Shown one piece after another: positions 1 through 64,000 of a stretch of DNA of 64,000 nucleotides. Source of the stretch: Bradyrhizobium sp. sBnM-33 (GTDB taxonomy: Bacteria > Pseudomonadota > Alphaproteobacteria > Rhizobiales > Xanthobacteraceae); the NCBI RefSeq assembly GCF_032917945.1, contig NZ_CP136624.1, positions 8,665,001-8,729,000 of the forward strand. The letters are read 5' to 3'. Both the position numbers and the translations under genes were made by a program. The stretch's first letter is position 1. Every line of letters starts with the position of its first letter. Under the pieces are notes generated by a model that did no database searches, had not been told where the DNA came from, and saw only the letters and a list, made by a program, of their open reading frames with translations.

Positions 1-1
1 C

Positions 2-796
2 GCCGACCACCCCGGGGTCGTGCGGCTGCAGGACTTCGTGATCAACACGGACGTGATCGTGCTCTCCACGCCGGAAATCGCGGGACTTCCCTATGTGATC
101 TCGGGTCTAGTGGCAGCGGGCGGTCTCGCCGCCGCGCTCTCCACCGCCGACGGCCTGCTGCTCGCCATCGCCAACGCGCTGTCGCACGACATCTACTACA
201 AGATGATCGATCCGAACGCGCCGACCATTCGCCGGCTGACCGTAGCTCGCGCTCTCCTGGTGGGCGTCGCCGTGGTCGCAGCCGCGACGGCCGCAACCAA
301 ACCGGGCGACATCCTGGCCATGGTTGGCTGGGCGTTCTCACTGGCGATGGCCGGTAACTTCCCGGCGCTGGTCATGGGCGTCTGGTGGAAGCGGACGACC
401 GCGACGGGTGCCATCTGCGGCATCATTGCGGGCTTCGGGCTCTGCCTGTTCTATCTCGTGACAACCCGGTACTTCCCCGGCGCAGGCGTCAAGTACTTCG
501 GCATGACCTCGCTGCTGAACCCCGTGACGGGGGCTCCGGTGGTCGACATCGCGAAGGCCATGGCGGCGCCCAATGCCATGGAAAGCTTCCCGACGTTGGC
601 TCACCCGCTGGCCAACAAGGTCGGGTGGTTCAACCTCAACAACATCGCCTGCGGGCTGTTGGGAACACCACTCGGCTTCGCTGTCATCTACATTGTCAGC
701 AAGCTCGGCAGGGAGCCATCGGCCGAAATGCAGGCCTACGTCGACGAAATCCGGAAGCCGCGCGGCAGGACGGTGCTCGAGGAGAAGACCACCTAG
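2..796 (+). CDS. Sodium:solute symporter, C-terminal part
   Basis: The reading frame is open from the window edge, so the N-terminus lies outside; 264 residues are visible. It is an inner-membrane Na+-coupled uptake carrier of the SSS family, of the kind that imports acetate or other small organic acids. The small-residue-rich segment AAGGLAAALSTADGLLLAIA (about residues 38-57 of the fragment) is the conserved family helix, followed by several hydrophobic helices and a hydrophilic tail ending in EEKTT. The substrate cannot be told from this part. No strong terminator follows before the next small membrane genes. Confidence 0.85.
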   Translation, partial: ADHPGVVRLQDFVINTDVIVLSTPEIAGLPYVISGLVAAGGLAAALSTADGLLLAIANALSHDIYYKMIDPNAPTIRRLTVARALLVGVAVVAAATAATKPGDILAMVGWAFSLAMAGNFPALVMGVWWKRTTATGAICGIIAGFGLCLFYLVTTRYFPGAGVKYFGMTSLLNPVTGAPVVDIAKAMAAPNAMESFPTLAHPLANKVGWFNLNNIACGLLGTPLGFAVIYIVSKLGREPSAEMQAYVDEIRKPRGRTVLEEKTT

Positions 797-961
797 GTTC
801 TTCGACTGGAGATCGATGGACGGGGCCCTCAGGGCCCCGTCTTCGTTGGCGGCACCTTATCTGGCTTGCCGGGATATCGTGGGCTTGCCATTGTTGGTCG
901 AGCGCGGCTGGTTGCGAGGTCGGCCGGCTGTCTCACCGTCAAGCTGCGAGGAGAAACGTTC

Positions 962-1282
962 TTGGATATCGCAAGCTCGCTCGTGGCATATTGGTACTTT
1001 CACCTGCCTAATTTTATTCTTGCGGTGTTGATGTACACGTTGCTTGGCCGCGTTCTGCTCGGTCTGATGGTCGATGCAGACTCGCCGAATTACATCTGGC
1101 GATTTTTCTGCCGAATCACCGATCCCGTCGTCGCCGCTGTCGCGATCGTGACGCCGAAGGTGACCCCGCCAGTCGTGATTTGGCTGTTCGGCTTTGTCTG
1201 GCTGTTCTGGCTGCGCGTCGCCCTTCACTACACCCTGCTGCTGTTCAATCTGGCGCCCCGACTTGGCGGAGCCGCATCATGA
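962..1282 (+). CDS. YggT-like small membrane protein
   Basis: A 106-residue protein starting at TTG, chosen because GAGGAG sits at 948-953, eight bases upstream; longer upstream reading lacks a good site. It has a hydrophobic first helix (LPNFILAVLMYTLLGRVLLG), then SPNYIWRFFCRITDPVVAAV, which resembles the YggT-family pattern of a short loop and TDP before a second membrane part. Its stop overlaps the next start (ATGA), so the two are probably translationally coupled. The YggT assignment rests on pattern only, and the function is unknown. Confidence 0.65.
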   Translation: MDIASSLVAYWYFHLPNFILAVLMYTLLGRVLLGLMVDADSPNYIWRFFCRITDPVVAAVAIVTPKVTPPVVIWLFGFVWLFWLRVALHYTLLLFNLAPRLGGAAS

Positions 1283-1602
1283 ACCGCAACTTCTATTTCA
1301 TAGGCATCGCTTTCTTCGGGATGATCAATGGCATCTTCAATCAGCTCGCGCTGATTTTCACGCTGCTGTATGTCCAGTTGCTCGCCGGCCCGCTGCTGTT
1401 TGGCAGCCTGTCGCTGACGCTGATGTTCTCATCGCTAATGGTTTCGACTGCGACCGTCATCCTTGGTGGGATTCCGGCGGCGATCTACGAGCGGGTCACC
1501 GGCGGCTCGGAATCCAGCGACGCATCGCTCTGGATATGGCTTGCCGGAACCGCCCTTCTCGCGCTGCCCGCGGTCGGTAACTTTCTCAAGATCGGGCTGT
1601 AA
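1279..1602 (+). CDS. Small hypothetical membrane protein
   Basis: A 107-residue protein with about three hydrophobic helices (near residues 4-30, 35-65 and 83-105) and almost no soluble part. The start ATG overlaps the stop of the YggT-like gene by four bases, which fixes the start and suggests coupled translation and perhaps a shared complex. I recognise no family. The small charged loop IYERVTGGSESSD lies between helices two and three. Confidence 0.65.
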   Translation: MNRNFYFIGIAFFGMINGIFNQLALIFTLLYVQLLAGPLLFGSLSLTLMFSSLMVSTATVILGGIPAAIYERVTGGSESSDASLWIWLAGTALLALPAVGNFLKIGL

Positions 1603-1697
1603 CGGCCAATTCGCGGTGTTGAGGGCGGGCCGCGCTGCCGCTACGCTGTGGCCTCTTTAAATCCGGCATGTGTCCTTGATCGACGGAGTGGCGGACC

Positions 1698-2066
1698 GTG
1701 GAAGAGATGCGCCGTATCGCCTACGAAACAGTGCTGCGCGCCTGCGGCTTCGCCTCGCTCGCCATCTTCTGCGTCATGATAGGATTGTCATTCCTGCCGC
1801 GCTCGGCCTTCCAGGCTGGAGGTTTTCTCAGCATCCTGATGACGCTGGTTCTGGTCGTGAAAGCCTGGGAAGCCCGGACCAAGGATCACCGGCGTACCGA
1901 GATGTGGCTCTACCTCCCCAAGGAGAGCCGTCCGCCCCAGGCTTCCGCGCAGCGGACAGTTTCGACGATCATGCGCGAGACCTATCTGCTGTTCGCGCTA
2001 TGGACTGCCACGGTCTCGATCGTGATGTGGAGCATTGCGCTCGTCTTCTCAGTCATTGGACTTTAG
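1698..2066 (+). CDS. Hypothetical three-helix membrane protein
   Basis: A 122-residue protein read from GTG at 1698 (ATG at 1707 is possible). Three hydrophobic stretches are visible, at about residues 10-34, 40-57 and 94-121. They are separated by a basic, proline-containing loop around residues 58-90 (RTKDHRRTEMWLYLPKESRP). It lies about 95 bases after the previous gene on the same strand. No family was recognised; the small size and charge pattern suggest an inner-membrane protein. Confidence 0.55.
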   Translation: MEEMRRIAYETVLRACGFASLAIFCVMIGLSFLPRSAFQAGGFLSILMTLVLVVKAWEARTKDHRRTEMWLYLPKESRPPQASAQRTVSTIMRETYLLFALWTATVSIVMWSIALVFSVIGL

Positions 2067-2388
2067 TTCGAGACTGCGCCGAACTGGCGAGGCTCCCGGC
2101 GCGGTCAGATCACCGCTTGCAGCTTGTTGGACCGGCCACACGTCGACGGGTTAAAGCGCTGAATGCCAAGCTTTCCATCTGCCGGAAATCCGCGCTGCCT
2201 ACTGATTACGCAATCCGGGATTATGGAAAAGCAGTGGCTAGAACCAGGTCCTGATCAGCACAGGCCCCGACGCCAGCCGAAAGTACTATTGGGCCAAGCT
2301 TCGCGAACATGTAGTGAGCCCTATTCATAATGCGTGATCGGACGCAACGCACATCTTTGCGATCATAAAAACGGGGAGCGATTCGGAA
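2067..2388. other. Intergenic stretch without recognised genes
   Basis: About 320 bases between a small membrane gene and the MFS transporter. Reading frames through it lack ribosome sites and family resemblance. The distal part before 2389 is more AT-rich and probably carries the transporter promoter, but I see no convincing -35/-10 pair. Confidence 0.5.
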
Positions 2389-4077
2389 ATGTCTACAATA
2401 ACTGCCACGTCCGGCAAGGCCGCCGGAATGACGAAGGACGAACGTTTCGTCATTCTAGCCTCCTCGCTCGGCACCGTCTTCGAATGGTACGACTTTTATC
2501 TGTTCGGTTCGCTTGCCAGCGTCATCGGCGCGCAGTTCTTCGGCGTCATTGATCCCGCAACGAATCAGCCAATGTTCAACCAGGCCACCCGCGACATCTT
2601 CGCGCTGCTGGCGTTCGCAGCAGGCTTTATCGTTCGTCCGTTCGGCGCCATCGTGTTCGGCCGCATCGGCGACATCGTCGGCCGCAAATACACCTTCCTC
2701 GTCACCATTCTGATCATGGGCCTGTCGACCTTCATCGTCGGCATATTGCCCAACGCGGCGACCATCGGCATTGCGGCGCCGATCATCCTGATCGGCCTGC
2801 GCCTGCTGCAGGGCCTCGCGCTCGGCGGTGAATATGGCGGCGCGGCGACCTACGTGGCCGAACATGCCCCGATGGGCAAGCGCGGCTATTACACCTCATT
2901 CATCCAGACCACGGCAACGCTCGGCCTGTTCCTGTCGCTGCTGGTGATCCTGTTCACCCGAACCGCACTCGGCGAGCCTGAATTCGCCGCCTGGGGCTGG
3001 CGCATTCCGTTCCTGGTCTCGGTGCTGCTGCTTGGCATCTCCGTATGGATCCGGCTGCGGCTGAATGAATCGCCTGTGTTCCAGAAAATGAAGGATGAAG
3101 GCAAGGGGTCGAAAGCTCCGTTGACCGAAGCCTTCGCCAACTGGAGCAATGCCAAGATCGTACTGATCGCGCTGATCGGCGGCGTAATGGGTCAGGGCGT
3201 GGTCTGGTACACCGGCCAGTTCTACGCGCTGTTCTTCATGCAATCGATCCTCAAGGTCGACGGCTACACCGCGAATCTGCTGATCGCCTGGTCGCTATTG
3301 TTCGGCACCGGCTTCTTCATCGTGTTCGGTGCGCTGTCCGACAAGATCGGCCGCAAGCCGATCATTCTGGCAGGCTGCCTGATCGCGGCACTGACCTTCT
3401 TCCCGATCTTCAAGATGATCACCACCAACGCCAACCCGGCGCTGGAAAAGGCGATCGAATCCGTAAAGGTCGAGGTGGTGGCCGACGCCAAGGGCTGCGG
3501 CGACCTGTTCAACCCGGTCGGCACCCGCGTCTTCTCCGCACCATGCGATACCGCTCGCGCCTACCTGGCACAGCAGTCGGTCAAATACTCGACCAGCTAT
3601 GGCGCTGCAGGCTCCGGCGTGAAGGTCGTCGTCAATGGAAAGGACGTAGCTTACACCGACGCCAAGACGTCCAATCCGGCCGTCCTGGCAGCGGTGCAGG
3701 CCGCAGGTTACCCCAAGGCCGGCGATGCCCAGATCGTGAAGATGGCTCACCCGTTCGATATCTTCAAACCGCAAGTTGCGGCGATCATCGGGCTTCTGTT
3801 CGTCCTGGTGCTCTTCGTCACCATGGTGTACGGGCCGATCGCCGCGATGCTGGTCGAATTGTTCCCGACCAAGATCCGTTACACCTCGATGTCGCTGCCC
3901 TATCACATCGGCAACGGCTGGTTCGGCGGGTTGCTGCCGGCGACCTCGTTTGCGATCGTGGCCTCGACCGGCGATATCTATGCGGGTCTCTGGTATCCGA
4001 TCATCTTCGCATCGATTACTGCGGTCGTCGGCTTCTTCTTCCTGCCGGAAACCAAGGACGTCGATATCACCAAGTAG
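2389..4077 (+). CDS. MFS metabolite:H+ symporter with large loop insertion
   Basis: A 562-residue inner-membrane transporter of the metabolite:H+ symporter branch of MFS (relatives: ProP, ShiA, KgtP). The start ATG has GGGGAG ten bases upstream. Family marks are the opening EWYDFYLFGSLA, the loop-2 signature GRIGDIVGRKYTF, and GLRLLQGLALGGEYGG. About 110 residues (roughly 345-457) interrupt helices 9 and 10. This hydrophilic segment carries two cysteines (AKGCGDLF and SAPCDTAR) and makes the protein longer than the usual 430-450 residues. The gene stands alone and is closed by a terminator. The substrate is unknown; a dicarboxylate, betaine or aromatic acid is possible. Confidence 0.85.
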   Translation: MSTITATSGKAAGMTKDERFVILASSLGTVFEWYDFYLFGSLASVIGAQFFGVIDPATNQPMFNQATRDIFALLAFAAGFIVRPFGAIVFGRIGDIVGRKYTFLVTILIMGLSTFIVGILPNAATIGIAAPIILIGLRLLQGLALGGEYGGAATYVAEHAPMGKRGYYTSFIQTTATLGLFLSLLVILFTRTALGEPEFAAWGWRIPFLVSVLLLGISVWIRLRLNESPVFQKMKDEGKGSKAPLTEAFANWSNAKIVLIALIGGVMGQGVVWYTGQFYALFFMQSILKVDGYTANLLIAWSLLFGTGFFIVFGALSDKIGRKPIILAGCLIAALTFFPIFKMITTNANPALEKAIESVKVEVVADAKGCGDLFNPVGTRVFSAPCDTARAYLAQQSVKYSTSYGAAGSGVKVVVNGKDVAYTDAKTSNPAVLAAVQAAGYPKAGDAQIVKMAHPFDIFKPQVAAIIGLLFVLVLFVTMVYGPIAAMLVELFPTKIRYTSMSLPYHIGNGWFGGLLPATSFAIVASTGDIYAGLWYPIIFASITAVVGFFFLPETKDVDITK

Positions 4078-4123
4078 CGGTCTTACCGGCGGCAACAGCC
4101 GCGGCAGTACGACACCCCAACAA

Positions 4124-4161
4124 AGCCGGTCGCGGATCGCTCCGCGGTCGGCTGTTTTTTT
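4124..4161 (+). terminator. Rho-independent terminator after MFS gene
   Basis: Two 13-base arms (4124-4136 and 4141-4153) pair with two internal mismatches around a TCGC loop. They are followed by G and seven Ts. It lies 47 bases after the transporter stop. Confidence 0.85.
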
Positions 4162-4374
4162 GAGCTGGGTTCACCGACATCCGCGCGCCGATCTCGTGCA
4201 CGCGCGGCTGCCGCGGTGCCCGATCGAATGATCGCCACGTCCCCAATGTGGTTTCGCATTTCAGGGGAACGGCATGCGCAGCGAGACTGGCAACCGAGTG
4301 CAATGGCGTTGTTTGGTACCCATGATCAGGCTAGACATCGATGATACGGCGTCTCGAAAAGGCAGGGCGGATTG

Positions 4375-4539
4375 ATGAAAAACTGGCGCTATATCGCTAT
4401 GCACACCGCGGCGGCTGCCGCCTTCATTTTCCTGCTGCAGCGGTATGGGCTGAACGCGTCGCTTGATTCAAGCCTGCTTTGGGCGCTTACCTTTGGTGCG
4501 TGCGCCGCGGGGCTTGCCTATATGCAATCCAATCGCTGA
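4375..4539 (+). CDS. 54-residue membrane protein
   Basis: A short reading frame, MKNWRYIAMHTAAAAAF to MQSNR, with GGGCGG just upstream of the ATG. It encodes two hydrophobic helices (about residues 7-22 and 33-49) with a short polar turn and a basic N-terminus. It stands alone between the MFS terminator and the convergent YjbQ gene. Good codon structure and ribosome site favour a real small protein. Function unknown. Confidence 0.65.
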   Translation: MKNWRYIAMHTAAAAAFIFLLQRYGLNASLDSSLLWALTFGACAAGLAYMQSNR

Positions 4540-4660
4540 CCTCTCAATCCGGCTGTGGTCGGTTCACGGCTGGTTTGGTTTCTAGCTCGTCGCACCGGCG
4601 AATTGCGGGTTTGCGACCGACAGACGAGGATGCTGGTGATCGCAGCAACCAGGGTTGTGC

Positions 4661-5134
4661 TCAATCGACGCTGCCGATGAACTGCAGCACGACCTCGCGC
4701 CGGTGCGGCCGGGCGCGGTGCTCGACCAGATAGATCGCCTGCCAAGTGCCCAGCGCGAGCGCGCCCTCAAGCACCGGCACGTGCAGCGAGGTTGCGGTCA
4801 GCATAGTCTTGATGTGTGACGGCATGTCATCCGGCCCCTCGGTGTCATGGCGCCACCCAGCATTTTCGGGCGCGAGCCGGTTCAGTGCGGTGGTCAGATC
4901 GACCAACACGGTCGGATCGGCATTCTCCTGGATCGTCAGCGACGCCGACGTGTGACGGATGAACAGCGTCACCGCGCCCTCGCGCGCATGTGCGTCACGG
5001 ACGAATTTCGCGACTTCGGCGGTGAGGTCGGTAAAGCCGGCACCTCGCGTTTGCGCGGTCAAGAGCGAGGACACGATGGTGGTGGCGCTGACGGTGGAAG
5101 GCGCGGTGCGAGAGATGGATTTGGATGCGGTCAT
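4661..5134 (-). CDS. YjbQ family protein (UPF0047)
   Basis: A 157-residue cytoplasmic protein of the YjbQ/UPF0047 family, a small trimeric fold; E. coli YjbQ has been linked to thiamine phosphate synthase activity. The family core is visible as VTLFIRHTSASLTIQEN, then the acidic ADPTVLVDLTTALNRLAPE and the closing LGTWQAIYLVEHRARP. ATG at 5134 gives the usual family length with a short N-terminal extension; the frame remains open upstream through a degenerate intergenic repeat, which I exclude. It is convergent with the 54-aa gene. Confidence 0.85.
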   Translation of the reverse strand: MTASKSISRTAPSTVSATTIVSSLLTAQTRGAGFTDLTAEVAKFVRDAHAREGAVTLFIRHTSASLTIQENADPTVLVDLTTALNRLAPENAGWRHDTEGPDDMPSHIKTMLTATSLHVPVLEGALALGTWQAIYLVEHRARPHRREVVLQFIGSVD

Positions 5135-5150
5135 CACTTGCAATCTTCGT

Positions 5151-5216
5151 AAGGGTGAGAAGGCGCTCTTCGCGCCGTGCCCACCAGTTCTTGCGCCGCT
5201 ACGCCCACCTTGCGTA
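5151..5216. repeat. Degenerate GTGGGC-type palindromic repeat
   Basis: The sequence AGGGTGAGAAGGCGC through GCCGTGCCCACC to GCCCACCTTGCGTAC is a decayed copy of the repeat seen intact at 38996-39097 and 47619-47708. It lies just upstream of the YjbQ start. Confidence 0.55.
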
Positions 5217-5227
5217 CGCAACAATTG

Positions 5228-5767
5228 TCAAATCTTGCCGCTGACGTCCCGCTGCACCCGGTTGGCCATCTCGATCAATCGCCGCCAGGCCCGCTCGAGG
5301 AACGACACCATGCGATCCAGGTCGCGGTCGCTCGGCAGCGGGATTTCGATCTTGCGCTCCCCTTCGGCGACCTTCGGCTCGCCTGGTTTCAGGGAGTCCG
5401 ATTTCGGCAACGGCTCCCCGATCTTGCCGGATACGTTGGGCTCGCGCGAGGCGAGGTCCGCCTTGAGCCGCTCATTCTCGGCCTGCAGCCGGACAATGTC
5501 GGCTTGCAGACGGCCGATTTCGACGTCCATCGCCGCCCGCTCGTCAGGTACGGCATAGCAGGCCCAGCCCGCACCCGAATTGTTGCAGGTCGAGACCGCG
5601 CCGGTTCGAGTATCCAGGCGAAGCACGCCATCGCCTGCCGGCGACAGCGCGTAACGGCCGTTCTCGGTCTCCGGCATCGGGCCGGCAAGCGCCTGACCGG
5701 CACCGGCAAGACAAACGGCCAGCATAATTATGCCGGGCAATTTCGAGGACGTTTTCGCTCTGCTCAT
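5228..5767 (-). CDS. Secreted coiled-coil protein, hypothetical
   Basis: 179 residues with a signal peptide (MSRAKTSSKLPGIIMLAVCL, cleavage near ALAGP). A short domain with two cysteines follows (STCNNSGAGWACYAVP). Next comes a heptad-rich coiled coil at about 80-110 (EIGRLQADIVRLQAENERLK), then a charged tail with DRDLDRMVSFLERAWRRLIE. The tail looks amphipathic and could bind membrane or a partner. Probably periplasmic. No family known to me. It is upstream of the YjbQ gene on the same strand with a gap of about 90 bases. Confidence 0.7.
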   Translation of the reverse strand: MSRAKTSSKLPGIIMLAVCLAGAGQALAGPMPETENGRYALSPAGDGVLRLDTRTGAVSTCNNSGAGWACYAVPDERAAMDVEIGRLQADIVRLQAENERLKADLASREPNVSGKIGEPLPKSDSLKPGEPKVAEGERKIEIPLPSDRDLDRMVSFLERAWRRLIEMANRVQRDVSGKI

Positions 5768-5832
5768 GGGCCTTGCTCCCGCCTCAGGACAGTACCGGTT
5801 TCCTCGCCCGCCGGGGCGCTTTCAAGGCGCCC

Positions 5833-6456
5833 TTACACTACCGAGCTATAGGGCGCCCGGCCGGACTTCAACGCGTCACCGAGCAATTCGATGCGGTCCT
5901 GCCCCCAGAACACCTCGCCATCCAGCACGTAGACCGGCGAGCCGAACACGTCGGCCGAGAGCGCGTCCTGCCGGTTCTGCTCATAGGCTGCGCTAATTTC
6001 TTCCGAGCTCGAGCGCTCCACCAATTGCTTGCCGGGCAGCCCCGATTCATCGGCGAGTTTCGCAATCGTTGCGGGATCGGCGAGATTGAGCTGCTCTTCC
6101 CAGACGCCGGCAAAGGCCCGTCGCAGGTATCGGTCGGGATCGTGGCCAGCCTCGAGCGCCGCAATCACGACGCCATCAGCCAGCCGCGCATTGAACGGCC
6201 AGTTCGCCGGCTGCAGGTGGAATTTCAGGCCGCGCTTGTCGCGCCAGCGCTGCAGTTCGACCATCCGGTAGCGCTGCCGCACCGGATGGCGCTTCATCAA
6301 CGGCAAGCCGCCGGTCTCCGAGAACAGATCGACCAGCACTACCGGCTTGTGATTAACCTTGAGATCGTAGGTACTTACCAGGTCACGAAAGGGCTGATGC
6401 CCGATATAGGCCCAAGGCGACTGGATCGAGAAATAGTAATCGACCTGACGCTGCAT
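5833..6456 (-). CDS. 2-hydroxychromene-2-carboxylate isomerase-like (DsbA fold)
   Basis: A 207-residue cytoplasmic protein of the thioredoxin-fold DsbA/kappa-GST group. Members use glutathione to isomerise 2-hydroxychromene-2-carboxylate in naphthalene breakdown, though most homologues have unknown substrates. The start MQRQVDYYFSIQSPWAYIG matches the family, with the catalytic serine region SIQSPWAY instead of CxxC. The C-terminal block DVFGSPVYVLDGEVFWGQDR is the conserved cis-Pro and helix region. No aromatic degradation genes lie nearby, so the substrate is open. Confidence 0.85.
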   Translation of the reverse strand: MQRQVDYYFSIQSPWAYIGHQPFRDLVSTYDLKVNHKPVVLVDLFSETGGLPLMKRHPVRQRYRMVELQRWRDKRGLKFHLQPANWPFNARLADGVVIAALEAGHDPDRYLRRAFAGVWEEQLNLADPATIAKLADESGLPGKQLVERSSSEEISAAYEQNRQDALSADVFGSPVYVLDGEVFWGQDRIELLGDALKSGRAPYSSVV

Positions 6457-6623
6457 GCGGGCTCCACGGATGGGGATTTTCGCTTCGCTCGGGACATCCC
6501 AACAGACCGCCCAAATCTGCGCAAGATCGATCTGTGTGGCAATACTGCTGCACTGCGATCGCGGGTCCACAGGGCCGCAGACGACATTCGAATAAATCCA
6601 GAAAAATCAAAGCACTAGCTGGC

Positions 6624-6664
6624 TACCGCGTAATCTTGACTTGATTAGACGCGGTAAGTATGGT
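6624..6664 (+). promoter_or_regulatory. Putative atp promoter with overlapping palindrome
   Basis: TTGACT (6636-6641) and TATGGT (6659-6664) are 17 bases apart, a plausible sigma-70-type promoter 67 bases before atpI. The -35 sits in the loop of an interrupted palindrome: TACCGCGTAATC at 6624-6635, and its reverse complement with two extra bases at 6643-6656. A regulator bound there would block the promoter. Confidence 0.45.
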
Positions 6665-6730
6665 CCGCGCGGCTTTCAAGGGTGACGGGCGTACTTTCCA
6701 TCAACCGTTGGCATCGTTTAATGTCTTGGC

Positions 6731-7102
6731 ATGGCCGAAGACAAGAACGACAACGCAAGTGGAAATCGCGATCAGCCGTCTTCCGACGAAGCTGCGCTTT
6801 CCGCAAGGCTCGGAAGTCTGGATCAACGGTTGTCCGAAATTCGCGACACCCGGAAACTCAGGACTGATCAACCCGGAACTGAAAGCGGAGACAGGGCTGC
6901 CAGAGCATCTGCGATGGCGCTGGGTTTCCGGCTTTCCTCGGAGTTGGTTGCGGGCGTTGTCGTCGGTGCAGCGATTGGCTGGGGGTTCGACCGTTTGTTG
7001 TCGACATCGCCGTTCGGTTTCATCGTGTTTCTGCTGCTCGGCTTCACTGCCGGTGTGGTCAACGTGGTGAGATCTGCAGGCGTAGCTTCCCGCAGACGCT
7101 GA
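6731..7102 (+). CDS. atpI: AtpI, ATP synthase assembly protein
   Basis: A 123-residue small membrane protein at the head of the FO genes. The N-terminal 60 residues are hydrophilic and charged. Two helices follow: LSSELVAGVVVGAAIGWGFD and the segment PFGFIVFLLLGFTAGVVNVV. The AtpI/UncI family helps assemble the c-ring and has been linked to Mg2+/Ca2+ handling. Position before atpB is diagnostic. The gap to atpB is about 70 bases. Confidence 0.88.
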   Translation: MAEDKNDNASGNRDQPSSDEAALSARLGSLDQRLSEIRDTRKLRTDQPGTESGDRAARASAMALGFRLSSELVAGVVVGAAIGWGFDRLLSTSPFGFIVFLLLGFTAGVVNVVRSAGVASRRR

Positions 7103-7170
7103 GCATCGACGGGAAGTCACGACATTTGAAATTCGATGCCGGCCAGGCCGGTGGATAAAGAGCCGCGCGG

Positions 7171-7926
7171 ATGAAAATCGACCCGATCCACCAGTTCAAT
7201 ATCGAACCCCTCTTCACGATCGGCCATATCGGCAATCAGACGATCGCCTTCACCAACTCCTCGCTCTACATGTTCCTCACGGTAGCCGTGATCTCGCTAC
7301 TGATGATCGGCGGCATGGCGGGACGCCAACTGGTTCCCGGGCGGCTGCAGTCGATCGCGGAAATCTCTTACGAATTCGTCGCCTCGACGATCCGCTCTAC
7401 CGCCGGCGCGGAAGGCATGAAGTTCTTCCCGCTGATCTTCTCGCTGTTCATGTTCATCTGCATCTCGAACCTGATCGGCATCATTCCCTATACGTTCACG
7501 GTTTCGAGCCACATCATCGTTACCGCGGCGCTGGCCTTCCTGGTTTTTTTCACCGTCCTGATCTACGGCCTCTACAAGAACGGCCTCAAGTTCTTCAAGA
7601 TTTTCGTGCCCTCCGGCGTGCCGATCTACATCCTGCCGCTGGTCATGTTCATCGAAATCCTGTCGTTCTTCCTGCGACCGGTCTCGCACAGCGTACGTCT
7701 GTTCGCCAACATGCTGGCGGGCCACATCGCGCTGAAGGTGTTCGCAGGCTTCGTCGCGATGCTCGGCGTGTCGCTCGGCGCGCTCGGCTGGGTCGGCGGC
7801 ATGCTGCCGCTGGCGCTCACGGTAGCGCTGACCGCGCTTGAGCTCTTGGTCGCGTTCCTGCAGGCCTACGTGTTCGCGATCCTGACCTGCATCTATCTCA
7901 ACGACGCCATTCATCCGGGACACTAA
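7171..7926 (+). CDS. atpB: ATP synthase FO subunit a
   Basis: A 251-residue multi-pass membrane protein that forms the proton half-channels beside the c-ring. The essential arginine lies in the segment [20 protein letters not shown] (SVRLFANM), and the last helix contains [20 protein letters not shown]. Full length for an alphaproteobacterial subunit a. It is the second gene of the FO operon and is followed after 56 bases by atpE. Confidence 0.97.
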
Positions 7927-7982
7927 GCGGTCCGGGGAATTTCCACCCACACCTTTGTCTTACCCCTCAAGGAGCTATAGAA

Positions 7983-8213
7983 ATGGAACCGGCAGCAGCT
8001 AAACTTATCGGCGCGGGCATCGCAGCAATTGGCATGGGCGGCGCGGGCGTCGGCGTCGGCATCATCTTCGGCAACTACCTCGCTGCTGCCGTGCGCAATC
8101 CTTCGGCAGCCCAGGGCCAGTTCGGCAACCTGATCTTCGGCTTCGCCGTGACCGAAGCGCTCGGCATTTTCTCGCTGCTGATCGCGCTGCTTTTGCTGTT
8201 CGTTCCGCTCTGA
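7983..8213 (+). CDS. atpE: ATP synthase FO subunit c
   Basis: A 76-residue hairpin of two helices that forms the rotor ring. The first helix is rich in glycine ([20 protein letters not shown]). The polar loop is RNPSAAQGQ, and the second helix holds the proton-carrying acid in [15 protein letters not shown] (Glu in TEA). A good ribosome site (AAGGAG) precedes the ATG. Confidence 0.97.
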
Positions 8214-8270
8214 GCTGCACCCACTCGCGCCGCCTCCGGGCGGCGCGCCTGACCGCAACAGGAGAACCCC

Positions 8271-8834
8271 GTGGCTGAAAAAAGTCATGGTACCCCGGCC
8301 AAGGGCACCGGCGCCCACACCGAAGCCGACGGCGGACACGGCGGAGGATTTCCTCCGTTCGAGTCGAGCACGTTTGCTTCGCAGCTGGTGTCGCTCGTCA
8401 TTGCATTCGTCGCGCTCTACGTGATCGTTTCCCGCTTTGCGCTGCCGCGCGTCGAAAGCGTGATCGACGCACGTCAGAACGCGATCGAGGGCGATCTGGC
8501 GGCGGCGCAGAAGTTCAAGGACGAGTCGGACGCGGCGCTGAAGGCGTATGAGACCGAACTCGCTTCCGCCCGCGCCCGCGCCCAGGCCATCGGCAACGAG
8601 ACCCGCGAGAAGCTGAACGCGGCCGCGGAAGCCGAGCGCAAGACGCTGGAGGACCAGCTCACCGCCAAGCTTGCCGCCGCCGAGAAGCAGATCGCGGCAA
8701 CGCGGGAAGCCGCGATGAGCAATGTCCGCGGCATCGCAGCGGACGCGGCCGGCGCCATCGTCCAGCGCCTCACCGGCGTGCTGCCCGACAGCAAGACGGT
8801 GAGCAAAGCCGTTGATGTTTCGTTGAAGGGATAG
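8271..8834 (+). CDS. ATP synthase FO subunit b'
   Basis: 187 residues: a polar histidine/glycine-rich leader (about 1-35), one membrane helix ([20 protein letters not shown]), then a long alanine/glutamate-rich coiled coil. It forms the peripheral stalk with subunit b. The split b'/b gene pair is typical of alphaproteobacteria and phototrophs. Four bases separate its stop from the b gene, so expression is coupled. Named atpG or atpF2 in different genomes. Confidence 0.94.
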
Positions 8835-8838
8835 ACCG

Positions 8839-9324
8839 ATGTTTACCGAACCGGAAACCTGGGTCGCGATTGCCTTCGTCATCCTGCTGGTGCTGTTTGC
8901 CTATCTCGGCATCCACAAGACGGTACTGACGGCGCTCGATCATCGCGGCGAACGCATCAAGGCGGAACTTGACGACGCCCGCCGTCTGAAAGAGGAGGCC
9001 GCCAAGCTGCTCGGCGAGTATCAGACCCGCCGCGCCAGCGCCGAGCGCGAGGCCGAGGAGATCGTCGCCAACGCCAAGGCCGAAGCGGAGCGCATCGCGA
9101 CCGAAGCCAAGGCCAAGATGGAAGACTTCGTCGCCCGCCGCACCAAGACCGCCGAGAGCAAGATTGCGCTGGCCGAAGCCCAGGCACTGGCCGACGTCCG
9201 TGCCGCCGCGGCCAACGCTGCGGTCGAAGCCGCCTCGACCATCCTGTCGCAGTCGGTCAAGGGCTCGGTCGCCGACGACCTGCTCGCCAAGGGCATTGCC
9301 GAGGTTCGCGCCAAGCTGAACTGA
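8839..9324 (+). CDS. atpF: ATP synthase FO subunit b
   Basis: A 161-residue stalk subunit with an N-terminal helix ([20 protein letters not shown]) and a long coiled coil rich in Ala, Glu and Arg. It ends the FO operon and is followed by a strong terminator. The F1 genes (delta, alpha, gamma, beta, epsilon) are not in the window, consistent with the separated FO/F1 operons of this group. Confidence 0.95.
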
Positions 9325-9343
9325 GCGCTTTCCTCCATCAATC

Positions 9344-9378
9344 AAAAGCCGGCGCGAGACGATCGCGCCGGCTTTTTT
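9344..9378. terminator. Bidirectional terminator between atpF and a convergent gene
   Basis: AAAAGCCGGCGCGA pairs with TCGCGCCGGCTTTT around a five-base loop. T-runs follow on the plus strand and, from the leading As, on the minus strand. It overlaps the last bases of the convergent gene. Confidence 0.9.
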
Positions 9379-10012
9379 ATTGCTTCTTCTTCTTCGGTGC
9401 CGGGCGTTCGGGCTTTAAGGCCTGCGGGTCGAATCCGATATAGAAGATGTAGCTGTCACCGACGGCGCCGGGGGGCGCCGGATAGGTGAGGTCTTCGGCG
9501 ACCAGCGTGAACGGCTCGCTGCCGCTCTCGGTCATATTGACGGTGGTCTGGTAGGCCTTGGTGGCGATGGTCTTCTCAGATACGCCGCCATGCACCACTG
9601 CGACACGTATAGGGACCTGGACCGAGGCCGGCGCGCCGGCGGGACCCGCGATGACGCGGCCCTGAATGCCGATCCGCGCCGTGATCACGCCGCCATTGAT
9701 GCTGCATTCGCGGGCCATCTTGCTGATCGTCGCCTGGAACCGCAGGTCGTTGCCGACCGGCTGCTTGCCGGGCGCAGCGACCGCGTAGGTGGATGCGCCT
9801 GACCGGACCGTGACCGGCGGACAGGTCAGATCGCCAGTGTCCTGCGGAACTGTCGGCGCAGCGGTGGCCGGCTCCTCGTCCGACTTGCCACCGAACAGGC
9901 TCTTGAAACGGTCGGTCAGCGATTGCGCCGATGCCGGCGCCGCCGTCAGACAGGCCAGACCGCCCGCGACCGCAGCCACAGCCATCACCCTGGCCAAACG
10001 ATTGTCACCCAT
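9377..10012 (-). CDS. Secreted hypothetical protein
   Basis: 211 residues from ATG at 10012, preceded by GGGGAC with good spacing; an upstream ATG at 10033 (MGLRGRR) is possible. A signal peptide is clear (MGDNRLARVMAVAAVAGGLA to PASAQ). The mature part has two cysteines, one in GDLTCPPVTVRSG and one in MARECSINGG. These are followed by a beta-rich domain with ARIGIQGRVIAGPAG, and the tail is lysine-rich (PKKKKQ). Probably periplasmic or a surface protein. No named family recognised. Confidence 0.7.
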   Translation of the reverse strand: MGDNRLARVMAVAAVAGGLACLTAAPASAQSLTDRFKSLFGGKSDEEPATAAPTVPQDTGDLTCPPVTVRSGASTYAVAAPGKQPVGNDLRFQATISKMARECSINGGVITARIGIQGRVIAGPAGAPASVQVPIRVAVVHGGVSEKTIATKAYQTTVNMTESGSEPFTLVAEDLTYPAPPGAVGDSYIFYIGFDPQALKPERPAPKKKKQ

Positions 10013-10120
10013 GCGACGTCCCCGCAATCCCATCGTCCCACGTGAATTTGTTCGCGGCGGCGTTATAGCAGCCCAATGGCGGCGAACCCAAGGCACCCAA
10101 AAGGCTTAGAAATCAACGGT

Positions 10121-10708
10121 TCAGCCGCGGAAATCCTCATGCAGCAGGCCGAACAGCAGGTGGTCCTGCCAGATGCCGTTGATACAGAGATAGCGCCGCG
10201 CCAGCCCCTCGCGGGTGAAGCCGCATTTCTCCAGCACCCGGATCGACGGCGTATTGGAGGGAATGCAGGCTGCCTCGATGCGGTGCAGATTGAGCTCGCC
10301 GAACAGGGTCGGCAGCAGTACCCGCAGCGCCGCGGTCATGTAGCCGCGGCCGGCGTGAGGCTCGCCGACCCAATATCCGATGGTGCCGGCCTGCACGATG
10401 CCGCGGCGGACATTGGCGAGCGTAATGCCGCCGATCATGGCGCCATCACGCTCACGGAAGATGATGAAGGGATAGGAGCGGTCGGCGGCGATATCCTCGG
10501 CGTAGCGGCGCAGCCGGCGACGGAACCCGGCGCGGGTCAGATCGTCCGACGGCCAAATCGGCTCCCATGGCGTCAGATAGGTCCGGCTTTGTTCGCGCAA
10601 TTGCGCCCATTGCGGAAAGTCCGCCATCTGGGGAGCGCGCAGCAGGAGACCGTGGCCGCGCGGCACGAGCGCAGCCGGTCCGCTGGTTGGCAAACGAAAC
10701 AGGGCCAT
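10121..10708 (-). CDS. GNAT acetyltransferase, RimJ/RimL type
   Basis: A 195-residue acetyl-CoA-dependent N-acetyltransferase, of the branch that modifies ribosomal proteins or small amines. The acetyl-CoA loop is seen in GYWVGEPHAGRGYMTAALRV, and the end block RIEAACIPSNTPSIRVLEKC followed by GF is typical of RimJ/RimL relatives. The start MALFRLPTSGP is chosen because upstream the frame runs through an intergenic repeat, which gives a false N-terminal extension. It may be read after the M16 protease gene, with the repeat between them. Confidence 0.82.
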   Translation of the reverse strand: MALFRLPTSGPAALVPRGHGLLLRAPQMADFPQWAQLREQSRTYLTPWEPIWPSDDLTRAGFRRRLRRYAEDIAADRSYPFIIFRERDGAMIGGITLANVRRGIVQAGTIGYWVGEPHAGRGYMTAALRVLLPTLFGELNLHRIEAACIPSNTPSIRVLEKCGFTREGLARRYLCINGIWQDHLLFGLLHEDFRG

Positions 10709-10731
10709 GCCGCTCTCTCCCGCCCTAACTA

Positions 10732-10859
10732 GCTCTCCCTCGCCCCGCTCTGGCGGGGAGAGGGTCGGGGTGAGGGGCTCTCTCCACGAGCCGTATTCGC
10801 AGAGAGAGCCCCTTACCCGGCGCTTCGCGCCGACCTCTCCCCGCAAGCGGGGAGAGGTT
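10732..10859. repeat. Intergenic palindromic repeat (CTCTCCCC type)
   Basis: Two GC-rich hairpins with GGGGAGAGG arms and an intervening GAGGGGCTCTCTCC/GAGAGAGCCCC pair. A related copy lies at 27412-27606. This is an intergenic repeat type of rhizobial genomes, and it fills the gap between the GNAT and M16 protease genes. Confidence 0.75.
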
Positions 10860-10866
10860 AACAACC

Positions 10867-12156
10867 TTAATGTAGGAGCGTTTTCGCCTTTGACCGCGTC
10901 AATCCTTCCGCAAAAGACACCGCCGTGTCCAGGCCCCTTCCGCTGCCAAGCGCGACAACCGCCGGCCGGCTGCGGGATAATAGCGCATGCGCTGCGTTGC
11001 GGGTCGATTCGATGGAGACCGCATCGATCCTGGTGACCAGCTCCTCCACCGTCAGCGGCCGTCCATAGGCCAGCACGTGCCGCGCAAGCTGTTCGGCCCT
11101 GGACGAGCAGCTTTCCAGCGCCATCAACAGCCCCGCCTTCATCTGCGCTTTCGCCCGCGCGATCTCGGCTTCGGTCAGGGTTTCCACGGCGTCGTTGATG
11201 ACGTCGACGATCACCTCCATCATCTCCGGGGCGTCGCCGGGATCCGTGCCGGTGTAGAGGCCGAAGAACCCGGTGTCGGTATAGGGCGCGTGGAAGGTGT
11301 AGATCGAGTAGCAGAGGCCGCGCTTTTCGCGCACTTCCTGGAACAGCCGCGACGACATCCCGCCGCCCAACGTGTTGGTGAAGACCTGCAGCGAGAACAG
11401 CGACAGGTCGGTCTGCGGCACGCCTTCGAGCGCCAGCGTCAGATGCGCCTGTTCGAGATCGCGGTGAACCACGCGCGAGCCGCCCTTGCCGAACATCGCG
11501 GCTTGCGGCTTCGGTGCCGGCGTGGCGTCGAAGCTGGCAAACTTCTGCGCCGCTTCCTCCACCACGCGCTTGTGGTCGACCGCGCCGGCGGCCGCCACCA
11601 CCATGTCGGGGCCGCGGTAATGCGTCGAAAGATAGCCGCGCAGCATGTCGCGATCGAAATTCTTCAGCGTCTTCGCGGTGCCGAGCAGCGACCGGCCCAT
11701 CGGTTGGTCCGGAAAGCAGAGCTCGTTGAGGTGCTCGAACACGACGTCGTCGGGCGTATCCTGCGCCGCGCCGATTTCCTGCACGATGACGCTCTTCTCG
11801 CGCTCGAGTTCGTCAGGCACAAAGGACGGATTGGTGAGGATGTCGGAGAGCACGTCGAGCGCGAGCGGCACGTCGGCCTTCATCACCCGCGCATAATAGG
11901 CCGTGGTCTCGGTCGAGGTCCCGGCATTGAGGTCGCCGCCGACAGCCTCGATTTCTTCCACAATCTCGCGCGAGGAGCGCCGCGTCGTGCCCTTGAAAGC
12001 CATGTGTTCGAGGAGATGCGAGATGCCGTGCTCGTTCGGCTTTTCGTCGCGACCACCAACGCCGGCCCAGACGCCGAGCGCCGCGGTTTCCAGATGCGGC
12101 ATGGTGTCGGTGACGACCGTCAGGCCGGATGGCAGCTTGGTGACGTCAACGCTCAT
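10867..12156 (-). CDS. M16 zinc protease (processing-peptidase-like)
   Basis: A 429-residue pitrilysin-family metalloprotease related to the beta subunit of mitochondrial processing peptidase. The inverted zinc motif is HLLEH at residues 47-51, followed by the downstream glutamate region (ELEREKSVIVQEI). The second half-domain shows the GGGMSSRLFQEVREKRGLCY block. No signal peptide is visible, so it is probably cytoplasmic. The start overlaps the stop of thrC by four bases (ATGA), giving coupled translation. Confidence 0.92.
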   Translation of the reverse strand: MSVDVTKLPSGLTVVTDTMPHLETAALGVWAGVGGRDEKPNEHGISHLLEHMAFKGTTRRSSREIVEEIEAVGGDLNAGTSTETTAYYARVMKADVPLALDVLSDILTNPSFVPDELEREKSVIVQEIGAAQDTPDDVVFEHLNELCFPDQPMGRSLLGTAKTLKNFDRDMLRGYLSTHYRGPDMVVAAAGAVDHKRVVEEAAQKFASFDATPAPKPQAAMFGKGGSRVVHRDLEQAHLTLALEGVPQTDLSLFSLQVFTNTLGGGMSSRLFQEVREKRGLCYSIYTFHAPYTDTGFFGLYTGTDPGDAPEMMEVIVDVINDAVETLTEAEIARAKAQMKAGLLMALESCSSRAEQLARHVLAYGRPLTVEELVTRIDAVSIESTRNAAHALLSRSRPAVVALGSGRGLDTAVSFAEGLTRSKAKTLLH

Positions 12157-13571
12157 CCCGCAACTCCCTGCTTCGCAGCGCGGCTGACCGAGCGCACGAA
12201 TCGCTCCACCTCGGCTGAATCGTTTTTCATCACCGTGATATGTTCGGATTTGGTCATGAGGCCGTCGAGCCAGGCCGGCAGTTGCGGCCGCACGCCGCAC
12301 GCGGCTTCCACGGCATCGGGGAACTTGGCCGGATGCGCGGTCGACAACACGATGTTGGGGATCTTCGAGTCCGACGTATCGCGATCGGCCACCGCCAGCG
12401 CCACCGCGGTATGGGGATCGACGAGGTCGCCGACCTCGCGCCAGGCGGCGCGGATCGCGGCCGACGTCTCGGTCTCGTCGGCGCGGCCGGCGTCGAACTC
12501 CTCGCGGATCGCGGCCAGCATGGCATCCGGCAGCACGAAACGTCCGGACTGTTTTAGCGAGGCCATCAGCCGGCGGACACTGTCGGGATCGCGACGGCTG
12601 GCCTCGAACAACAGCCGCTCGAAATTCGAGGAGACCTGGATATCCATCGAAGGCGAAGCCGAGGCATGAACCTCGCGGACTTCATAGATGCCGGTCTTGA
12701 GCGTGCGCGGCAGGATGTCGTTGATGTTGGAGGCGATGCGTAGCCAGCGCACCGGCAGCCCCATCCTCTTCGCCACGTAGCCCGCAAAGATGTCGCCGAA
12801 ATTTCCCGTCGGCACTGTGAAATCCACGGTTCGCGCGGGCGCTCCGAGCGCCACCGCCGACGTGAAGTAGTACACTACCTGCGCGACGATCCGCGCCCAG
12901 TTGATCGAGTTGACGCCCGACAACGAGACCGCGTCGCGAAAGCCGTGATGGTTGAACATCGCCTTCAGGATCGCCTGGCAATCATCGAAGGTGCCCTCGA
13001 TCGCCACCGCATGCACATTGGCAGCGCCCGTCGTCGTCATCATTCGCCGCTGCACGTCGGAGATGCGCCCGTTCGGGAACAGCACGACCAGATCGACATT
13101 GTCGAGATTGGCAAACGCATCAACGGCGGCGCCGCCGGTGTCGCCTGAAGTGGCGACCACGATGGTGGTGCGCTGGCTGCGCTTGGCCAGCACATGATCC
13201 ATCAGCCGCGAGATCAACTGCATCGCGACGTCCTTGAACGCCAGCGTCGGACCGTGGAACAGCTCCAGCACGAATTGATGGGGGCTGACCTGGTTCAGCG
13301 GCACCACCGCGGGATGGCGGAACGTCGCATAAGCCTCATTCGCCATGCGTCCGAGGTCAGCGTCGGAAATTTCGCCTGCAGCAAACGGCTTGATGACGTC
13401 AACGGCAACTTCCCAATAGGGCCGGCCGAAGAAGGAGGCGATGGTCTCGCTCGATAACTGCGGCCAGACTTCAGGCACGTAGAGGCCGCCGTCGCGGGCG
13501 AGCCCGGTCAGCATCACATCGCAGAAACCCAGGACGGGGGCCTCCCCCCGCGTCGAAATATAGCGCGTCAA
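12153..13571 (-). CDS. thrC: Threonine synthase
   Basis: A 472-residue PLP enzyme that converts O-phosphohomoserine to threonine. The PLP lysine is Lys113 in HGPTLAFKDVAMQL, and the phosphate-binding region ATSGDTGGAAVDAF is clear. The start is assigned to TTG at 13571 because GGAGG lies just before it and the protein then begins (M)TRYISTRGEAP, as in the family; an in-frame TTG four codons upstream lies inside the ribosome site. It is first in a thrC-M16 protease coupled pair. Confidence 0.93.
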   Translation of the reverse strand: MTRYISTRGEAPVLGFCDVMLTGLARDGGLYVPEVWPQLSSETIASFFGRPYWEVAVDVIKPFAAGEISDADLGRMANEAYATFRHPAVVPLNQVSPHQFVLELFHGPTLAFKDVAMQLISRLMDHVLAKRSQRTTIVVATSGDTGGAAVDAFANLDNVDLVVLFPNGRISDVQRRMMTTTGAANVHAVAIEGTFDDCQAILKAMFNHHGFRDAVSLSGVNSINWARIVAQVVYYFTSAVALGAPARTVDFTVPTGNFGDIFAGYVAKRMGLPVRWLRIASNINDILPRTLKTGIYEVREVHASASPSMDIQVSSNFERLLFEASRRDPDSVRRLMASLKQSGRFVLPDAMLAAIREEFDAGRADETETSAAIRAAWREVGDLVDPHTAVALAVADRDTSDSKIPNIVLSTAHPAKFPDAVEAACGVRPQLPAWLDGLMTKSEHITVMKNDSAEVERFVRSVSRAAKQGVAG

Positions 13572-13756
13572 ACCACCCTCCAAAGGCGCAAGCCCTATGC
13601 CAAGCCTTTGATATTAGCCATGAATTAGATTTCGCCAAGCGCGAAGCGAGGGCGCACCATAATGGGTTTTGTGGCGAAGGGGAAATGGCATGAGAGGGGA
13701 AAAGACTGTTCAAGACGCGCGGCGTGGCCCTTCCACGTCATGTATGGACGGCCCCC

Positions 13757-14003
13757 TCTCGGCAAGGGCTTTTTGGTGCTTCGGCAATGGATCGGGGAGC
13801 GGTCATGTATACGGCCTCGAGAAGCGGCCATTGACCGCGGGCCCTGATGGAGATCGCGGATCGAATTCCAATCATTGCGGCGCGCTGTGACGCGCAATGA
13901 CGTGTCGGAGTGTTTCGATCCTGGTTTCCTGACCATTTGCCATCACACCTTAATTGCCCTTCCGATAGGGATGAGCGCGAGCGCGGCGGCTGTCGCCCTT
14001 CAA
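13757..14003 (-). ncRNA. Candidate bridge RNA region of the IS1111-type element
   Basis: Non-coding 3' end of the element. A stem-loop at 13871-13904 carries ATCATTGCG and CGCAATGACGTG, matching the REP target on both strands. Farther along, GTCATGTAT (13802-13810) repeats exactly the element's junction sequence at 13737-13745, and a six-base match to the other end (TGATGG) is near 13845. The order target-like loop then donor-like loop fits the bridge RNA described for IS110-family elements. That a transcript exists is inferred. Confidence 0.5.
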
Positions 14004-15035
14004 CTAGGCAGCAGCCGGCGCGCTCGCGCGGTCTCGGTAAACTTCTCCTTTGCTCAGCATGGCCCAGAGGATGCGCGCGGCTTTAGCGGCGAACGCCACC
14101 ATGGCGACCTTGTAAGGCCGCCGCGCCAAAAGATCGCGCAGCCACGGGTCGCTGACGCCGCGCCTCTTTTGCTGCCGCAGATGGGCGCTGGCTCCGCTGA
14201 TCAGCAGCGCGCGCAACATACGATCTCCCTGTTTGGAGATACGCCCTGGGCGATGCTTGCCGCCAGTACCGTGGTCCTTGCCGGTGAGCCCGATCCAGGC
14301 GGCGAAGTCCCGACCGGAGCGAAACACCTTCGCATCGGGCACTTTGGCCAACACCGTACTGGCGATGATCGGGCCGACGCCTGGGACTTCCATCAGCCGG
14401 CGCGCGTCCCGATCGCATCTGGCAGCCTTCGCGATCTGCCGTTCAAGCACGCGTTCATCGGCATTGAGCGCCTGCCAGTGCTGCGCCAGCATCAACAGAG
14501 CACATCGCATCATCTCCGGAATCTCTTCGCTCGGCTCCTCAAGCTTGGCCATCAGCTCACACAGCCCCTGATGTCCTTGCGCGGCCACGATCCCGAGCTC
14601 GCTCAGCGCTGCCCGCAAGGCGTTTGCCACCATCGTCCGCTGGCGAACCAGCAAGGCACGTGTGCCATGAACCGCCAGCGTGGCCTGTTGCTCGACGCTC
14701 TTCACCGGAACAAAGCGCATCGTCGGCCGGCCCACTGCCTCGCAGACACCTTCCGCATCCCGGCCGTCGTTCTTGTTGCGCTTGACGTAGGGCTTCACAT
14801 AGGCCGGCGGCATCAGTCGCACCTCATGGCCATAGCGCCTGATCACCCGGGCCCAATGATGTGCGCTCCCGCAAGCCTCCATGCCAACCAGGCACGGTGG
14901 CAACCCCGCAAAGAACTTCTCTACGGCAGCCCGCCTGAGCTGCCGCCTCAGCACAACCCTTCCCGATGCATCAATCCCGTGAACCTGAAACACGTTCTTA
15001 GCCAGATCCAACCCAATCGTGCTAATCTTCGTCAT
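14004..15035 (-). CDS. IS110-family transposase (IS1111 group)
   Basis: A 343-residue DEDD recombinase. The N-terminal RuvC-like domain has GLDLAKNVFQVHG (first Asp), MEACGSAHHWAR (Glu) and KNDGRDAEGVCEA (last acids). The C-terminal transposase_20 domain has EVPGVGPIIASTVLA and GLTGKDHGTGGKHRPGRISK, which includes the region of the catalytic serine. The frame is open upstream into the REP repeat; ATG at 15035 gives the family N-terminus. It looks intact, so the element may be active. Confidence 0.93.
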   Translation of the reverse strand: MTKISTIGLDLAKNVFQVHGIDASGRVVLRRQLRRAAVEKFFAGLPPCLVGMEACGSAHHWARVIRRYGHEVRLMPPAYVKPYVKRNKNDGRDAEGVCEAVGRPTMRFVPVKSVEQQATLAVHGTRALLVRQRTMVANALRAALSELGIVAAQGHQGLCELMAKLEEPSEEIPEMMRCALLMLAQHWQALNADERVLERQIAKAARCDRDARRLMEVPGVGPIIASTVLAKVPDAKVFRSGRDFAAWIGLTGKDHGTGGKHRPGRISKQGDRMLRALLISGASAHLRQQKRRGVSDPWLRDLLARRPYKVAMVAFAAKAARILWAMLSKGEVYRDRASAPAAA

Positions 15036-15110
15036 GGACGGTCCCCTTGTCTGGTTCGACTCAGCATCGCCAGTCTGGCACATCGATGCCGTTCGGGGGC
15101 CGTCCACCCC

Positions 15111-15205
15111 ATCATTGCGAGCGCAGCGAAGCAATCCACATCGGCGCCGGGACAGATGGATTGCTTCGCGGAAGCCTGTCATCGGGCGCGCGACCCGCGA
15201 TGACG
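15111..15205. repeat. REP repeat interrupted by the IS110-family element
   Basis: ATCATTGCGAGCGCAGCGAA leads into GCAATCC, then GGATTGCTTCGCGG to CGCGATGACG. This is a palindromic unit like that at 39455-39536 but lacking its first bases, which lie on the far side of the IS at 13733-13741. Confidence 0.8.
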
Positions 15206-15228
15206 TAGAGCGCCGAATCACCACAAGC

Positions 15229-15329
15229 CGTCATCCCCCGCGAAGGCGGGGGATCCAGTACGCCGCGGCCTCTCGATTCAGTACCAGCGCCTCTGGGATA
15301 CTGGGTCACCCGCCTTCGCGGGCGACGAC
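15229..15329. repeat. Intergenic palindromic repeat (GTCATCCCCCGCGAAGG type)
   Basis: The arms GTCATCCCCCGCGAAGGCGG and CCGCCTTCGCGGGCGACGAC enclose GGATCCAGTA and TACTGGGTCA. This is a second intergenic palindrome directly after the REP, filling the space before the lolC/E-like gene. Confidence 0.8.
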
Positions 15330-15392
15330 AGCCGGGTTCGGATCTTGCCGCAGCCTCTGCGGAGCGAGAGCAACGCTAAGGCCAGCGTGCCG

Positions 15393-16661
15393 TCACCCAT
15401 ATCGAAGCACATCGACCGGATCGAGCCGCGCGGCGCGCCAGGATGGATAGAGCGTCGCGAGCAATGACAGCGTCAATGCCATGACCACGACGGCGGCGGT
15501 TTCGGCAAAATCGATCTCCGCCGGCAGTTTTGACAAGAAGTAGAGTTTTGGCGGAAACAGCTCGGTATTGGTGAGCCAGGACAGGAATTGCCGGATCGTT
15601 TCGATATTCAGGCAAATCAGCATGCCGACGAGCAGTCCGGTCACCGTGCCGAGCACGCCGATCGCACCACCTGCGATCAGGAATATACGCATGATTGCCC
15701 CTCGCGATGCGCCCACGGTGCGCAGAATGGCGATGTCGCTGCCCTTGTCCTTCACCAGCATGATCAGGCCCGATACGATGTTCAGCGCGGCAACCAGCAC
15801 GATCAAGGTCAGGATCAGGAACATGACATTGCGCTCGACCTGAAGTGCGGCGAAGAAGGCCGAGGTGCGCCGCCGCCAGTCGACGAGGAACACCGGCCGC
15901 CCCGCGGCGTCAGCTACCGGTCTTCGGAAGCTGTCGACCCGGTCAGGGCTGCCGTCGATAAAAATTTCGATGGCGCTCACGTCGTTTGCACGGTTGAAAT
16001 AGGCCTGCGCCTCGGCGAGCGGCAGAAAAACCATGACGGAATCATATTCCGACATGTCGATGCTGAACACCGCCGCAACCTTGTACGGCTTGATATGCGC
16101 CGTCGTGCCCTTCGACCTCACTGCGCCATCTGCCGCGACCAGCGTGATATTGTCGCCGGCACGCAGCGACAATTGATCGGCAAGCCTGCGCCCGATGGCG
16201 ACCCCCCGCCCCTCGTTGAATTCATCCAGTGAGCCCTGCTGGATATTGCCGGCGATCGCGGCCAACTTGTTGAGATCGTCGGAGCGGATGCCGCGAACGA
16301 GCACGCCGGAGGCGTTGTGCGCCGATGATGCCAGGGCCGGAGCGTCCACCACGGGAGCGGCGAGCCGTATGCCTGGAACCCGACTGATGCGTTCGGTGAC
16401 GTCCTCCCAATCCGTCAGCGGCGCCTCAAGCGGTTGCACCAGAAGATGGCCGTTCAGGCCGACGATCTTGTCCACCAGTTCCTTGCGGAAGCCGTTCATG
16501 ACCGCCATCACGATAATCAGCGTCGCAACGCCGAGCATGATGCCGAGGAAGGAAAAACCGGCGATAACGGAAATGAAGCCTTCCTTGCGACGCGCCCGCA
16601 GATACCGCCCGGACAGCAGCCATTCGAATGCCGAGAACGGCAGGGGGCGCGGATTCTCCAT
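15393..16661 (-). CDS. Lipoprotein-releasing ABC permease, LolC/LolE type
   Basis: A 422-residue inner-membrane permease that, with the ATPase LolD, passes lipoproteins from the inner membrane to LolA. The opening FEWLLSGRYLRARRKEGFIS and VIAGFSFLGIMLGVATLIIV, the large periplasmic domain (about residues 50-270), and three C-terminal helices with DIAILRTVGASRGAIMRIF are family features. It ends in the usual ATLYPSWRAARLDPVDVLRYG block. No lolD gene follows; repeats and an IS element lie there instead. The partner ATPase must be encoded elsewhere. Confidence 0.92.
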   Translation of the reverse strand: MENPRPLPFSAFEWLLSGRYLRARRKEGFISVIAGFSFLGIMLGVATLIIVMAVMNGFRKELVDKIVGLNGHLLVQPLEAPLTDWEDVTERISRVPGIRLAAPVVDAPALASSAHNASGVLVRGIRSDDLNKLAAIAGNIQQGSLDEFNEGRGVAIGRRLADQLSLRAGDNITLVAADGAVRSKGTTAHIKPYKVAAVFSIDMSEYDSVMVFLPLAEAQAYFNRANDVSAIEIFIDGSPDRVDSFRRPVADAAGRPVFLVDWRRRTSAFFAALQVERNVMFLILTLIVLVAALNIVSGLIMLVKDKGSDIAILRTVGASRGAIMRIFLIAGGAIGVLGTVTGLLVGMLICLNIETIRQFLSWLTNTELFPPKLYFLSKLPAEIDFAETAAVVVMALTLSLLATLYPSWRAARLDPVDVLRYG

Positions 16662-16908
16662 GGTTAATTCATAGCGCGTTTTTGGAACGATTGGCGCCTA
16701 GCTTTGAAGAATGATCCTCGTTCACCGCCATATTCCTGCCACGCCAGATCAGGGCGCCGCGGGCTGTGAACGACAAACGGTGTCTCAACAAAGCAAGAAG
16801 AATTGGAGCGCCGGGAGGAGCCTGGCCATGACGAAAACGCGACTCGCTTTCATACAGTCAGCAAAGAGCCTGAAGATGCTGGCTACATTTTCCGTCAAGC
16901 TCTCAAAA

Positions 16909-17400
16909 TCAAGTCCGGTATTGTTCGTCGCTGACCTTTTCCATCCAGTCGACGGTCTTGCCGTCGAGCCGCTCCTGGATGGCGATATGGGTCATCGCCG
17001 TGGTCGGCGTCGCGCCATGCCAGTGTTTCTCGCCGGGCGGAAACCAGATGACGTCGCCCGGGTGGATTTCCTCGACACGTCCGCCCCAGACCTGCACCCA
17101 GCCGCGCCCCGAGGTGACGATCAGGGTCTGACCGAGCGGATGGGTGTGCCATGCCGTGCGCGCACCGGGCTCGAATGTGACGTGCGCACCGGCGACACGC
17201 GCCGGATCGGGCGCCTGCATCAGCGGATCGACGCGCACGCTGCCGGTGAAATATTCCGCAGGTCCTTTGCCGGACGGCTGTGAACCGCTTCGCTTGATTT
17301 CCATCGTTCCGTTCCTTGCATTAGCCGGGACAGCCGGCGTTGTTCCTGCTGCCAGCACCGCGAGGCCGGTGGTGGCGAGCAGGCGTCGTCGCGTGATCAT
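16909..17400 (-). CDS. Exported cupin-domain protein
   Basis: 163 residues with a twin-arginine-like leader ([20 protein letters not shown]). A single cupin barrel follows: [20 protein letters not shown] supplies the first metal-binding histidines, and [20 protein letters not shown] the second motif. Such cupins are often annotated as (R)-mandelonitrile lyase-like or carboxymuconolactone decarboxylase-associated, but substrates are mostly unknown. Probably periplasmic. It follows the PaoABC-type genes on the same strand after about 60 bases and may belong to the same transcript. Confidence 0.8.
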
Positions 17401-17457
17401 GACGCTTTCCCCTTCGTGCTTGCGTCGAGCTTCGAAACGGTTGCGCCGCGTTACGGC

Positions 17458-19662
17458 TCAGCCGACGTCCGGTAGCTGCTCCAGAAGCTTGTCTAGCGTG
17501 ATCGGATAGTCGCGCACGCGGACGCCGGTGGCGTTGTAGATTGCGTTGGCGATCGCCGCCGCCACGCCGCAGATGCCGAGCTCGGCGACACCCTTGGCCT
17601 TCATCGGCGAGGACATCGGGTCGGTCTCGTCGAGGAAGATCATGTCCTGATGCGGAATGTCGGCGTGAACCGGCACCTCGTAGCCGGCGAGGTCATGGTT
17701 GACGAAAAAGCCGGCGCGCTTGTCGACCACGAGTTCTTCCATCAGCGCCGCACCCACGCCCATGGTCATCGCCCCGATCACCTGGCTGCGCGCAGTTTTC
17801 GGATTGAGGATTCGGCCCGCCGCGCACACTGCGAGCATGCGGCGCACGCGGATCTCAGCGGTCGCAACATCGACGCCGACTTCGACGAAATGCGCGCCGA
17901 AGGTCGATTGCTGGTACTTCTTGTCGAGGTCGCCGAATTCAACTCCGTCTTCGGCTGTGAGCCCACCATCTGCCGCAGCTTGCACTAACGGCACGCGGCG
18001 ATTGCCCGCGCGCACCTCGCCATCAGCGAACTCGGCCTCCGCTGAATTGAAGCCGAGTTTCTGGACGATTGCTTCTCGCAGCTTGACGCACGCCGCATAG
18101 ACGCCTGCGGTCGAACTGTTGCCGCCAAATTGCCCGCCGGAGCCTGACGAGACCGGGAAGGTCGAATCGCCGAGACGTACCACCACCTTCTCCAGCGGGA
18201 CGCCCATCATTTCGGCCGCGGTCTGCGCGATGATGGTGTAGCTGCCGGTACCGATGTCGGTCATGTCGGTCTCGACCGTCACCGTGCCGTTGTTGTCGAG
18301 CCGCACGCGCGCGGCTGACTTCACCACCAAATTGTTGCGGAACGCAGCGGCGGTGCCGATGCCGATCATCCAGCGTCCGTCACGGACCCGGCCCGGTTGC
18401 GGATTACGCTTGCTCCAGCCGAACCGCTCAGCGCCGGTGCGGAAGCATTCGGTGAGTTGACGTTGCGAGAATGGCCGCGTCGGCCGTTCCGGATCGATCT
18501 GGGTATCGTTGAGGATACGAAACTCGATCGGATCAATCCCGAGCTTCTCGGCCATTTCGTCGATGGCGATCTCCAGCGCCATCATGCCCGAAGCCTCGCC
18601 CGGCGCGCGCATCGCGTTGCCTTCGGCGAGGTCGAGCGCCGCCAAGCGGGTTGCGGTCATGCGGTTCGCCCCGGCATATAGCAGCCGCGTCTGGCTGACC
18701 GCGCCCTCGGGCCTGCCGCCGGGCAGATTGCCGGACCACTCCTCATGTCCGATCGCCGTAATCTTGCCGTCGCGGGTCGCGCCGATACGAATGCGCTGGA
18801 TCGTCGCCGGACGGTGCGTCGTATTGTTGAACATCAGCGGACGCTGCAGCGCCAACTTTACCGGCCGGCCGGCTGCGCGCGCGCCGAGCGCCGCAAGCAA
18901 GGCATCCGAACGCACGAATAGTTTGCCGCCGAAGCCGCCGCCGACGAAAGGCGAGACCAGCCGAACATTCTCCTTGGAAATGCCGAGCGTCTTCGCGACA
19001 TCGCCCACTCCCCAGGCGATCATCTGGTTCGAGGTCCAAAGCGTGAGCTTGTCGCCGTTCCAGGCGGCGATCGAGGCATGCGGCTCCATCATCGCATGCG
19101 CCTGATCGGGCGTGGTGTAGGTGGCGTCGAGTTGAACCGGCGCTGCCGTGAATGCGCGGTCAAAATCACCAACCGAGGTATCGGCAGGACCGCCGAACAG
19201 GGCTTGGGGCTTACCCGTGTCCTTGACCGCTTCAAGATCAAACGCGCCCTCCGCCTTGACATAATCGACGTGGACAAGCTCCGCAGCGGCGCGTGCCTGC
19301 TCGAAAGTGTCTGCGACCACAACCGCGATCGCCTGGTGATAATGTTCGATCTCGGGGCCGCCAAGCAGCCTCGCCGTGTTGCGCTCACCCTTGTCGAGCT
19401 TGCCGGCATTGTCGGCCGTAACGATCGCGCGCACACCGGGCGCGGCCTTGGCCGCAGCGAGGTCAATCCGGGCGATCCGTCCCTTTGCGATCGCCGAACC
19501 GACCACGTAGCCATAGGCCGGATTCGAAACGACATCGTGGCGCTCATACGCGTAAGGGGCGCGGCCGGTGGCCTTGAGCGGACCATCGATGCGATCGGCG
19601 GGCTTACCGACCACCTTGAGCTGGTCGATCGGATTGATTGTGGCAGGGGTTTCGAATCTCAT
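17458..19662 (-). CDS. Molybdopterin subunit of aldehyde oxidoreductase (PaoC/YagR-like)
   Basis: A 734-residue large subunit of a xanthine-oxidase-family enzyme, holding the molybdenum cytosine dinucleotide cofactor. It opens with VGKPADRIDGPLKATGRAPY (domain 1). It has the substrate and cofactor regions MEPHASIAAW, SPFVGGGFGGKLFVR and MRAPGEASGMMALEIAIDEM, and the C-terminal GVAELGICGVAAAIANAI with the conserved-glutamate region KGVAELG. It is third of three subunit genes (2Fe-2S, FAD, Mo). In E. coli PaoABC oxidises aromatic aldehydes in the periplasm. Confidence 0.93.
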   Translation of the reverse strand: MRFETPATINPIDQLKVVGKPADRIDGPLKATGRAPYAYERHDVVSNPAYGYVVGSAIAKGRIARIDLAAAKAAPGVRAIVTADNAGKLDKGERNTARLLGGPEIEHYHQAIAVVVADTFEQARAAAELVHVDYVKAEGAFDLEAVKDTGKPQALFGGPADTSVGDFDRAFTAAPVQLDATYTTPDQAHAMMEPHASIAAWNGDKLTLWTSNQMIAWGVGDVAKTLGISKENVRLVSPFVGGGFGGKLFVRSDALLAALGARAAGRPVKLALQRPLMFNNTTHRPATIQRIRIGATRDGKITAIGHEEWSGNLPGGRPEGAVSQTRLLYAGANRMTATRLAALDLAEGNAMRAPGEASGMMALEIAIDEMAEKLGIDPIEFRILNDTQIDPERPTRPFSQRQLTECFRTGAERFGWSKRNPQPGRVRDGRWMIGIGTAAAFRNNLVVKSAARVRLDNNGTVTVETDMTDIGTGSYTIIAQTAAEMMGVPLEKVVVRLGDSTFPVSSGSGGQFGGNSSTAGVYAACVKLREAIVQKLGFNSAEAEFADGEVRAGNRRVPLVQAAADGGLTAEDGVEFGDLDKKYQQSTFGAHFVEVGVDVATAEIRVRRMLAVCAAGRILNPKTARSQVIGAMTMGVGAALMEELVVDKRAGFFVNHDLAGYEVPVHADIPHQDMIFLDETDPMSSPMKAKGVAELGICGVAAAIANAIYNATGVRVRDYPITLDKLLEQLPDVG

Positions 19663-19678
19663 GGATCAACCTTTCGGA

Positions 19679-20629
19679 TCAACCTTTCGCTTCAGCCAGC
19701 ACGGCGCCCAACGTGCGTTCCGCCAGCGCCAACTTGAATGCATTCTCCCGCGTCGGCCTGGCGCCGGCGAGCAACTGTGCGGCGACCGCCTTGGCGCCAC
19801 GCGGCATCTGGGCCTCGGCCGCCTCGACACGCCATGGCTTGTGCGCGACGCCGCCGAGCGCAATACGCCCGGTTCCGTCGCCCTGCACGATCGCAGCCAC
19901 CGACACCAGCGCGAAGGCGTAGGAGGCGCGGTCGCGCACCTTGCGGTAGATCTGTTTGCCGCCGACGGGTTTTGGCAGCGTCACCGCCGTGATCAATTCG
20001 CCCGGCATCAACGTCGTCTCGATATGCGGCGTATCGCCGGGCAGACGGTAAAATTCGGCAATCGGGATCGCTCGCCTCGCACCGTCGGGCCGCACGGTTT
20101 CGATGGTGGCATCGAGCGCACGCATTGCTACCGCCATGTCGCTCGGATGGGTCGCGATGCAGGCTTCGCTTGCGCCTACGACAGCATGCTGGCGGCTAAA
20201 GCCGCCAATCGCCGCACAGCCGCTGCCGGGCTTCCGTTTATTGCAGGACTGGTTGGTGTCATAGAAGTAAGGGCAGCGCGTTCGCTGCAGCAGATTGCCT
20301 CCGGTGGTCGCCATGTTGCGCAATTGCCCCGAGGCGCCGGCGAGCAGCGCGCGCGACAATACGCCGTAGTCGCGCCGTACGCGCGCGTCTGCGGCGAGAT
20401 CGGTGTTGCGCACAAGCGCGCCGATGCGTAGTCCGCCCTCTTGCGTCGATTCGATCTTGTCGAGTGCAAGGCCGTTGACGTCGATCAGATGAGCCGGCGT
20501 CTCGATCTCGAGTTTCATCAGGTCAAGGAGATTGGTGCCACCCGCGATGAATTTGGCATCCGGCTTGCGCATCGCGGAAGCGGCAGCCTCAGCCGGCGTG
20601 CGGGCGCGTTCGTAGGTGAATGATCTCAT
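19679..20629 (-). CDS. FAD subunit of aldehyde oxidoreductase (PaoB/YagS-like)
   Basis: A 316-residue FAD-binding subunit. FAD contacts are seen in [17 protein letters not shown] and in the segment [20 protein letters not shown]. The inserted cysteine loop ([20 protein letters not shown] followed by C) matches the extra 4Fe-4S-binding segment known from PaoB. The start MRSFTYERA overlaps the stop of the 2Fe-2S gene by four bases. The gap to the Mo subunit is 16 bases, so all three are one operon. Confidence 0.93.
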
Positions 20630-21276
20630 GCGGGCCTCCCGGCGACTTCCGATATTGCCTCGGCGATGTTGGAATAGGCGCCGCAACGGCAGATATTGCC
20701 GCTCATGCGCTCGCGGAGCTCGGCATTACTGAGTTGCGGCGGCGCGTTCAGGTCGGTGCTGACGTGGCTCGGGATGCCGGCCTTGATCTCGTCGAGCACT
20801 GCGACGGCCGAACAAATTTGTCCCGGCGTGCAATAGCCGCATTGGTAACCGTCATGCTTGACGAAAGCGGCCTGCATCGGGTGCATATTCTCGGGCGTGC
20901 CGAGCCCCTCGATGGTCGTGATGCGCTCGCCCTCATGCATCACGGCGAGCGTCATGCAGGAATTGATCCGCCTTCCGCCAACGATGACGGTGCAGGCGCC
21001 GCACTGGCCGTGATCGCAACCCTTCTTGGTGCCGGTGAGATGCAGGTGCTCGCGCAGCGCGTCGAGCAGCGTGGTTCTCGGGTCGAGCGTGAGGCCGCGC
21101 GCCGTTCCGTTCACGGTGAAGGAGACTTTCCGTACGGCAGAGACTTCAGCGACGGCAGCCTCCACAGCAGGCGCCTGGGCATTGAGGATGGATGGCGCCG
21201 CAGTCAGCGCCATTGATGCGGCGCTTCCCGCCAACAGTTTACGCCGCGATAATTCGAAGTCGCTCGGACTTTTCAT
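20626..21276 (-). CDS. 2Fe-2S subunit of aldehyde oxidoreductase (PaoA/YagT-like), Tat-exported
   Basis: 216 residues with a twin-arginine signal ([20 protein letters not shown]), showing that the complex is sent folded to the periplasm. The plant-type ferredoxin cluster is in [20 protein letters not shown], and the second cluster in [13 protein letters not shown] plus CRCGAYSNI. It is first in the operon, divergent from a LysR regulator. A PaoD-type maturation chaperone is not encoded next to it. Confidence 0.94.
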
Positions 21277-21501
21277 GTCGTGTTCCCGTTGTGCTTTTCG
21301 CGCGGATTACGTTCGAGATAGGGCGCGGTCTTTACCGATGCCCGCAATATCCGGCTGCGCTCCTGTAACTGCGCCGCGTTCCGGCTGTTCCTAGCCGGCG
21401 TTCACGTTTGATAGAGCGCGATGGCCGGTGCGAGCGCGGCCGAGCCCAACATCTAGCGGCTGCGAGCGCGCCCTATTAGATGGTAGAATTAACTTGCACC
21501 T

Positions 21502-21516
21502 ATGAACTGGATTCAT
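21502..21516 (+). promoter_or_regulatory. LysR-type T-N11-A palindrome at the lysR start
   Basis: ATGAACTGGATTCAT is an interrupted palindrome with the T-N11-A form typical of LysR operators. It lies immediately before the lysR start codon, where binding would repress the regulator's own gene. Confidence 0.4.
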
Positions 21517-21518
21517 GA

Positions 21519-22412
21519 ATGGCGCGGCAAAACATCAGCGATCTCACCGCGTTCCTTGCGGTGGCGCGCGAAAGAAGCTTCACCCGGGCGGCGGCGCAGC
21601 TCGGGGTTTCACAGCCTGCGCTCAGCCATACGCTGCGCGGATTAGAGGAGCGGCTCGGATTGCGGCTGTTGACCCGCACCACGCGTAGCGTCGCGCCGAC
21701 GGAGGCCGGCGAGCGGCTGTTGCGAACGGTCGGCCCGCGGCTGGAAGAGATCGATGCGGAAATGTCCGCCCTAACGGAACTGCGCGACAAGCCGGCCGGC
21801 ACAATTCGCATCACCGCGGCCGAACACTCGGCGAGCGCAATCCTCTGGCCGGCGCTGGCAAAGCTGCTGCCGCGCTATCCCGACATCAAGGTGGAGATCA
21901 CCATCGAGTATGGCCTCACCGACATCGTCGCGGAGCGCTACGACGCCGGCGTTCGCCTCGGCGAGCAGGTGGCAAAGGACATGATCGCGGTGCGCATCGG
22001 ACCGGACTTCAGCATGGCGGTGGTCGGAGCGCCCTCCTACTTTGCTGGACATCCCAAGCCCGCCAAGCCCCAGGATCTGACCGCGCATAGCTGCATCAAT
22101 ATCCGGTTGCCGACCCATGGCGGTATCTACGCGTGGGAATTCGAGAAGCGCGGGCGCGGACTGAGGGTCCGAGTCGACGGCCAGTTGGTGTTCAACAATC
22201 TGGCGCTGCGGATGAGCGCGGTGCTGGCCGGGCTCGGCCTTGCCTATCTGCCGGAAGACCAGGCGCAGCCGTACCTCGCCGATGGTCGCCTGATCCGCGT
22301 GCTCGCCGACTGGTGTCCGCCATTTTCCGGCTATCACCTCTACTATCCGAGCCGCCGTCAGCTCACACCCGCCTTTGCCGTGCTGGTCGAGGCGCTGCGT
22401 TACCGGCGCTGA
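21519..22412 (+). CDS. LysR-family transcriptional regulator
   Basis: A 297-residue regulator. The N-terminal winged helix-turn-helix is seen at about residues 5-63 (LTAFLAVARERSFTRAAAQL, then SQPALSHTLRGLEERLGLRL). The effector-binding domain runs from about 90 (GTIRITAAEHSASAILWPAL) to the end. It is divergent from the paoABC-like operon with about 240 bases between, the usual arrangement for control of the neighbouring operon. The inducer would then be an aldehyde or related compound, which is inference only. Confidence 0.9.
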   Translation: MARQNISDLTAFLAVARERSFTRAAAQLGVSQPALSHTLRGLEERLGLRLLTRTTRSVAPTEAGERLLRTVGPRLEEIDAEMSALTELRDKPAGTIRITAAEHSASAILWPALAKLLPRYPDIKVEITIEYGLTDIVAERYDAGVRLGEQVAKDMIAVRIGPDFSMAVVGAPSYFAGHPKPAKPQDLTAHSCINIRLPTHGGIYAWEFEKRGRGLRVRVDGQLVFNNLALRMSAVLAGLGLAYLPEDQAQPYLADGRLIRVLADWCPPFSGYHLYYPSRRQLTPAFAVLVEALRYRR

Positions 22413-22430
22413 TGCTTGTTGCCGGGCCAA

Positions 22431-22461
22431 CAAAAAGGGCCGCAGGCGAACCTGCGGCCCT
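22431..22461 (-). terminator. Terminator for the small secreted protein gene
   Basis: Read on the minus strand, AGGGCCGCAGG pairs with CCTGCGGCCCT over a four-base loop and is followed by TTTTTG. It also lies just after the plus-strand lysR gene, so it may stop both. Confidence 0.85.
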
Positions 22462-22481
22462 CTCTCCTGGAAGGGTCTCCG

Positions 22482-22712
22482 TCACTGACTTGTGCAGACC
22501 TTCATGGTTTTCATGCTGGTTTCGGCCTCGGTCTTGGTCTTGAAGACGCCGTTGTCGACGATGGTGGTCGTCGTCGTGGTCGGCTTGGTATCGACCACCG
22601 TGCATTTCTTGGTGGTGGCGTCGCGAACGACATAAAATTCGGCAGCAAGCGCCGGCCCGGCGACGGCCGAAGCGGCAAAGGCCAGCGTCCCGATCATCAG
22701 AAACTTCCTCAA
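22482..22712 (-). CDS. Small secreted protein, hypothetical
   Basis: 76 residues: signal peptide MRKFLMIGTLAFAASAVAGP with cleavage near ALAA, then a 52-residue mature part with two cysteines (KKCTVVD and MKVCTSQ) that could form one disulfide. A threonine run (KPTTTTTTIVD) lies between. A good ribosome site precedes the ATG and a terminator follows. Similar small periplasmic proteins are common in Bradyrhizobium. Function unknown. Confidence 0.72.
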   Translation of the reverse strand: MRKFLMIGTLAFAASAVAGPALAAEFYVVRDATTKKCTVVDTKPTTTTTTIVDNGVFKTKTEAETSMKTMKVCTSQ

Positions 22713-22832
22713 GGTGTCCTCCTCCGGTTTCCCAATGATGCAACCGGCAACTCCTGAGATAATCGAATGTTCCAGTTTTTCCCGTCCGAGAGGATGCGCC
22801 GTCGGTGAGGCGGCGGCGAACTGATCTGCAAA

Positions 22833-23045
22833 CTAGTCGTCCTGGAGCCCTTCCAGGCTTTTGAGATATTTGAGCCCCTCGACCGCCAGTAGCTCCGTGT
22901 CGGTCTCGCCCGCCATGCAGCGCTGTTGAATAAAACGCTGGAGACTGGCGCGGCGTACGTCGTTCTCGTCGATACCGCTGTGGATCAGCAGGTAGACGCT
23001 CCAGGCCCGTGCAAAGGCGGCTTCTGCGATATCCGGGCTGTTCAT
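22833..23045 (-). CDS. Small hypothetical protein (70 aa)
   Basis: A 70-residue, soluble, mostly helical and acidic protein from MNSPDIAEAAFARAWSVYLL. AAGGAGAG lies five bases before the ATG, which fixes the start against a longer open frame. The motif IQQRCMAGETDTELLAVEGL suggests a compact helical domain. No family name is known to me. It is divergent from the histidine-rich secreted protein gene. Confidence 0.65.
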   Translation of the reverse strand: MNSPDIAEAAFARAWSVYLLIHSGIDENDVRRASLQRFIQQRCMAGETDTELLAVEGLKYLKSLEGLQDD

Positions 23046-23211
23046 CCAGCTCTCCTTGCAAATGCTCCGCAAGGTTACTTTGCCAATTTTTCCCGTCAAC
23101 CGGCGGCAGACTGTTCGCTTCATCTTCTTGCTTGGTCGCCGCGGAACAAAATCGATGATCGGGAACTTGTGTTGGGTATCGCGATCAAGCGATCGGGAGG
23201 ACCCCCCAAAC

Positions 23212-23448
23212 ATGAGACGTACCGTTCTGATTGGCGCGGCATTGATTGCCTCGCTGGCAATGACCCTGTCCGCTTCCGCCAGATTGGGCATCGCGCCCCT
23301 TGCCGCGCAGGACGGCGCGGTGATCCAGGTCAAGCGCGGTCACGGCCACCATGGTCGCGGACACCGCGGACGCGGTCATCATTACGGATGGTACAGGGGT
23401 CGCGGTCATCACAAGTGGCGCCACCATCGCCGGCATCACCGCTGGTAA
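23212..23448 (+). CDS. Secreted Gly/His/Arg-rich protein (78 aa)
   Basis: A signal peptide (MRRTVLIGAALIASLAMTLS, cleavage near SASA) is followed by a short linker and a 37-residue tail. The tail holds about 12 histidines and 10 arginines in repeated RGHGHH and GRGHHY units. GGGAGGA lies ten bases before the ATG. The tail could bind metal ions or nucleic acid, or act on membranes. Small His/Gly-rich periplasmic proteins are frequent in rhizobia but unstudied. Function unknown. Confidence 0.68.
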   Translation: MRRTVLIGAALIASLAMTLSASARLGIAPLAAQDGAVIQVKRGHGHHGRGHRGRGHHYGWYRGRGHHKWRHHRRHHRW

Positions 23449-23569
23449 GGCTTCGCTGGATTCGCTTGTCGTCATCCCATTGCCCGGGCGATGCGCGAAT
23501 TGCAGCGGCGCGAACGGGTCGCGCCATCCGGCGCGACCGGTTCAGCGGGGATCAAACGGCAGACGGCGT

Positions 23570-24217
23570 TCAGCCGAGCCCCATCTCGACCGCGATCCGG
23601 ATCAAGTCCGAATGGTTCTTGGCGCCGAGCTTCTGCTTGAGCAGTGACGTAGTGTTGGCCACCGTCTTGTAAGAAATCTCCAGCGCGTCGGCGACCTCGA
23701 CAATCTTGTCGCCACGGCCCAACAGCCGCAGGATTTCCAGCTCGCGCGGCGTCATCAGCGACGCCGGATTGGCCTTGATCGAAGCTCCCGAGAACGTCAC
23801 CGCCTCCGCCAGTTGCGGTGAAATGAAATTCTCGCCGGCGGCCACCTTGCGGACGGCCCGCACCAGCATCCGGGGATCGTCACCCTTCGAAACATAGCCC
23901 TGCGCGCCCATCTCGATGGCGCGAACGACGAACGCCGGATCGTCATTCATGCTAAACATGATGATCCTCGCGCCCGGATCGTCCTTGCGGATGCGCCGCA
24001 TCAGCTCGAAACCGGAAACGTCGGGAAGCTTGATGTCGATTACCGTGACGTCGGGCTTTCTGGCAATGTAGGCGCGGTGGCCGGACTTGGCGTCGGTGGC
24101 CTCCTCGATCTTGACGGAATTGTCCGAGGCGAACAGCGACCGGCAACCGGACAGGACCACCGGATGGTCGTCGACGATCAATACCTTCGTTGCCGATCTG
24201 GCGGAATTTTGCATCAT
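23570..24217 (-). CDS. NarL/FixJ-family response regulator
   Basis: 215 residues. The receiver domain has the acidic pair in VLIVDDHPV, the phospho-acceptor Asp61 in DVTVIDIKLPDVSGF, and the conserved lysine in YVSKGDDPR. A LuxR-type helix-turn-helix occupies about 148-205 (LTPRELEILRLLGRGDKIVE). It is divergent from the adjacent sensor kinase, the obvious partner, with 74 bases between the genes. The regulon is unknown; the nearby secreted protein genes are candidates. Confidence 0.92.
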   Translation of the reverse strand: MMQNSARSATKVLIVDDHPVVLSGCRSLFASDNSVKIEEATDAKSGHRAYIARKPDVTVIDIKLPDVSGFELMRRIRKDDPGARIIMFSMNDDPAFVVRAIEMGAQGYVSKGDDPRMLVRAVRKVAAGENFISPQLAEAVTFSGASIKANPASLMTPRELEILRLLGRGDKIVEVADALEISYKTVANTTSLLKQKLGAKNHSDLIRIAVEMGLG

Positions 24218-24291
24218 CCTTCCCCTTTCGGGATAAATAAGCGGTTGCCAGCATTTGAAAAGAGAAATCTTGGGTTGCGGGAACTAGAATA

Positions 24292-25650
24292 GTGCAAATG
24301 TGGGAAAGGCTTTCTCTTAGAACGCGGCTGTTACTGCCGCTCGGCCTGATGTTCGTGGCCGCCCTGCTGGCCGGCGCCGTTTCGCTCCAGATCTTTGCCT
24401 CTGCGCACCTTGTGGAGGAAGCCGCGCCAGGGTCTCGCTCGGCCAGAACGGTCGCGGCGGCGCTCAATGCTGCACTTCAAGCCTCAGCCAATCCGCAAGC
24501 AACCCTCGATGCGTTCGTGCAATCGCTGGGAACGTCGGAAACGATCCGGTTTCGGCGCCTCGGGACCGACCTCGATGTTCACCCTCCCGAGGTGCAGACT
24601 CCCCTGGGAACGGTGCCTGAATGGTTCGTCCACCTCCTCGCCATCCCCGAATTCGGGACAGCCTTCCCCGTGATGGTCGAGGGGAAGCAGGTCGGCGATA
24701 TCATATTTGCGCCGGACATGTCCGCCGACATCTACGAAAAGTGGATCGGATTTCTGGCGATGACCTGTTCCGGAATTGTCCTGATGCTGCTGACGGGGGC
24801 AATTGCCCACTTCACCGCGCGTTCCGCATTGGTACCGCTGCAGAATCTGGGCGACGGCCTGACCCGCATGCGAACGGGGAATTACGAACAGCTAATTTCC
24901 CCTGCCGGTCCGCCCGAGATCCGCAGGAGCGCGCAGGAAGCCAACGAACTCGCCCGCACCCTCAATCGCCTCAGCCAGGATAACCGTAGCCTGCTGCGCC
25001 GGATCGTGTCGCTGCAGGATGACGAGCGGCAGGACATGGCGCGCGAGCTCCATGATGAGCTCGGGCCATTGCTGTTCGGGATTCGCGCCAACACGGTGGC
25101 GCTCTTGGAGACGATCCCGTCCGCTAATGCGGAGTTGAGGAGCGCTGCCGATGGCATTTTGCAGTCGGTCGAAACATTGCAGCAGGCAAACCGCCGCATC
25201 CTCGACCGCCTGCGGCCGCTCTACATTCAGGAGCTCGGCCTGGAGAAGAGCATCCAGACACTGCTGCGCAATGCGAAGGCGCAATCACCTGATCTCAAAG
25301 TGACGTCACAGATCGACGCGGCATTGAACGAGGTCGATGGCCTGCTGTCGCAGACGATCTATCGGGTGATCCAGGAGGCGGTGACAAATGTGCTCCGCCA
25401 TGCCAAAGCGACATCGATGCATGTCGCGGCGGGCACCAAGGAGCGCGAAGTGATCGTGGAAGTGTCCGATGACGGCATCGGCTTTCCGGCGGATCGGGTA
25501 TTCGGCCGCGGATTGACGGGAATGCTGGAGCGCGTTCGAGCGCTGAGCGGGACGCTTGAGTTGTTGCGCGAGGCGGGGCGCACCCGCGTTCGTTGCCGGC
25601 TTCCGGCGGGGGAATCGGCCTCACACGCGCAAGCCGCAAAGCAAGCCTGA
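24292..25650 (+). CDS. NarX/UhpB-type sensor histidine kinase
   Basis: 452 residues. The first membrane helix is near 9-32 (LLPLGLMFVAALLAGAVSLQ), followed by a periplasmic sensor part of about 120 residues, a second helix near 157-178, and a HAMP linker. The HisKA_3 dimerisation domain has the phospho-acceptor His254 in DMARELHDELGPLLFGI. The ATPase domain has IQEAVTNVLRHAKAT and VSDDGIGFPADR. It pairs with the divergent NarL-type regulator. The signal is unknown. Confidence 0.92.
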   Translation: MQMWERLSLRTRLLLPLGLMFVAALLAGAVSLQIFASAHLVEEAAPGSRSARTVAAALNAALQASANPQATLDAFVQSLGTSETIRFRRLGTDLDVHPPEVQTPLGTVPEWFVHLLAIPEFGTAFPVMVEGKQVGDIIFAPDMSADIYEKWIGFLAMTCSGIVLMLLTGAIAHFTARSALVPLQNLGDGLTRMRTGNYEQLISPAGPPEIRRSAQEANELARTLNRLSQDNRSLLRRIVSLQDDERQDMARELHDELGPLLFGIRANTVALLETIPSANAELRSAADGILQSVETLQQANRRILDRLRPLYIQELGLEKSIQTLLRNAKAQSPDLKVTSQIDAALNEVDGLLSQTIYRVIQEAVTNVLRHAKATSMHVAAGTKEREVIVEVSDDGIGFPADRVFGRGLTGMLERVRALSGTLELLREAGRTRVRCRLPAGESASHAQAAKQA

Positions 25651-25675
25651 CGGGAGTTGCTCCATCTGGCCTGCT

Positions 25676-26161
25676 TTAGTCCGGCCTCAATGCATGTGAA
25701 GGAACCAGTAGCTCGTCGGCGGCGCGCTCCTGCAACTCCGCCACCGGCATGCAATGTGTCGCCCGAATTTTTCCATCACGCGTGAAGCTGAAGGCGATGC
25801 GCACCGGCTGGCCTTCGTGGCTGAGATAATCGAGCACGACGCCATCAGTGGTCGGCGTGATTTCCTCCAGTCCGAATGCGGTCGGTGCGAGCGCATCGAG
25901 GCGCGGCCGCCAATAGGATTCGAGTTCGGCGCGACCTTCACTGAGCTTCACCTCGCCGCACCGGCATTCGGCCATCGCGTCGTCAGCATAGAGGTCGAGC
26001 AATGTCACGAGGTCGCGATTGCGACACGCGTCCAGCCAATCGACCACCAGTGCTACCGGATCGAAATCATCAGCCAATTCCGCGATCCCATCCACGTTGT
26101 CATACCTTGTCCCGAGTACTGACGCGGGTGACGGAGTATGGCGATCGTCGTGAATGGACAC
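25676..26161 (-). CDS. SnoaL/NTF2-like protein
   Basis: 161 residues with an NTF2-like cone fold: a helix opening (VALVVDWLDACRNRDLVTLL), then LYADDAMAECRCGEVKLSEG and the beta-strand block GQPVRIAFSFTRDGKIRATH. Such proteins bind small hydrophobic ligands or act as isomerases, and often have unknown roles. It is convergent with the sensor kinase gene. No conserved catalytic pair can be assigned with confidence. Confidence 0.7.
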   Translation of the reverse strand: MSIHDDRHTPSPASVLGTRYDNVDGIAELADDFDPVALVVDWLDACRNRDLVTLLDLYADDAMAECRCGEVKLSEGRAELESYWRPRLDALAPTAFGLEEITPTTDGVVLDYLSHEGQPVRIAFSFTRDGKIRATHCMPVAELQERAADELLVPSHALRPD

Positions 26162-26250
26162 TGAACAGCCTATTTCCGGAACTCACCGTGGTACCTGAAT
26201 GATTGTGCGGAACAAAGGTTCCATTAGGCTAGTCCGGACGAATACGGGTC

Positions 26251-27018
26251 TCAGGCTCGACGCTGCGCGCGCCACCACACACCGAAGGCGATGACAACTG
26301 CAAAGGCCAGCGTGAACCAGGTGATGGCGTATTGCAGATGATCGTCCTTGAGGTGCACGGAGAGCGGCCCGGGCTTCGGAATGCCGCTTTCGGGCACCGG
26401 TTGTTCAAGATCGACATAGAAAGGCGCGACAATCTTGCCGCCCTCGCCCCAGCCGAGCGCGCGCGCCATAGCGAGATGATCGCGGGTGAACCAAAGCCGT
26501 TTTGCCGCGCTCTCCGGCGGCGTCAGCGTGCCGGCGCTCTCGGGAAAACGGATATAGCCGGTGAGCGTCGCGGGCTGTCCGGTGATCAACCGACTGGTGG
26601 CGCGATCCTGCTGGCTGCGGTCCTGCATCGTGTTTTGCACAAAACCGGCATTAACCACGATGGTGCTGCCATCCGCGAGTTGCGCTGGCAGGAATGCCCA
26701 AGTGCCGGGACCGGAGACATCGTCGCGGACCGCGGAGCCTGCGCTATAAACCATCGCGTCCGGCAGCCGCGCATAGACCGCGGTGAAGCTGACGCGGCGG
26801 AATTCGTCTTTGGCCGGATTTAGCGAACTCCATTGCGTTTGCGCCGGCAGCGCCTCGGGCGCGGCCGCGAGCCGCTCATTCAACCTGGCGATCAGCGCGT
26901 GCTTCTCGACCCGGCGCTGCAATTGCCAAATGCCAAGGCCGGCGAAGACCGCCACCATGATCAGCGTGAAGACGGCAAAGCCGGCGACCGGCCGCCGCCG
27001 TGACGAAAGGCCGGTCAT
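26251..27018 (-). CDS. SURF1 cytochrome oxidase assembly protein
   Basis: A 255-residue assembly factor for aa3-type oxidase, thought to help place heme a in subunit I. It has an N-terminal helix (VAGFAVFTLIMVAVFAGLGI followed by WQLQRR), a periplasmic domain with the family marks FVQNTMQD and GYIRFPES, and a C-terminal helix near DHLQYAITWFTLAFAVVIAF. The start overlaps the stop of the DUF983 gene by four bases (ATGA). It ends the oxidase gene run. Confidence 0.92.
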   Translation of the reverse strand: MTGLSSRRRPVAGFAVFTLIMVAVFAGLGIWQLQRRVEKHALIARLNERLAAAPEALPAQTQWSSLNPAKDEFRRVSFTAVYARLPDAMVYSAGSAVRDDVSGPGTWAFLPAQLADGSTIVVNAGFVQNTMQDRSQQDRATSRLITGQPATLTGYIRFPESAGTLTPPESAAKRLWFTRDHLAMARALGWGEGGKIVAPFYVDLEQPVPESGIPKPGPLSVHLKDDHLQYAITWFTLAFAVVIAFGVWWRAQRRA

Positions 27019-27404
27019 TTCGGCTCGCGGTCGATCAGCCGGCCCGGCGCCGCCTTGTGATGGAATTGCAGCGCGATCAGAAGCGACTTCATCGAGCGTA
27101 ACGGCAGAAGCGTGGTCACTGCGATCAGCGGCAGCCACAGCGCCGCATGCAGCCAGAACGGCGGCTGATATTTGATTTCGACGATCAGGGCGGCGGTGAC
27201 CACGATGGCGCCGGCCAGCATGATGATGAAGATCGCAGGGCCGTCGCCAGAATCGATGAAGGCGTAGTCGAGGCCGCAAGCTTGGCATTTCGGGCGCAGG
27301 TCGAGGAAGCCCGCATAGAGCTTGCCCTTGCCGCAACGCGGGCAGCGGCAGGCGAGGCCGCGGAGTGCGCTCTGGGTTAGTGTGGGTGATTGGCCAGGCG
27401 TCAT
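27015..27404 (-). CDS. DUF983 membrane zinc-ribbon protein
   Basis: A 129-residue protein with a four-cysteine ribbon (CRCPRCGKGKLYAGF and PKCQACGLDY), two membrane helices (PAIFIIMLAGAIVVTAALIV and LHAALWLPLIAVTTLLPLRS) and a basic tail. DUF983 genes sit between ctaE and surf1 in many alphaproteobacteria, suggesting a role in oxidase biogenesis. ATG at 27404 is used; the open frame upstream is an intergenic repeat. Confidence 0.88.
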   Translation of the reverse strand: MTPGQSPTLTQSALRGLACRCPRCGKGKLYAGFLDLRPKCQACGLDYAFIDSGDGPAIFIIMLAGAIVVTAALIVEIKYQPPFWLHAALWLPLIAVTTLLPLRSMKSLLIALQFHHKAAPGRLIDREPK

Positions 27405-27411
27405 ATTCCGT

Positions 27412-27606
27412 CCTTCCCCTCTCCCCTTGTGGGAGAGGGTGCACTCGCGAAGCGAGGGCGGGTGAGGGGTTCTCTCCGCGGATGCAGACCCCTCATCCGT
27501 CTCGCCGCCGCTACGCGTCCATAGCCGATGCAAAGCATCGGCGTCCTTTTCTAAGTACGACGGCTGACGGCCGCCTATGCCACCTTCTCCCACAAGGGGA
27601 AAGGAA
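27412..27606. repeat. Intergenic palindromic repeat (CTCTCCC type)
   Basis: TCCCCTTGTGGGAGAGGGTG at one end and CACCTTCTCCCACAAGGGGA at the other form long arms, with a second inner palindrome near GCCGATGCAAAGCATCGGC. This is a relative of the copy at 10732-10859. It separates ctaE from DUF983. Confidence 0.8.
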
Positions 27607-27611
27607 GAAAG

Positions 27612-27640
27612 AAAAAGGGGCGGTCCTTCCGACCGCCCCC
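27612..27640 (-). terminator. Terminator after ctaE
   Basis: Read on the minus strand, GGGGCGGTC pairs with GACCGCCCC around a five-base loop and is followed by TTTTTC. It lies 22 bases past the ctaE stop, so DUF983-surf1 need read-through or their own promoter. Confidence 0.85.
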
Positions 27641-27661
27641 TTGTAGCACGTCAAGCCTGCA

Positions 27662-28552
27662 TCAGTGCCCGGCCACCGGTCCCGAACCGCGGAACCAGAC
27701 GTAGATCGTGACGAACAGGAACAACCACACCACGTCGACGAAGTGCCAGTACCAGGCCGCGAATTCGAAGCCGAGATGCTGCTTCGGCGTGAAGTGGCCG
27801 GCATAGGCGCGGAACAGGCAGACCAAGAGGAAGACAGTGCCGACCAGCACGTGGAAGCCATGGAAGCCGGTCGCCATGAAGAAGGTCGCGCCGTAGATGT
27901 TGCCCGAGAACGAGAACGTGGCGTGGGCATATTCATAGGCCTGCACGGCGGTGAAGCAGGCGCCGAGCACGACGGTGAGAATCAGGCCGTATTTGAGCCC
28001 TTGGCGGTCGTTCTCCAGCAGCGCGTGGTGCGCCCAGGTCACCGTCGTGCCCGAGGTCAGCAGCAACAGCGTGTTGAGCAGCGGCAGATGCCAGGGGTCG
28101 AAGGTCTCGATGCCCTTCGGCGGCCAGGTGCCCGGTACGGGGCAGGCGCCGGCAGCCGTCCCCGGACCGCAACCGAACACCGCGTCGCGGGTAGCGTGGA
28201 CCGCATCCGCAGGAAATAGCGCGGAATTGAAGAACGCCCAGAACCAGGCGACGAAGAACATCACCTCGGAGGCGATGAACAGGATCATGCCGTAGCGGTG
28301 GCTGATCTGCACCACGCGGGTGTGGTCGCCCTTGTACTGGGCTTCGCGGATCACGTCGCCCCACCAACTCGCCATGGTGTAGAGCACGCCAATGGTGCCG
28401 ACGCCGAAGACGATTGGAGCACCGGAAAACATCTTGTGCATCCAGGCGATCGCGCCCACGGCCATGATGAAGGCCGAGATCGACCCGACGACCGGCCACG
28501 GGCTCGGATCGACGAGGTGGTAGTCGTGGTGCTTCGCGTGCGCCGTAGCCAT
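27662..28552 (-). CDS. ctaE: Cytochrome c oxidase subunit III
   Basis: A 296-residue integral membrane subunit with seven predicted helices. Family marks are [20 protein letters not shown] at the start, [16 protein letters not shown], the segment [20 protein letters not shown], and the closing [20 protein letters not shown]. It stabilises the proton-pumping core and may feed oxygen. It follows ctaG with about 90 bases between and is closed by a terminator. Confidence 0.96.
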
Positions 28553-28643
28553 TGCGGTCTCTCCGTTAGATGTGCCGTTCCCTTCGGCACATATTCGTCT
28601 CAACAATCAAATCGCGAATCCCGTGAGATACGGAATTCCGAGC

Positions 28644-29288
28644 TTACAGGCTTCCCTTGCGCTTGTCGGCTTCGCCGGCCGCGAGCGGCCTCTGTGCCGG
28701 TTCGCGCACGGGATAGAAGGTGTAGGACAGCGTAATCGTCTTCAGTCCGTCGTTCTCGCTGTCTTTCGCCAGCGCCGGATCGACGTAGAACACCACGGGC
28801 ATCTCGCGCTTCTCGCCGGGGCCCATCGTCTGTTCGGTGAAGCAGAAGCAGTTGATCTTCTGGAAATAGGCGCCGACGGTGAGCGGCGCGACGTTGTAGG
28901 CGGCAACGCCGGCGGTGGCACGCGCGGCCTGGTTGGTCACGGTATAAAAGACGGTGACGACCTCGCCAATGCGGACTTCGATCTCGTTCTGCTCGGGCTC
29001 GAATTTCCAGGGCAGTCCGGGACCGACATTGGCGTCGAACCGCACTGCGATCTTGCGCTCCAGCGGCGCGTCAGATGGCGCCGAAGTCGCGACCTGCGTG
29101 GTGCCGTTGAAGCCGGTGGCGCGGCAGAACCAGTCGTAGAAGGGCACGGCGGCATAGGACGCGCCGACCATCAGCACCACGACGAAGCCGCAGATCGAGG
29201 CAACGGCCGCATCGCGCGTCAGGGTACGGCGCGAGGCAAGCCTCTCGCCTTCCGCCCTGCCCTCGCTGATCTGCGGCTCGTTCTGCAT
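28644..29288 (-). CDS. ctaG: Cytochrome oxidase copper chaperone CtaG/Cox11
   Basis: A 214-residue inner-membrane protein with a periplasmic copper-binding domain that delivers Cu(B) to subunit I. One helix near residues 27-47 ([20 protein letters not shown]) is followed by [18 protein letters not shown]. The copper motif is CFCFTEQ. Start ATG at 29288 follows coxF by five bases. The open frame farther upstream overlaps coxF and is not coding. Confidence 0.95.
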
Positions 29289-29293
29289 CTCAA

Positions 29294-29458
29294 TCACAAC
29301 GGACGGACGAGAACGCCCGGCCCCTTGACCATGGTGACTGCGAAAAACAGCACGACGAGGACGCCGAGCGCGAGCGCAATGGCGATCGAGCGCTGACGGC
29401 GGCTTCGCTTCTGCGCCTCGGTGAGGACGATTCCATCTGGCTTGCGCTTGTCGTCCAT
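29294..29458 (-). CDS. coxF: Small cytochrome oxidase protein CoxF
   Basis: A 54-residue frame ([20 protein letters not shown], then a helix [17 protein letters not shown], ending VLVRPL). Its place between ctaB and ctaG and its single-helix form with a basic N-terminus match the CoxF small protein of alphaproteobacterial oxidase operons. Its exact role is not established; it may stabilise the complex. It is closely spaced to both neighbours. Confidence 0.85.
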
Positions 29459-29476
29459 AAGCGTTCCATGCGCCCC

Positions 29477-30418
29477 CTACCCGACGACCATAGCTGCGAC
29501 GGCGCGAATCACGACCTCGAGCAGGAGCGTCGCAAACAGCGCGAACAGATAGAGGATCGAGAAGGCAAATAGCCGGCGGGTGGCGCGCTGCGCCTGCTTG
29601 CCTTCGCGGTGACGATAGACCTCGATCGCAAGCCACATCATGCCGGCGCCGAGCATCAGCGAAATGACGCCGTACACCGCGTCGAAATAGCCGAGCGGCC
29701 AGGGCGCGGCGGCGATGGCGACCAGCACGACCGTGTAGAGCAGTATCTGCAGCCGCGTCGCGTCGGGCCCGGCGACCACGGGCAGCATCGGAATCCCGGC
29801 GCGGGCATAGTCGTCGGAACGAAACAGCGCCAGCGCCCAGAAATGCGGCGGGGTCCAGAAGAAGATGATGAGGAACAGCAGCAGCGGCTCAATCGACAGC
29901 GAGCCGGTGGCCGCGGCCCACGCCACGACAGGCGGCAGCGCGCCGGCGGCACCGCCAATCACGATGTTCTGCGCGGTCCAGCGCTTCAGCCACATGGTGT
30001 AGATCACCACGTAGAAGAAGATCGTGAACGCCAGCAACGCGCCGGCGAGCCAGTTAACGAGGGTACCGAGCGTCATCACCGAGAAGAACGACAGGATCAG
30101 GCCGAACGCCATGGCCTCGCCCTGCGTGATGCGTCCCCGCGGAATCGGCCGGTTGGCAGTGCGCGACATCAAAGCGTCGATGTCACCTTCATAGGCCATG
30201 TTCAGCGCGCCCGAGGCGCCGGCCCCGACCGCGATGCAGAGGATCGAGGTGAAGGCGATGACCGGATGGACGTGGCCGGGCGCGATGAAGAGGCCGACCA
30301 GCGCGGTGAAGATCACGAGCGACATCACCCGCGGCTTCAGCAGCGCGAGGTAATCACCGACATCAGCCTCGGAAACCCGGGGCAGAGCATCGATGGCATT
30401 GTGGTCGACTACCGACAA
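29477..30418 (-). CDS. ctaB: Protoheme IX farnesyltransferase
   Basis: A 313-residue UbiA-family membrane enzyme that adds farnesyl to heme b to make heme o, the precursor of heme a. The first prenyl-binding acidic motif is in [20 protein letters not shown] and the second region near [16 protein letters not shown]. About nine helices. The gene order ctaC-ctaD-ctaB is standard. The 57-base gap after ctaD contains a GC-rich hairpin (near 30438-30465) that may affect transcript ends. Confidence 0.96.
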
Positions 30419-30475
30419 GATTTATCTCGCTTCACTAAAGCCGGCGCGCAACGATAGCGCGCCGCGAACAAATGT

Positions 30476-32179
<1,704 letters not shown>

Positions 32180-33016
32180 CTACTGCGCGGCCTGGCCCCC
32201 AGCCGAGGCGTAGGTGTTCGCCGGGTTGGTCGCATATTTCTTCTTCGCCGCCTCAACCCAGTCAGCGAATTCCTGATCGCTCACCACCTTGACCGCGATC
32301 GGCATGAAGGCGTGGTCCTTGCCGCACAGTTCGGAGCACTGACCGTAATACATGCCGGTCTTGGTCGCCTTGAACCAGGTCTCGTTGAGACGGCCGGGGA
32401 TCGAGTCAATCTTGATGCCGAACGACGGCACCGCAAACGCGTGGATCACGTCAGCGCCGGTGGTCTGGACCCGGATCACCTTGTTGACCGGCACCACCAT
32501 CTCGTTGTCGACGCCAAGCAGGCGCGGCTGCTTGTCCTGAGCCATCAGCGAGTCGAACTCGAACTTGCCGTTATCAGGGTAGGCGTAGCTCCAATACCAC
32601 TGCTTGCCAGTGACCTTGACGGTCAGGTCAGCCCGAGGAATGTCGAGCTGTTGGAACAGGAGGCGGAACGACGGCACCGCGATACCAACCAGGATCAGCA
32701 CCGGGATCAGCGTCCAGGCCACCTCGATCAGGGTGTGGTGGGTGGTCCGGGAGGGCACCGGATTGGCCCCGGCGTTGAACTTCACCACCACGATGACCAG
32801 CAGCGCCAGCACGAACAGGGTGATCAGCGTGATGATCACCAAGAGCAAGTTATGGAAGCTGATGATGTTTTCCATCACCGGGGTAGCGGCTTCCTGCAGC
32901 GTGATTTCCCACGGCTTTGGCTGCTGCCCAAAAGCCGTCCCGCCGGAGACGAGCGCCATGCCCGCTACCGCCAACCCCAGCAACCGACGGCCCATCAGGC
33001 CCTTCGACATCTTCAT
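32180..33016 (-). CDS. ctaC: Cytochrome c oxidase subunit II
   Basis: 278 residues: a signal peptide (MKMSKGLMGRRLLGLAVAGM to GTAFGQ), two membrane helices (about 45-75 and 90-115) and a periplasmic cupredoxin domain. The CuA site is seen in HAFAVPSFGIKID and GQCSELCGKDHAFMPI. It accepts electrons from cytochrome c. No C-terminal cytochrome domain is present, so this is the aa3 type. It is the first gene of the operon. Confidence 0.98.
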   Translation of the reverse strand: MKMSKGLMGRRLLGLAVAGMALVSGGTAFGQQPKPWEITLQEAATPVMENIISFHNLLLVIITLITLFVLALLVIVVVKFNAGANPVPSRTTHHTLIEVAWTLIPVLILVGIAVPSFRLLFQQLDIPRADLTVKVTGKQWYWSYAYPDNGKFEFDSLMAQDKQPRLLGVDNEMVVPVNKVIRVQTTGADVIHAFAVPSFGIKIDSIPGRLNETWFKATKTGMYYGQCSELCGKDHAFMPIAVKVVSDQEFADWVEAAKKKYATNPANTYASAGGQAAQ

Positions 33017-33529
33017 GCCGCTCGCGCTCCCTTAGAAATAATCCCCAAAGCATTTCCGCCGGATGGCAGGAAATGCCGCACGATCCGCCCTCACAAACGG
33101 CCTACCGGAGGTACTTTTGAAGTACACCTTCGAAAGTACCTGCAACAATATTGCTGCAGTACCCCGGGCCAGATCGTTAGAACGCGTCGAAATCCAGCCT
33201 CTCAAATCATAATTCCAGGGCTCTCGCAATGCAGTAGTGGTGCGCAAAGCCATGCGTCACCTGCTATTCGCCGGACGTCGGATTTCCCCGACAAATCAGG
33301 CAAAACCTGCCGTTTGGCAGGCCTGCACCGCTTGACAGCCCGATTGCCGGATGTAGGCACAGTCATGGTGCTCCCGAGCGACCTGATTCGCTTGGGCCGG
33401 ATGGTCCTTGATGGCGTGGATAGGCTCTCGGACCGCCTTCAAGGCGCCGTCATTGCGTATCAGTCCGGGTAAGTCCAGTTACAACATGTGCTGCCGGCGC
33501 TGCCGGAAATCGTGAGAGGATCGACCCGG
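33017..33529. other. Gene-free region upstream of ctaC and ialB
   Basis: About 510 bases between two divergent genes. It probably holds both promoters. The only clear structure is the hairpin at 33110-33140; reading frames here have no ribosome site or family likeness. Confidence 0.5.
33110..33140. promoter_or_regulatory. 13-bp inverted repeat upstream of the oxidase operon
   Basis: GGTACTTTTGAAG and CTTCGAAAGTACC pair with a single mismatch around a TACAC loop, 94 bases before the ctaC start. It is not followed by a T-run, so it looks more like an operator or leader structure than a terminator. Confidence 0.45.
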
Positions 33530-34081
33530 ATGGGGCGTTCGAAACATAGGGCGGGACGACATCAGGCAGGATCTCGCTTGGAACCGGCCCGCTGGCTCGG
33601 CGGCCTGCTCGCCGTGGCCTTCCTGCTCGGCCTGACCCAGGCGGCGAGCGCGCAGGGCGCGGTGCGGTCGGTCCATGGCGACTGGCAGATCCGCTGCGAC
33701 ACCCCGCCTGGTGCCCAAGGCGAGCAATGCGCGCTGATCCAGAGCGTGGTCGCCGAGGACCGCTCCAACGCCGGCCTGACCGTGATCGTGCTGAAAACCG
33801 CCGACCAGAAGAGCAAGCTGATGCGGGTGGTCGCCCCCCTTGGCGTGCTGCTGCCCTCCGGGCTCGGCCTGAAACTCGATAACCAGGACGTTGGACGGGC
33901 CGGGTTCGTGCGATGCCTGCCGAATGGCTGCGTCGCCGAGGTGGTGATGGACGAAAAACTCTTGGGCCAGCTCCGGGGCGCCAAGACGGCAACTTTCATT
34001 ATCTTTGAGACGCCCGAAGAGGGAATTGGGTTTCCGCTCAGCCTGAACGGGCTCGGCGAGGGATATGACAAGCTGCCGTGA
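33530..34081 (+). CDS. Invasion-associated locus B (IalB) family protein
   Basis: 183 residues with a signal peptide (ARWLGGLLAVAFLLGLTQAA, cleavage near ASAQ). The IalB domain opens with VHGDWQIRCDTPPGAQGEQC and continues with CLPNGCVAEVVMDEKLL, whose four cysteines probably form disulfides. GAGAGGA precedes the ATG at 33530. The IalB family is periplasmic, linked to host invasion in Bartonella and of unknown role in soil rhizobia. The gene ends in GYDKLP; the same DNA recurs at the end of hxlR 2.1 kb away. Confidence 0.88.
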   Translation: MGRSKHRAGRHQAGSRLEPARWLGGLLAVAFLLGLTQAASAQGAVRSVHGDWQIRCDTPPGAQGEQCALIQSVVAEDRSNAGLTVIVLKTADQKSKLMRVVAPLGVLLPSGLGLKLDNQDVGRAGFVRCLPNGCVAEVVMDEKLLGQLRGAKTATFIIFETPEEGIGFPLSLNGLGEGYDKLP

Positions 34082-34083
34082 GG
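34054..34083 (+). repeat. 30-bp imperfect direct repeat, left copy (ialB 3' end)
   Basis: CGGCGAGGGATATGACAAGC continuing into TGCCGTGAGG. The copy at 36154-36183 matches at 26 of 30 positions, and all four differences are transitions. It encodes the last residues and stop of IalB. Confidence 0.75.
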
Positions 34084-34119
34084 GCGAGCCGATAGCTCCG
34101 CAAGATCCGGCTGATCGAC

Positions 34120-34725
34120 CTAACCGGCACTGGCGTAGTAATCAAGCAATCGGCGCGCCTCGATGGAAAGCCAGTCTGCTTCACCGCTGATATAGCCTTC
34201 GACTTGCCCGGTGATGCCGATCAAAAAGGTAATGGGCATGCCATAGAGCGCAAACGGCGTGTCGGCTTGGCCGCTTGCGCCGGCTCTTGCCACAAGTCCT
34301 TGCGGATCAAGCCCGATCGCAAGGCGCCGGAGCCTCAGCCCTTTTACAAAAGGTGCAATGACCGAGCGGTCGCGATCCGTTGCCACGGCGATCACCATGA
34401 GATTCCTGACGTCGCTCGCCGCCAGACTGTCCAGCATCGGCAGTTCGGTCCGGCAGGCCGGACACCAGGTCGCCCAAAAATTGACGAGCACCACCTTCCC
34501 TCTCAAGGAGGTCAAATCGATCGCGCCTCCGGAGAGACGCGGAATCGGTACAGACGGGACAGGCCTCGCACCACGAAGCTGGATGAACTGATGCCGGGAG
34601 GTGGCGAATGGCGGCGGACCTTCGGCCTGGGCGCGATTGGACGCAGCCGACATCGCGACCGAGGCGCCGGCCCCGAGCAGCCCTACAACGACCGTGCGGC
34701 GTGTTAGCCCGCGATGTAGCGTCAT
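34120..34725 (-). CDS. TlpA-like thioredoxin, exported
   Basis: 201 residues. A twin-arginine-like leader (RGLTRRTVVVGLLGAGASVA, ending RAQAEG) leads to a thioredoxin domain with the active site VNFWATWCPACRTELPML. The cis-Pro region is ALYGMPITFLIG. It would act as a periplasmic thiol oxidoreductase. It is the last of three closely spaced genes after DoxX and DsrE-like genes, and convergent with ialB. Confidence 0.87.
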   Translation of the reverse strand: MTLHRGLTRRTVVVGLLGAGASVAMSAASNRAQAEGPPPFATSRHQFIQLRGARPVPSVPIPRLSGGAIDLTSLRGKVVLVNFWATWCPACRTELPMLDSLAASDVRNLMVIAVATDRDRSVIAPFVKGLRLRRLAIGLDPQGLVARAGASGQADTPFALYGMPITFLIGITGQVEGYISGEADWLSIEARRLLDYYASAG

Positions 34726-34741
34726 GGTGCGTGTCCGCTTG

Positions 34742-35245
34742 TCATGACCGGATGTAGGACCAACCGGCTTCCTGCAATTCGATGATGCGTCCAGGCCCGC
34801 TCGGCACCAGATCGACATTGTCGATCAGCGTGATCGGGCGGCCCTCGCTGCGCTGCATGCCCTGCTTCGTCGCATCGCAGACCACGAAGCGGATGTTTGG
34901 ATTCACCGCCCTTACCACCTGCAGTTTATCCTTCACCGGCGACGTGTCGACACGGAACATGTGAACGCCGGCATTGTAGGCGACGATCTCGATCATGAAC
35001 GGTTCGTTGCGGTCCTGGTAGTATTTCGGAAAGTTGAGCGACGTCGAGATCAAAGCCCGCATCGTGGTGGGATCGTCGCTATTGATCGGCAGCACCAGCC
35101 GATGCACCGGAGGCGAAGCGCGCTTCGCCTCCGGTTTCGAGACAGCGGAGCCCGGCTCGGTCAGCAACAACGTCACGACCAGCGGCACGATGAAGATCAG
35201 CGCCAGCCCGACCCATTTGATTACCTGGCGGAAAGACGGGCGCAT
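34742..35245 (-). CDS. DsrE-like protein with membrane anchor
   Basis: 167 residues from MRPSFRQVIKW. One N-terminal helix (VGLALIFIVPLVVTLLLT) anchors a domain resembling DsrE/DsrF sulfur-relay proteins. It shows HRLVLPINSDDPTTMRALIS, then MIEIVAYNAGVHMFRVDTSP, and FVVCDATKQGM with the cysteine at the position used by family members. The membrane anchor places the domain in the periplasm, unlike cytoplasmic Dsr proteins. Ten bases separate it from doxX and 16 from the tlpA-like gene. Confidence 0.75.
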   Translation of the reverse strand: MRPSFRQVIKWVGLALIFIVPLVVTLLLTEPGSAVSKPEAKRASPPVHRLVLPINSDDPTTMRALISTSLNFPKYYQDRNEPFMIEIVAYNAGVHMFRVDTSPVKDKLQVVRAVNPNIRFVVCDATKQGMQRSEGRPITLIDNVDLVPSGPGRIIELQEAGWSYIRS

Positions 35246-35255
35246 TATCGCGGCT

Positions 35256-35648
35256 TCAAAATGCCCTGGCGAGGGAAGCAATCTCCTCGCGCTTCGAATA
35301 GGCGACGAGCACGTTCAATACGAGCAGGACCATTGCCGGTACCGGCGATCCTCCGATGACGAACAAATGCGTGATCACCGCGCCGATCATGATGCAGATG
35401 AGCAGCAGCGCACCGAAGCCGGCCTTTCGCGGAAGCAGCAGCAGGATTGCCCCGATGATCTCGAGACTGCCGGTCAAATAGCGAAACCATTGGCCAAGCC
35501 CAATATGGTGAAACTCGTCCACCATCATCGGCACGCCGTAGAGCTTGACGCCCCCGGCCGCCAGGAACGCCGGCGCCAGCAATCCTCTGAAAATCCACAC
35601 GGCAACATAGGTCCAACGGCGCTCGGCAGGCACAGCAACGTCCGACAT
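35256..35648 (-). CDS. DoxX family membrane protein
   Basis: 130 residues with four helices. The DoxX pattern is FRGLLAPAFLAAGGVKLYGV, then LGQWFRYLTGSLEIIGAILL and a glycine-rich third helix. DoxX proteins are linked to thiosulfate:quinone oxidoreductases and to thiol stress complexes in mycobacteria. It is first in a three-gene operon and is divergent from hxlR (146 bases between starts). Confidence 0.88.
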   Translation of the reverse strand: MSDVAVPAERRWTYVAVWIFRGLLAPAFLAAGGVKLYGVPMMVDEFHHIGLGQWFRYLTGSLEIIGAILLLLPRKAGFGALLLICIMIGAVITHLFVIGGSPVPAMVLLVLNVLVAYSKREEIASLARAF

Positions 35649-35794
35649 CGAAACTCCCGAAAGTTTGAGAAACGGTCCGCGGCCGCGAGCACCAGGCCTT
35701 AATGTGTCGAAGGCCTAAGGCGACCGCGGCCTTTCAAAACCAAAATTCGGTACTAAGATGAAATTGACAAGTAGGATGATTTTTCTGGTGTAGT

Positions 35795-36181
35795 ATGAAA
35801 AAGCAGACTAATGAGCCCGCGCCGTCCGAATGCCCCGCAGCGCCGCAGCTTCAGCGCGCGCTTCGCGTGCTCTCCGGTAAGTGGAAGGGCGAAATTCTCT
35901 GGCAGCTTGTCGGCGGCAATCGGCGGTTCGGCGAATTGCGGCGCGCCATTCCCGATGTGACGCAGCACATGCTGACCACCCAACTACGCGACCTCGAAAA
36001 CGAAGGCCTGGTGAAACGCACCGTGTTTCCCGAAGTGCCGCCGCGCGTCGAATACGAAATGACACCGGCGGCGAGGGACTTGAAGCCGGTATTCGACGAA
36101 CTGTCCCGATGGGCCAATACACATGGCAGGCTGGAGCCCGATGCAAACGCTGCCGGCAAAGGATATGACAAGTTGCCGTAA
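35795..36181 (+). CDS. HxlR-family transcriptional regulator
   Basis: A 128-residue winged-helix regulator: LRVLSGKWKGEILWQLVGGN, then RFGELRRAIPDVTQHMLTTQ and YEMTPAARDLKPVFDEL. One cysteine, Cys14 in PSECPAAPQLQRAL, sits at the N-terminal place where HxlR members such as YodB and HypR sense thiol-reactive chemicals. It is divergent from DoxX-DsrE-TlpA and likely controls it. Its C-terminus GYDKLP comes from a 30-bp repeat shared with ialB. Confidence 0.88.
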   Translation: MKKQTNEPAPSECPAAPQLQRALRVLSGKWKGEILWQLVGGNRRFGELRRAIPDVTQHMLTTQLRDLENEGLVKRTVFPEVPPRVEYEMTPAARDLKPVFDELSRWANTHGRLEPDANAAGKGYDKLP

Positions 36182-36183
36182 GG
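36154..36183 (+). repeat. 30-bp imperfect direct repeat, right copy (hxlR 3' end)
   Basis: CGGCAAAGGATATGACAAGT continuing into TGCCGTAAGG. It is the partner of 34054-34083, exactly 2100 bases downstream, and encodes the last residues and stop of the HxlR protein. Confidence 0.75.
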
Positions 36184-36192
36184 CATAGGCTG

Positions 36193-36687
36193 CTAAAACA
36201 GCATCCCCATGAGGACCAGGTTTTCGTAGCCGCCATCGACCAGAATGCGGTTGCGCTGCAGCCCTTCGATTTCAAACCCGAATTTCTTGTAGAGCCTGAT
36301 CGCTGCCGCGTTGCTTTCCCGAACCGTCAGTTCGACCCGGCGCAGTCCAAAGTCGCGCGCCGCGTCGAGCGTCTGACGCATCAAACGCCCGCCTATTCCC
36401 TGCCGCCGGAATTCCGGCAGCAGCGCGATGCCGAGAACGCCGACATGGGAATAAATCGGCCTTGGGTTGGGCACGATATCGCACCATCCGATCACCTGGC
36501 CGTCTGAAACGGCGACCAGTTGCGGATAACCTTGCTTGATATTGTTGAGAATGAACGCCCGCGTCGATTCGAATGACGGGGCTTCCAGAAACGCGAGATA
36601 ACGGCGCTCCCTGGCGACGAAATCGAGGGCGCGATGAAAGCTCTCGATGTGGGCTTCCCTGATCGGAACAATTTGAACGACAGCCAT
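36193..36687 (-). CDS. GNAT acetyltransferase
   Basis: A 164-residue acetyl-CoA N-acetyltransferase of the RimI/PhnO-like type. The acetyl-CoA site is ALLPEFRRQGIGGRLMRQTL, preceded by HVGVLGI, and the terminal VRESNAAAIRLYKKFGFEIE is typical. ATG at 36687 begins MAVVQIVPIREAH; the longer open frame runs into the divergent tldD gene. The substrate is unknown. Confidence 0.85.
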   Translation of the reverse strand: MAVVQIVPIREAHIESFHRALDFVARERRYLAFLEAPSFESTRAFILNNIKQGYPQLVAVSDGQVIGWCDIVPNPRPIYSHVGVLGIALLPEFRRQGIGGRLMRQTLDAARDFGLRRVELTVRESNAAAIRLYKKFGFEIEGLQRNRILVDGGYENLVLMGMLF

Positions 36688-36775
36688 CGTCTCAGCAACG
36701 TGTTGATCCCGCCCCTCGCGGAATGGCCCGGAAACAACTATCTTGGATGCGCCCCTCCGACAACGGACTGATTTG

Positions 36776-38200
36776 ATGACAAACCCTGCCACCACCTCCC
36801 TGCTCGACCGCGCCAATCTCGACCGCGATGCCGTCCGACGCGAGATCACGCGGGGGCTTTTGGGCGCCGATGATGGCGAACTGTTTCTGGAATACGGCCA
36901 GACCGAAGCGCTCGGCTTCGACAATGGGCGCTTGAAGCAGGCGACCTACGACACCTCGCAGGGTTTTGGCCTGCGCGCGGTAAAGGACGATGCGGTGGGT
37001 TACGCGCATTCCTCCGACGTGTCGCTGCCGGCGCTGATCCGCGCAGCGGACGCGGTGGCGGCCGTGCGCGGCGGGTACAGCGGCAACTTTGCAGCACCGC
37101 CGCCGCACACCAATGTGCGGCTCTATGGCGACGAGAATCCTTTGGATGCGCCGGGCTTCGAGGCCAAGGTGAAGCTGCTGGCCGAGATCGACGCTTACGT
37201 CCGCGACAAGGACCCGCGGGTGCGGCAGGCCTCGATCAGCCTGGGCGCCACCTGGCAGGTAGTGGAAATCCTGCGGCCCGACGGCGAGAGCTATCGCGAC
37301 ATCCGCCCGCTGGTCCGAGTGAATATTTCCGTCGTCGCCGGCCAAGGCGACCGGCAGGAAAGCGGCAGCAAGGGTTATGGTGGACGCGAGGGTTATGCGC
37401 GCTTCATCGAAACAAAAGCGTGGCGCGAGGCTGCCGACGGCGCGATCCGCGAGGCCTTGGTCAATTTGGAATCGGTGCCCGCGCCCGCGGGCGAAATGGA
37501 CGTGGTGCTGGGCGCCGGCTGGCCCGGCGTGATGCTGCATGAAGCGGTCGGCCATGGCCTCGAAGGCGACTTCAACCGCAAGCAGACGTCCGCTTTCGCA
37601 GGGCTGATGGGCAAGCAGGTCGCGGCCAAGGGCGTCACCGTCGTCGACGACGGCACCATCGCCTCGCGGCGTGGTTCTCTTTCAATTGACGACGAGGGCA
37701 CGCCGACCAACCGCACCGTGCTGATCGAAGATGGCATTCTGGTCGGCTACATGCAGGACCGGCAGAACGCGCGGCTGATGAACATGAAGCCGACCGGCAA
37801 CGGCCGTCGCCAGAGCTACGCTCATGTGCCGATGCCGCGCATGACCAACACCTACATGCTGGCCGGTGATCGCGATCCGGCGGAAATCATCGCGTCGGTG
37901 AAGAATGGCGTTTATGCCGCGAATTTCGGCGGCGGCCAGGTCGACATCACCTCGGGCAAATACGTGTTCCAGTGCACCGAGGCCTACAAGATCGAGAACG
38001 GCAAGCTCGGTGCGCCCCTGAAGGGCGCGATGCTGATCGGCAACGGGCCGACCGACCTGCATAGAATCACCATGGTCGGCAACGATCTGGCGCTCGACAC
38101 CGGCATCGGCACCTGCGGCAAGAACGGCCAGGGCGTGCCGGTCGGCGTCGGCCAGCCGACGCTGCGGATGGAAAAGATCACGGTCGGAGGAACGGGCTAG
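36776..38200 (+). CDS. tldD: Metalloprotease TldD
   Basis: 474 residues. TldD with TldE (PmbA) forms a zinc protease that unfolds and cuts peptides such as microcin B17 precursor and the CcdA antitoxin. The HExxxH zinc motif is HEAVGHGLEGD, and the region GTIASRRGSLSIDDEGTPTN is highly conserved. The partner tldE/pmbA gene is not in the window. The stop overlaps the next start by one base. Confidence 0.95.
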   Translation: MTNPATTSLLDRANLDRDAVRREITRGLLGADDGELFLEYGQTEALGFDNGRLKQATYDTSQGFGLRAVKDDAVGYAHSSDVSLPALIRAADAVAAVRGGYSGNFAAPPPHTNVRLYGDENPLDAPGFEAKVKLLAEIDAYVRDKDPRVRQASISLGATWQVVEILRPDGESYRDIRPLVRVNISVVAGQGDRQESGSKGYGGREGYARFIETKAWREAADGAIREALVNLESVPAPAGEMDVVLGAGWPGVMLHEAVGHGLEGDFNRKQTSAFAGLMGKQVAAKGVTVVDDGTIASRRGSLSIDDEGTPTNRTVLIEDGILVGYMQDRQNARLMNMKPTGNGRRQSYAHVPMPRMTNTYMLAGDRDPAEIIASVKNGVYAANFGGGQVDITSGKYVFQCTEAYKIENGKLGAPLKGAMLIGNGPTDLHRITMVGNDLALDTGIGTCGKNGQGVPVGVGQPTLRMEKITVGGTG

Positions 38201-38988
38201 TGAGCGACAAAAAGGTGGTGAGCGACCACAAGGATGCTTCTCCCGGCCAATGGTCGAGCTGGCGCGCGCAAGCCGTGCAACTGGCGGCGATTGTTGCCGT
38301 CGTGTTCCTCGCCAAGGGTGCGATCGCCGAGCCCTTTTATGTTCCGTCCGGTTCGATGGAGCCGACGCTTCTGATCGGCGACGCGTTGGTTGCCTCGAAA
38401 TTTCCTTACGGCTACGGCGCGGCGTCGCTGCCGATCCAGATCACCCTGCCTGAGACCGGCCGCCTGTTCGGCGATACGCCAAAGCGCGGCGATGTCGTCG
38501 TGTTCCGCTGGCCGGGCGACCGGTCGCAGGCCTGGGTCAAGCGCGTGGTGGGATTGCCGGGCGACCGCGTCCAGATGCGGCAGGGCCAGCTCTTCATCAA
38601 CGACCATGCCGCGACGTTGAAGCCGGACGGCGTGGCGCAGGCCGAAGACGATCGCGGCAATACCGAACGGGCCTACCGCTTCATCGAAACGCTGCCGAAC
38701 GGCGTCAGCCACGCGATCTTCAAGATGCGCGACAATGGAAGGCTCGACAACACGCCCGAGGTGACCGTGCCGCCGGGCAAACTGTTCGTGCTCGGCGACA
38801 ACAGGGACAATTCCGCCGACAGCCGCGTCTCTGTGCGCGACGGCGGCGTGGGACTATTGCCGATCGACAATCTGATCGGCCGCGCCGATGCCGTGGTCGG
38901 CTCCTGGGATCTCGGCATGCGCAACCAACCGGTATGGACCTGGTTGTCGGGTTTCCGGCTGGCGCGGTTTTTTACGTCCGTGCATTGA
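38200..38988 (+). CDS. lepB: Signal peptidase I
   Basis: A 262-residue inner-membrane serine protease that removes signal peptides. One N-terminal helix (QAVQLAAIVAVVFLAKGAIA) is followed by the catalytic Ser52 in FYVPSGSMEPTL. The catalytic Lys114 lies in WVKRVVGLPGDRV, and the box GDNRDNSADSR is present. It starts at GTG overlapping the tldD stop by one base, so the two are probably coupled. A second lepB copy elsewhere in the genome is possible. Confidence 0.94.
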   Translation: MSDKKVVSDHKDASPGQWSSWRAQAVQLAAIVAVVFLAKGAIAEPFYVPSGSMEPTLLIGDALVASKFPYGYGAASLPIQITLPETGRLFGDTPKRGDVVVFRWPGDRSQAWVKRVVGLPGDRVQMRQGQLFINDHAATLKPDGVAQAEDDRGNTERAYRFIETLPNGVSHAIFKMRDNGRLDNTPEVTVPPGKLFVLGDNRDNSADSRVSVRDGGVGLLPIDNLIGRADAVVGSWDLGMRNQPVWTWLSGFRLARFFTSVH

Positions 38989-38995
38989 GCGGGAA

Positions 38996-39097
38996 GTAGG
39001 GTGGGCAAAGGCGCATTTGCGCCGTGCCCACCATCTCGCCAGCGATCAAGCTAGCGATCAAGCTAATGGTGGGCACGCCTCGCTTTGCCCACCCTAC
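38996..39097. repeat. GTGGGC-type palindromic repeat
   Basis: The arms GTAGGGTGGGCAAAGGCGC and GCTTTGCCCACCCTAC enclose a loop with GTGCCCACCA/TGGTGGGCAC and a tandem AGCGATCAAGCT. It has relatives at 47619-47708 and 5151-5216. It lies between lepB and the YjbR gene. Confidence 0.85.
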
Positions 39098-39108
39098 AGC
39101 GCTGAGCC

Positions 39109-39447
39109 ATGACCTTCGATGATGTCAGAAAAATCGCGCTTCTCTGGCCGGAGGTCGAGGACGGCACCTCCTACGGCACGCCGGCCCTGAAGGTGCGCAA
39201 GAAGATGCTGGTGCGGCTAAAGGAAGACGGCGACAGCCTGGTGATGCCAAGCGTGCCAAGGGACGAGCGCGAGATGCTGGTGGAAAGCCAGCCCAAGACG
39301 TTTTACTTCACCGATCACTACCGCGATTATCCGATCGTGCTGATCCGCCTCTCAAAGGCCAGCCGCGCCACCGTCGAGCCGCTGTTGCGCCGGCACTGGC
39401 GCGCGCTGGCCTCGAAGAAAGCGGTGAAGGAATTCGACGAGCTTTAG
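39109..39447 (+). CDS. MmcQ/YjbR family protein
   Basis: 112 residues, a small DNA-binding-like or double-wing fold of unknown role. Family features are LWPEVEDGTSYGTPALKVRK near the start, then PKTFYFTDHYRDYPIVLIRL and the end block LLRRHWRALASKKAVKEFDE. It stands between two palindromic repeats and has no evident partner. Confidence 0.82.
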   Translation: MTFDDVRKIALLWPEVEDGTSYGTPALKVRKKMLVRLKEDGDSLVMPSVPRDEREMLVESQPKTFYFTDHYRDYPIVLIRLSKASRATVEPLLRRHWRALASKKAVKEFDEL

Positions 39448-39454
39448 TCTCTTC

Positions 39455-39536
39455 CGTCATTGCGAGCGAAGCGAAGCAATCCATCTTGCGGCAGTGAAGA
39501 ATGGATTGCTTCGTCGCTACGCGCCTCGCAATGACG
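39455..39536. repeat. Intact REP repeat
   Basis: CGTCATTGCGAGCGAAGCGA through AGCAATCCAT, then ATGGATTGCTTCG to CGCCTCGCAATGACG, is a complete palindromic unit. It shows the uninterrupted form of the repeat into which the first IS110-family element inserted. Confidence 0.88.
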
Positions 39537-39583
39537 ACGTGCGGCATTCGTGCCACCCAGCTACGATCCCCAGGCGAACGGCA

Positions 39584-40159
39584 ATGAACCAGGACCAATT
39601 CCTCACCGCCGCTCTGCGCAATCCCATCAACGAAATCATCACCGAGGAACTGTTTCGACTATCGCTGCCGGACGCGTGGCTGGTCTCCGGCTGCCTGGTG
39701 CAGACGGTGTGGAACGTGCTGACCAAGCGCGCGGTCGATTACGGCATCAACGATTACGACGTGTTCTATTTCGATCCCGATACGTCCTGGGAAGCCGAGG
39801 ATGCCGTCATCCGCGCGCTGGCGCAGCGATTTTCAAGCCGCGGCATCGCGGTCGAGGCGCGCAATCAAGCGCGCGTGCATCTCTGGTACCCGAAGAAACA
39901 TGGTCTGCCCTACCCGCCGTTGCGTTGCTCGACCGATGGCATCGATCGCTTTCTGACCAGGAACACCCAGATCGGAATCCGGCGCACGCGGAATGGGCAT
40001 GAGGTTTACGCGCCGAATGGTTTTGACGATGTCGCCGCACTGATCGCGCGGCCTAACCCGGGACCGAATTTTTCGGTCGCAAATTATGAGGCCAAGGCTG
40101 CGCGCTGGAAGGCGCTGTGGCCGGAGCTCACGGTGCTGCCGGCGGAGCGGCTCTCGTAA
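39584..40159 (+). CDS. Nucleotidyltransferase-fold family protein
   Basis: 191 residues matching the NTP_transf_6 (DUF925) type: PDAWLVSGCLVQTVWN, then INDYDVFYFDPDTSWEAE with the acidic metal-binding pair, and HLWYPKKHGLPYPPLRCSTD. It probably has a nucleotidyltransferase fold, though the substrate is unknown. ATG at 39584 is used; the open frame upstream is the REP repeat. No operon partner. Confidence 0.8.
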   Translation: MNQDQFLTAALRNPINEIITEELFRLSLPDAWLVSGCLVQTVWNVLTKRAVDYGINDYDVFYFDPDTSWEAEDAVIRALAQRFSSRGIAVEARNQARVHLWYPKKHGLPYPPLRCSTDGIDRFLTRNTQIGIRRTRNGHEVYAPNGFDDVAALIARPNPGPNFSVANYEAKAARWKALWPELTVLPAERLS

Positions 40160-40271
40160 CCCGGATGGAGCGCAGCGCAATCCGGGACAGTGTTGCCACT
40201 GGATACAGTCCCCCGGATTGCGCGGAGCCTGTCATCGGGCGCATTCGCGCGACCCGTTGGCTCCATCCGGG
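40160..40271. repeat. CCCGGATGGAG-type palindromic repeat
   Basis: CCCGGATGGAGCGCAGCGCA and the end GGCTCCATCCGGG form arms with inner GATTGCGCGG. A shorter copy is at 45252-45334. The usual end CCGGGCTAC is changed here to CCGGGCTTC, next to the second IS element. Confidence 0.8.
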
Positions 40272-40525
40272 CTTCTGTAACGGGCCTTGGTTTGTCAATC
40301 CCTCTTGCTTGGTCCACCTGCCGGGCACTTGCTTCTGTACGGGATCGGCGCTGAGGCCGTCACCTTCTGGGGTGCATGAGGAATCGGCCGGCCAATCTAC
40401 GGGGTGCGTGGTTGTGAGCCGACTTCCCGGATGGCGGCCTGACCGGATCCATCGTCCCGGCGAGGGACTTCGCTCGGGGAGAGCCTGGTGTCTTGGCCCG
40501 CCCGGAATCGATCGATGCTCCTTGC

Positions 40526-41560
40526 TTAGGTTGCGGTGGCCTTGGCCATCGGGTTGAACGGTTTGGCGTCGGCAAGCATGCGGTGCAGGATGACGGCAAG
40601 CTTGCGCGCCAGCGCCACCTTGGCCTTGCGCATGCCCGCGCGTTTGGCGATCCGCATCGCCCAGCTCTTCAGCGCCGAGCAGCCCTTGATCGGTTTGGTC
40701 AGCATGACGTGAGCGGCCTGGTGGAGTGCCTCCCGCACCGAGGCATCGCCAATCTTGCTGATGCGGCCGGTGTAGTCTTTTTGCCCCGACTGATGTTTCT
40801 TCGGGGTCAGTCCGAAGTGCGCGCCTGTGGCCTTGGATGCGCGGAATCGCTTCGGATCATCGATCGCAGCGGCATAGGTGAGAGCGACGATCGGACCGAC
40901 TGACGGCGTTGTCATCAGAAGCCTGGCCGGCGGATGCGATCGGGCGAGCTTCTGGGTTCGCTTGTCCAGGCTGCTGAACTCGCGCCGCAGCACGGCATGG
41001 GCTTCGAGCAGCGCCTTTGCCACCAGCTCCAGTCCAGGATGGCCGGCGACCAGCTCCCGGATACGGCTGGCGAACGTGCATTCGGTGGTCTTGCCGACCT
41101 TCAGGCCAAAGCCCCGGAGCACGCCACGCAGACTGTTCTCGACGTCGCGCAGCTTCGACTGCAGCAGTTTGCGCGCCGTCAGAACCGCACGCGTCTCCTG
41201 CGCTTCGATCGACTTGCAGTGCACCGGGCGGAACCAGCCCAGCCGCATCAGTTGCGCGATCCCGCGGGCATCATTGCGGTCCGACTTCACCGGCATCGAT
41301 TTGAAGGCATCGCGGACGTGCCGCGTCTCCAAAAGCTCGACCGCAAACTTCGCTTCGCGCAGCGCCGCGTAAAGCCATTGCGACAGAGGACCTGCCTCCA
41401 GGCCGATCCGCTCGAGCGAAAGCCCCAACGACCGAAACCAGGCGATCAGGGCCTCCGGCTCGCTCGCCACCTTCGCCTCCCGCAAAATCTTGCCCGCGCC
41501 ATCGACCACGCAAATGGTCGAGCTTTTCAAAGACACGTCGATTCCGGCATAGTGGTACAT
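40526..41560 (-). CDS. IS110-family transposase
   Basis: A 344-residue DEDD recombinase. MYHYAGIDVSLKSSTICVVD gives the first Asp, LEAGPLSQWLYAAL the Glu, and KSDRNDARGIAQLMRLGWF the later acids. The transposase_20 domain has LMTTPSVGPIVALTYAAAID and FGLTPKKHQSGQKDYTGRIS, with the serine region. It differs clearly from the first element's transposase (no FQVHG motif). The frame appears intact. Confidence 0.93.
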   Translation of the reverse strand: MYHYAGIDVSLKSSTICVVDGAGKILREAKVASEPEALIAWFRSLGLSLERIGLEAGPLSQWLYAALREAKFAVELLETRHVRDAFKSMPVKSDRNDARGIAQLMRLGWFRPVHCKSIEAQETRAVLTARKLLQSKLRDVENSLRGVLRGFGLKVGKTTECTFASRIRELVAGHPGLELVAKALLEAHAVLRREFSSLDKRTQKLARSHPPARLLMTTPSVGPIVALTYAAAIDDPKRFRASKATGAHFGLTPKKHQSGQKDYTGRISKIGDASVREALHQAAHVMLTKPIKGCSALKSWAMRIAKRAGMRKAKVALARKLAVILHRMLADAKPFNPMAKATAT

Positions 41561-41695
41561 GGTCGTCCCTCGATGATGCTTGGAGCGGGCTCGCCCGACT
41601 CCGGTTATTGACACCATCAGTCTGAGGGACGACCGCCTCCCGGCAAAGCCGCACGCGAGCGCGCTTCCAAATCGCGCCGTAGCGAGCGTGCGGCT
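41561..41695 (-). ncRNA. Structured non-coding segment, candidate IS110 bridge RNA
   Basis: Upstream of the transposase start, GGTCGTCCCTC (41561-41571) pairs with GAGGGACGACC (41624-41634), and AGCCGCACGC (41647-41656) with GCGTGCGGCT (41686-41695). In the IS110 group the bridge RNA is encoded at this side. No target match could be identified, so the assignment is by position and structure only. Confidence 0.35.
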
Positions 41696-41745
41696 GGTTC
41701 GGCCGGCCCGTTACCCCATCTACGGTTCTTATGCTGGTGCCGCCC

Positions 41746-42300
41746 CTACCGCACTACGCCCGAGGTAAACCCCGCCTTGCGGCGCGGCGGCTTGATGTCC
41801 TTCTTCAGGAAGCAGTGCGCTTCCTTGCCGGCATAACCCGGCCGGGCATAGGTCCAGGCGCGGCACTTGTTGTCGGCGGAACAGGCGGCCTTGCAGGCGT
41901 CTTCGCCGTCGCTGCTCTTGAGATCAAAACTCTTGTAGTCGCCGCCGAAGCGGTCGATCGAGGTTTCGACGGCCTCGTTGCGCCGTTCAACCACGCCAGC
42001 GCCGCGCACGCCGGAGACGCAGCAATCGCTCTGTATCCGCGGCGGCACGTTGCTCTTGAGCCAGCACACTGCACCGTTGGCGAGATCAGTCGGATAGTTG
42101 AAGCTCCAGGCGCGGCAGCGCCGGTCGCGCTCGCATACCAGCGCACATTCCGCCGGATCGCCCGAGATCACGGGAGCGCTGAGATAATCGCCGCCGGGAC
42201 GGTCGAATTTGGCCTGCGCCAGCGCCGGGCGCGCGCATACGGCCGCCGCCAAGAAGGCGAGCGCCACCATACACGCCCTGAGCAGGCGACCAGTCTCCAT
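41746..42300 (-). CDS. Secreted PAN/apple-domain protein
   Basis: 184 residues: signal peptide (MVALAFLAAAVCARPALAQA) then two PAN-type units. Both share a GGDYxS/F opening (RPGGDYLSAPVISGD and RFGGDYKSFDLKSSD), then cysteines in CALVCERDRRCRAWSFNYP and CKAACSADNKCRAWTYARP and a final CWLK/CFLK. PAN domains bind proteins or sugars. Probably periplasmic or surface-exposed. The IS110-family element lies directly downstream of the stop. Confidence 0.85.
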   Translation of the reverse strand: METGRLLRACMVALAFLAAAVCARPALAQAKFDRPGGDYLSAPVISGDPAECALVCERDRRCRAWSFNYPTDLANGAVCWLKSNVPPRIQSDCCVSGVRGAGVVERRNEAVETSIDRFGGDYKSFDLKSSDGEDACKAACSADNKCRAWTYARPGYAGKEAHCFLKKDIKPPRRKAGFTSGVVR

Positions 42301-42380
42301 CTGCGGTTGCTTTCGAATGCGCGCGTTGCCAGCGCGGGATGACCTTCCTCGAAAAGTCGTCCACCCCCAGCCCCTTGATT

Positions 42381-42428
42381 CAGCATGATTTTTCGAAAGA
42401 CCGGCAGGCGGTCGTTCGGATCATGCTG
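42381..42428. repeat. Short intergenic repeat (CAGCATGAT type)
   Basis: CAGCATGAT and ATCATGCTG arms around TTTTCGAAAGACCGG and GGTCGTTCGG resemble a short palindrome frequent in rhizobial intergenic DNA. It lies between gshA and the PAN-domain gene. Confidence 0.6.
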
Positions 42429-42499
42429 GATCGGCCGTCATTTGAGCGCCATCAACCTGTACGGCGGATGAACGGCCGAAGACCAGGCAACCCATTTAA

Positions 42500-43870
42500 T
42501 CAGAACGCGTATTCCTGATAGACGGGCTCCACGGAACCGCCCCAGTCGCCGTTGAATTTATCCAGCATCTCTTCCGCCGGCGTGCGGCCCGCTTCGAGGA
42601 TGCGCTCCAGCGGTTCGAGGTGGCGGCTCTCGTCGCGGCCGGAATGGTCGACGCGGTTGCGCCGCCGCAAGCCCGCATGCGACAGCTTCAGGCATTCCTT
42701 CGCGATCTCGAACAGATAGCGGTCCTTGATCCTGGCCTTGAAGCCGAAGCGCGGGACATCGTCGCGCAACGCCTGACGCTCCGCGGCGGTCCAGTGGCTG
42801 ACCAGATTCCAGGCTGCATCGAGGCTGTCATTGTCGTACAACAGGCCGACCCAGAACGCCGGCAGCGCCGGCAGGCGGCCCCACGGCACGCCATCGGCGC
42901 CGCGCATTTCCAGATAGCGCTTGAGGCGGACTTCGGGGAAGATCGTCGACAGATGATTTGCCCAGTCCGACAGGGTCGGACGCTCGCCGGGCAACGAATT
43001 GTTGCGGCCCTCGAAGAAGGCGCGGAACGACGAGCCGGCGACATCGATATAGGTCTCGCCGCGCTTGACGAAGTACATGGGCACGTCGAGGGCGTAGTCG
43101 ACCCAGCGCTCGAACCCCATGCCGTCCTCGAACACCCACGGCAACATGCCGGAGCGCGCATTGTCGGTGTCGCGCCAGATCTCTGACCGGAACGACAGGA
43201 AGCCGTTGGGCTTGCCTTCGGTGAAGGGCGAGTTGGCAAACAGAGCGGTCGCCACCGGCTGCAGCGCCAGCGAAACCCGCAGCTTCTTGACCATGTCGGC
43301 CTCGGAGGAGAAGTCGAGATTGGTCTGCACCGTGCAGGTCCGGTACATCATGTCGATGCCGTACTGGCCGACCTTCGGCATGTAGTTGGTCATGATGTTG
43401 TAGCGGCCCTTGGGCATCACCGGGATCTGCGACCGCGACCACGATGGCGTCATGCCAAGCCCGAGAAAGCCGATGCCCAACGGGGTCGCGATCTCACGGA
43501 CCTGCGCCAGGTGCGCCATCAGCTCGGACTGGGTCTGGTGCACGTTCTCGACCGGGGCGCCCGACAATTCGAACTGCCCGCCCGGCTCCAGCGAGATCGC
43601 GCCGCCCCCGGTGACGTCATACAGCCCGATGATGTTGCCGCGCTCCATGATCGGCTCCCAGCCGAGCAGGAGCTGCATGCCTTCGAGCAGCGCGCCGATG
43701 CCGCGCGCGCCTTCGTACGGCACGGGCTGACGGCCCTGCAGCGTGAACGGGGTCTTCTCGTGCTCGGTGCCGATGCGAAACTCGGACGGCGCCTTGATGC
43801 CGGCCTCGAACCACGCGACGAGTTCGTCACGCGATTGCAGCGGCGTCATATCGATCTGGTCACGCGCCAT
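42500..43870 (-). CDS. gshA: Glutamate-cysteine ligase, plant type
   Basis: A 456-residue enzyme that makes gamma-glutamylcysteine, the first step of glutathione synthesis. It belongs to the class shared by alphaproteobacteria and plants: FRIGTEHEKTPFTLQGRQPV, then GGAISLEPGGQFELSGAP and TCTVQTNLDFSSEADM. The start MARDQIDMTPLQSRDEL is chosen from family likeness; a longer frame exists. Nearby marR and gst genes form a glutathione-related neighbourhood. Confidence 0.93.
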   Translation of the reverse strand: MARDQIDMTPLQSRDELVAWFEAGIKAPSEFRIGTEHEKTPFTLQGRQPVPYEGARGIGALLEGMQLLLGWEPIMERGNIIGLYDVTGGGAISLEPGGQFELSGAPVENVHQTQSELMAHLAQVREIATPLGIGFLGLGMTPSWSRSQIPVMPKGRYNIMTNYMPKVGQYGIDMMYRTCTVQTNLDFSSEADMVKKLRVSLALQPVATALFANSPFTEGKPNGFLSFRSEIWRDTDNARSGMLPWVFEDGMGFERWVDYALDVPMYFVKRGETYIDVAGSSFRAFFEGRNNSLPGERPTLSDWANHLSTIFPEVRLKRYLEMRGADGVPWGRLPALPAFWVGLLYDNDSLDAAWNLVSHWTAAERQALRDDVPRFGFKARIKDRYLFEIAKECLKLSHAGLRRRNRVDHSGRDESRHLEPLERILEAGRTPAEEMLDKFNGDWGGSVEPVYQEYAF

Positions 43871-43966
43871 GAAAAAATCCGGATACCTGGCGATTCGACC
43901 GAACGCGCCGTGTGGCTGAGGGGGTGCGGACGGCGTCGTCTGCACCAACGAAACGTATCAAAGATG

Positions 43967-44455
43967 TCATCGCGCCGGCACGCCGTCGCGGGCAGCAGCC
44001 GCCTTGACGTCGGAGCAGGAGCAGCCCAGCCGGTCGAGCAGACCGCAGAGCTTCAAGGCGTCGGCATCGGACAGTTTGGAGCCGACGTGCTTTTCGATCG
44101 CCGCCGAATAGGCCCCCCACATCTTCTTCTGCAACTCGCGCCCGGCTTCGGTGATCTCCACGAACTGGCCGCGCTTGTCGATCTTGCATTCGCGGCGCGC
44201 CGCCAGGCCTTCGTCCACCAGGCGGTCGATCAGCCGCGAGGTGGAATATTGCGGGATCAGCATCTGCTTTTCCAGCTCCACCGGGCGCATCTCGCCGGAC
44301 GGGGCGCGCGACAGTTCCAATAGCGCGTCATACCAGGCCAGCGGCGGAAAGCCCGCTTTCTTCAAATCCTGTTCGACGGCATCGAGCACCCGGCTCTGCA
44401 CCCGCATCAGGCGGATCCAGGCGGCAGTCGCCTCGGTCGATGGTTTGCGTTTCAT
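43967..44455 (-). CDS. MarR-family transcriptional regulator
   Basis: 162 residues from MKRKPSTEATAAW (an ATG seven codons upstream is possible). The winged helix region is MRPVELEKQMLIPQYSTSRL to LAARRECKIDKRGQFVEITE. The tail has a CSCSD motif (near residue 150), which might sense thiol-reactive compounds. It is divergent from a glutathione transferase gene, and a palindrome covers the shared promoter region. Confidence 0.88.
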   Translation of the reverse strand: MKRKPSTEATAAWIRLMRVQSRVLDAVEQDLKKAGFPPLAWYDALLELSRAPSGEMRPVELEKQMLIPQYSTSRLIDRLVDEGLAARRECKIDKRGQFVEITEAGRELQKKMWGAYSAAIEKHVGSKLSDADALKLCGLLDRLGCSCSDVKAAAARDGVPAR

Positions 44456-44492
44456 GGTCCGGTCCGTATCTGTCAAGGATCAGTGTACCGCA

Positions 44493-44540
44493 CTAAATGC
44501 AGCTGCATCAATCTTGACTATTCCATGCAGATGCATTTAG
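44493..44540. promoter_or_regulatory. MarR-type operator over the gst promoter
   Basis: CTAAATGCAGCTGCAT (44493-44508) and ATGCAGATGCATTTAG (44525-44540) form an inverted repeat with one mismatched pair and a 16-base spacer. TTGACT (44514-44519) and TTTAGT (44536-44541) make a plausible gst promoter, whose -10 lies in the right arm. The site would repress gst and probably marR. Confidence 0.65.
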
Positions 44541-44577
44541 TCAGTCCGCCAATAATGTCGAGGGAAGGAAAAAGCCA

Positions 44578-45192
44578 ATGAAACTGTATTATTCCCCGGG
44601 CGCCTGCTCGCTGTCTCCCCATATCGCGCTTCTCGAGGCCGGTCTGCCCTACGACCTGGTCAAGGTCGATCTGCGCGCCAAGAAGCTGGAGAATGGTGAC
44701 GACTTTTTGAAGGTCAACCCGAAGGGCCAGGTGCCGGCGCTGGCGCTTGATTCGGGCGAACTGGTGACCGAAGGCCCGATCATCGTCCAGATGATCGCCG
44801 ACAAGGCGGGCAAGAATCTGGCGCCGCCCCGCGATTCGGACGAGCGCTACAAGCTGCTGGAATGGCTGAACTACATCACGACCGAGCTGCACAAGAATCT
44901 CGGACCGATGTTCTCGCCGGTGCTGGCCGATGACGCCAAGGCGTTTTTCAAGGACCGCGCCATGGGCAAGTTCAAGTACCTGGAAACGGCGCTGGCCGGG
45001 CGCGACTACCTGATGGGCAAGCAGTTCACCGTGGCCGACGGCTACCTGTTCACCATGCTGATGTGGGCGACCGACCGCTTGAAGTTCGACCTTTCCGCCA
45101 TGCCGAACCTTCTGGCCTACAAGGCCCGTGTCGGCGCCCGGCCGAAGGTGCAGGAGGCGATGACCAAGGAAGGGCTGCTGAAGGCGGCGTGA
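44578..45192 (+). CDS. Glutathione S-transferase, beta class
   Basis: A 204-residue cytoplasmic enzyme. The N-terminal thioredoxin-like domain begins MKLYYSPGACSLSPHIAL with Cys10, the catalytic cysteine of beta-class GSTs. The glutathione-binding turn is NPKGQVPAL, followed by the TEGPIIVQMIAD helix. The C-terminal helical domain contains the folding motif FTVADGYLFTML. It is divergent from marR and likely induced by electrophiles. Confidence 0.93.
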   Translation: MKLYYSPGACSLSPHIALLEAGLPYDLVKVDLRAKKLENGDDFLKVNPKGQVPALALDSGELVTEGPIIVQMIADKAGKNLAPPRDSDERYKLLEWLNYITTELHKNLGPMFSPVLADDAKAFFKDRAMGKFKYLETALAGRDYLMGKQFTVADGYLFTMLMWATDRLKFDLSAMPNLLAYKARVGARPKVQEAMTKEGLLKAA

Positions 45193-45251
45193 GTTCTTGC
45201 GAATAACGAATATGGAAAGGGCGGATCGATGATCCGGCCCTTGTCGTTGCG

Positions 45252-45334
45252 TAGCCCGGATGGAGCGCAGCGCAATCCGGGAAAGTGCAGCAAGTGGCGA
45301 GATCCCCGGATTTCGCTTCGCTCCATCCGGGCTA
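45252..45334. repeat. CCCGGATGGAG-type palindromic repeat
   Basis: TAGCCCGGATGGAGCGCAGC and CGCTCCATCCGGGCTA form long arms. It lies between the convergent gst and fadJ-like genes and could serve as a transcript end on both strands. Confidence 0.85.
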
Positions 45335-45347
45335 CAACCTACAAAGC

Positions 45348-47561
45348 TTACGCCGCCTGCTTCTTCGGCGGGAAGCGACCGTAGAAGGTCTCGCCGCTCG
45401 CCGCCATGTCTTCGAGGAGCTTCGGCGGGGTAAAGCGCGAGCCGTACTTGGCCTCCAGTCTGTGGCAGAGCTCGACAAACTTTCGCGTGCCCATGAAATC
45501 GATATAGGACAGCGTGCCGCCCGTGAACGGCGCAAAGCCGAAGCCCAGGATCGAGCCGACATCGGCCTCGCGCGGGTCGGTGATGACGTGATCCTCCACC
45601 GTGCGCGTGGCCTCCACCGCCTGCACCACCAGGAAGCGCTGCTTCAACTCCTCGATATCGATCGTATCGGGGTCGAGCTGCTTGGGCTGCAGCGCGGATA
45701 ATCCCGGCCACAGGCTCTTCTGACCCTTGCCCTTCTCGGGATAATCGTAAAAGCCCTTGCCGTTCTTGCGCCCCAGGCGGCCCTGCTTCTCGACCAGCTC
45801 CACCATCAGCTTCTTCTGATCGGGGTTGATGGCGTTGGGGCCGAGATCGGCCTCGGTCGCCTTGATGACCTTCAGGCCGAGGTCGAGGGCTACTTCATCC
45901 GACAGCGACAGCGGGCCGACCGGCATGCCGGCCATTTTGGCGCAGTTCTCGATCATCGCCGGCGGCACGCCTTCGAGGAACATCTCGTTGCCTTCGGCGA
46001 TGTAACGGCCGACGCAGCGGTTGGCGTAGAAGCCGCGGGAATCATTCACGACGATCGGCGTCTTGCCGATCACCCGCACATAGTCGAGCGCGGCGGCGAG
46101 CGCGACATCGCCGGTGTTCTTGCCGAGGATGATTTCGACCAGCATCATCTTCTCGACCGGCGAGAAGAAATGGATGCCGATGAACTTGCCCTGGTCCTTG
46201 AAGTTTTCGGCCAGCGACGTGATCGGCAGCGTCGAAGTGTTCGAGGCGAAGATCGCGTCAGGCTTGAGATACTGCTGCGCCTTGGCAAAGGTCTCCGCCT
46301 TGACTTTGCGGTCCTCGAACACCGCCTCGATGACGAGGTCGCAATCCCCCAGCGCAGCGTAATCCGCTGATGGCGTGATGCGCGCCAGCAGCGCGTCGCG
46401 GTCGCCTGCCTTGGCGCGGCCCTTGGCGATCTGCTCGTCGATCACCTTCTGCGCATGGGCTTTGCCCTTGTCGGCGCTTTCCTGGTCGCGGTCGATCAAC
46501 ACGACGTCGAGGCCCGCGCGCGCCGAGACGTAGCCGACGCTGGCGCCCATGAAGCCGGCGCCGATCACCGCAATCTTCTTCACTTTCGTCGGCGGCACGT
46601 TTTGCGGCCGCCGCGCACCCTTGTTGAGCTCCTGCATTGACAGGAACAGGCTGCGGATCATCGCGGCGGCTTCCTTCGAGCGCAGCACTTGCGTGAAGTA
46701 ACGCGACTCGACGCGCAGCGCGGCATCGATTGGCAACTGCAGACCCTCATAGACGCAGCTCATGATAGCGCGCGCCGCCGGATAATTGTCGTAGGTCTCG
46801 CGGCGGTAGATGGCGTTGCCGGCCGGGAACATCATCATGCCGGCCTTGGAGAACACCGGTCCGCCCGGCAGCTTGAAACCCTTCTCGTCCCACGGCGCGA
46901 CCGCCTTGCCGCCGCCCTTGATCCAGTCCTTCGCCGCCTTGATCAGGTCGGAAGCCGGCACGATGGCGTGGATCAGGTTCAGCGACTTGGCCTTCTCAAC
47001 GGTGACCGGATCGCCCTTGAGCAGGATCGTCATGGCGTCCTGCGGCGGCACCAGACGCGGCACGCGCTGGGTGCCGCCGGCACCGGGGAACAGGCCGACC
47101 TTCACTTCCGGCAGGCCGAGCCGGGTCTTGGGATTTTCGGCCGCAACGCGATAGTGGCAAGACAGCGTCACCTCAAAGCCGCCGCCGAGCGCCAGCCCGT
47201 TGATCGCGGCCGCCCATGGCTTGCCGCAGGTTTCGATGCCGCGCAGCACCAGCGAGAAGCGCCGGCTCTGGTCGAACAGCATCTGGTTGGCGGCGACCTC
47301 GCCCTTTTCCTTGAAGACCTTTGCGTATTCCTTGTTCATGCCCTCGAGCATCGAAAGGTCAGCGCCGGCGCAGAACGCTTCCTTGCTCGAAGTAATGACG
47401 ACGCCCTTTACCGCGGCGTCCGCCGTGGTCTGTTTCAGGATCTCCTCGAGCTCGGTGGTCGAGGTTTCATCGAGCACGTTCATCGAACGTCCCGGAATGT
47501 CCCAGGTGACGAGCGCAATGCCGTCGGCGTCGTTCTCTAGCTTGAAATTCTTGAAGGCCAT
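45348..47561 (-). CDS. Fatty acid oxidation multifunctional enzyme (FadJ/FadB alpha subunit)
   Basis: 737 residues. The N-terminal enoyl-CoA hydratase half has the oxyanion-hole segments [14 protein letters not shown] and [14 protein letters not shown] with [20 protein letters not shown]. The C-terminal L-3-hydroxyacyl-CoA dehydrogenase half has the NAD motif [20 protein letters not shown] and [19 protein letters not shown]. It carries out two steps of beta-oxidation. It is transcribed after the thiolase and acyl-CoA dehydrogenase genes. Confidence 0.95.
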
Positions 47562-47618
47562 GTCGTTGCTCCCTCGGTGCCGCAGCCGATATCAGGCGCG
47601 GCGGTTGTGTCTGGATCT

Positions 47619-47708
47619 CGTAGGGTGGGCAAAGCGAAGCGTGCCCACCATTGCTCGCGGAGTGCGTGATGGTGGGCACGGCGCAAGAGCGCCTTTGCCC
47701 ACCCTACG
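47619..47708. repeat. GTGGGC-type palindromic repeat
   Basis: CGTAGGGTGGGCAAAGCGAA and CTTTGCCCACCCTACG arms, with inner GTGCCCACCA/TGGTGGGCAC. It lies inside the fad gene run, between the thiolase and the fadJ-like gene, and may tune their relative expression. Confidence 0.85.
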
Positions 47709-47711
47709 CGC

Positions 47712-48920
47712 TCAGACTCTTTCAATAATCGTCGCGGTCCCCATGCCGCCGCCGATGCACAGCGTCACCAGCGCGGTGGACTTGTTGGTGCGCTCCAACT
47801 CGTCGAGCACGGTGCCGAGGATCATGGCGCCCGTTGCCCCTAACGGATGGCCGAGCGCGATCGCGCCGCCATTGACGTTGATCTTCGAATTGTCGATCTC
47901 GAACGCCTGCATGTAGCGCAGCACGACGGAAGCAAAGGCCTCGTTGAGCTCGAACAGGTCGATGTCCGACTTCTTCATGCCGGAACGCTCGAACAGCTTT
48001 TCGGTGACGTCGACCGGACCGGTCAGCATCATCGCGGGCTCCGAGCCGATATTGGCGAAGGCACAGATTTTTGCGCGCGGCTTCAGGCCGTGCTTGGCGC
48101 CCGCTTCCTTGCTGCCGAGCAAAACCGCGCCGGCGCCGTCCACGATGCCGGAGGAGTTGCCGGCGTGGTGCACGTAGTTGACACGCTCAATTTCCGGGTG
48201 CGACTGGATCGCGACCGCATCGAACCCGCCCATCTGCGCGACGACGGTGAACGACGGCTGCAATTGCGCCAGTGACTGCATGGTCGTGGTCGGGCGCATG
48301 TGCTCGTCCTTGGCAAGGATCGTCAGGCCATTGACGTCCTTCACCGGCACCACCGATTTATTGAAACGCCCCTCGTCCCAGGCCTTGGCGGCGCGCTGCT
48401 GGCTCTGCACGGCATAGGCGTCGACGTCGTCGCGCGAAAAACCGTATTTGGTGGCGATCAGATCGGCCGAGACGCCCTGCGGCATGAAATAGGACGGCAC
48501 CGCCATCGAGGGATCCATCGGCCAGGCGCCGCCGGACGCGCCGATGCCGACGCGGCTCATCGATTCGGCGCCGCCGCCGATCACGAGTTCATGCTGGCCG
48601 GCCATGATCTGGGCGGCGGCAAAATTCACGGCGTCGAGGCCGGAGGCGCAGAACCGGCTGATCTGCACGCCGGGGACGCTTTCGCCGAGGCCGGCCTTCA
48701 GCGCCGCGAAGCGCGCGATGTCGGATCCGGCCTCGCCGACCGGATCGACCACGCCGAGGATGACGTCATCGACGACGTCTTCGGCGAGGTTGTTGCGCTC
48801 CTTCAGCGCCTGCAGCGGCACGGTGGCGAGCGCCAGCGCCGTGACCTCGTGGAGCGCGCCATCGGGCTTGCCGCGGCCGCGCGGGGTGCGAACGTGATCG
48901 TAGATATATGCCTCAGGCAT
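47712..48920 (-). CDS. Acetyl-CoA C-acyltransferase (thiolase)
   Basis: A 402-residue thiolase that cleaves 3-ketoacyl-CoA, the last step of beta-oxidation. The nucleophile cysteine is in [15 protein letters not shown], the histidine in [18 protein letters not shown], and the second cysteine in [15 protein letters not shown]. With the neighbouring hydratase/dehydrogenase it forms the usual alpha/beta pair (FadA type). Confidence 0.94.
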
Positions 48921-48982
48921 GACGCCCTCCTGGTATGAGGATCATAATATTATAGGCAGATCGAACGGGAAACGGCGAAAAA

Positions 48983-50773
48983 TCAGAACGCTTCCGCCGC
49001 CAATTCCATGGTGGTCGCGCAGCCGGACTGGATGCGCGCAAGATGGACGTGGGTTTCCGGCAACATCCGCTCCATGAAGAAGCGGCCGGTCACCAGCTTG
49101 GTCGTCAGATAGGGCGTGGCGCCGTCAGCCGCAATCTTGTCCTGCGCCACCTTCGCCATCCGCGCCCACATGTAGGCGAAGGCGACGAGGCCGAACAATT
49201 GCATGTAATCGGTGGCGGCGGCGCCGGCGTTGTCGGGCTTAGTCATCGCGTTCTGCATCAGCCAGCCGGTGGCCTGCTGCAGATGGCCGAGCGCGGTCGA
49301 GAGCGGCGCCACGAATGGCTTCATCGCTTCGTCGCCGCCATACTCCTTGGCAAAGCCAGCGACCTCGGCAAAGAACGCCATCACGGCGCGGCCGCCATTC
49401 CGCGGCAGCTTGCGGCCGACCAGATCGAGCGCCTGGATGCCGTTGGCACCCTCGTAGAGCATGGCGATGCGCGCATCGCGCACGAACTGCTCCATGCCGT
49501 GCTCCGCGATATAGCCGTGGCCGCCATACATCTGCTGCGCCAGCACCGCGTTGGAGAAGCCGACGTCGGTCATCACGCCCTTCATGACCGGGGTCATCAG
49601 GCCCATATGGTCGTCGGCGGCCTCTCGATCCTTCGGATCAGAGGAGCGGTGGGCGACGTCGCTCTTCAGCGCGGTCCACACCACCATGGCGCGGGCCGCC
49701 TCGTTGAAGGCGCGGATGGTGAGCAGCACGCGGCGAACATCCGGATGCACGATGATCGGGTCGGCCGGCTTCTCAGGCTCCTTGGGGCCGGTGAGCGAGC
49801 GGCCCTGCAGGCGCTCGCGCGCATAGGCGACGGCGTTTTGATAGGCGACTTCGGACTGCGCCAGACCCTGCACGGCGACGCCGAGGCGGGCCTCGTTCAT
49901 CATCACGAACATGCCCTGCATGCCCTTGTTCTCTTCGCCGATCAGCCAGCCGGTGGCGTTGTCGTAATTCATCACGCAGGTAGAATTGCCGTGAATGCCC
50001 ATCTTGTGCTCGATCGAGCCGCAGGACACGCCGTTGCGCTGCCCCAGCGAACCGTCGGCATTGACGAGGATTTTCGGCACCACGAACAGCGACACGCCCT
50101 TGATGCCGGCGGGCGCACCTTCGATGCGCGCCAGCACCAGATGGATGATGTTCTCGGCGAGGTCATGCTCGCCGGACGAGATGAAGATCTTGGTGCCCGT
50201 GATCTTGTAGCTGCCGTCGGCCTGCTTCACCGCCTTGCTGCGCAACAGGCCCAGATCGGTGCCGCATTGCGGCTCGGTGAGGTTCATGGTGCCGGTCCAC
50301 TGACCCGCCACCATCTTCGGCACGAACATCTTCTTCTGTTCGGGCTTGCCGTGGACCAGAAGCGCGGCCGTCGCGCCCATGGTCAGGCCGCCATACATCG
50401 AGAACGCCATATTGGCCGCGCTCTGGAATTCGGTGACGACCTGGCTCAGCGTCACCGGCAGCCCCTGCCCGCCATATTCTGCCGGCGCCGACAAACCGAG
50501 CCAGCCGCCCTCGGCCACCTGCTTGAAGGCTTCCTTGAACCCCTTCGGCGTCGTCACCGAGCCATCATCATGCCGCTTGCAGCCTTCGAGATCGCCGACG
50601 CGATTCAGCGGCTGCAGCACCTCTTCGGAAAGTTTTGCGGCCTCGCCCAAAATGGCCTCGCGCACATCGGCGGAGGCATCGGTGAATCCGGGCAGATTGT
50701 CGTAGCGATCGATCTGGAACACGTCGTTGAGCAGGAAGGTGACGTCTTCCACGGGGGCTTTGTAGATCGGCAT
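48983..50773 (-). CDS. Acyl-CoA dehydrogenase, long form
   Basis: A 596-residue FAD enzyme for the first step of beta-oxidation, with an extra C-terminal domain beyond the usual 380 residues. The segments NLTEPQCGTDLGLLRSKAVK, YKITGTKIFISSGEHDL and QMYGGHGYIAEHGMEQFVRD are family marks. The glutamate in MLYEGANGIQALDLVGRKL fits the catalytic base position of this subfamily. It is first in the fad gene run. Confidence 0.94.
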   Translation of the reverse strand: MPIYKAPVEDVTFLLNDVFQIDRYDNLPGFTDASADVREAILGEAAKLSEEVLQPLNRVGDLEGCKRHDDGSVTTPKGFKEAFKQVAEGGWLGLSAPAEYGGQGLPVTLSQVVTEFQSAANMAFSMYGGLTMGATAALLVHGKPEQKKMFVPKMVAGQWTGTMNLTEPQCGTDLGLLRSKAVKQADGSYKITGTKIFISSGEHDLAENIIHLVLARIEGAPAGIKGVSLFVVPKILVNADGSLGQRNGVSCGSIEHKMGIHGNSTCVMNYDNATGWLIGEENKGMQGMFVMMNEARLGVAVQGLAQSEVAYQNAVAYARERLQGRSLTGPKEPEKPADPIIVHPDVRRVLLTIRAFNEAARAMVVWTALKSDVAHRSSDPKDREAADDHMGLMTPVMKGVMTDVGFSNAVLAQQMYGGHGYIAEHGMEQFVRDARIAMLYEGANGIQALDLVGRKLPRNGGRAVMAFFAEVAGFAKEYGGDEAMKPFVAPLSTALGHLQQATGWLMQNAMTKPDNAGAAATDYMQLFGLVAFAYMWARMAKVAQDKIAADGATPYLTTKLVTGRFFMERMLPETHVHLARIQSGCATTMELAAEAF

Positions 50774-50831
50774 GGTGTTCTCCCGGCAGGGGCAAAGGGC
50801 GACGAAGGCGTTTGAATGAAATTCGTTGTGG

Positions 50832-50843
50832 CGTTCCGGAACG
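50832..50843. promoter_or_regulatory. Palindrome upstream of the acyl-CoA dehydrogenase
   Basis: CGTTCCGGAACG is a perfect 12-base palindrome about 60 bases before the acyl-CoA dehydrogenase start, and a GCGTTCCGG half follows about 20 bases farther upstream. It could be an operator for a fatty acid regulator, but short GC palindromes occur by chance. Confidence 0.3.
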
Positions 50844-50952
50844 AGACCTTACCGCGTTCCGGCAGTCCTAGGGAGTGAGTGGGCAAGCGAAATATCCGGA
50901 CAACCATTGCGACATAAGTCGAGCCGGAGGTCGCAGCCTTTGCTTCCTCACC

Positions 50953-51339
50953 TCACTGCTTGGCGAGTTGCTCCCCCATCAAGCGGTGCAGCAGATTGAT
51001 TGCTTTCAGCGGACGCACCATCACCTTGAAGTGCGTGATCTTACCGTCATCGCTGAACGTGATGATGTCGACGCCGTTGATCTTGATGCCCTCGACCTCG
51101 TTTTCGAATTCGAGGACCGCGCCGCTCTCGCTGCGCCATTCGCCTGTGTATTTGAAGCCGGGGCCGCCCAGCACCTTCTCGGCGCTCGCCAAATATTTGA
51201 AGGTGATGTCACGCCCACGCTGCGGCGTGTGGACAACAGGGCTTTCGAACACCGCGTCCGGGTGCAACAGGTCCCATAGCGCCGCCTTGTCATGGGACTT
51301 CATGTAGCCGTACCACTTGTCGAGGCCGCTCATGGTCAT
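50953..51339 (-). CDS. NTF2-like (SnoaL) protein
   Basis: A 128-residue protein with the NTF2 fold: MSGLDKWYGYMKSHDKAALW, then LHPDAVFESPVVHTPQRGRD and INGVDIITFSDDGKITHFKV. AGGAG before ATG at 51339 fixes the start. It lies between the fad genes and a divergent padR gene; 95 bases with a perfect palindrome separate it from the latter. It may bind a CoA ester or other lipid-like ligand, which is inference. Confidence 0.78.
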   Translation of the reverse strand: MTMSGLDKWYGYMKSHDKAALWDLLHPDAVFESPVVHTPQRGRDITFKYLASAEKVLGGPGFKYTGEWRSESGAVLEFENEVEGIKINGVDIITFSDDGKITHFKVMVRPLKAINLLHRLMGEQLAKQ

Positions 51340-51418
51340 CACGTCTCCTATGCGGGCGATGACGGGCTGGCGCCGGGAATGGACTTCTCCGGAGCTTATG
51401 CGCGTTGACGCATATGCA

Positions 51419-51434
51419 ACTTTATGCATAAAGT
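51419..51434. promoter_or_regulatory. Perfect 16-bp palindrome, probable PadR operator
   Basis: ACTTTATGCATAAAGT is a perfect palindrome, 32 bases before the padR TTG start and 80 bases upstream of the divergent NTF2-like gene. TTGACG (51405-51410) with TAAAGT (51429-51434) could be the padR promoter, so binding would be autorepressive. Confidence 0.6.
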
Positions 51435-51465
51435 CAAATCACAATGAAAGCCGGAGGCGGGCGTT

Positions 51466-52062
51466 TTGGCGCTTGGTGACGCGATCCTTGCCTGCCTGAC
51501 CGAACGTCCGATGACGGGCTATGAGCTCGCCAAGACGTTCGACAACTCTATTGGATTCTTCTGGAAGGCAGACCACCAGCAGATTTATCGGGAGCTCACC
51601 AAACTTCGCGACCGCGGCCATATCCAGGGCCGCGAGGTGGTGCAGTCCGGTAAGCCGAACAAGCTGGTCTATACCCTCACCCCGGAGGGGCGCGCCGCGC
51701 TCCGGCATTGGGCTGCGCGGCCGAGCGTGCCGGCTTCGATCAAGGACGACCTCTTGGTGCGGCTCTATGCGCTCGATAGCGTCGACATCGAACCGCTGCG
51801 CACCGACCTGATGGCGCGGCTGGAACATCACCGCGACCGCTTTGCCCGCTACGAGCGCCTGCTCAACAAGCGATTCCCTGACGGCACGGCGCGGCCGGCG
51901 GATGTCGGCAAATTGCTCGGACTTCGCATCGGCCTCGCCCACGAGCGCGCCGTAGCGGAATGGTGCGAAGAGGCGATCGAGGCATTGTCGGCCCTATCTC
52001 CAGGCACGGAGCGGAGTAACGTCGTGCCCATCGACGAGAACAAGCGCGAAAACAACGCCTGA
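51466..52062 (+). CDS. PadR-family transcriptional regulator
   Basis: 198 residues from TTG with GGAGG eight bases upstream. The winged helix is ALGDAILACLTERPMTGYEL to RELTKLRDRGHIQGREVVQS. The C-terminal helical dimerisation domain (about residues 95-180) is of the Vir_act_alpha_C type. PadR proteins usually repress detoxification or lipid genes and respond to aromatic or hydrophobic ligands. It probably controls the NTF2-like gene and perhaps the fad genes. Confidence 0.9.
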   Translation: MALGDAILACLTERPMTGYELAKTFDNSIGFFWKADHQQIYRELTKLRDRGHIQGREVVQSGKPNKLVYTLTPEGRAALRHWAARPSVPASIKDDLLVRLYALDSVDIEPLRTDLMARLEHHRDRFARYERLLNKRFPDGTARPADVGKLLGLRIGLAHERAVAEWCEEAIEALSALSPGTERSNVVPIDENKRENNA

Positions 52063-52252
52063 CGCCAGCCGATTTGGCCGCCTGGTAACTTTTGGGGCAG
52101 TCCGTCCCATTCCTTAACCCCTTCTTTACCGTAACGCGAAAAAGTCAGTTCCGAGGCAGGCGACCCGCGCGGAAATACGATTGTCTCCTCAGTGGGACGC
52201 GCGGGGAGGCTGATGGCGCGGGTGGGGCGCCGTAGCGGAACCGGACGAGAGC

Positions 52253-55200
52253 ATGAATTCGCGCGTATCGTGGAGTGTTGACGGCATCGATCCATCGGTC
52301 CGCGATAGGGCCGAGGCGGCTGCGCGCCGCGCCGGCATGTCGTTGAACGACTGGCTGAATTCCACCATCGGCGAACCGGCCCCGCCCAGTTTCGGCGCAC
52401 CTTCCGGTCAGCGGCCGGCGATGCCGAGCCGGCAGATCCCCGATGTGGCCGACATTCACCAGCGGCTGGATTCGATCACAAAGCAGATCGAGCAGATTTC
52501 GCGGCCGGCAGCCCGCGGCGAAGCCGCTCATGGCGAGCCGACGGTGGCCCGCCAGCTCAACGACGCCATTTCGCGCCTCGACGCGCGGCTGTCGCAGATT
52601 TCGAATCCCGTGCCGGCGCGTCAGGCCCAGATGCAGGAAAAGCAGCGTCAGACCGATTTGGTCGAGCGTGCCGCGGCCCAGGTCTATCGCCCCGCGCCGC
52701 CGCTCAGCCCGGCCTCGATGGATTTTGCGATCGCCGAAATCGCCGCCCGCCAGAACGAACTCGATACTCCGACGCCGCGCCAGATGCCGCCGCGCAATGC
52801 CGCGCCGATGGCCTCGGCCGCCCAGCCCCATTCTGCGTATCCCACAACGCAGTCCGCGCCTGCGGGGCCGGACTTTTCGTCGCTCGAACGGCACCTGATC
52901 AAGATCACGAGCCAGATCGAGGCGCTGCAGCGCCCAGATCATATCGAGCAGTCGATTGCGGCATTCCGCAGCGAGCTTGCCGAAATCCGTCAGGCCATCA
53001 CCGAGGCGGTGCCGCGCCGGGAGATCGAATCGCTCGAGAGCGAAATCCGCTCGCTGTCGCGCCGCATCGACGACAGCCGCCACAACGGCACCGACGGCCA
53101 GATACTGGCCAACATCGAGAGCGCGCTCGGTGAAATCCGCGAAGCGTTGCGCTCGCTGACACCGGCCGAGCAGCTTACCGGCTACGACGAGGCGATCCGC
53201 AACCTCGGCGCCAAGCTCGACGTGATCCTGCGCTCCAACGACGATCCGTCGACGGTGCAGCAGCTCGAAAGCGCGATTGCGGCGCTGCGCGGAATTGTGT
53301 CCAACGTCGCCTCCAACGACGCGCTGGCCCGCCTCGCCGACGATATCCACACGCTGTCGGCCAAGGTCGACCAGCTTTCCCGCTTTGACGGCAACAGCGA
53401 TGCCTTCGGCATTCTCGAGCAGCGCCTCGCCGCGCTGACCTCGACGCTGGAATCCCGGCAGCCGCCGGCCGCAAGCGAGAATTCGGAATATGTCGAAAAC
53501 GCGCTGCGCTCGCTGTCGGAGCGGCTAGACCGCATTCCGGTCGGCAACGACAATGCGTCGGCGTTAGCCCATCTCGAACAGCGCGTCTCGTATCTCTTGG
53601 AGCGCCTGGAAGCCTCTAACGATCGTTCCGCAGCTCCGGCCATCGATCTCGGACGGGTCGAGGAAAGCCTGCACGACATTCTGCGTTCTCTCGAACGTCA
53701 GCACGCCAGCCTGGTCGCGCTCGCCGAATCCAACCGCAATTCCGGCGGTGCGGCAGCGCCGATGGACACCGGCATCGTCGATCTGGTGAAGCGCGAATTA
53801 TCCGACATCCGCTTCAGCCAGTCGGAAACCGACCGCCGCACGCAGGACTCGCTGGAGACCGTTCACAACACGCTCGGCCATGTGGTCGATCGCCTGTCGA
53901 TGATCGAAGGTGATCTGCGCGGGGTTCGCGCCGCGCCCCAGGGAGCCCGGGCGCCGCTAGAGGGGCGTGACGAGGCCCCGCGCGCGGTGACGCCGCCGCC
54001 GCAGGCCTTTACGCCGCCGCCACAACCCTCGACGCAGCCGTTGATGCAGCCTTTGGCGCCGCCGAAGCCGGAATTGCCGAATCCCGCTGTGCTGCAAGAA
54101 TATCCTCAAGGACATTTCGACGCTGCCCCGCGCGAATTCCACGCCGTGCAAACGGCCGCGCCGGTTGTGCCGCCATTGCCGCCGCGGGCGATCAGCGAAA
54201 TCCTGGAGCCGCATGCATCAGCGCCGCGCACCGCGATCGCGCCGGAACTGCCGCCGGATCATCCGCTTGAGCCGGGTACGCGGCCGCCGGCACGTATGTC
54301 GTCGCCGTCGGAGCGGATCGCCGCTTCCGAAAACGCGATCAGCGAGATTGCTTCCGCCCCCAAGGAGCCGGTCAGTTCGTCGAGCTTCATTGCCGCCGCG
54401 CGACGCGCCGCGCAGGCCGCCGCCGCCGCGCCACCGCCTGAGAAAGCCGGACGTTCGGCTGCGAAGGCCGTGCTCAAGGACAAGGGCGGCAACAAGGCCA
54501 AGGCGGACGACAAGAACGCGTCGAACATTTCCTCAAAAATCCGCTCGCTGTTGGTCGGCGCAAGCGTGGTCGTGATCGTGCTCGGCACCTTCAAGATGGC
54601 GATGACGCTGCTGGATACCGGCAGCGTGCTGCAACTGCCGATGATGGAGCAGTCCCGCGAGCCGGCTCCGCCGGCCGCACCCTCGGAGAGCAGCTCCAGG
54701 CCCGCGCCCGCAGTTCCCGCGCCGCAGGCGCCCTCGATGATCTCGCCGACGCCGGTCGAGAAGCAATCGAACAATTCTTCCGCACCGAACACGCTGGATA
54801 GCGCACGGATCGCGGCCCCGCCGCAGGCCAGCGATATCACCGGCGCGATCCAGGCGATGCCGGCCAGCGGCGTCAAGCTTGCGATGATCGCGGTGCCGCC
54901 GAGCGAGCGGTTGCCTGACGGTATCGGCGGCCCGGTGCTGCGCGCCGCCGCGCTGAAGGGCGATCCGACCGCCGCTTACGAGGTCGGTGTGCGCTTTGCC
55001 GAAGGCAAGGGCGTCGCCCCGAACCTTGACGAGGCCGCCAAATGGTACGACCGCGCGGCGCAGGCCGGCGTGGTGCCCGCACTGTTCCGGCTCGGCACCT
55101 TCTACGAGAAGGGCATGAGCGTGAAAAAGGACCTGGATATCGCGCGGCGTTACTACCTGGAGGCGGCCGAGCGCGGCAGCGCCAAGGCGATGCACAATTT

Positions 55201-55618
55201 GGCCGTGCTCGACGCCGACGGCGGCGGCAAGGGCGCCAACTACAAGAGCGCGTCGATCTGGTTCCGCAAAGCCGCCGATCGCGGCGTCGCCGACAGCCAG
55301 TTCAACCTAGGCATCCTCTATGCCCGCGGCATCGGCGTCGAACAGAACCTCGCCGAATCCTTCAAATGGTTCAGCCTCGCAGCCGCCCAGGGCGATGCGG
55401 ATGCCGGCCGCAAGCGCGACGATATTGCCAAGCGCCTCGACGCCCAGTCACTGGCAGCGGCCAAGCTTGCGATCCAGACCTTCACCGTCGAGCCGCAGCC
55501 CGACGAGGCCGTTAACGTCGCGTCACCTGCCGGCGGCTGGGATTCGGCCCCAGCACCTGCCACGGGCAAGCCCGCCGCCAAACCGGCTGCGACCAAGCGC
55601 ACCGCCGCCGTTCACTAA
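52253..55618 (+). CDS. PodJ-like coiled-coil membrane protein with SEL1 repeats
   Basis: 1121 residues. The N-terminal conserved helix DPSVRDRAEAAARRAGMSLN is followed by about 500 residues of coiled coil (to about 560). Next is a Pro/Ala-rich linker, then one membrane helix at about 763-785 (LLVGASVVVIVLGTFKMAM). The periplasmic part has four SEL1 repeats at about 895-1065 (AAYEVGVRFAEGKGVAPNLD, then AMHNLAVLDAD and QFNLGILYARGIGVEQNL). The architecture matches the polar localisation factor PodJ. It probably marks a cell pole or division site. Confidence 0.85.
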   Translation: MNSRVSWSVDGIDPSVRDRAEAAARRAGMSLNDWLNSTIGEPAPPSFGAPSGQRPAMPSRQIPDVADIHQRLDSITKQIEQISRPAARGEAAHGEPTVARQLNDAISRLDARLSQISNPVPARQAQMQEKQRQTDLVERAAAQVYRPAPPLSPASMDFAIAEIAARQNELDTPTPRQMPPRNAAPMASAAQPHSAYPTTQSAPAGPDFSSLERHLIKITSQIEALQRPDHIEQSIAAFRSELAEIRQAITEAVPRREIESLESEIRSLSRRIDDSRHNGTDGQILANIESALGEIREALRSLTPAEQLTGYDEAIRNLGAKLDVILRSNDDPSTVQQLESAIAALRGIVSNVASNDALARLADDIHTLSAKVDQLSRFDGNSDAFGILEQRLAALTSTLESRQPPAASENSEYVENALRSLSERLDRIPVGNDNASALAHLEQRVSYLLERLEASNDRSAAPAIDLGRVEESLHDILRSLERQHASLVALAESNRNSGGAAAPMDTGIVDLVKRELSDIRFSQSETDRRTQDSLETVHNTLGHVVDRLSMIEGDLRGVRAAPQGARAPLEGRDEAPRAVTPPPQAFTPPPQPSTQPLMQPLAPPKPELPNPAVLQEYPQGHFDAAPREFHAVQTAAPVVPPLPPRAISEILEPHASAPRTAIAPELPPDHPLEPGTRPPARMSSPSERIAASENAISEIASAPKEPVSSSSFIAAARRAAQAAAAAPPPEKAGRSAAKAVLKDKGGNKAKADDKNASNISSKIRSLLVGASVVVIVLGTFKMAMTLLDTGSVLQLPMMEQSREPAPPAAPSESSSRPAPAVPAPQAPSMISPTPVEKQSNNSSAPNTLDSARIAAPPQASDITGAIQAMPASGVKLAMIAVPPSERLPDGIGGPVLRAAALKGDPTAAYEVGVRFAEGKGVAPNLDEAAKWYDRAAQAGVVPALFRLGTFYEKGMSVKKDLDIARRYYLEAAERGSAKAMHNLAVLDADGGGKGANYKSASIWFRKAADRGVADSQFNLGILYARGIGVEQNLAESFKWFSLAAAQGDADAGRKRDDIAKRLDAQSLAAAKLAIQTFTVEPQPDEAVNVASPAGGWDSAPAPATGKPAAKPAATKRTAAVH

Positions 55619-55720
55619 GCGCTTGGCGCCGGCATCGCCGCCATATCCTCGGCCATAAATTCGTATTAGTGCTTCTGGTCAGCCTGATCCTGACCGGGTC
55701 CGGCTTGCAAAGAGGATCGA

Positions 55721-56524
55721 TTGTCAGCCGACGACAGCCAGCACGGGGAAAATCGTTTCCGCAGCTCGCCGACAGGTCCTGTGGTCGCGCCGCCGCGCAT
55801 CCCAGCCGGTCGGACCCCGGCGCCGCCGCCCCAGCCATCGCGGCGCAGACGGCATTTTTGGACGGTGGCGATCTTCATCCTGTTGGTTGCTGGCATCTGC
55901 ATTCGCGCCTACCGAGACCTGTCGCAGCCGGACGCTTGGCACTACTGGAAGGATCAGTACGTCTCGCCAAGCCTGACGTCGCAGGTGATTGAGACGCTTT
56001 ATCTCGATGGTTCGAGCAAGGGCCGGCGTGCGCTGTTCGTCAGCGGGACCATCGGCCCTGCCGCCGCGAATTGGTTTCGCGGCAGATTGGAGCAGGCCAA
56101 TCTCGCGCCAGGCGACATCGTGCTGTTGGCCTCGCCCGGCGGCGATTTGAACCAGGCCGTGATCATGGGCGAGATCATCCGCTCGCGGGGGCTCGCGACC
56201 GCGGTCGGCAGCGCTGACGCTTCGGGCCGCATCAAGCCCGGTTACTGCGCCAGCGCCTGCGTGCTGGCCTATGCCGGAGGCAAGACCCGCTTCGGCGTAT
56301 TAGGCTCGGCATTGGGCGTTCACCGGTTTGTCACCACCAGGCCCGTGGACGACCCCGTCGCGGACACCCAGCGGATTGCTGGTGCTGTGCTGGGCTACAT
56401 GACCAAAATGGGGGTTTCGTCCTCGATCGTGGAAGCGATGTCCGAGACCCGGGATATTCGCTGGCTCAGCCCCAAGCAGGCCTTGGCGATGAACCTCGTC
56501 ACGGAGCCGCTCGGAAAGCCCTGA
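55721..56524 (+). CDS. Membrane-anchored ClpP/crotonase-fold protein
   Basis: 267 residues. A Pro/Arg-rich cytoplasmic start (about 1-45), one helix (HFWTVAIFILLVAGICIRAY), then a periplasmic domain resembling ClpP-class serine peptidases. DIVLLASPGGDLNQAVIMGE supplies the oxyanion-type loop, KPGYCASACVLAYAGG the serine position, and SALGVHRFVT the histidine. Such proteins are widespread in rhizobia without known substrates. It follows the PodJ-like gene by about 100 bases and may be cotranscribed. Confidence 0.75.
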   Translation: MSADDSQHGENRFRSSPTGPVVAPPRIPAGRTPAPPPQPSRRRRHFWTVAIFILLVAGICIRAYRDLSQPDAWHYWKDQYVSPSLTSQVIETLYLDGSSKGRRALFVSGTIGPAAANWFRGRLEQANLAPGDIVLLASPGGDLNQAVIMGEIIRSRGLATAVGSADASGRIKPGYCASACVLAYAGGKTRFGVLGSALGVHRFVTTRPVDDPVADTQRIAGAVLGYMTKMGVSSSIVEAMSETRDIRWLSPKQALAMNLVTEPLGKP

Positions 56525-56806
56525 GTCGGCCGAGTGCCGTGCCCCATGAACCGACCGGCTTTCCGGATTTTGTAACAGCGTTGCAACATCCCGAGGCACG
56601 CGCGCGTACGGCAAAAATTTGCCTTCCCGGGCATTTTTAGTCCCTCATCCTTCCGAATTCGGTTATGCAAAGGCGCGGGAACCGGCCCCTGCGCACGCAA
56701 AGGTGCATGCGCGAACCGGATTCCACTGCCGGCAAATACAAGAGAAACCATGCCCTGAGCGGCCCCTCGGCCGTCTCTTGCGGCAAAGCTACAAAAGCAG
56801 ACGCGC

Positions 56807-57733
56807 GTGCAGCTCTACCTCCCGATCGCCGACATTCCGGTCAATGTTTTCCTCATCCTGGCGATGGGCGCGGCGGTTGGGTTCGTCTCCGGCATGTTCG
56901 GGATCGGCGGCGGCTTCCTGATGACGCCGCTGTTGATCTTCGTCGGCATTGCTCCCGCGGTTGCGGTCGCTTCCGTCGCCAGCCACATCGCGGCCTCCTC
57001 GTTCTCCGGCGCGATATCCTACTGGCGGCGCCGCGCCATCGATCCGCTCTTGGCGGTCGTGCTGTTGACTGGCGGCAGTTTGGGCACGGCGCTGGGCGTG
57101 TGGACCTTCACCCTGCTGCGCTCGCTCGGTCAGCTCGATCTCATGATCGCGACGTCCTACGTGATCCTGCTGACCACCGTGGGCGCCCTGATGTTCTGGG
57201 AAGGCCTGCGGGCGCTCTTGCGGGCCCGCCGCGGCGGTCCGATCACCACGCGCCGCCCGGGCAGCCATGTCTGGATTCATGGCCTGCCGTTGAAGATGCG
57301 CTTCAAGCGCTCGAAAATCTATCTGTCCGTCATTCCGGTCGTCGTGATCGGTTTGGCCATCGGCTTCATCGGCGCCGTGATGGGGATCGGCGGCGGCTTC
57401 ATCCTGGTGCCGCTGTTGATCTATGTGCTGCGGGTGCCGACCTCGACCGTGATCGGCACCTCGATGGTGCTCACCCTGGTCACGATGGTGTTCGCCACCA
57501 TGCTGCATGCCGTGACCAATCATCTGGTCGATGCGGTGCTGGCGCTGATCCTGATGGTCGGCGGCGTCACCGGCGCCCAGTTCGGCGCCCGCGCCGGGCA
57601 GAAAATCCGCGGCGAACATTTGCGGCTGCTGCTCGGGTTATTGGTTCTTGCCGTGGGCATTCGTTTCGCCGTCGAGCTGGTGATCCGGCCCGAGGATCTC
57701 TTCACCGTGCGGGAAACAGGAGTGACGGGATGA
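56807..57733 (+). CDS. TauE/SafE family sulfite exporter-like permease
   Basis: A 308-residue inner-membrane protein built from two repeats: GMFGIGGGFLMTPLLIFVGI and AVMGIGGGFILVPLLIYVLR. This doubled glycine motif is diagnostic of TauE/SafE, anion or organosulfur carriers. A basic loop (RARRGGPITTRRPGSHVWI) divides the halves. Its stop overlaps the next start by four bases. The next gene is a TIGR02186 protein, a recurrent partner. Confidence 0.92.
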   Translation: MQLYLPIADIPVNVFLILAMGAAVGFVSGMFGIGGGFLMTPLLIFVGIAPAVAVASVASHIAASSFSGAISYWRRRAIDPLLAVVLLTGGSLGTALGVWTFTLLRSLGQLDLMIATSYVILLTTVGALMFWEGLRALLRARRGGPITTRRPGSHVWIHGLPLKMRFKRSKIYLSVIPVVVIGLAIGFIGAVMGIGGGFILVPLLIYVLRVPTSTVIGTSMVLTLVTMVFATMLHAVTNHLVDAVLALILMVGGVTGAQFGARAGQKIRGEHLRLLLGLLVLAVGIRFAVELVIRPEDLFTVRETGVTG

Positions 57734-58512
57734 CCGCACGCCTCGCCCGCACGCTCGGATGGCTGGCGCTGGGCGCGGTGCTCGCGGCGTCGCCGGTTCG
57801 GGCCGAACGGCTGATCGTTTCGGTGTCCAACCACCGCGTTACCGTGACGCCCAACTATTCCGGCGAGGAGCTCGTGCTGTTCGGCTCGGTGGAGAAGGAC
57901 GCAAACACGCCGACCAACCGCACTTATGATCTCGTGGTAACGGTGGCCGGCCCGCGCGCCGACATGGTGACGCGCCGCAAGGAGCGCCGGTTCGGGATCT
58001 GGATCAACACCGACTCCCGGCAGTTCCTCAAAGTGCCGACCTACCTGGCGCTATTTTCCAACCGCCCGTTCGACGCCATCGCCGCGCCCGAGGTGCAGCG
58101 GCGGCAGCAGCTCGGGCTGAACAACGTGCTGCTCACCCAGCGCGTCGGGCCTGACTACGCCGACGTCGTGCCGGACGATGCGTTCCGCAGTGCCTTCGTG
58201 CGGCTGCGCAAGCAGCACGGCCTCTATCGCGAGGAGACCTCGGCGGTGACGTTCCTGACGCCGACGCTGTTCCGCACCGGCATCCCGCTGCCTGCGGAAG
58301 TGCCGATCGGACTCTATAATGTCGAGATCAAACTGTTCGCCGAAGGCGCGCTGGTGGCCAAGACGGATACTGCGTTCGAAATCGTGAAAGTCGGCTTTGA
58401 GCAGTTCGTCGCGACTACCGCGCGCCAGAACGGGTTTGTCTATGGACTCGTCACTGCGTTCATGGCGCTGATGACGGGATGGATGGCCTCGATCGTGTTC
58501 CGGAAGGATTGA
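57730..58512 (+). CDS. TIGR02186 family periplasmic protein
   Basis: 260 residues with a signal peptide (LGWLALGAVLAASPVRAERL), a periplasmic domain, and a C-terminal helix (FVYGLVTAFMALMTGWMASI). The start of the mature part (LIVSVSNHRVTVTPNYSGEE) and the segment VEKDANTPTNRTYDLVVTVA fit the TIGR02186 family, found beside TauE-type permeases. It is coupled to the permease by an ATGA overlap, suggesting an accessory subunit. Function unproven. Confidence 0.88.
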   Translation: MTARLARTLGWLALGAVLAASPVRAERLIVSVSNHRVTVTPNYSGEELVLFGSVEKDANTPTNRTYDLVVTVAGPRADMVTRRKERRFGIWINTDSRQFLKVPTYLALFSNRPFDAIAAPEVQRRQQLGLNNVLLTQRVGPDYADVVPDDAFRSAFVRLRKQHGLYREETSAVTFLTPTLFRTGIPLPAEVPIGLYNVEIKLFAEGALVAKTDTAFEIVKVGFEQFVATTARQNGFVYGLVTAFMALMTGWMASIVFRKD

Positions 58513-58551
58513 CGCGGGCGTCGGCGCCATCCGCCTCGGCCTCGGCAACCC

Positions 58552-59904
58552 TCAGCCCGGACGGAAAACCGGCAACGCGATACTCACACTTGTGCCGCCA
58601 CCCGCCGCCTCGGTGACTTCGATCGAGCCGCCATGGGCTTCGACCAGGCTGCGGACGACTGCGAGGCCGAGCCCCGCACCGCCGGTGGCGCGATTGCGCG
58701 AGGTCTCGAGGCGGTTGAACGGCTCCAGCATAGCGCGGCGCTGATCTGCGGGAATCCCGGGACCTTCGTCATCGACGATAACGAGGATGGTATCACCTTC
58801 GAGCCGGGTCCGAACATGTGCAACTCGACCGTATTTCACGGCGTTGTCGATCACGTTCGCGACGATGCGCCGCAGCGCCAACTGATCGCCGAGCACGAAA
58901 ACGCCCTTGCTCGCTTCGTCAACCGCCACATCGACAGCATTGCCTTGGGCGCGCCGGTCGTCGACCTCGGCACCCACGAACGCCGAAAAGTCCACCATCT
59001 CCTGCGATAGCTGCCCGGCCCCCACGCGGCTCGACAACAGGGCATCGTCGAGCAAGCTGATCATGTCATCGATGTCGGCAATGGCTTTCTGCTGCTCGGC
59101 CGGATCGGGAATCTTTTCGACGCGAAGGCGCAGCCGCGTCGCAAAGGTTCGCACATCGTGCGCGATGCCGCCGACCAATGTCATGCGAGCGCGCAGCATC
59201 TCGTTCAGCCGTGCTTGCAGGCGATTGAATGCGGCGATGAGGGCGCGGATTTCCGGCGCGCTGCGGCGCGCGTCGGGAAGCGGCGGCGGATCGGCGGCGA
59301 GATCCACGCGATCCACGGCGGCGGCGAGCCGGGCGAGCGGCCTCGTCTCGCGCTGCATGACCAGTAGTGCCAGCAGGGCAACGATAGTTCCGAACAACCC
59401 CGCCCCGAAGCCGAGCGGCAGGCCGAGCCGGGTGACCGGCAGCCGGGTCGATGCGTCGATCACCAGCGTTTCTCCGGTGCGAAGTGCTACCCGAAGCTCG
59501 ATTGCGTTGGCCATGAATTTGGTCAGTCGCGGAAACCGGCCGCGGGACGCGGCGGAGGACGCAGCAACCGTGACCTCGCGGCCGGAAAGTGCAGCCGCAT
59601 ACATCTCGCGAAGCTCGGGTCGAAGATCATTCGAAACCGGCTGCCCGGCTGCCGCAGCGGCAGGCTCGATCCGCACGGCGAATTGTGGTGACGATATCGC
59701 GCCGAGAACCTGCACCCGCGCCGCGGGATCAGACCGCTCGATCAAATCGGCGATGGCCGCGATCCGGCCGGGTGAGGGTCGCGCAAATTCATTTTCGCGG
59801 ATCGAGGTGAAATAAAAGACAGCAATGATAGCGATACTGACCGCCGAGAATCCAACGATTGCGATCAGCGCAAGCCGCGTCGCCAGCGTGAAGCGCAACA
59901 TCAC
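58552..59904 (-). CDS. EnvZ-type sensor histidine kinase
   Basis: 450 residues: helix one at about 10-33, a periplasmic domain to about 160, helix two (GFGAGLFGTIVALLALLVMQ), then HAMP. The phospho-acceptor His249 is in LVGGIAHDVRTFATRLR. The ATPase domain has NVIDNAVKYGR, VDDEGPGIPADQ and GGAGLGLAVVRSLVEAHGGS. The start overlaps the stop of the response regulator gene by four bases. Confidence 0.93.
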   Translation of the reverse strand: MMLRFTLATRLALIAIVGFSAVSIAIIAVFYFTSIRENEFARPSPGRIAAIADLIERSDPAARVQVLGAISSPQFAVRIEPAAAAAGQPVSNDLRPELREMYAAALSGREVTVAASSAASRGRFPRLTKFMANAIELRVALRTGETLVIDASTRLPVTRLGLPLGFGAGLFGTIVALLALLVMQRETRPLARLAAAVDRVDLAADPPPLPDARRSAPEIRALIAAFNRLQARLNEMLRARMTLVGGIAHDVRTFATRLRLRVEKIPDPAEQQKAIADIDDMISLLDDALLSSRVGAGQLSQEMVDFSAFVGAEVDDRRAQGNAVDVAVDEASKGVFVLGDQLALRRIVANVIDNAVKYGRVAHVRTRLEGDTILVIVDDEGPGIPADQRRAMLEPFNRLETSRNRATGGAGLGLAVVRSLVEAHGGSIEVTEAAGGGTSVSIALPVFRPG

Positions 59905-60623
59905 GACACCTGCTTCACGGCGGCCGTAAACAGATAGCCGCCGTTGCGCACCGTGGTGATAAGGTTGGACCCGGGAGACGCGGCGTCGAGTTTCTTGCGC
60001 AGCCGCGAGATCAGCATGTCGACGGTGCGGTCGAACGGCTCCGGCGAACGCCCGCGCGTCCAGTCCAGGATCTGATCGCGCGTCAGCACGTGACGCGGTC
60101 GCAGCACGAAGCAGCCGAGCAAGTCGAATTCGGCGCTGGTAAGCTGCAGCGCTTCGGACGCGGAATCGCCGCGCTGCAGGCTGCGCGCATCCAGATCGAT
60201 CACGAACTGATCGAAGGCATAGCGCCGGACCAGCGGCTTTGCCGGTGCCGCCCTGGCACGGCGCAGGATCGCACGCACTCTGGCCAGCAATTCGCGGGTT
60301 CCGAACGGCTTGGTCAGGTAATCGTCGGCGCCCATCTCCAGCCCGACCACACGGTCGACTTCGTCGCTTTTCGCGGTCAGCATCAGGATCGGGAAATCCT
60401 CGTGGGCGCGTAGCCGCCGGCAGATCGACAGCCCGTCCTCACCGGGCAGCATCAAATCCAGCACCAGTAGATCGGGGCGCTGCCGCTGCAGCACTGTATC
60501 CATCGCCTTGCCGCTATCCGCGCACGCGACCTCGAACCCCTCCCGCTGCAGGAAATCGGCGATCATCCGGCTGATCTCCGGGTCGTCTTCCACAATCAGA
60601 ATCAGCGGCGGAGGTGCGGTCAT
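59901..60623 (-). CDS. OmpR-family response regulator
   Basis: 240 residues. The receiver has the acid pair in LIVEDDPEISRM, Asp56 in DLLVLDLMLPGEDG, and the lysine in DDYLTKPFGTREL. The C-terminal winged helix has LTSAEFDLLGCFVLRPRHVL and FDRTVDMLISRLRKKLD. ATG at 60623 is chosen for the usual short N-terminus. Tandem TGTTACAC sites upstream may be its targets. Confidence 0.94.
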   Translation of the reverse strand: MTAPPPLILIVEDDPEISRMIADFLQREGFEVACADSGKAMDTVLQRQRPDLLVLDLMLPGEDGLSICRRLRAHEDFPILMLTAKSDEVDRVVGLEMGADDYLTKPFGTRELLARVRAILRRARAAPAKPLVRRYAFDQFVIDLDARSLQRGDSASEALQLTSAEFDLLGCFVLRPRHVLTRDQILDWTRGRSPEPFDRTVDMLISRLRKKLDAASPGSNLITTVRNGGYLFTAAVKQVS

Positions 60624-60670
60624 CGCCGCATTCTGAACCACGCCGCGCACCGCGCAAGACCGCCGGCGAC

Positions 60671-60690
60671 GTTGTTACACACTGTTACAC
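60671..60690. promoter_or_regulatory. Tandem 10-bp half-sites, probable OmpR-type operator
   Basis: TGTTACACAC and TGTTACACGC follow each other directly, giving TGTTACAC twice with a period of 10 bases. This is the spacing used by OmpR/PhoB-type dimers. They lie 48 bases upstream of the response regulator start and about 120 before the divergent small secreted gene. A further TTTACACA is at 60787. Confidence 0.6.
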
Positions 60691-60811
60691 GCGATCGACA
60701 AAACGATACGAACCGTTTCTCCGCGGCAATATCGCGCTGACAAAGCGGGCGCAGTCTCCACCGTACGGCCATCGCACCGGTAGCCGTTTACACATCGAGG
60801 AGACCGCGACC

Positions 60812-61036
60812 ATGAAGAAGTTCGTCCTGCTGTCGGCGCTGGCCGGCACCCTTTCGCTCACCGCCATTGCCGAAGCCAGCGCCTGGACGCGATCGGCTTC
60901 CTCCAACGGGCCGCGCGGAACATCGAGCCTGTATGTGTCCGGCGGCTGCGCCAATGGCACCTGCTCGCGTACCGCCACGCGCACCGGGCCTGCCGGAAAC
61001 ACCTACACCCGCCAGGGCACGGTCTCCCGCTACTGA
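60812..61036 (+). CDS. Small secreted protein (74 aa)
   Basis: Signal peptide MKKFVLLSALAGTLSLTAIA (cleavage near EASA) and a 50-residue mature part rich in Ser, Thr and Gly, with two cysteines in GGCANGTCSRTATR. GAGGAG lies nine bases before the ATG. It is divergent from the OmpR-type regulator and so may be regulated by it. Function unknown. Confidence 0.72.
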   Translation: MKKFVLLSALAGTLSLTAIAEASAWTRSASSNGPRGTSSLYVSGGCANGTCSRTATRTGPAGNTYTRQGTVSRY

Positions 61037-61116
61037 CCGCAAAGGCGATCGCTCAAGGCCGAAGCGCCCTGAGCGATCGCCTCTCCATCCCCGCAACCCA
61101 TCTTCAGGAGATCACG

Positions 61117-61431
61117 ATGCCCAAGTTTCCCTTATCTTCGATACCGCTTCGCGCGCTGGCCGGCTTGTTTGTTGTATCGGCCGCGGTCGCGGGAGCTGCC
61201 GCAGCGCAGGCGCAGGTATCGCCGCAGATGCGCAGCGAAGCGACGGCGCTGATGCGGGTCTGCCGTGCCGACTATGACCGCCTATGCGGCGGCGTGCAGC
61301 CCGGCGGCGGGCGCATTCTGGCCTGCCTCCAGAGCCACACGAACGCACTCAGCGCCGCCTGCGCACAAGCCATGCCACGCGCCCAGTCGCTCAAGGACGG
61401 CGCGGTCGCGGCTGGCGTGATGCCTAAATAG
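61117..61431 (+). CDS. Secreted cysteine-rich repeat protein
   Basis: 104 residues with a signal peptide (LRALAGLFVVSAAVAGAAAA, cleavage near AQAQ). One unit like the cysteine-rich GLG1 repeat follows: MRVCRADYDRLCGGVQPGGG, then RILACLQSH and LSAACAQAM, four cysteines in all. Small exported proteins with this repeat are common in Bradyrhizobium. It is followed after 12 bases by the broken sterol desaturase gene, so they were probably one transcript. Confidence 0.8.
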   Translation: MPKFPLSSIPLRALAGLFVVSAAVAGAAAAQAQVSPQMRSEATALMRVCRADYDRLCGGVQPGGGRILACLQSHTNALSAACAQAMPRAQSLKDGAVAAGVMPK

Positions 61432-61443
61432 CAGGAGTGACGC

Positions 61444-62262
61444 ATGGACCTTGCATCATTCCTCAGCCCCTCCGCCCGCGCCATGATCCTGGTTACCGCA
61501 CTCGGTTTCATGGCGCTGGAGTATGGTCTCGCCCGCCTCACGCATCGAGAGACGCATGACTGGCGGGAGAGCGCCGCGACGCTGGGCGTTGCGGTGGTGC
61601 AGACCCTCGTGCGCGTGATCGAGGCCGGCATCGTCGCGATCCCGTTCGTATTCGTCTATGAGCATCGGCTTTTCGAATTCTCGGCGACGAGCGTGCCGGC
61701 CCTGCTCGGATTATTTTTAGGCATGGAGTTTTTCTATTACTGGCAACACCGCGCCTCGCATCGAATCCGCTGGATGTGGGCAACCCATCGCGTCCACCAT
61801 TCGGCGACCAGATTCAACCCTGACGGCTGCGATCCGGCTCGGCTGGACCGGCAACATTTCCGGCAATTTCCTGTTCTTCCTGCCATTGGCCTGGATCGGT
61901 TTTAATCCGTTCGCGGTAATCGCGATGCTCGGCATCAACCTGATGTATCAATTCTTCATTCACACCGAGCTTGCGCCGCGGCTGGGTCCGCTCGAGCTGG
62001 TACTGAATACGCCGGCGCATCATCGCGTGCATCACGCGTCAAACGAGCCCTGCCTCGACAAGAATTTCGGTGGCATGCTGATCATATTCGATCGCCTGTT
62101 CGGCACGTTTGCGGAGGCGCCGGCACAGGAAAGGTCGGCGGCAAGCCGTCTTTCAATCCGGTGCGGATCGCGCTCGGCGAGTGGAGCGCGATGTTCCACG
62201 ATGTCCGGAAGGCGGCAACCGTGCGAGCAAAGTTTAGGGCGATGTTCGGACCGCCGGGATGA
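61444..62262 (+). pseudogene. Frameshifted sterol desaturase family gene
   Basis: A di-iron membrane hydroxylase of the fatty acid hydroxylase superfamily, broken by two shifts. The first part runs to FYYWQHRASHRIRWMWATHR and VHHSATRFN. An extra C in the CCC run at 61818-61820 moves the frame. The next frame continues LTAAIRLGWTGNISGNFLFF to TPAHHRVHHASN and FDRLFGTFAEAP. Near 62120-62135 the frame returns, with a few residues missing, to GGKPSFNPVRIALGEWSAMF and ends at 62262. All histidine boxes remain. Sequencing error is possible but would need two faults. Confidence 0.75.
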
Positions 62263-62270
62263 AACCTTGC

Positions 62271-63626
62271 TTACTTTCCGACAAAAAATCCGATCCCCAT
62301 CGCGACGACGCTGAGCAGCATCGCCGCGGTGGACAGCCAGCCCAGCCAATAGAGCGGGCCCTTGATGACATAGCGGTCCATCACGTCCTCGCGGCGCGCC
62401 ATCAACATCAGCAGCACCATCACCGGCACGGCAAGCACGCCGTTGATGACCGCGCTCCAGTACAGCGCCGAGATCGGGTTGATCGGCGTGAAGTTCAACG
62501 CGATGCCTATGCCAGCCGAAAGCGCCAGCACCGCGTAGAAAGCGGCGGCGGCCTTGGGCTTGCGCGCGAGCCCGACCGGCCATCGCCGTCCCTCTCCGAC
62601 GGCATAGGCCGCGGCGCCGGCGAGCACTGGAACGGCCAGCAATCCGGTGCCGACGACGCCGAGCGCAAAAATCATTTCAGCAAACGCGCCGGCAATCGGA
62701 CGCAGGGCTTCGGCCGCGTCCGCTGAGCTCTGGATATCCGTCTTTCCGGCCGCATGCAGCGCCGCCGCGGCGGTGACGATGATCGACAGCGCAATCAAAT
62801 TGGAGAACGCCATCCCGATGATGGTGTCGGCGCGAATGCGGTTGAATTCCTTCTGCGCGCCGTGATGCTTTTCGATCAGCGGCCGCTTCGTGTTGTCGAC
62901 GCGCTGGTCCTCGGCTTCCTGCGAGGCCTGCCAGAAGAACAGATAGGGCGAGATCGTGGTGCCGAGGATGGCGACGATAGTGGTGACGTAATCGACGCTC
63001 CAGGTCGGGCGCGGAACGAGAATGCCGGCAAGCGCGTCGCCCCACGAAACCTTGGCAAAGGCGAGCGCGGCAACGTAGGCGAACAGGCTGAGCGTCAGCC
63101 ATTTCAGCACCGACACGTAGCGTTTGTAATCGAGGAAGATCTGCGCCGCGACCGAGGTCACGCCGAACAGCAGCACATACACGATGCTGTGGCCGCCGAT
63201 CAGCAACTTGGTCGCATCCGCCATGGCGCCAAGATCGGCGCCGATGTTGATGGTGTTGGCGATGAATAGCATCGCCACCACCACATTGAGCAACCATGGC
63301 GAATAATGCCGGCACACATTGCCCGCTATGCCATGCCCGGTGACGCGGCCGACGCGTGCGGAGATTTCCTGGATCGCCGCCATCAGCGGAAATGTCAGCA
63401 GCATAATCCAGCCGATGCCGTAGCCGAGCTGCGCGCCGGCCGCACTGTAGGTGCCGATCCCCGACGGATCGTCGTCGGACGCGCCGGTGATCAGGCCAGG
63501 CCCAAGCGCCGTCAACGCCTTGCGGAAGCGAAACGGCCGGGCGGCCTCGGCCTCTGCATCCGGATTCGCATGGCCGGAATTCGTACGCTTCGGATGCTTC
63601 TTGTTCGACCGGGTACGATTTGCCAT
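62271..63626 (-). CDS. Nramp-related divalent metal transporter
   Basis: A 451-residue inner-membrane carrier with about 11 helices. The start MANRTRSNKKHPK follows from family likeness; upstream reading is not coding. The first helix has GPGLITGASDDDPSGIGTYS, with DPSG (53-56) in place of the canonical DPGN. The sixth helix reads ILGTTISPYLFFWQASQ in place of the MPH motif. It thus belongs to a divergent Nramp branch whose metal preference (Mn, Mg or other) is uncertain. It is convergent with the desaturase remnant. Confidence 0.87.
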   Translation of the reverse strand: MANRTRSNKKHPKRTNSGHANPDAEAEAARPFRFRKALTALGPGLITGASDDDPSGIGTYSAAGAQLGYGIGWIMLLTFPLMAAIQEISARVGRVTGHGIAGNVCRHYSPWLLNVVVAMLFIANTINIGADLGAMADATKLLIGGHSIVYVLLFGVTSVAAQIFLDYKRYVSVLKWLTLSLFAYVAALAFAKVSWGDALAGILVPRPTWSVDYVTTIVAILGTTISPYLFFWQASQEAEDQRVDNTKRPLIEKHHGAQKEFNRIRADTIIGMAFSNLIALSIIVTAAAALHAAGKTDIQSSADAAEALRPIAGAFAEMIFALGVVGTGLLAVPVLAGAAAYAVGEGRRWPVGLARKPKAAAAFYAVLALSAGIGIALNFTPINPISALYWSAVINGVLAVPVMVLLMLMARREDVMDRYVIKGPLYWLGWLSTAAMLLSVVAMGIGFFVGK

Positions 63627-63715
63627 GCCAGCGATCCGCCGGAGCAACAACGAAGCTGACCCGAGCAAGTTCCAGGCAAAGAACTTGCTCGGGCGCGCCG
63701 GATAGGTTGCAGGCG

Positions 63716-64000
63716 TCACACGGCGTGCAATGGCTCGATGAGTGTGGCCACACCCGGCTCTAGAATCCGCAATCGCGGCCCAAAACCCAGCGTGTCGAAA
63801 GTAGCTCGCAGATCGGCCGCACTCTGACGGAAATGCTTCCACCCTTCCGTATGCACGGGGACGATCACCGCATCCGGGAATGCGCGCGCGGTCTCGATCG
63901 TATCGTTGGTGTCCATCGTGATGTGGAAGGGGCCGCGGGTTTGCGCCGCGCCCGCGAACGGCAGCACCACACCGGCCTTGAACCGCTTCGCCACTTCCGC
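63716..64000 (-). CDS. Metallo-beta-lactamase-fold hydrolase, C-terminal part
   Basis: The frame runs off the window end, so only about 94 C-terminal residues are seen. FHITMDTNDTIETARAFPDA, then VIVPVHTEGWKHFRQSAADL, resembles the end of UlaG-type MBL-fold hydrolases, with the late metal-binding histidine in PVHTEGW. The function is not assignable from the fragment. Confidence 0.65.
   Translation of the reverse strand, partial: AEVAKRFKAGVVLPFAGAAQTRGPFHITMDTNDTIETARAFPDAVIVPVHTEGWKHFRQSAADLRATFDTLGFGPRLRILEPGVATLIEPLHAV

Follow-up and report, generated by a model that had tools for sequence, protein, structure and literature searches.

The 3' non-coding region of an IS1111-group insertion sequence in Bradyrhizobium sp. 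sBnM-33 very probably encodes a bridge RNA (seekRNA), as judged by sequence comparison. RNA-guided elements of this sort have been known since 2024. The observed basis for this conclusion is the anatomy of the element, a conserved fold, guides that covary with the insertion sites and with the element ends, and seven copies at one type of site. A first-pass annotation of the window (the whole 64-kb stretch of DNA that was analysed) had proposed a bridge RNA here, and that reading is supported by a covariance model built without the window lineage, by compensatory changes and by base-by-base covariation of the guides, with the refinement that the RNA lies on the minus strand.

Anatomy of the element and collection of relatives

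The features are as follows, guides and RNA parts being named by their putative roles (coordinates are those of the window):

13741-15114, minus strand: whole insertion sequence, IS1111 group, 1374 bp; ends placed from the inverted repeats with the 7/3 extension rule, end sequences identical in 7/7 copies
14004-15035, minus strand: transposase gene, 343 aa; DEDD (D10, E53, D90, D93) and Transposase_20 domains, Thr257 at the nucleophile position
15108-15114, minus strand: left-end extension TGATGGG, 7 bp
15095-15107, minus strand: left subterminal inverted repeat GTGGACGGCCCCC
13744-13756, minus strand: right subterminal inverted repeat GGGGGCCGTCCAT, 12/13 identical to the left repeat
13741-13743, minus strand: right-end extension ACA, 3 bp
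15115-15121, minus strand: left target half CTCGCAA, end of a REP-like palindrome
13736-13740, minus strand: right target half TGACG
13785-13933, minus strand: putative bridge RNA core, covariance model R1 (window lineage excluded), 101.5 bits, E = 1.1e-25
13898-13904, minus strand: right target guide, RNA CACGUCA, pairing with the top strand of TGACGTG
13871-13879, minus strand: left target guide CGCAA, core UG and handshake bases AU, RNA CGCAAUGAU
13896, minus strand: derived base T (C elsewhere, RNA strand), in the window copy only (1/7), which lets both target guides pair mutually
13845-13852, minus strand: right donor guide, RNA CUCCAUCA, against the left end TGATGGGG, with one G-U pair; the match alone is not significant
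13802-13810, minus strand: left donor guide AUACA, core UG and handshake bases AC, RNA AUACAUGAC
13760-13765, minus strand: possible -35 box TTGCCG; CATGAT would complete the promoter once the ends join in a circle

The classification as an IS1111-type element given in the first-pass annotation fits in its domains, inverted repeats, 7-bp extension and 3' non-coding region. The protein, at 343 aa, lies within the 330-350 aa of the group and has the DEDD catalytic and Transposase_20 domains; it matches Pfam DEDD_Tnp_IS110 and Transposase_20 as well as the NCBIfam entry 'IS110 family RNA-guided transposase' (E = 4e-95). The inverted repeats are subterminal, with a 7-bp left extension, the target is not duplicated, and a long non-coding stretch, here of 263 nt (13741-14003), lies downstream of the gene. 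The 3-bp right extension, usual in the IS1111 group, is also present in the relatives. A TTG at the exact spacing of the possible -35 box occurs in 35/47 lineages (a raw count, with no chance control), and a junction promoter is described as demonstrated for ISEc11 (Siddiquee, 2024, PMC11187229).

At E ≤ 1e-125, close relatives were found in 3/265 genus genomes (the own genome, G056 and G210), 2/385 class genomes and 2/391 family genomes, the own genome being counted each time; the plasmid collection yielded one relative (55%) and the viral contigs six loci, and of the three of these given to the model (L137, L138 and L140) two match. The closest named relative is an element of Bradyrhizobium ivorense CI-1B (L022). 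A transposase match was found at 131 loci, and for 114 of these the inverted-repeat score was at least 9; removal of five loci whose repeats lack the motif and of ten at contig edges left 99 with readable flanks, and removal of 11 duplicates and of L086, with misplaced ends, left 87 loci, which form 47 clusters. Alignment A1 comprises 43 of these clusters: L076, L085 and L098 are without the exact donor string, and L071, whose hairpin looked duplicated, was left out. A close relative in another genome of the genus (L104) has a frameshifted gene and an RNA region that is unrelated after the first stem strand, with no match to the model.

A conserved fold on the 3' side of the gene

The non-coding region folds better than 200/200 shuffles (z -4.3). 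RNAalifold, applied to the 43-row alignment, returned 22 pairs, 16 of which show compensatory changes, and 95.4% of the pair cells are kept, as against 84.2% in shuffles and 27-37% with the partners slid; the fold is conserved among the relatives, as is characteristic of bridge RNAs. Model R1 was built from 42 alignment rows, with the window lineage left out. Searched against the window up to E 1, it matches at exactly one place, 13785-13933 on the minus strand, so that the covariance search suggested in the first-pass annotation finds the segment with a model from 42 other lineages (E-value above). The match is downstream of the transposase gene, not upstream as in the IS110 group (IS621 type). 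R1 also matches 87/87 loci (79 relatives and eight of the window lineage), 45 of which lie outside its building set, and at least 27 places in the own genome (150 of 6548 candidates scored). Weaker matches in the own genome, eight at 34-36 bits and one at 51.8 bits, are perhaps other IS1111 subfamilies or remnants. An Rfam search of 13600-15300 up to E 1 gave nothing above chance; mir-5366, at E 0.8, was under its gathering score.

Target guides follow the insertion sites

The first-pass annotation had noticed strings resembling the insertion site on both strands, and these stand where it placed them, ATCATTGCG at 13871-13879 and CGCAATGACGTG at 13893-13904. Their chance level was taken from 5000 dinucleotide shuffles of the non-coding region: the 8-nt top-strand match alone arose in 291/5000, the 12-nt bottom-strand match in 0/5000, and the two jointly, as in the window copy, in 0/5000; for a copy with the ancestral base, in which the matches are of 8 and 7 nt, the joint figure is 26/5000. 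The stem-loop at 13871-13904 that the annotation described is real here, but its unbroken stem and the 12-nt match exist only in the window copy.

The flanks of the relatives were read by the 7/3 rule, the junctions being inferred from the inverted repeats and not observed. Scored as summed longest matches between each RNA and its own target, 0/20000 permutations were as good (z 18, 47 clusters); in this crude whole-match test the own target was best-scoring, ties included, in only 28/47 clusters. Position by position, over the 43 rows, the left target guide agrees with left-flank positions LF-5 to LF-1 in 74-86% of cases, against 26-30% expected (z 7.0-8.7), and the signal stops sharply beyond them (LF-6, z -1.1; LF-7, z 1.4). 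The core in this guide covaries with the right-flank positions RF+1 and RF+2 (z 6.1 and 6.8). The right target guide covaries with RF+3 to RF+8 (z 3.6-6.0) and ends at RF+9 (z 0.4), with some signal at LF-1 (z 3.4), over the same 43 rows; its counts over all 87 elements allowed three registers and have no matching null. There are thus guides to both target strands, as in bridge RNAs, in the IS1111 order, with the top-pairing guide first.

As a guard against shared ancestry, nearest neighbours with different left targets were paired. Among the 87 elements, 29 such pairs speak for a joint change of guide and target, none against, and nine are ties (38 pairs); with one element per cluster, the co-variation of guides and sites that the first-pass annotation had put forward as a check is found in 22 pairs, with none against and one tie, and when the target is shifted by 5 bp as a control the figures become five for, nine against and nine ties. 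L132, 67% identical to the window element, has GGGCA both as left target and as guide, and its right guide fits only GTCA of the right target. The left-target match covers at most 2/5 positions in 4/87 elements. The annotation had named identical loops at different sites as an observation that would speak against guidance; three pairs (L018/L019, L020/L021 and L008/L017) do have identical guides despite different left flanks, but overall the guides covary with the sites. In L111, L112, L114, L120 and L123, a stretch of 10-12 nt in the target loop, adjacent to the right target guide, is the reverse complement of the left end, which may be a coincidence confined to one set of related elements.

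Putative donor guides and handshake bases

The first-pass annotation placed a target loop before a donor loop, and this order is correct. The 9-nt repeat that it reported, GTCATGTAT, occurs at both 13802-13810 and 13737-13745 as claimed, a repeat of this length arising in 6/5000 shuffles; it is the donor guide with the core and the handshake bases. The other donor match that it reported, TGATGG (13845-13850) with CCATCA (15109-15114), is present, but a 6-nt match alone is not significant, since it arose in 2771/5000 shuffles, and it rests on the comparison with relatives.

In that comparison, when only the fold decides where the left donor guide lies, the guide is identical to the right end from RE-5 to RE-1 in 87/87 loci; of these positions RE-4 and RE-2 vary, and their z-scores are 8.5 and 9.0 (47 clusters). 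The agreement of 43/43 at RE-3 to LE+2 is partly built in, because the alignment rows were cut by an exact donor-string match; the donor test still stands when all 87 rows are used and the fold alone locates the guide. For the right donor guide, covariation was found with LE+6 and LE+7 (z 5.7 and 4.3) and none at LE+1 and LE+2 (43 rows), and LE+8 is fitted in 33%. The RNA would thus have what is expected of a bridge RNA, putative donor-binding guides that match the element ends.

In the donor loop, the two bases that follow the core match the target more often than their own donor. They fit RF+3 in 37/46 clusters (36% expected, z 6.8) and RF+4 in 33/46 (63% expected, z 2.9), as against LE+3 of their own donor in 22/46 and LE+4 in 1/46; a recount on 47 clusters gave 37/47 (z 6.7) and 33/47 (z 2.8), and no signal was seen at RF+5 (z -0.4). 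Conversely, in the target loop the bases that follow the core match the donor at LE+3 in 40/46 and LE+4 in 31/46, against their own RF+3 in 22/46 and RF+4 in 15/46, which is agreement and not covariation, because LE+3 and LE+4 hardly vary. The contrast at RF+3 came to 22 for, one against and 12 ties with several copies per element counted, and to 14 for, none against and seven ties with one per cluster; at RF+4 it was three for, none against and 16 ties. The handshake counts cover 86/87 loci, L071 being left out. The same arrangement is named handshake guides in the account of IS621, where the covariation was on IS110 orthologues (PMC11208158). In the literature searched, which took in few subscription journals and no bioRxiv preprints, handshake guides of bridge RNAs came up in that paper alone, and no report of them was found for the IS1111 group.

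Genomic copies and the derived base of the window copy

The own genome, 9.18 Mb in one contig, contains seven near-identical copies of the element, all of which (7/7) have CTCGCAA on the left and TGACG on the right around identical ends; this type of site, CTCGCAA/TGACG, is one end of a repeated palindrome. Genome-wide there are 302 occurrences of the joined flanks, CTCGCAATGACG (149 on one strand and 153 on the other), with none of the backward-read control, and among the first hundred places listed they often form facing pairs about 60-145 bp apart, that is, both ends of a palindrome. At 15222-15335 of the window a second type of repeat, GTCATCCCCCGCGAAGGCGGGGG and its inverse, adjoins the REP-like one; it is also present in the flank of L015. 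That copy has a 22-bp deletion that runs through the stop codon into the first part of the non-coding region, and the model still finds the entire RNA core. Two other copies, L013 and L014, share an 8-bp deletion near the start of the transposase gene but lie in two different palindromes, so that a copy with a broken gene seems to have been moved in trans, or to have been converted.

The window copy differs from three other copies at a single base, 13896, where it has T for C on the RNA strand; at this position it differs from all six other genome copies and from the B. ivorense relative, and T is taken as derived because B. ivorense carries C. In the predicted free RNA, the T allele pairs both target guides together and closes the loop: the unpaired probability of the left guide is 0.52 at the first base and 0-0.02 at the other six, as against 0.04-0.98 for the common C allele, for which a more open target loop is predicted. 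The closed stem-loop was accordingly rejected as the family-wide form, being specific to the window copy and due to one derived base.

Proposed mechanism and alternative readings

We infer that the bridge RNA would be transcribed on the transposase strand and would bind the transposase. The element would excise as a circle, whose joined ends (right end ATACA, core TG, left end TGATGGG) would be paired by the second loop, and the transposase would catalyse its recombination into the ends of the repeated palindrome. In each 3' guide, the bases directly following the core match the other molecule more often than the one that their guide would bind; they would act as handshake bases favouring strand exchange.

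A different reading of the region would be a regulatory RNA or a cis-acting DNA structure, in which the target-like strings are incidental or were captured from the palindromic repeat. The REP-like sequence is frequent in this genome and the strings of the window copy do form a hairpin, as such a reading would have it. Yet relatives with unrelated targets carry those targets at the same RNA positions, for which reason capture from one repeat is ruled out as the cause, and the boundary between LF-5 and LF-6 is sharp; we consider this reading highly improbable. We give almost no credence to the proposal that the transposase protein alone chooses the target. The own genome by itself cannot separate choice by protein from choice by RNA, because the seven copies share both the protein (its gene broken in two of them) and the site, which is what choice by the protein would also produce. 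The pair L048 and L057 speaks against it: their transposases are 97% identical, whereas their left targets are GATTG and GCAAC, with the guides GTTTG and GCAAC.

The bridge RNA might also be genuine by descent while the window copy itself is inactive, its target loop sealed by the derived base. The T allele, present in one copy of seven, makes the target guides pair mutually and leaves the left guide mostly closed in the predicted free RNA. That prediction is for RNA without protein, however, and the protein may open the loop; the derived base also lengthens the match to the target, and outside that base the window copy does not differ from three others. An inactive window copy is thus conceivable, though we regard it as rather unlikely.

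A catalytic loop without serine

Ser241 of IS621 aligns with Thr257 of the window transposase, and the surrounding loop, GLTGKDHGTGG, retains the TG of the IS1111 motif GL-P----S(t)G and has G in place of P. The motif is reported as SG or TG (Siddiquee et al., PMC11187229), so threonine at that position is itself not new; the informative feature of the clade, read from its sequences, is that there is no serine anywhere in the catalytic loop. Of the 47 clusters, 29 have Ser at position 257, 17 have Thr and one has Arg, and 46 have Pro at position 252, Gly being found in the window lineage. Residue 256 is Ser in 97/114 loci and Gly in 17, these 17 being the window lineage: the B. ivorense element, counted twice, and the seven own places, each counted twice or three times. 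Ser256 was entertained as the nucleophile and is weakened as a candidate by L132, which has Asn at 256 and Ser at 257.

A protein search at E ≤ 1e-80 gave 7574 hits, of which the best 120, all at least 85% identical, were compared (108 by pattern, 12 by eye). Gly256 and Thr257 are present in 120/120; at position 252 there are 119 with Gly and a single one with Ala. The loop GLTG(K/R)DHGTGG is retained with few substitutions in these best 120 of 7574 homologues. Near-identical copies of the lineage, with Thr257, occupy seven sites in one genome. We put at about even the chances that this clade is an RNA-guided recombinase that would use a threonine nucleophile (Thr257), through a 5'-phosphothreonine-DNA intermediate, with IS621-like handshake bases in its RNA. 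A search of the literature on IS110 with threonine or phosphoserine found nothing but a Leuconostoc paper, judged by its title.

Relation to known systems and significance

The element resembles ISPa11 and other IS1111 seekRNA elements, as described by Siddiquee et al. (2024, PMC11187229), in its 3' non-coding region, subterminal inverted repeats, 7-bp left extension and unduplicated target, in the position of the top-strand-pairing segment 5' of the bottom-strand-pairing one and, with ISPa11, in its REP target; it differs from them in host, target and sequence, and in its loop, GLTGKDHGTGG, without the usual Pro and Ser. With IS621, as described by Durrant et al. (2024, PMC11208160) and Hiraizumi et al. 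(2024, PMC11208158), it shares a target loop followed by a donor loop, a two-base core, guides to both strands and a 3' guide with handshake bases at its 3' terminus. IS621, however, belongs to the IS110 group, its RNA lies upstream of the gene with the strand order reversed, its core is CT where the window element has TG, and its nucleophile position is occupied by Ser241 instead of Thr257. The B. ivorense CI-1B element has an 88% identical transposase with the same catalytic loop, guide bases and target end; unlike the window copy it has the ancestral C beside the right target guide, and its left junction is CGCAA/AGATGGGG, as against CGCAA/TGATGGGG in the window element.

ISPa11, ISPpu9, ISPpu10, ISRm19 and ISPsy7 are given as REP-associated IS110-family elements in PMC1525189, the text of which does not mention Bradyrhizobium. 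Searches for Bradyrhizobium IS1111 literature (judged on titles and the starts of abstracts) found nothing related, and for 'bridge recombinase' with IS1111 no literature was found. The reversed order between the groups, the 3' location, the copurification of seekRNA and its reprogramming are already published. The present analysis extends, at the level of single bases and from 43-47 sequence clusters, what nature shows of RNA guidance among IS1111-group elements, and it adds testable rules for many programmable recombinases: 5 nt on the left, a TG core, RF+3 to RF+8 on the right, donor guides and handshake bases. A covariance model is now available for an RNA that Rfam 15 missed here, as are near-identical element pairs retargeted by nature, and the serine-free loop makes it readily testable which hydroxyl is used by these enzymes.
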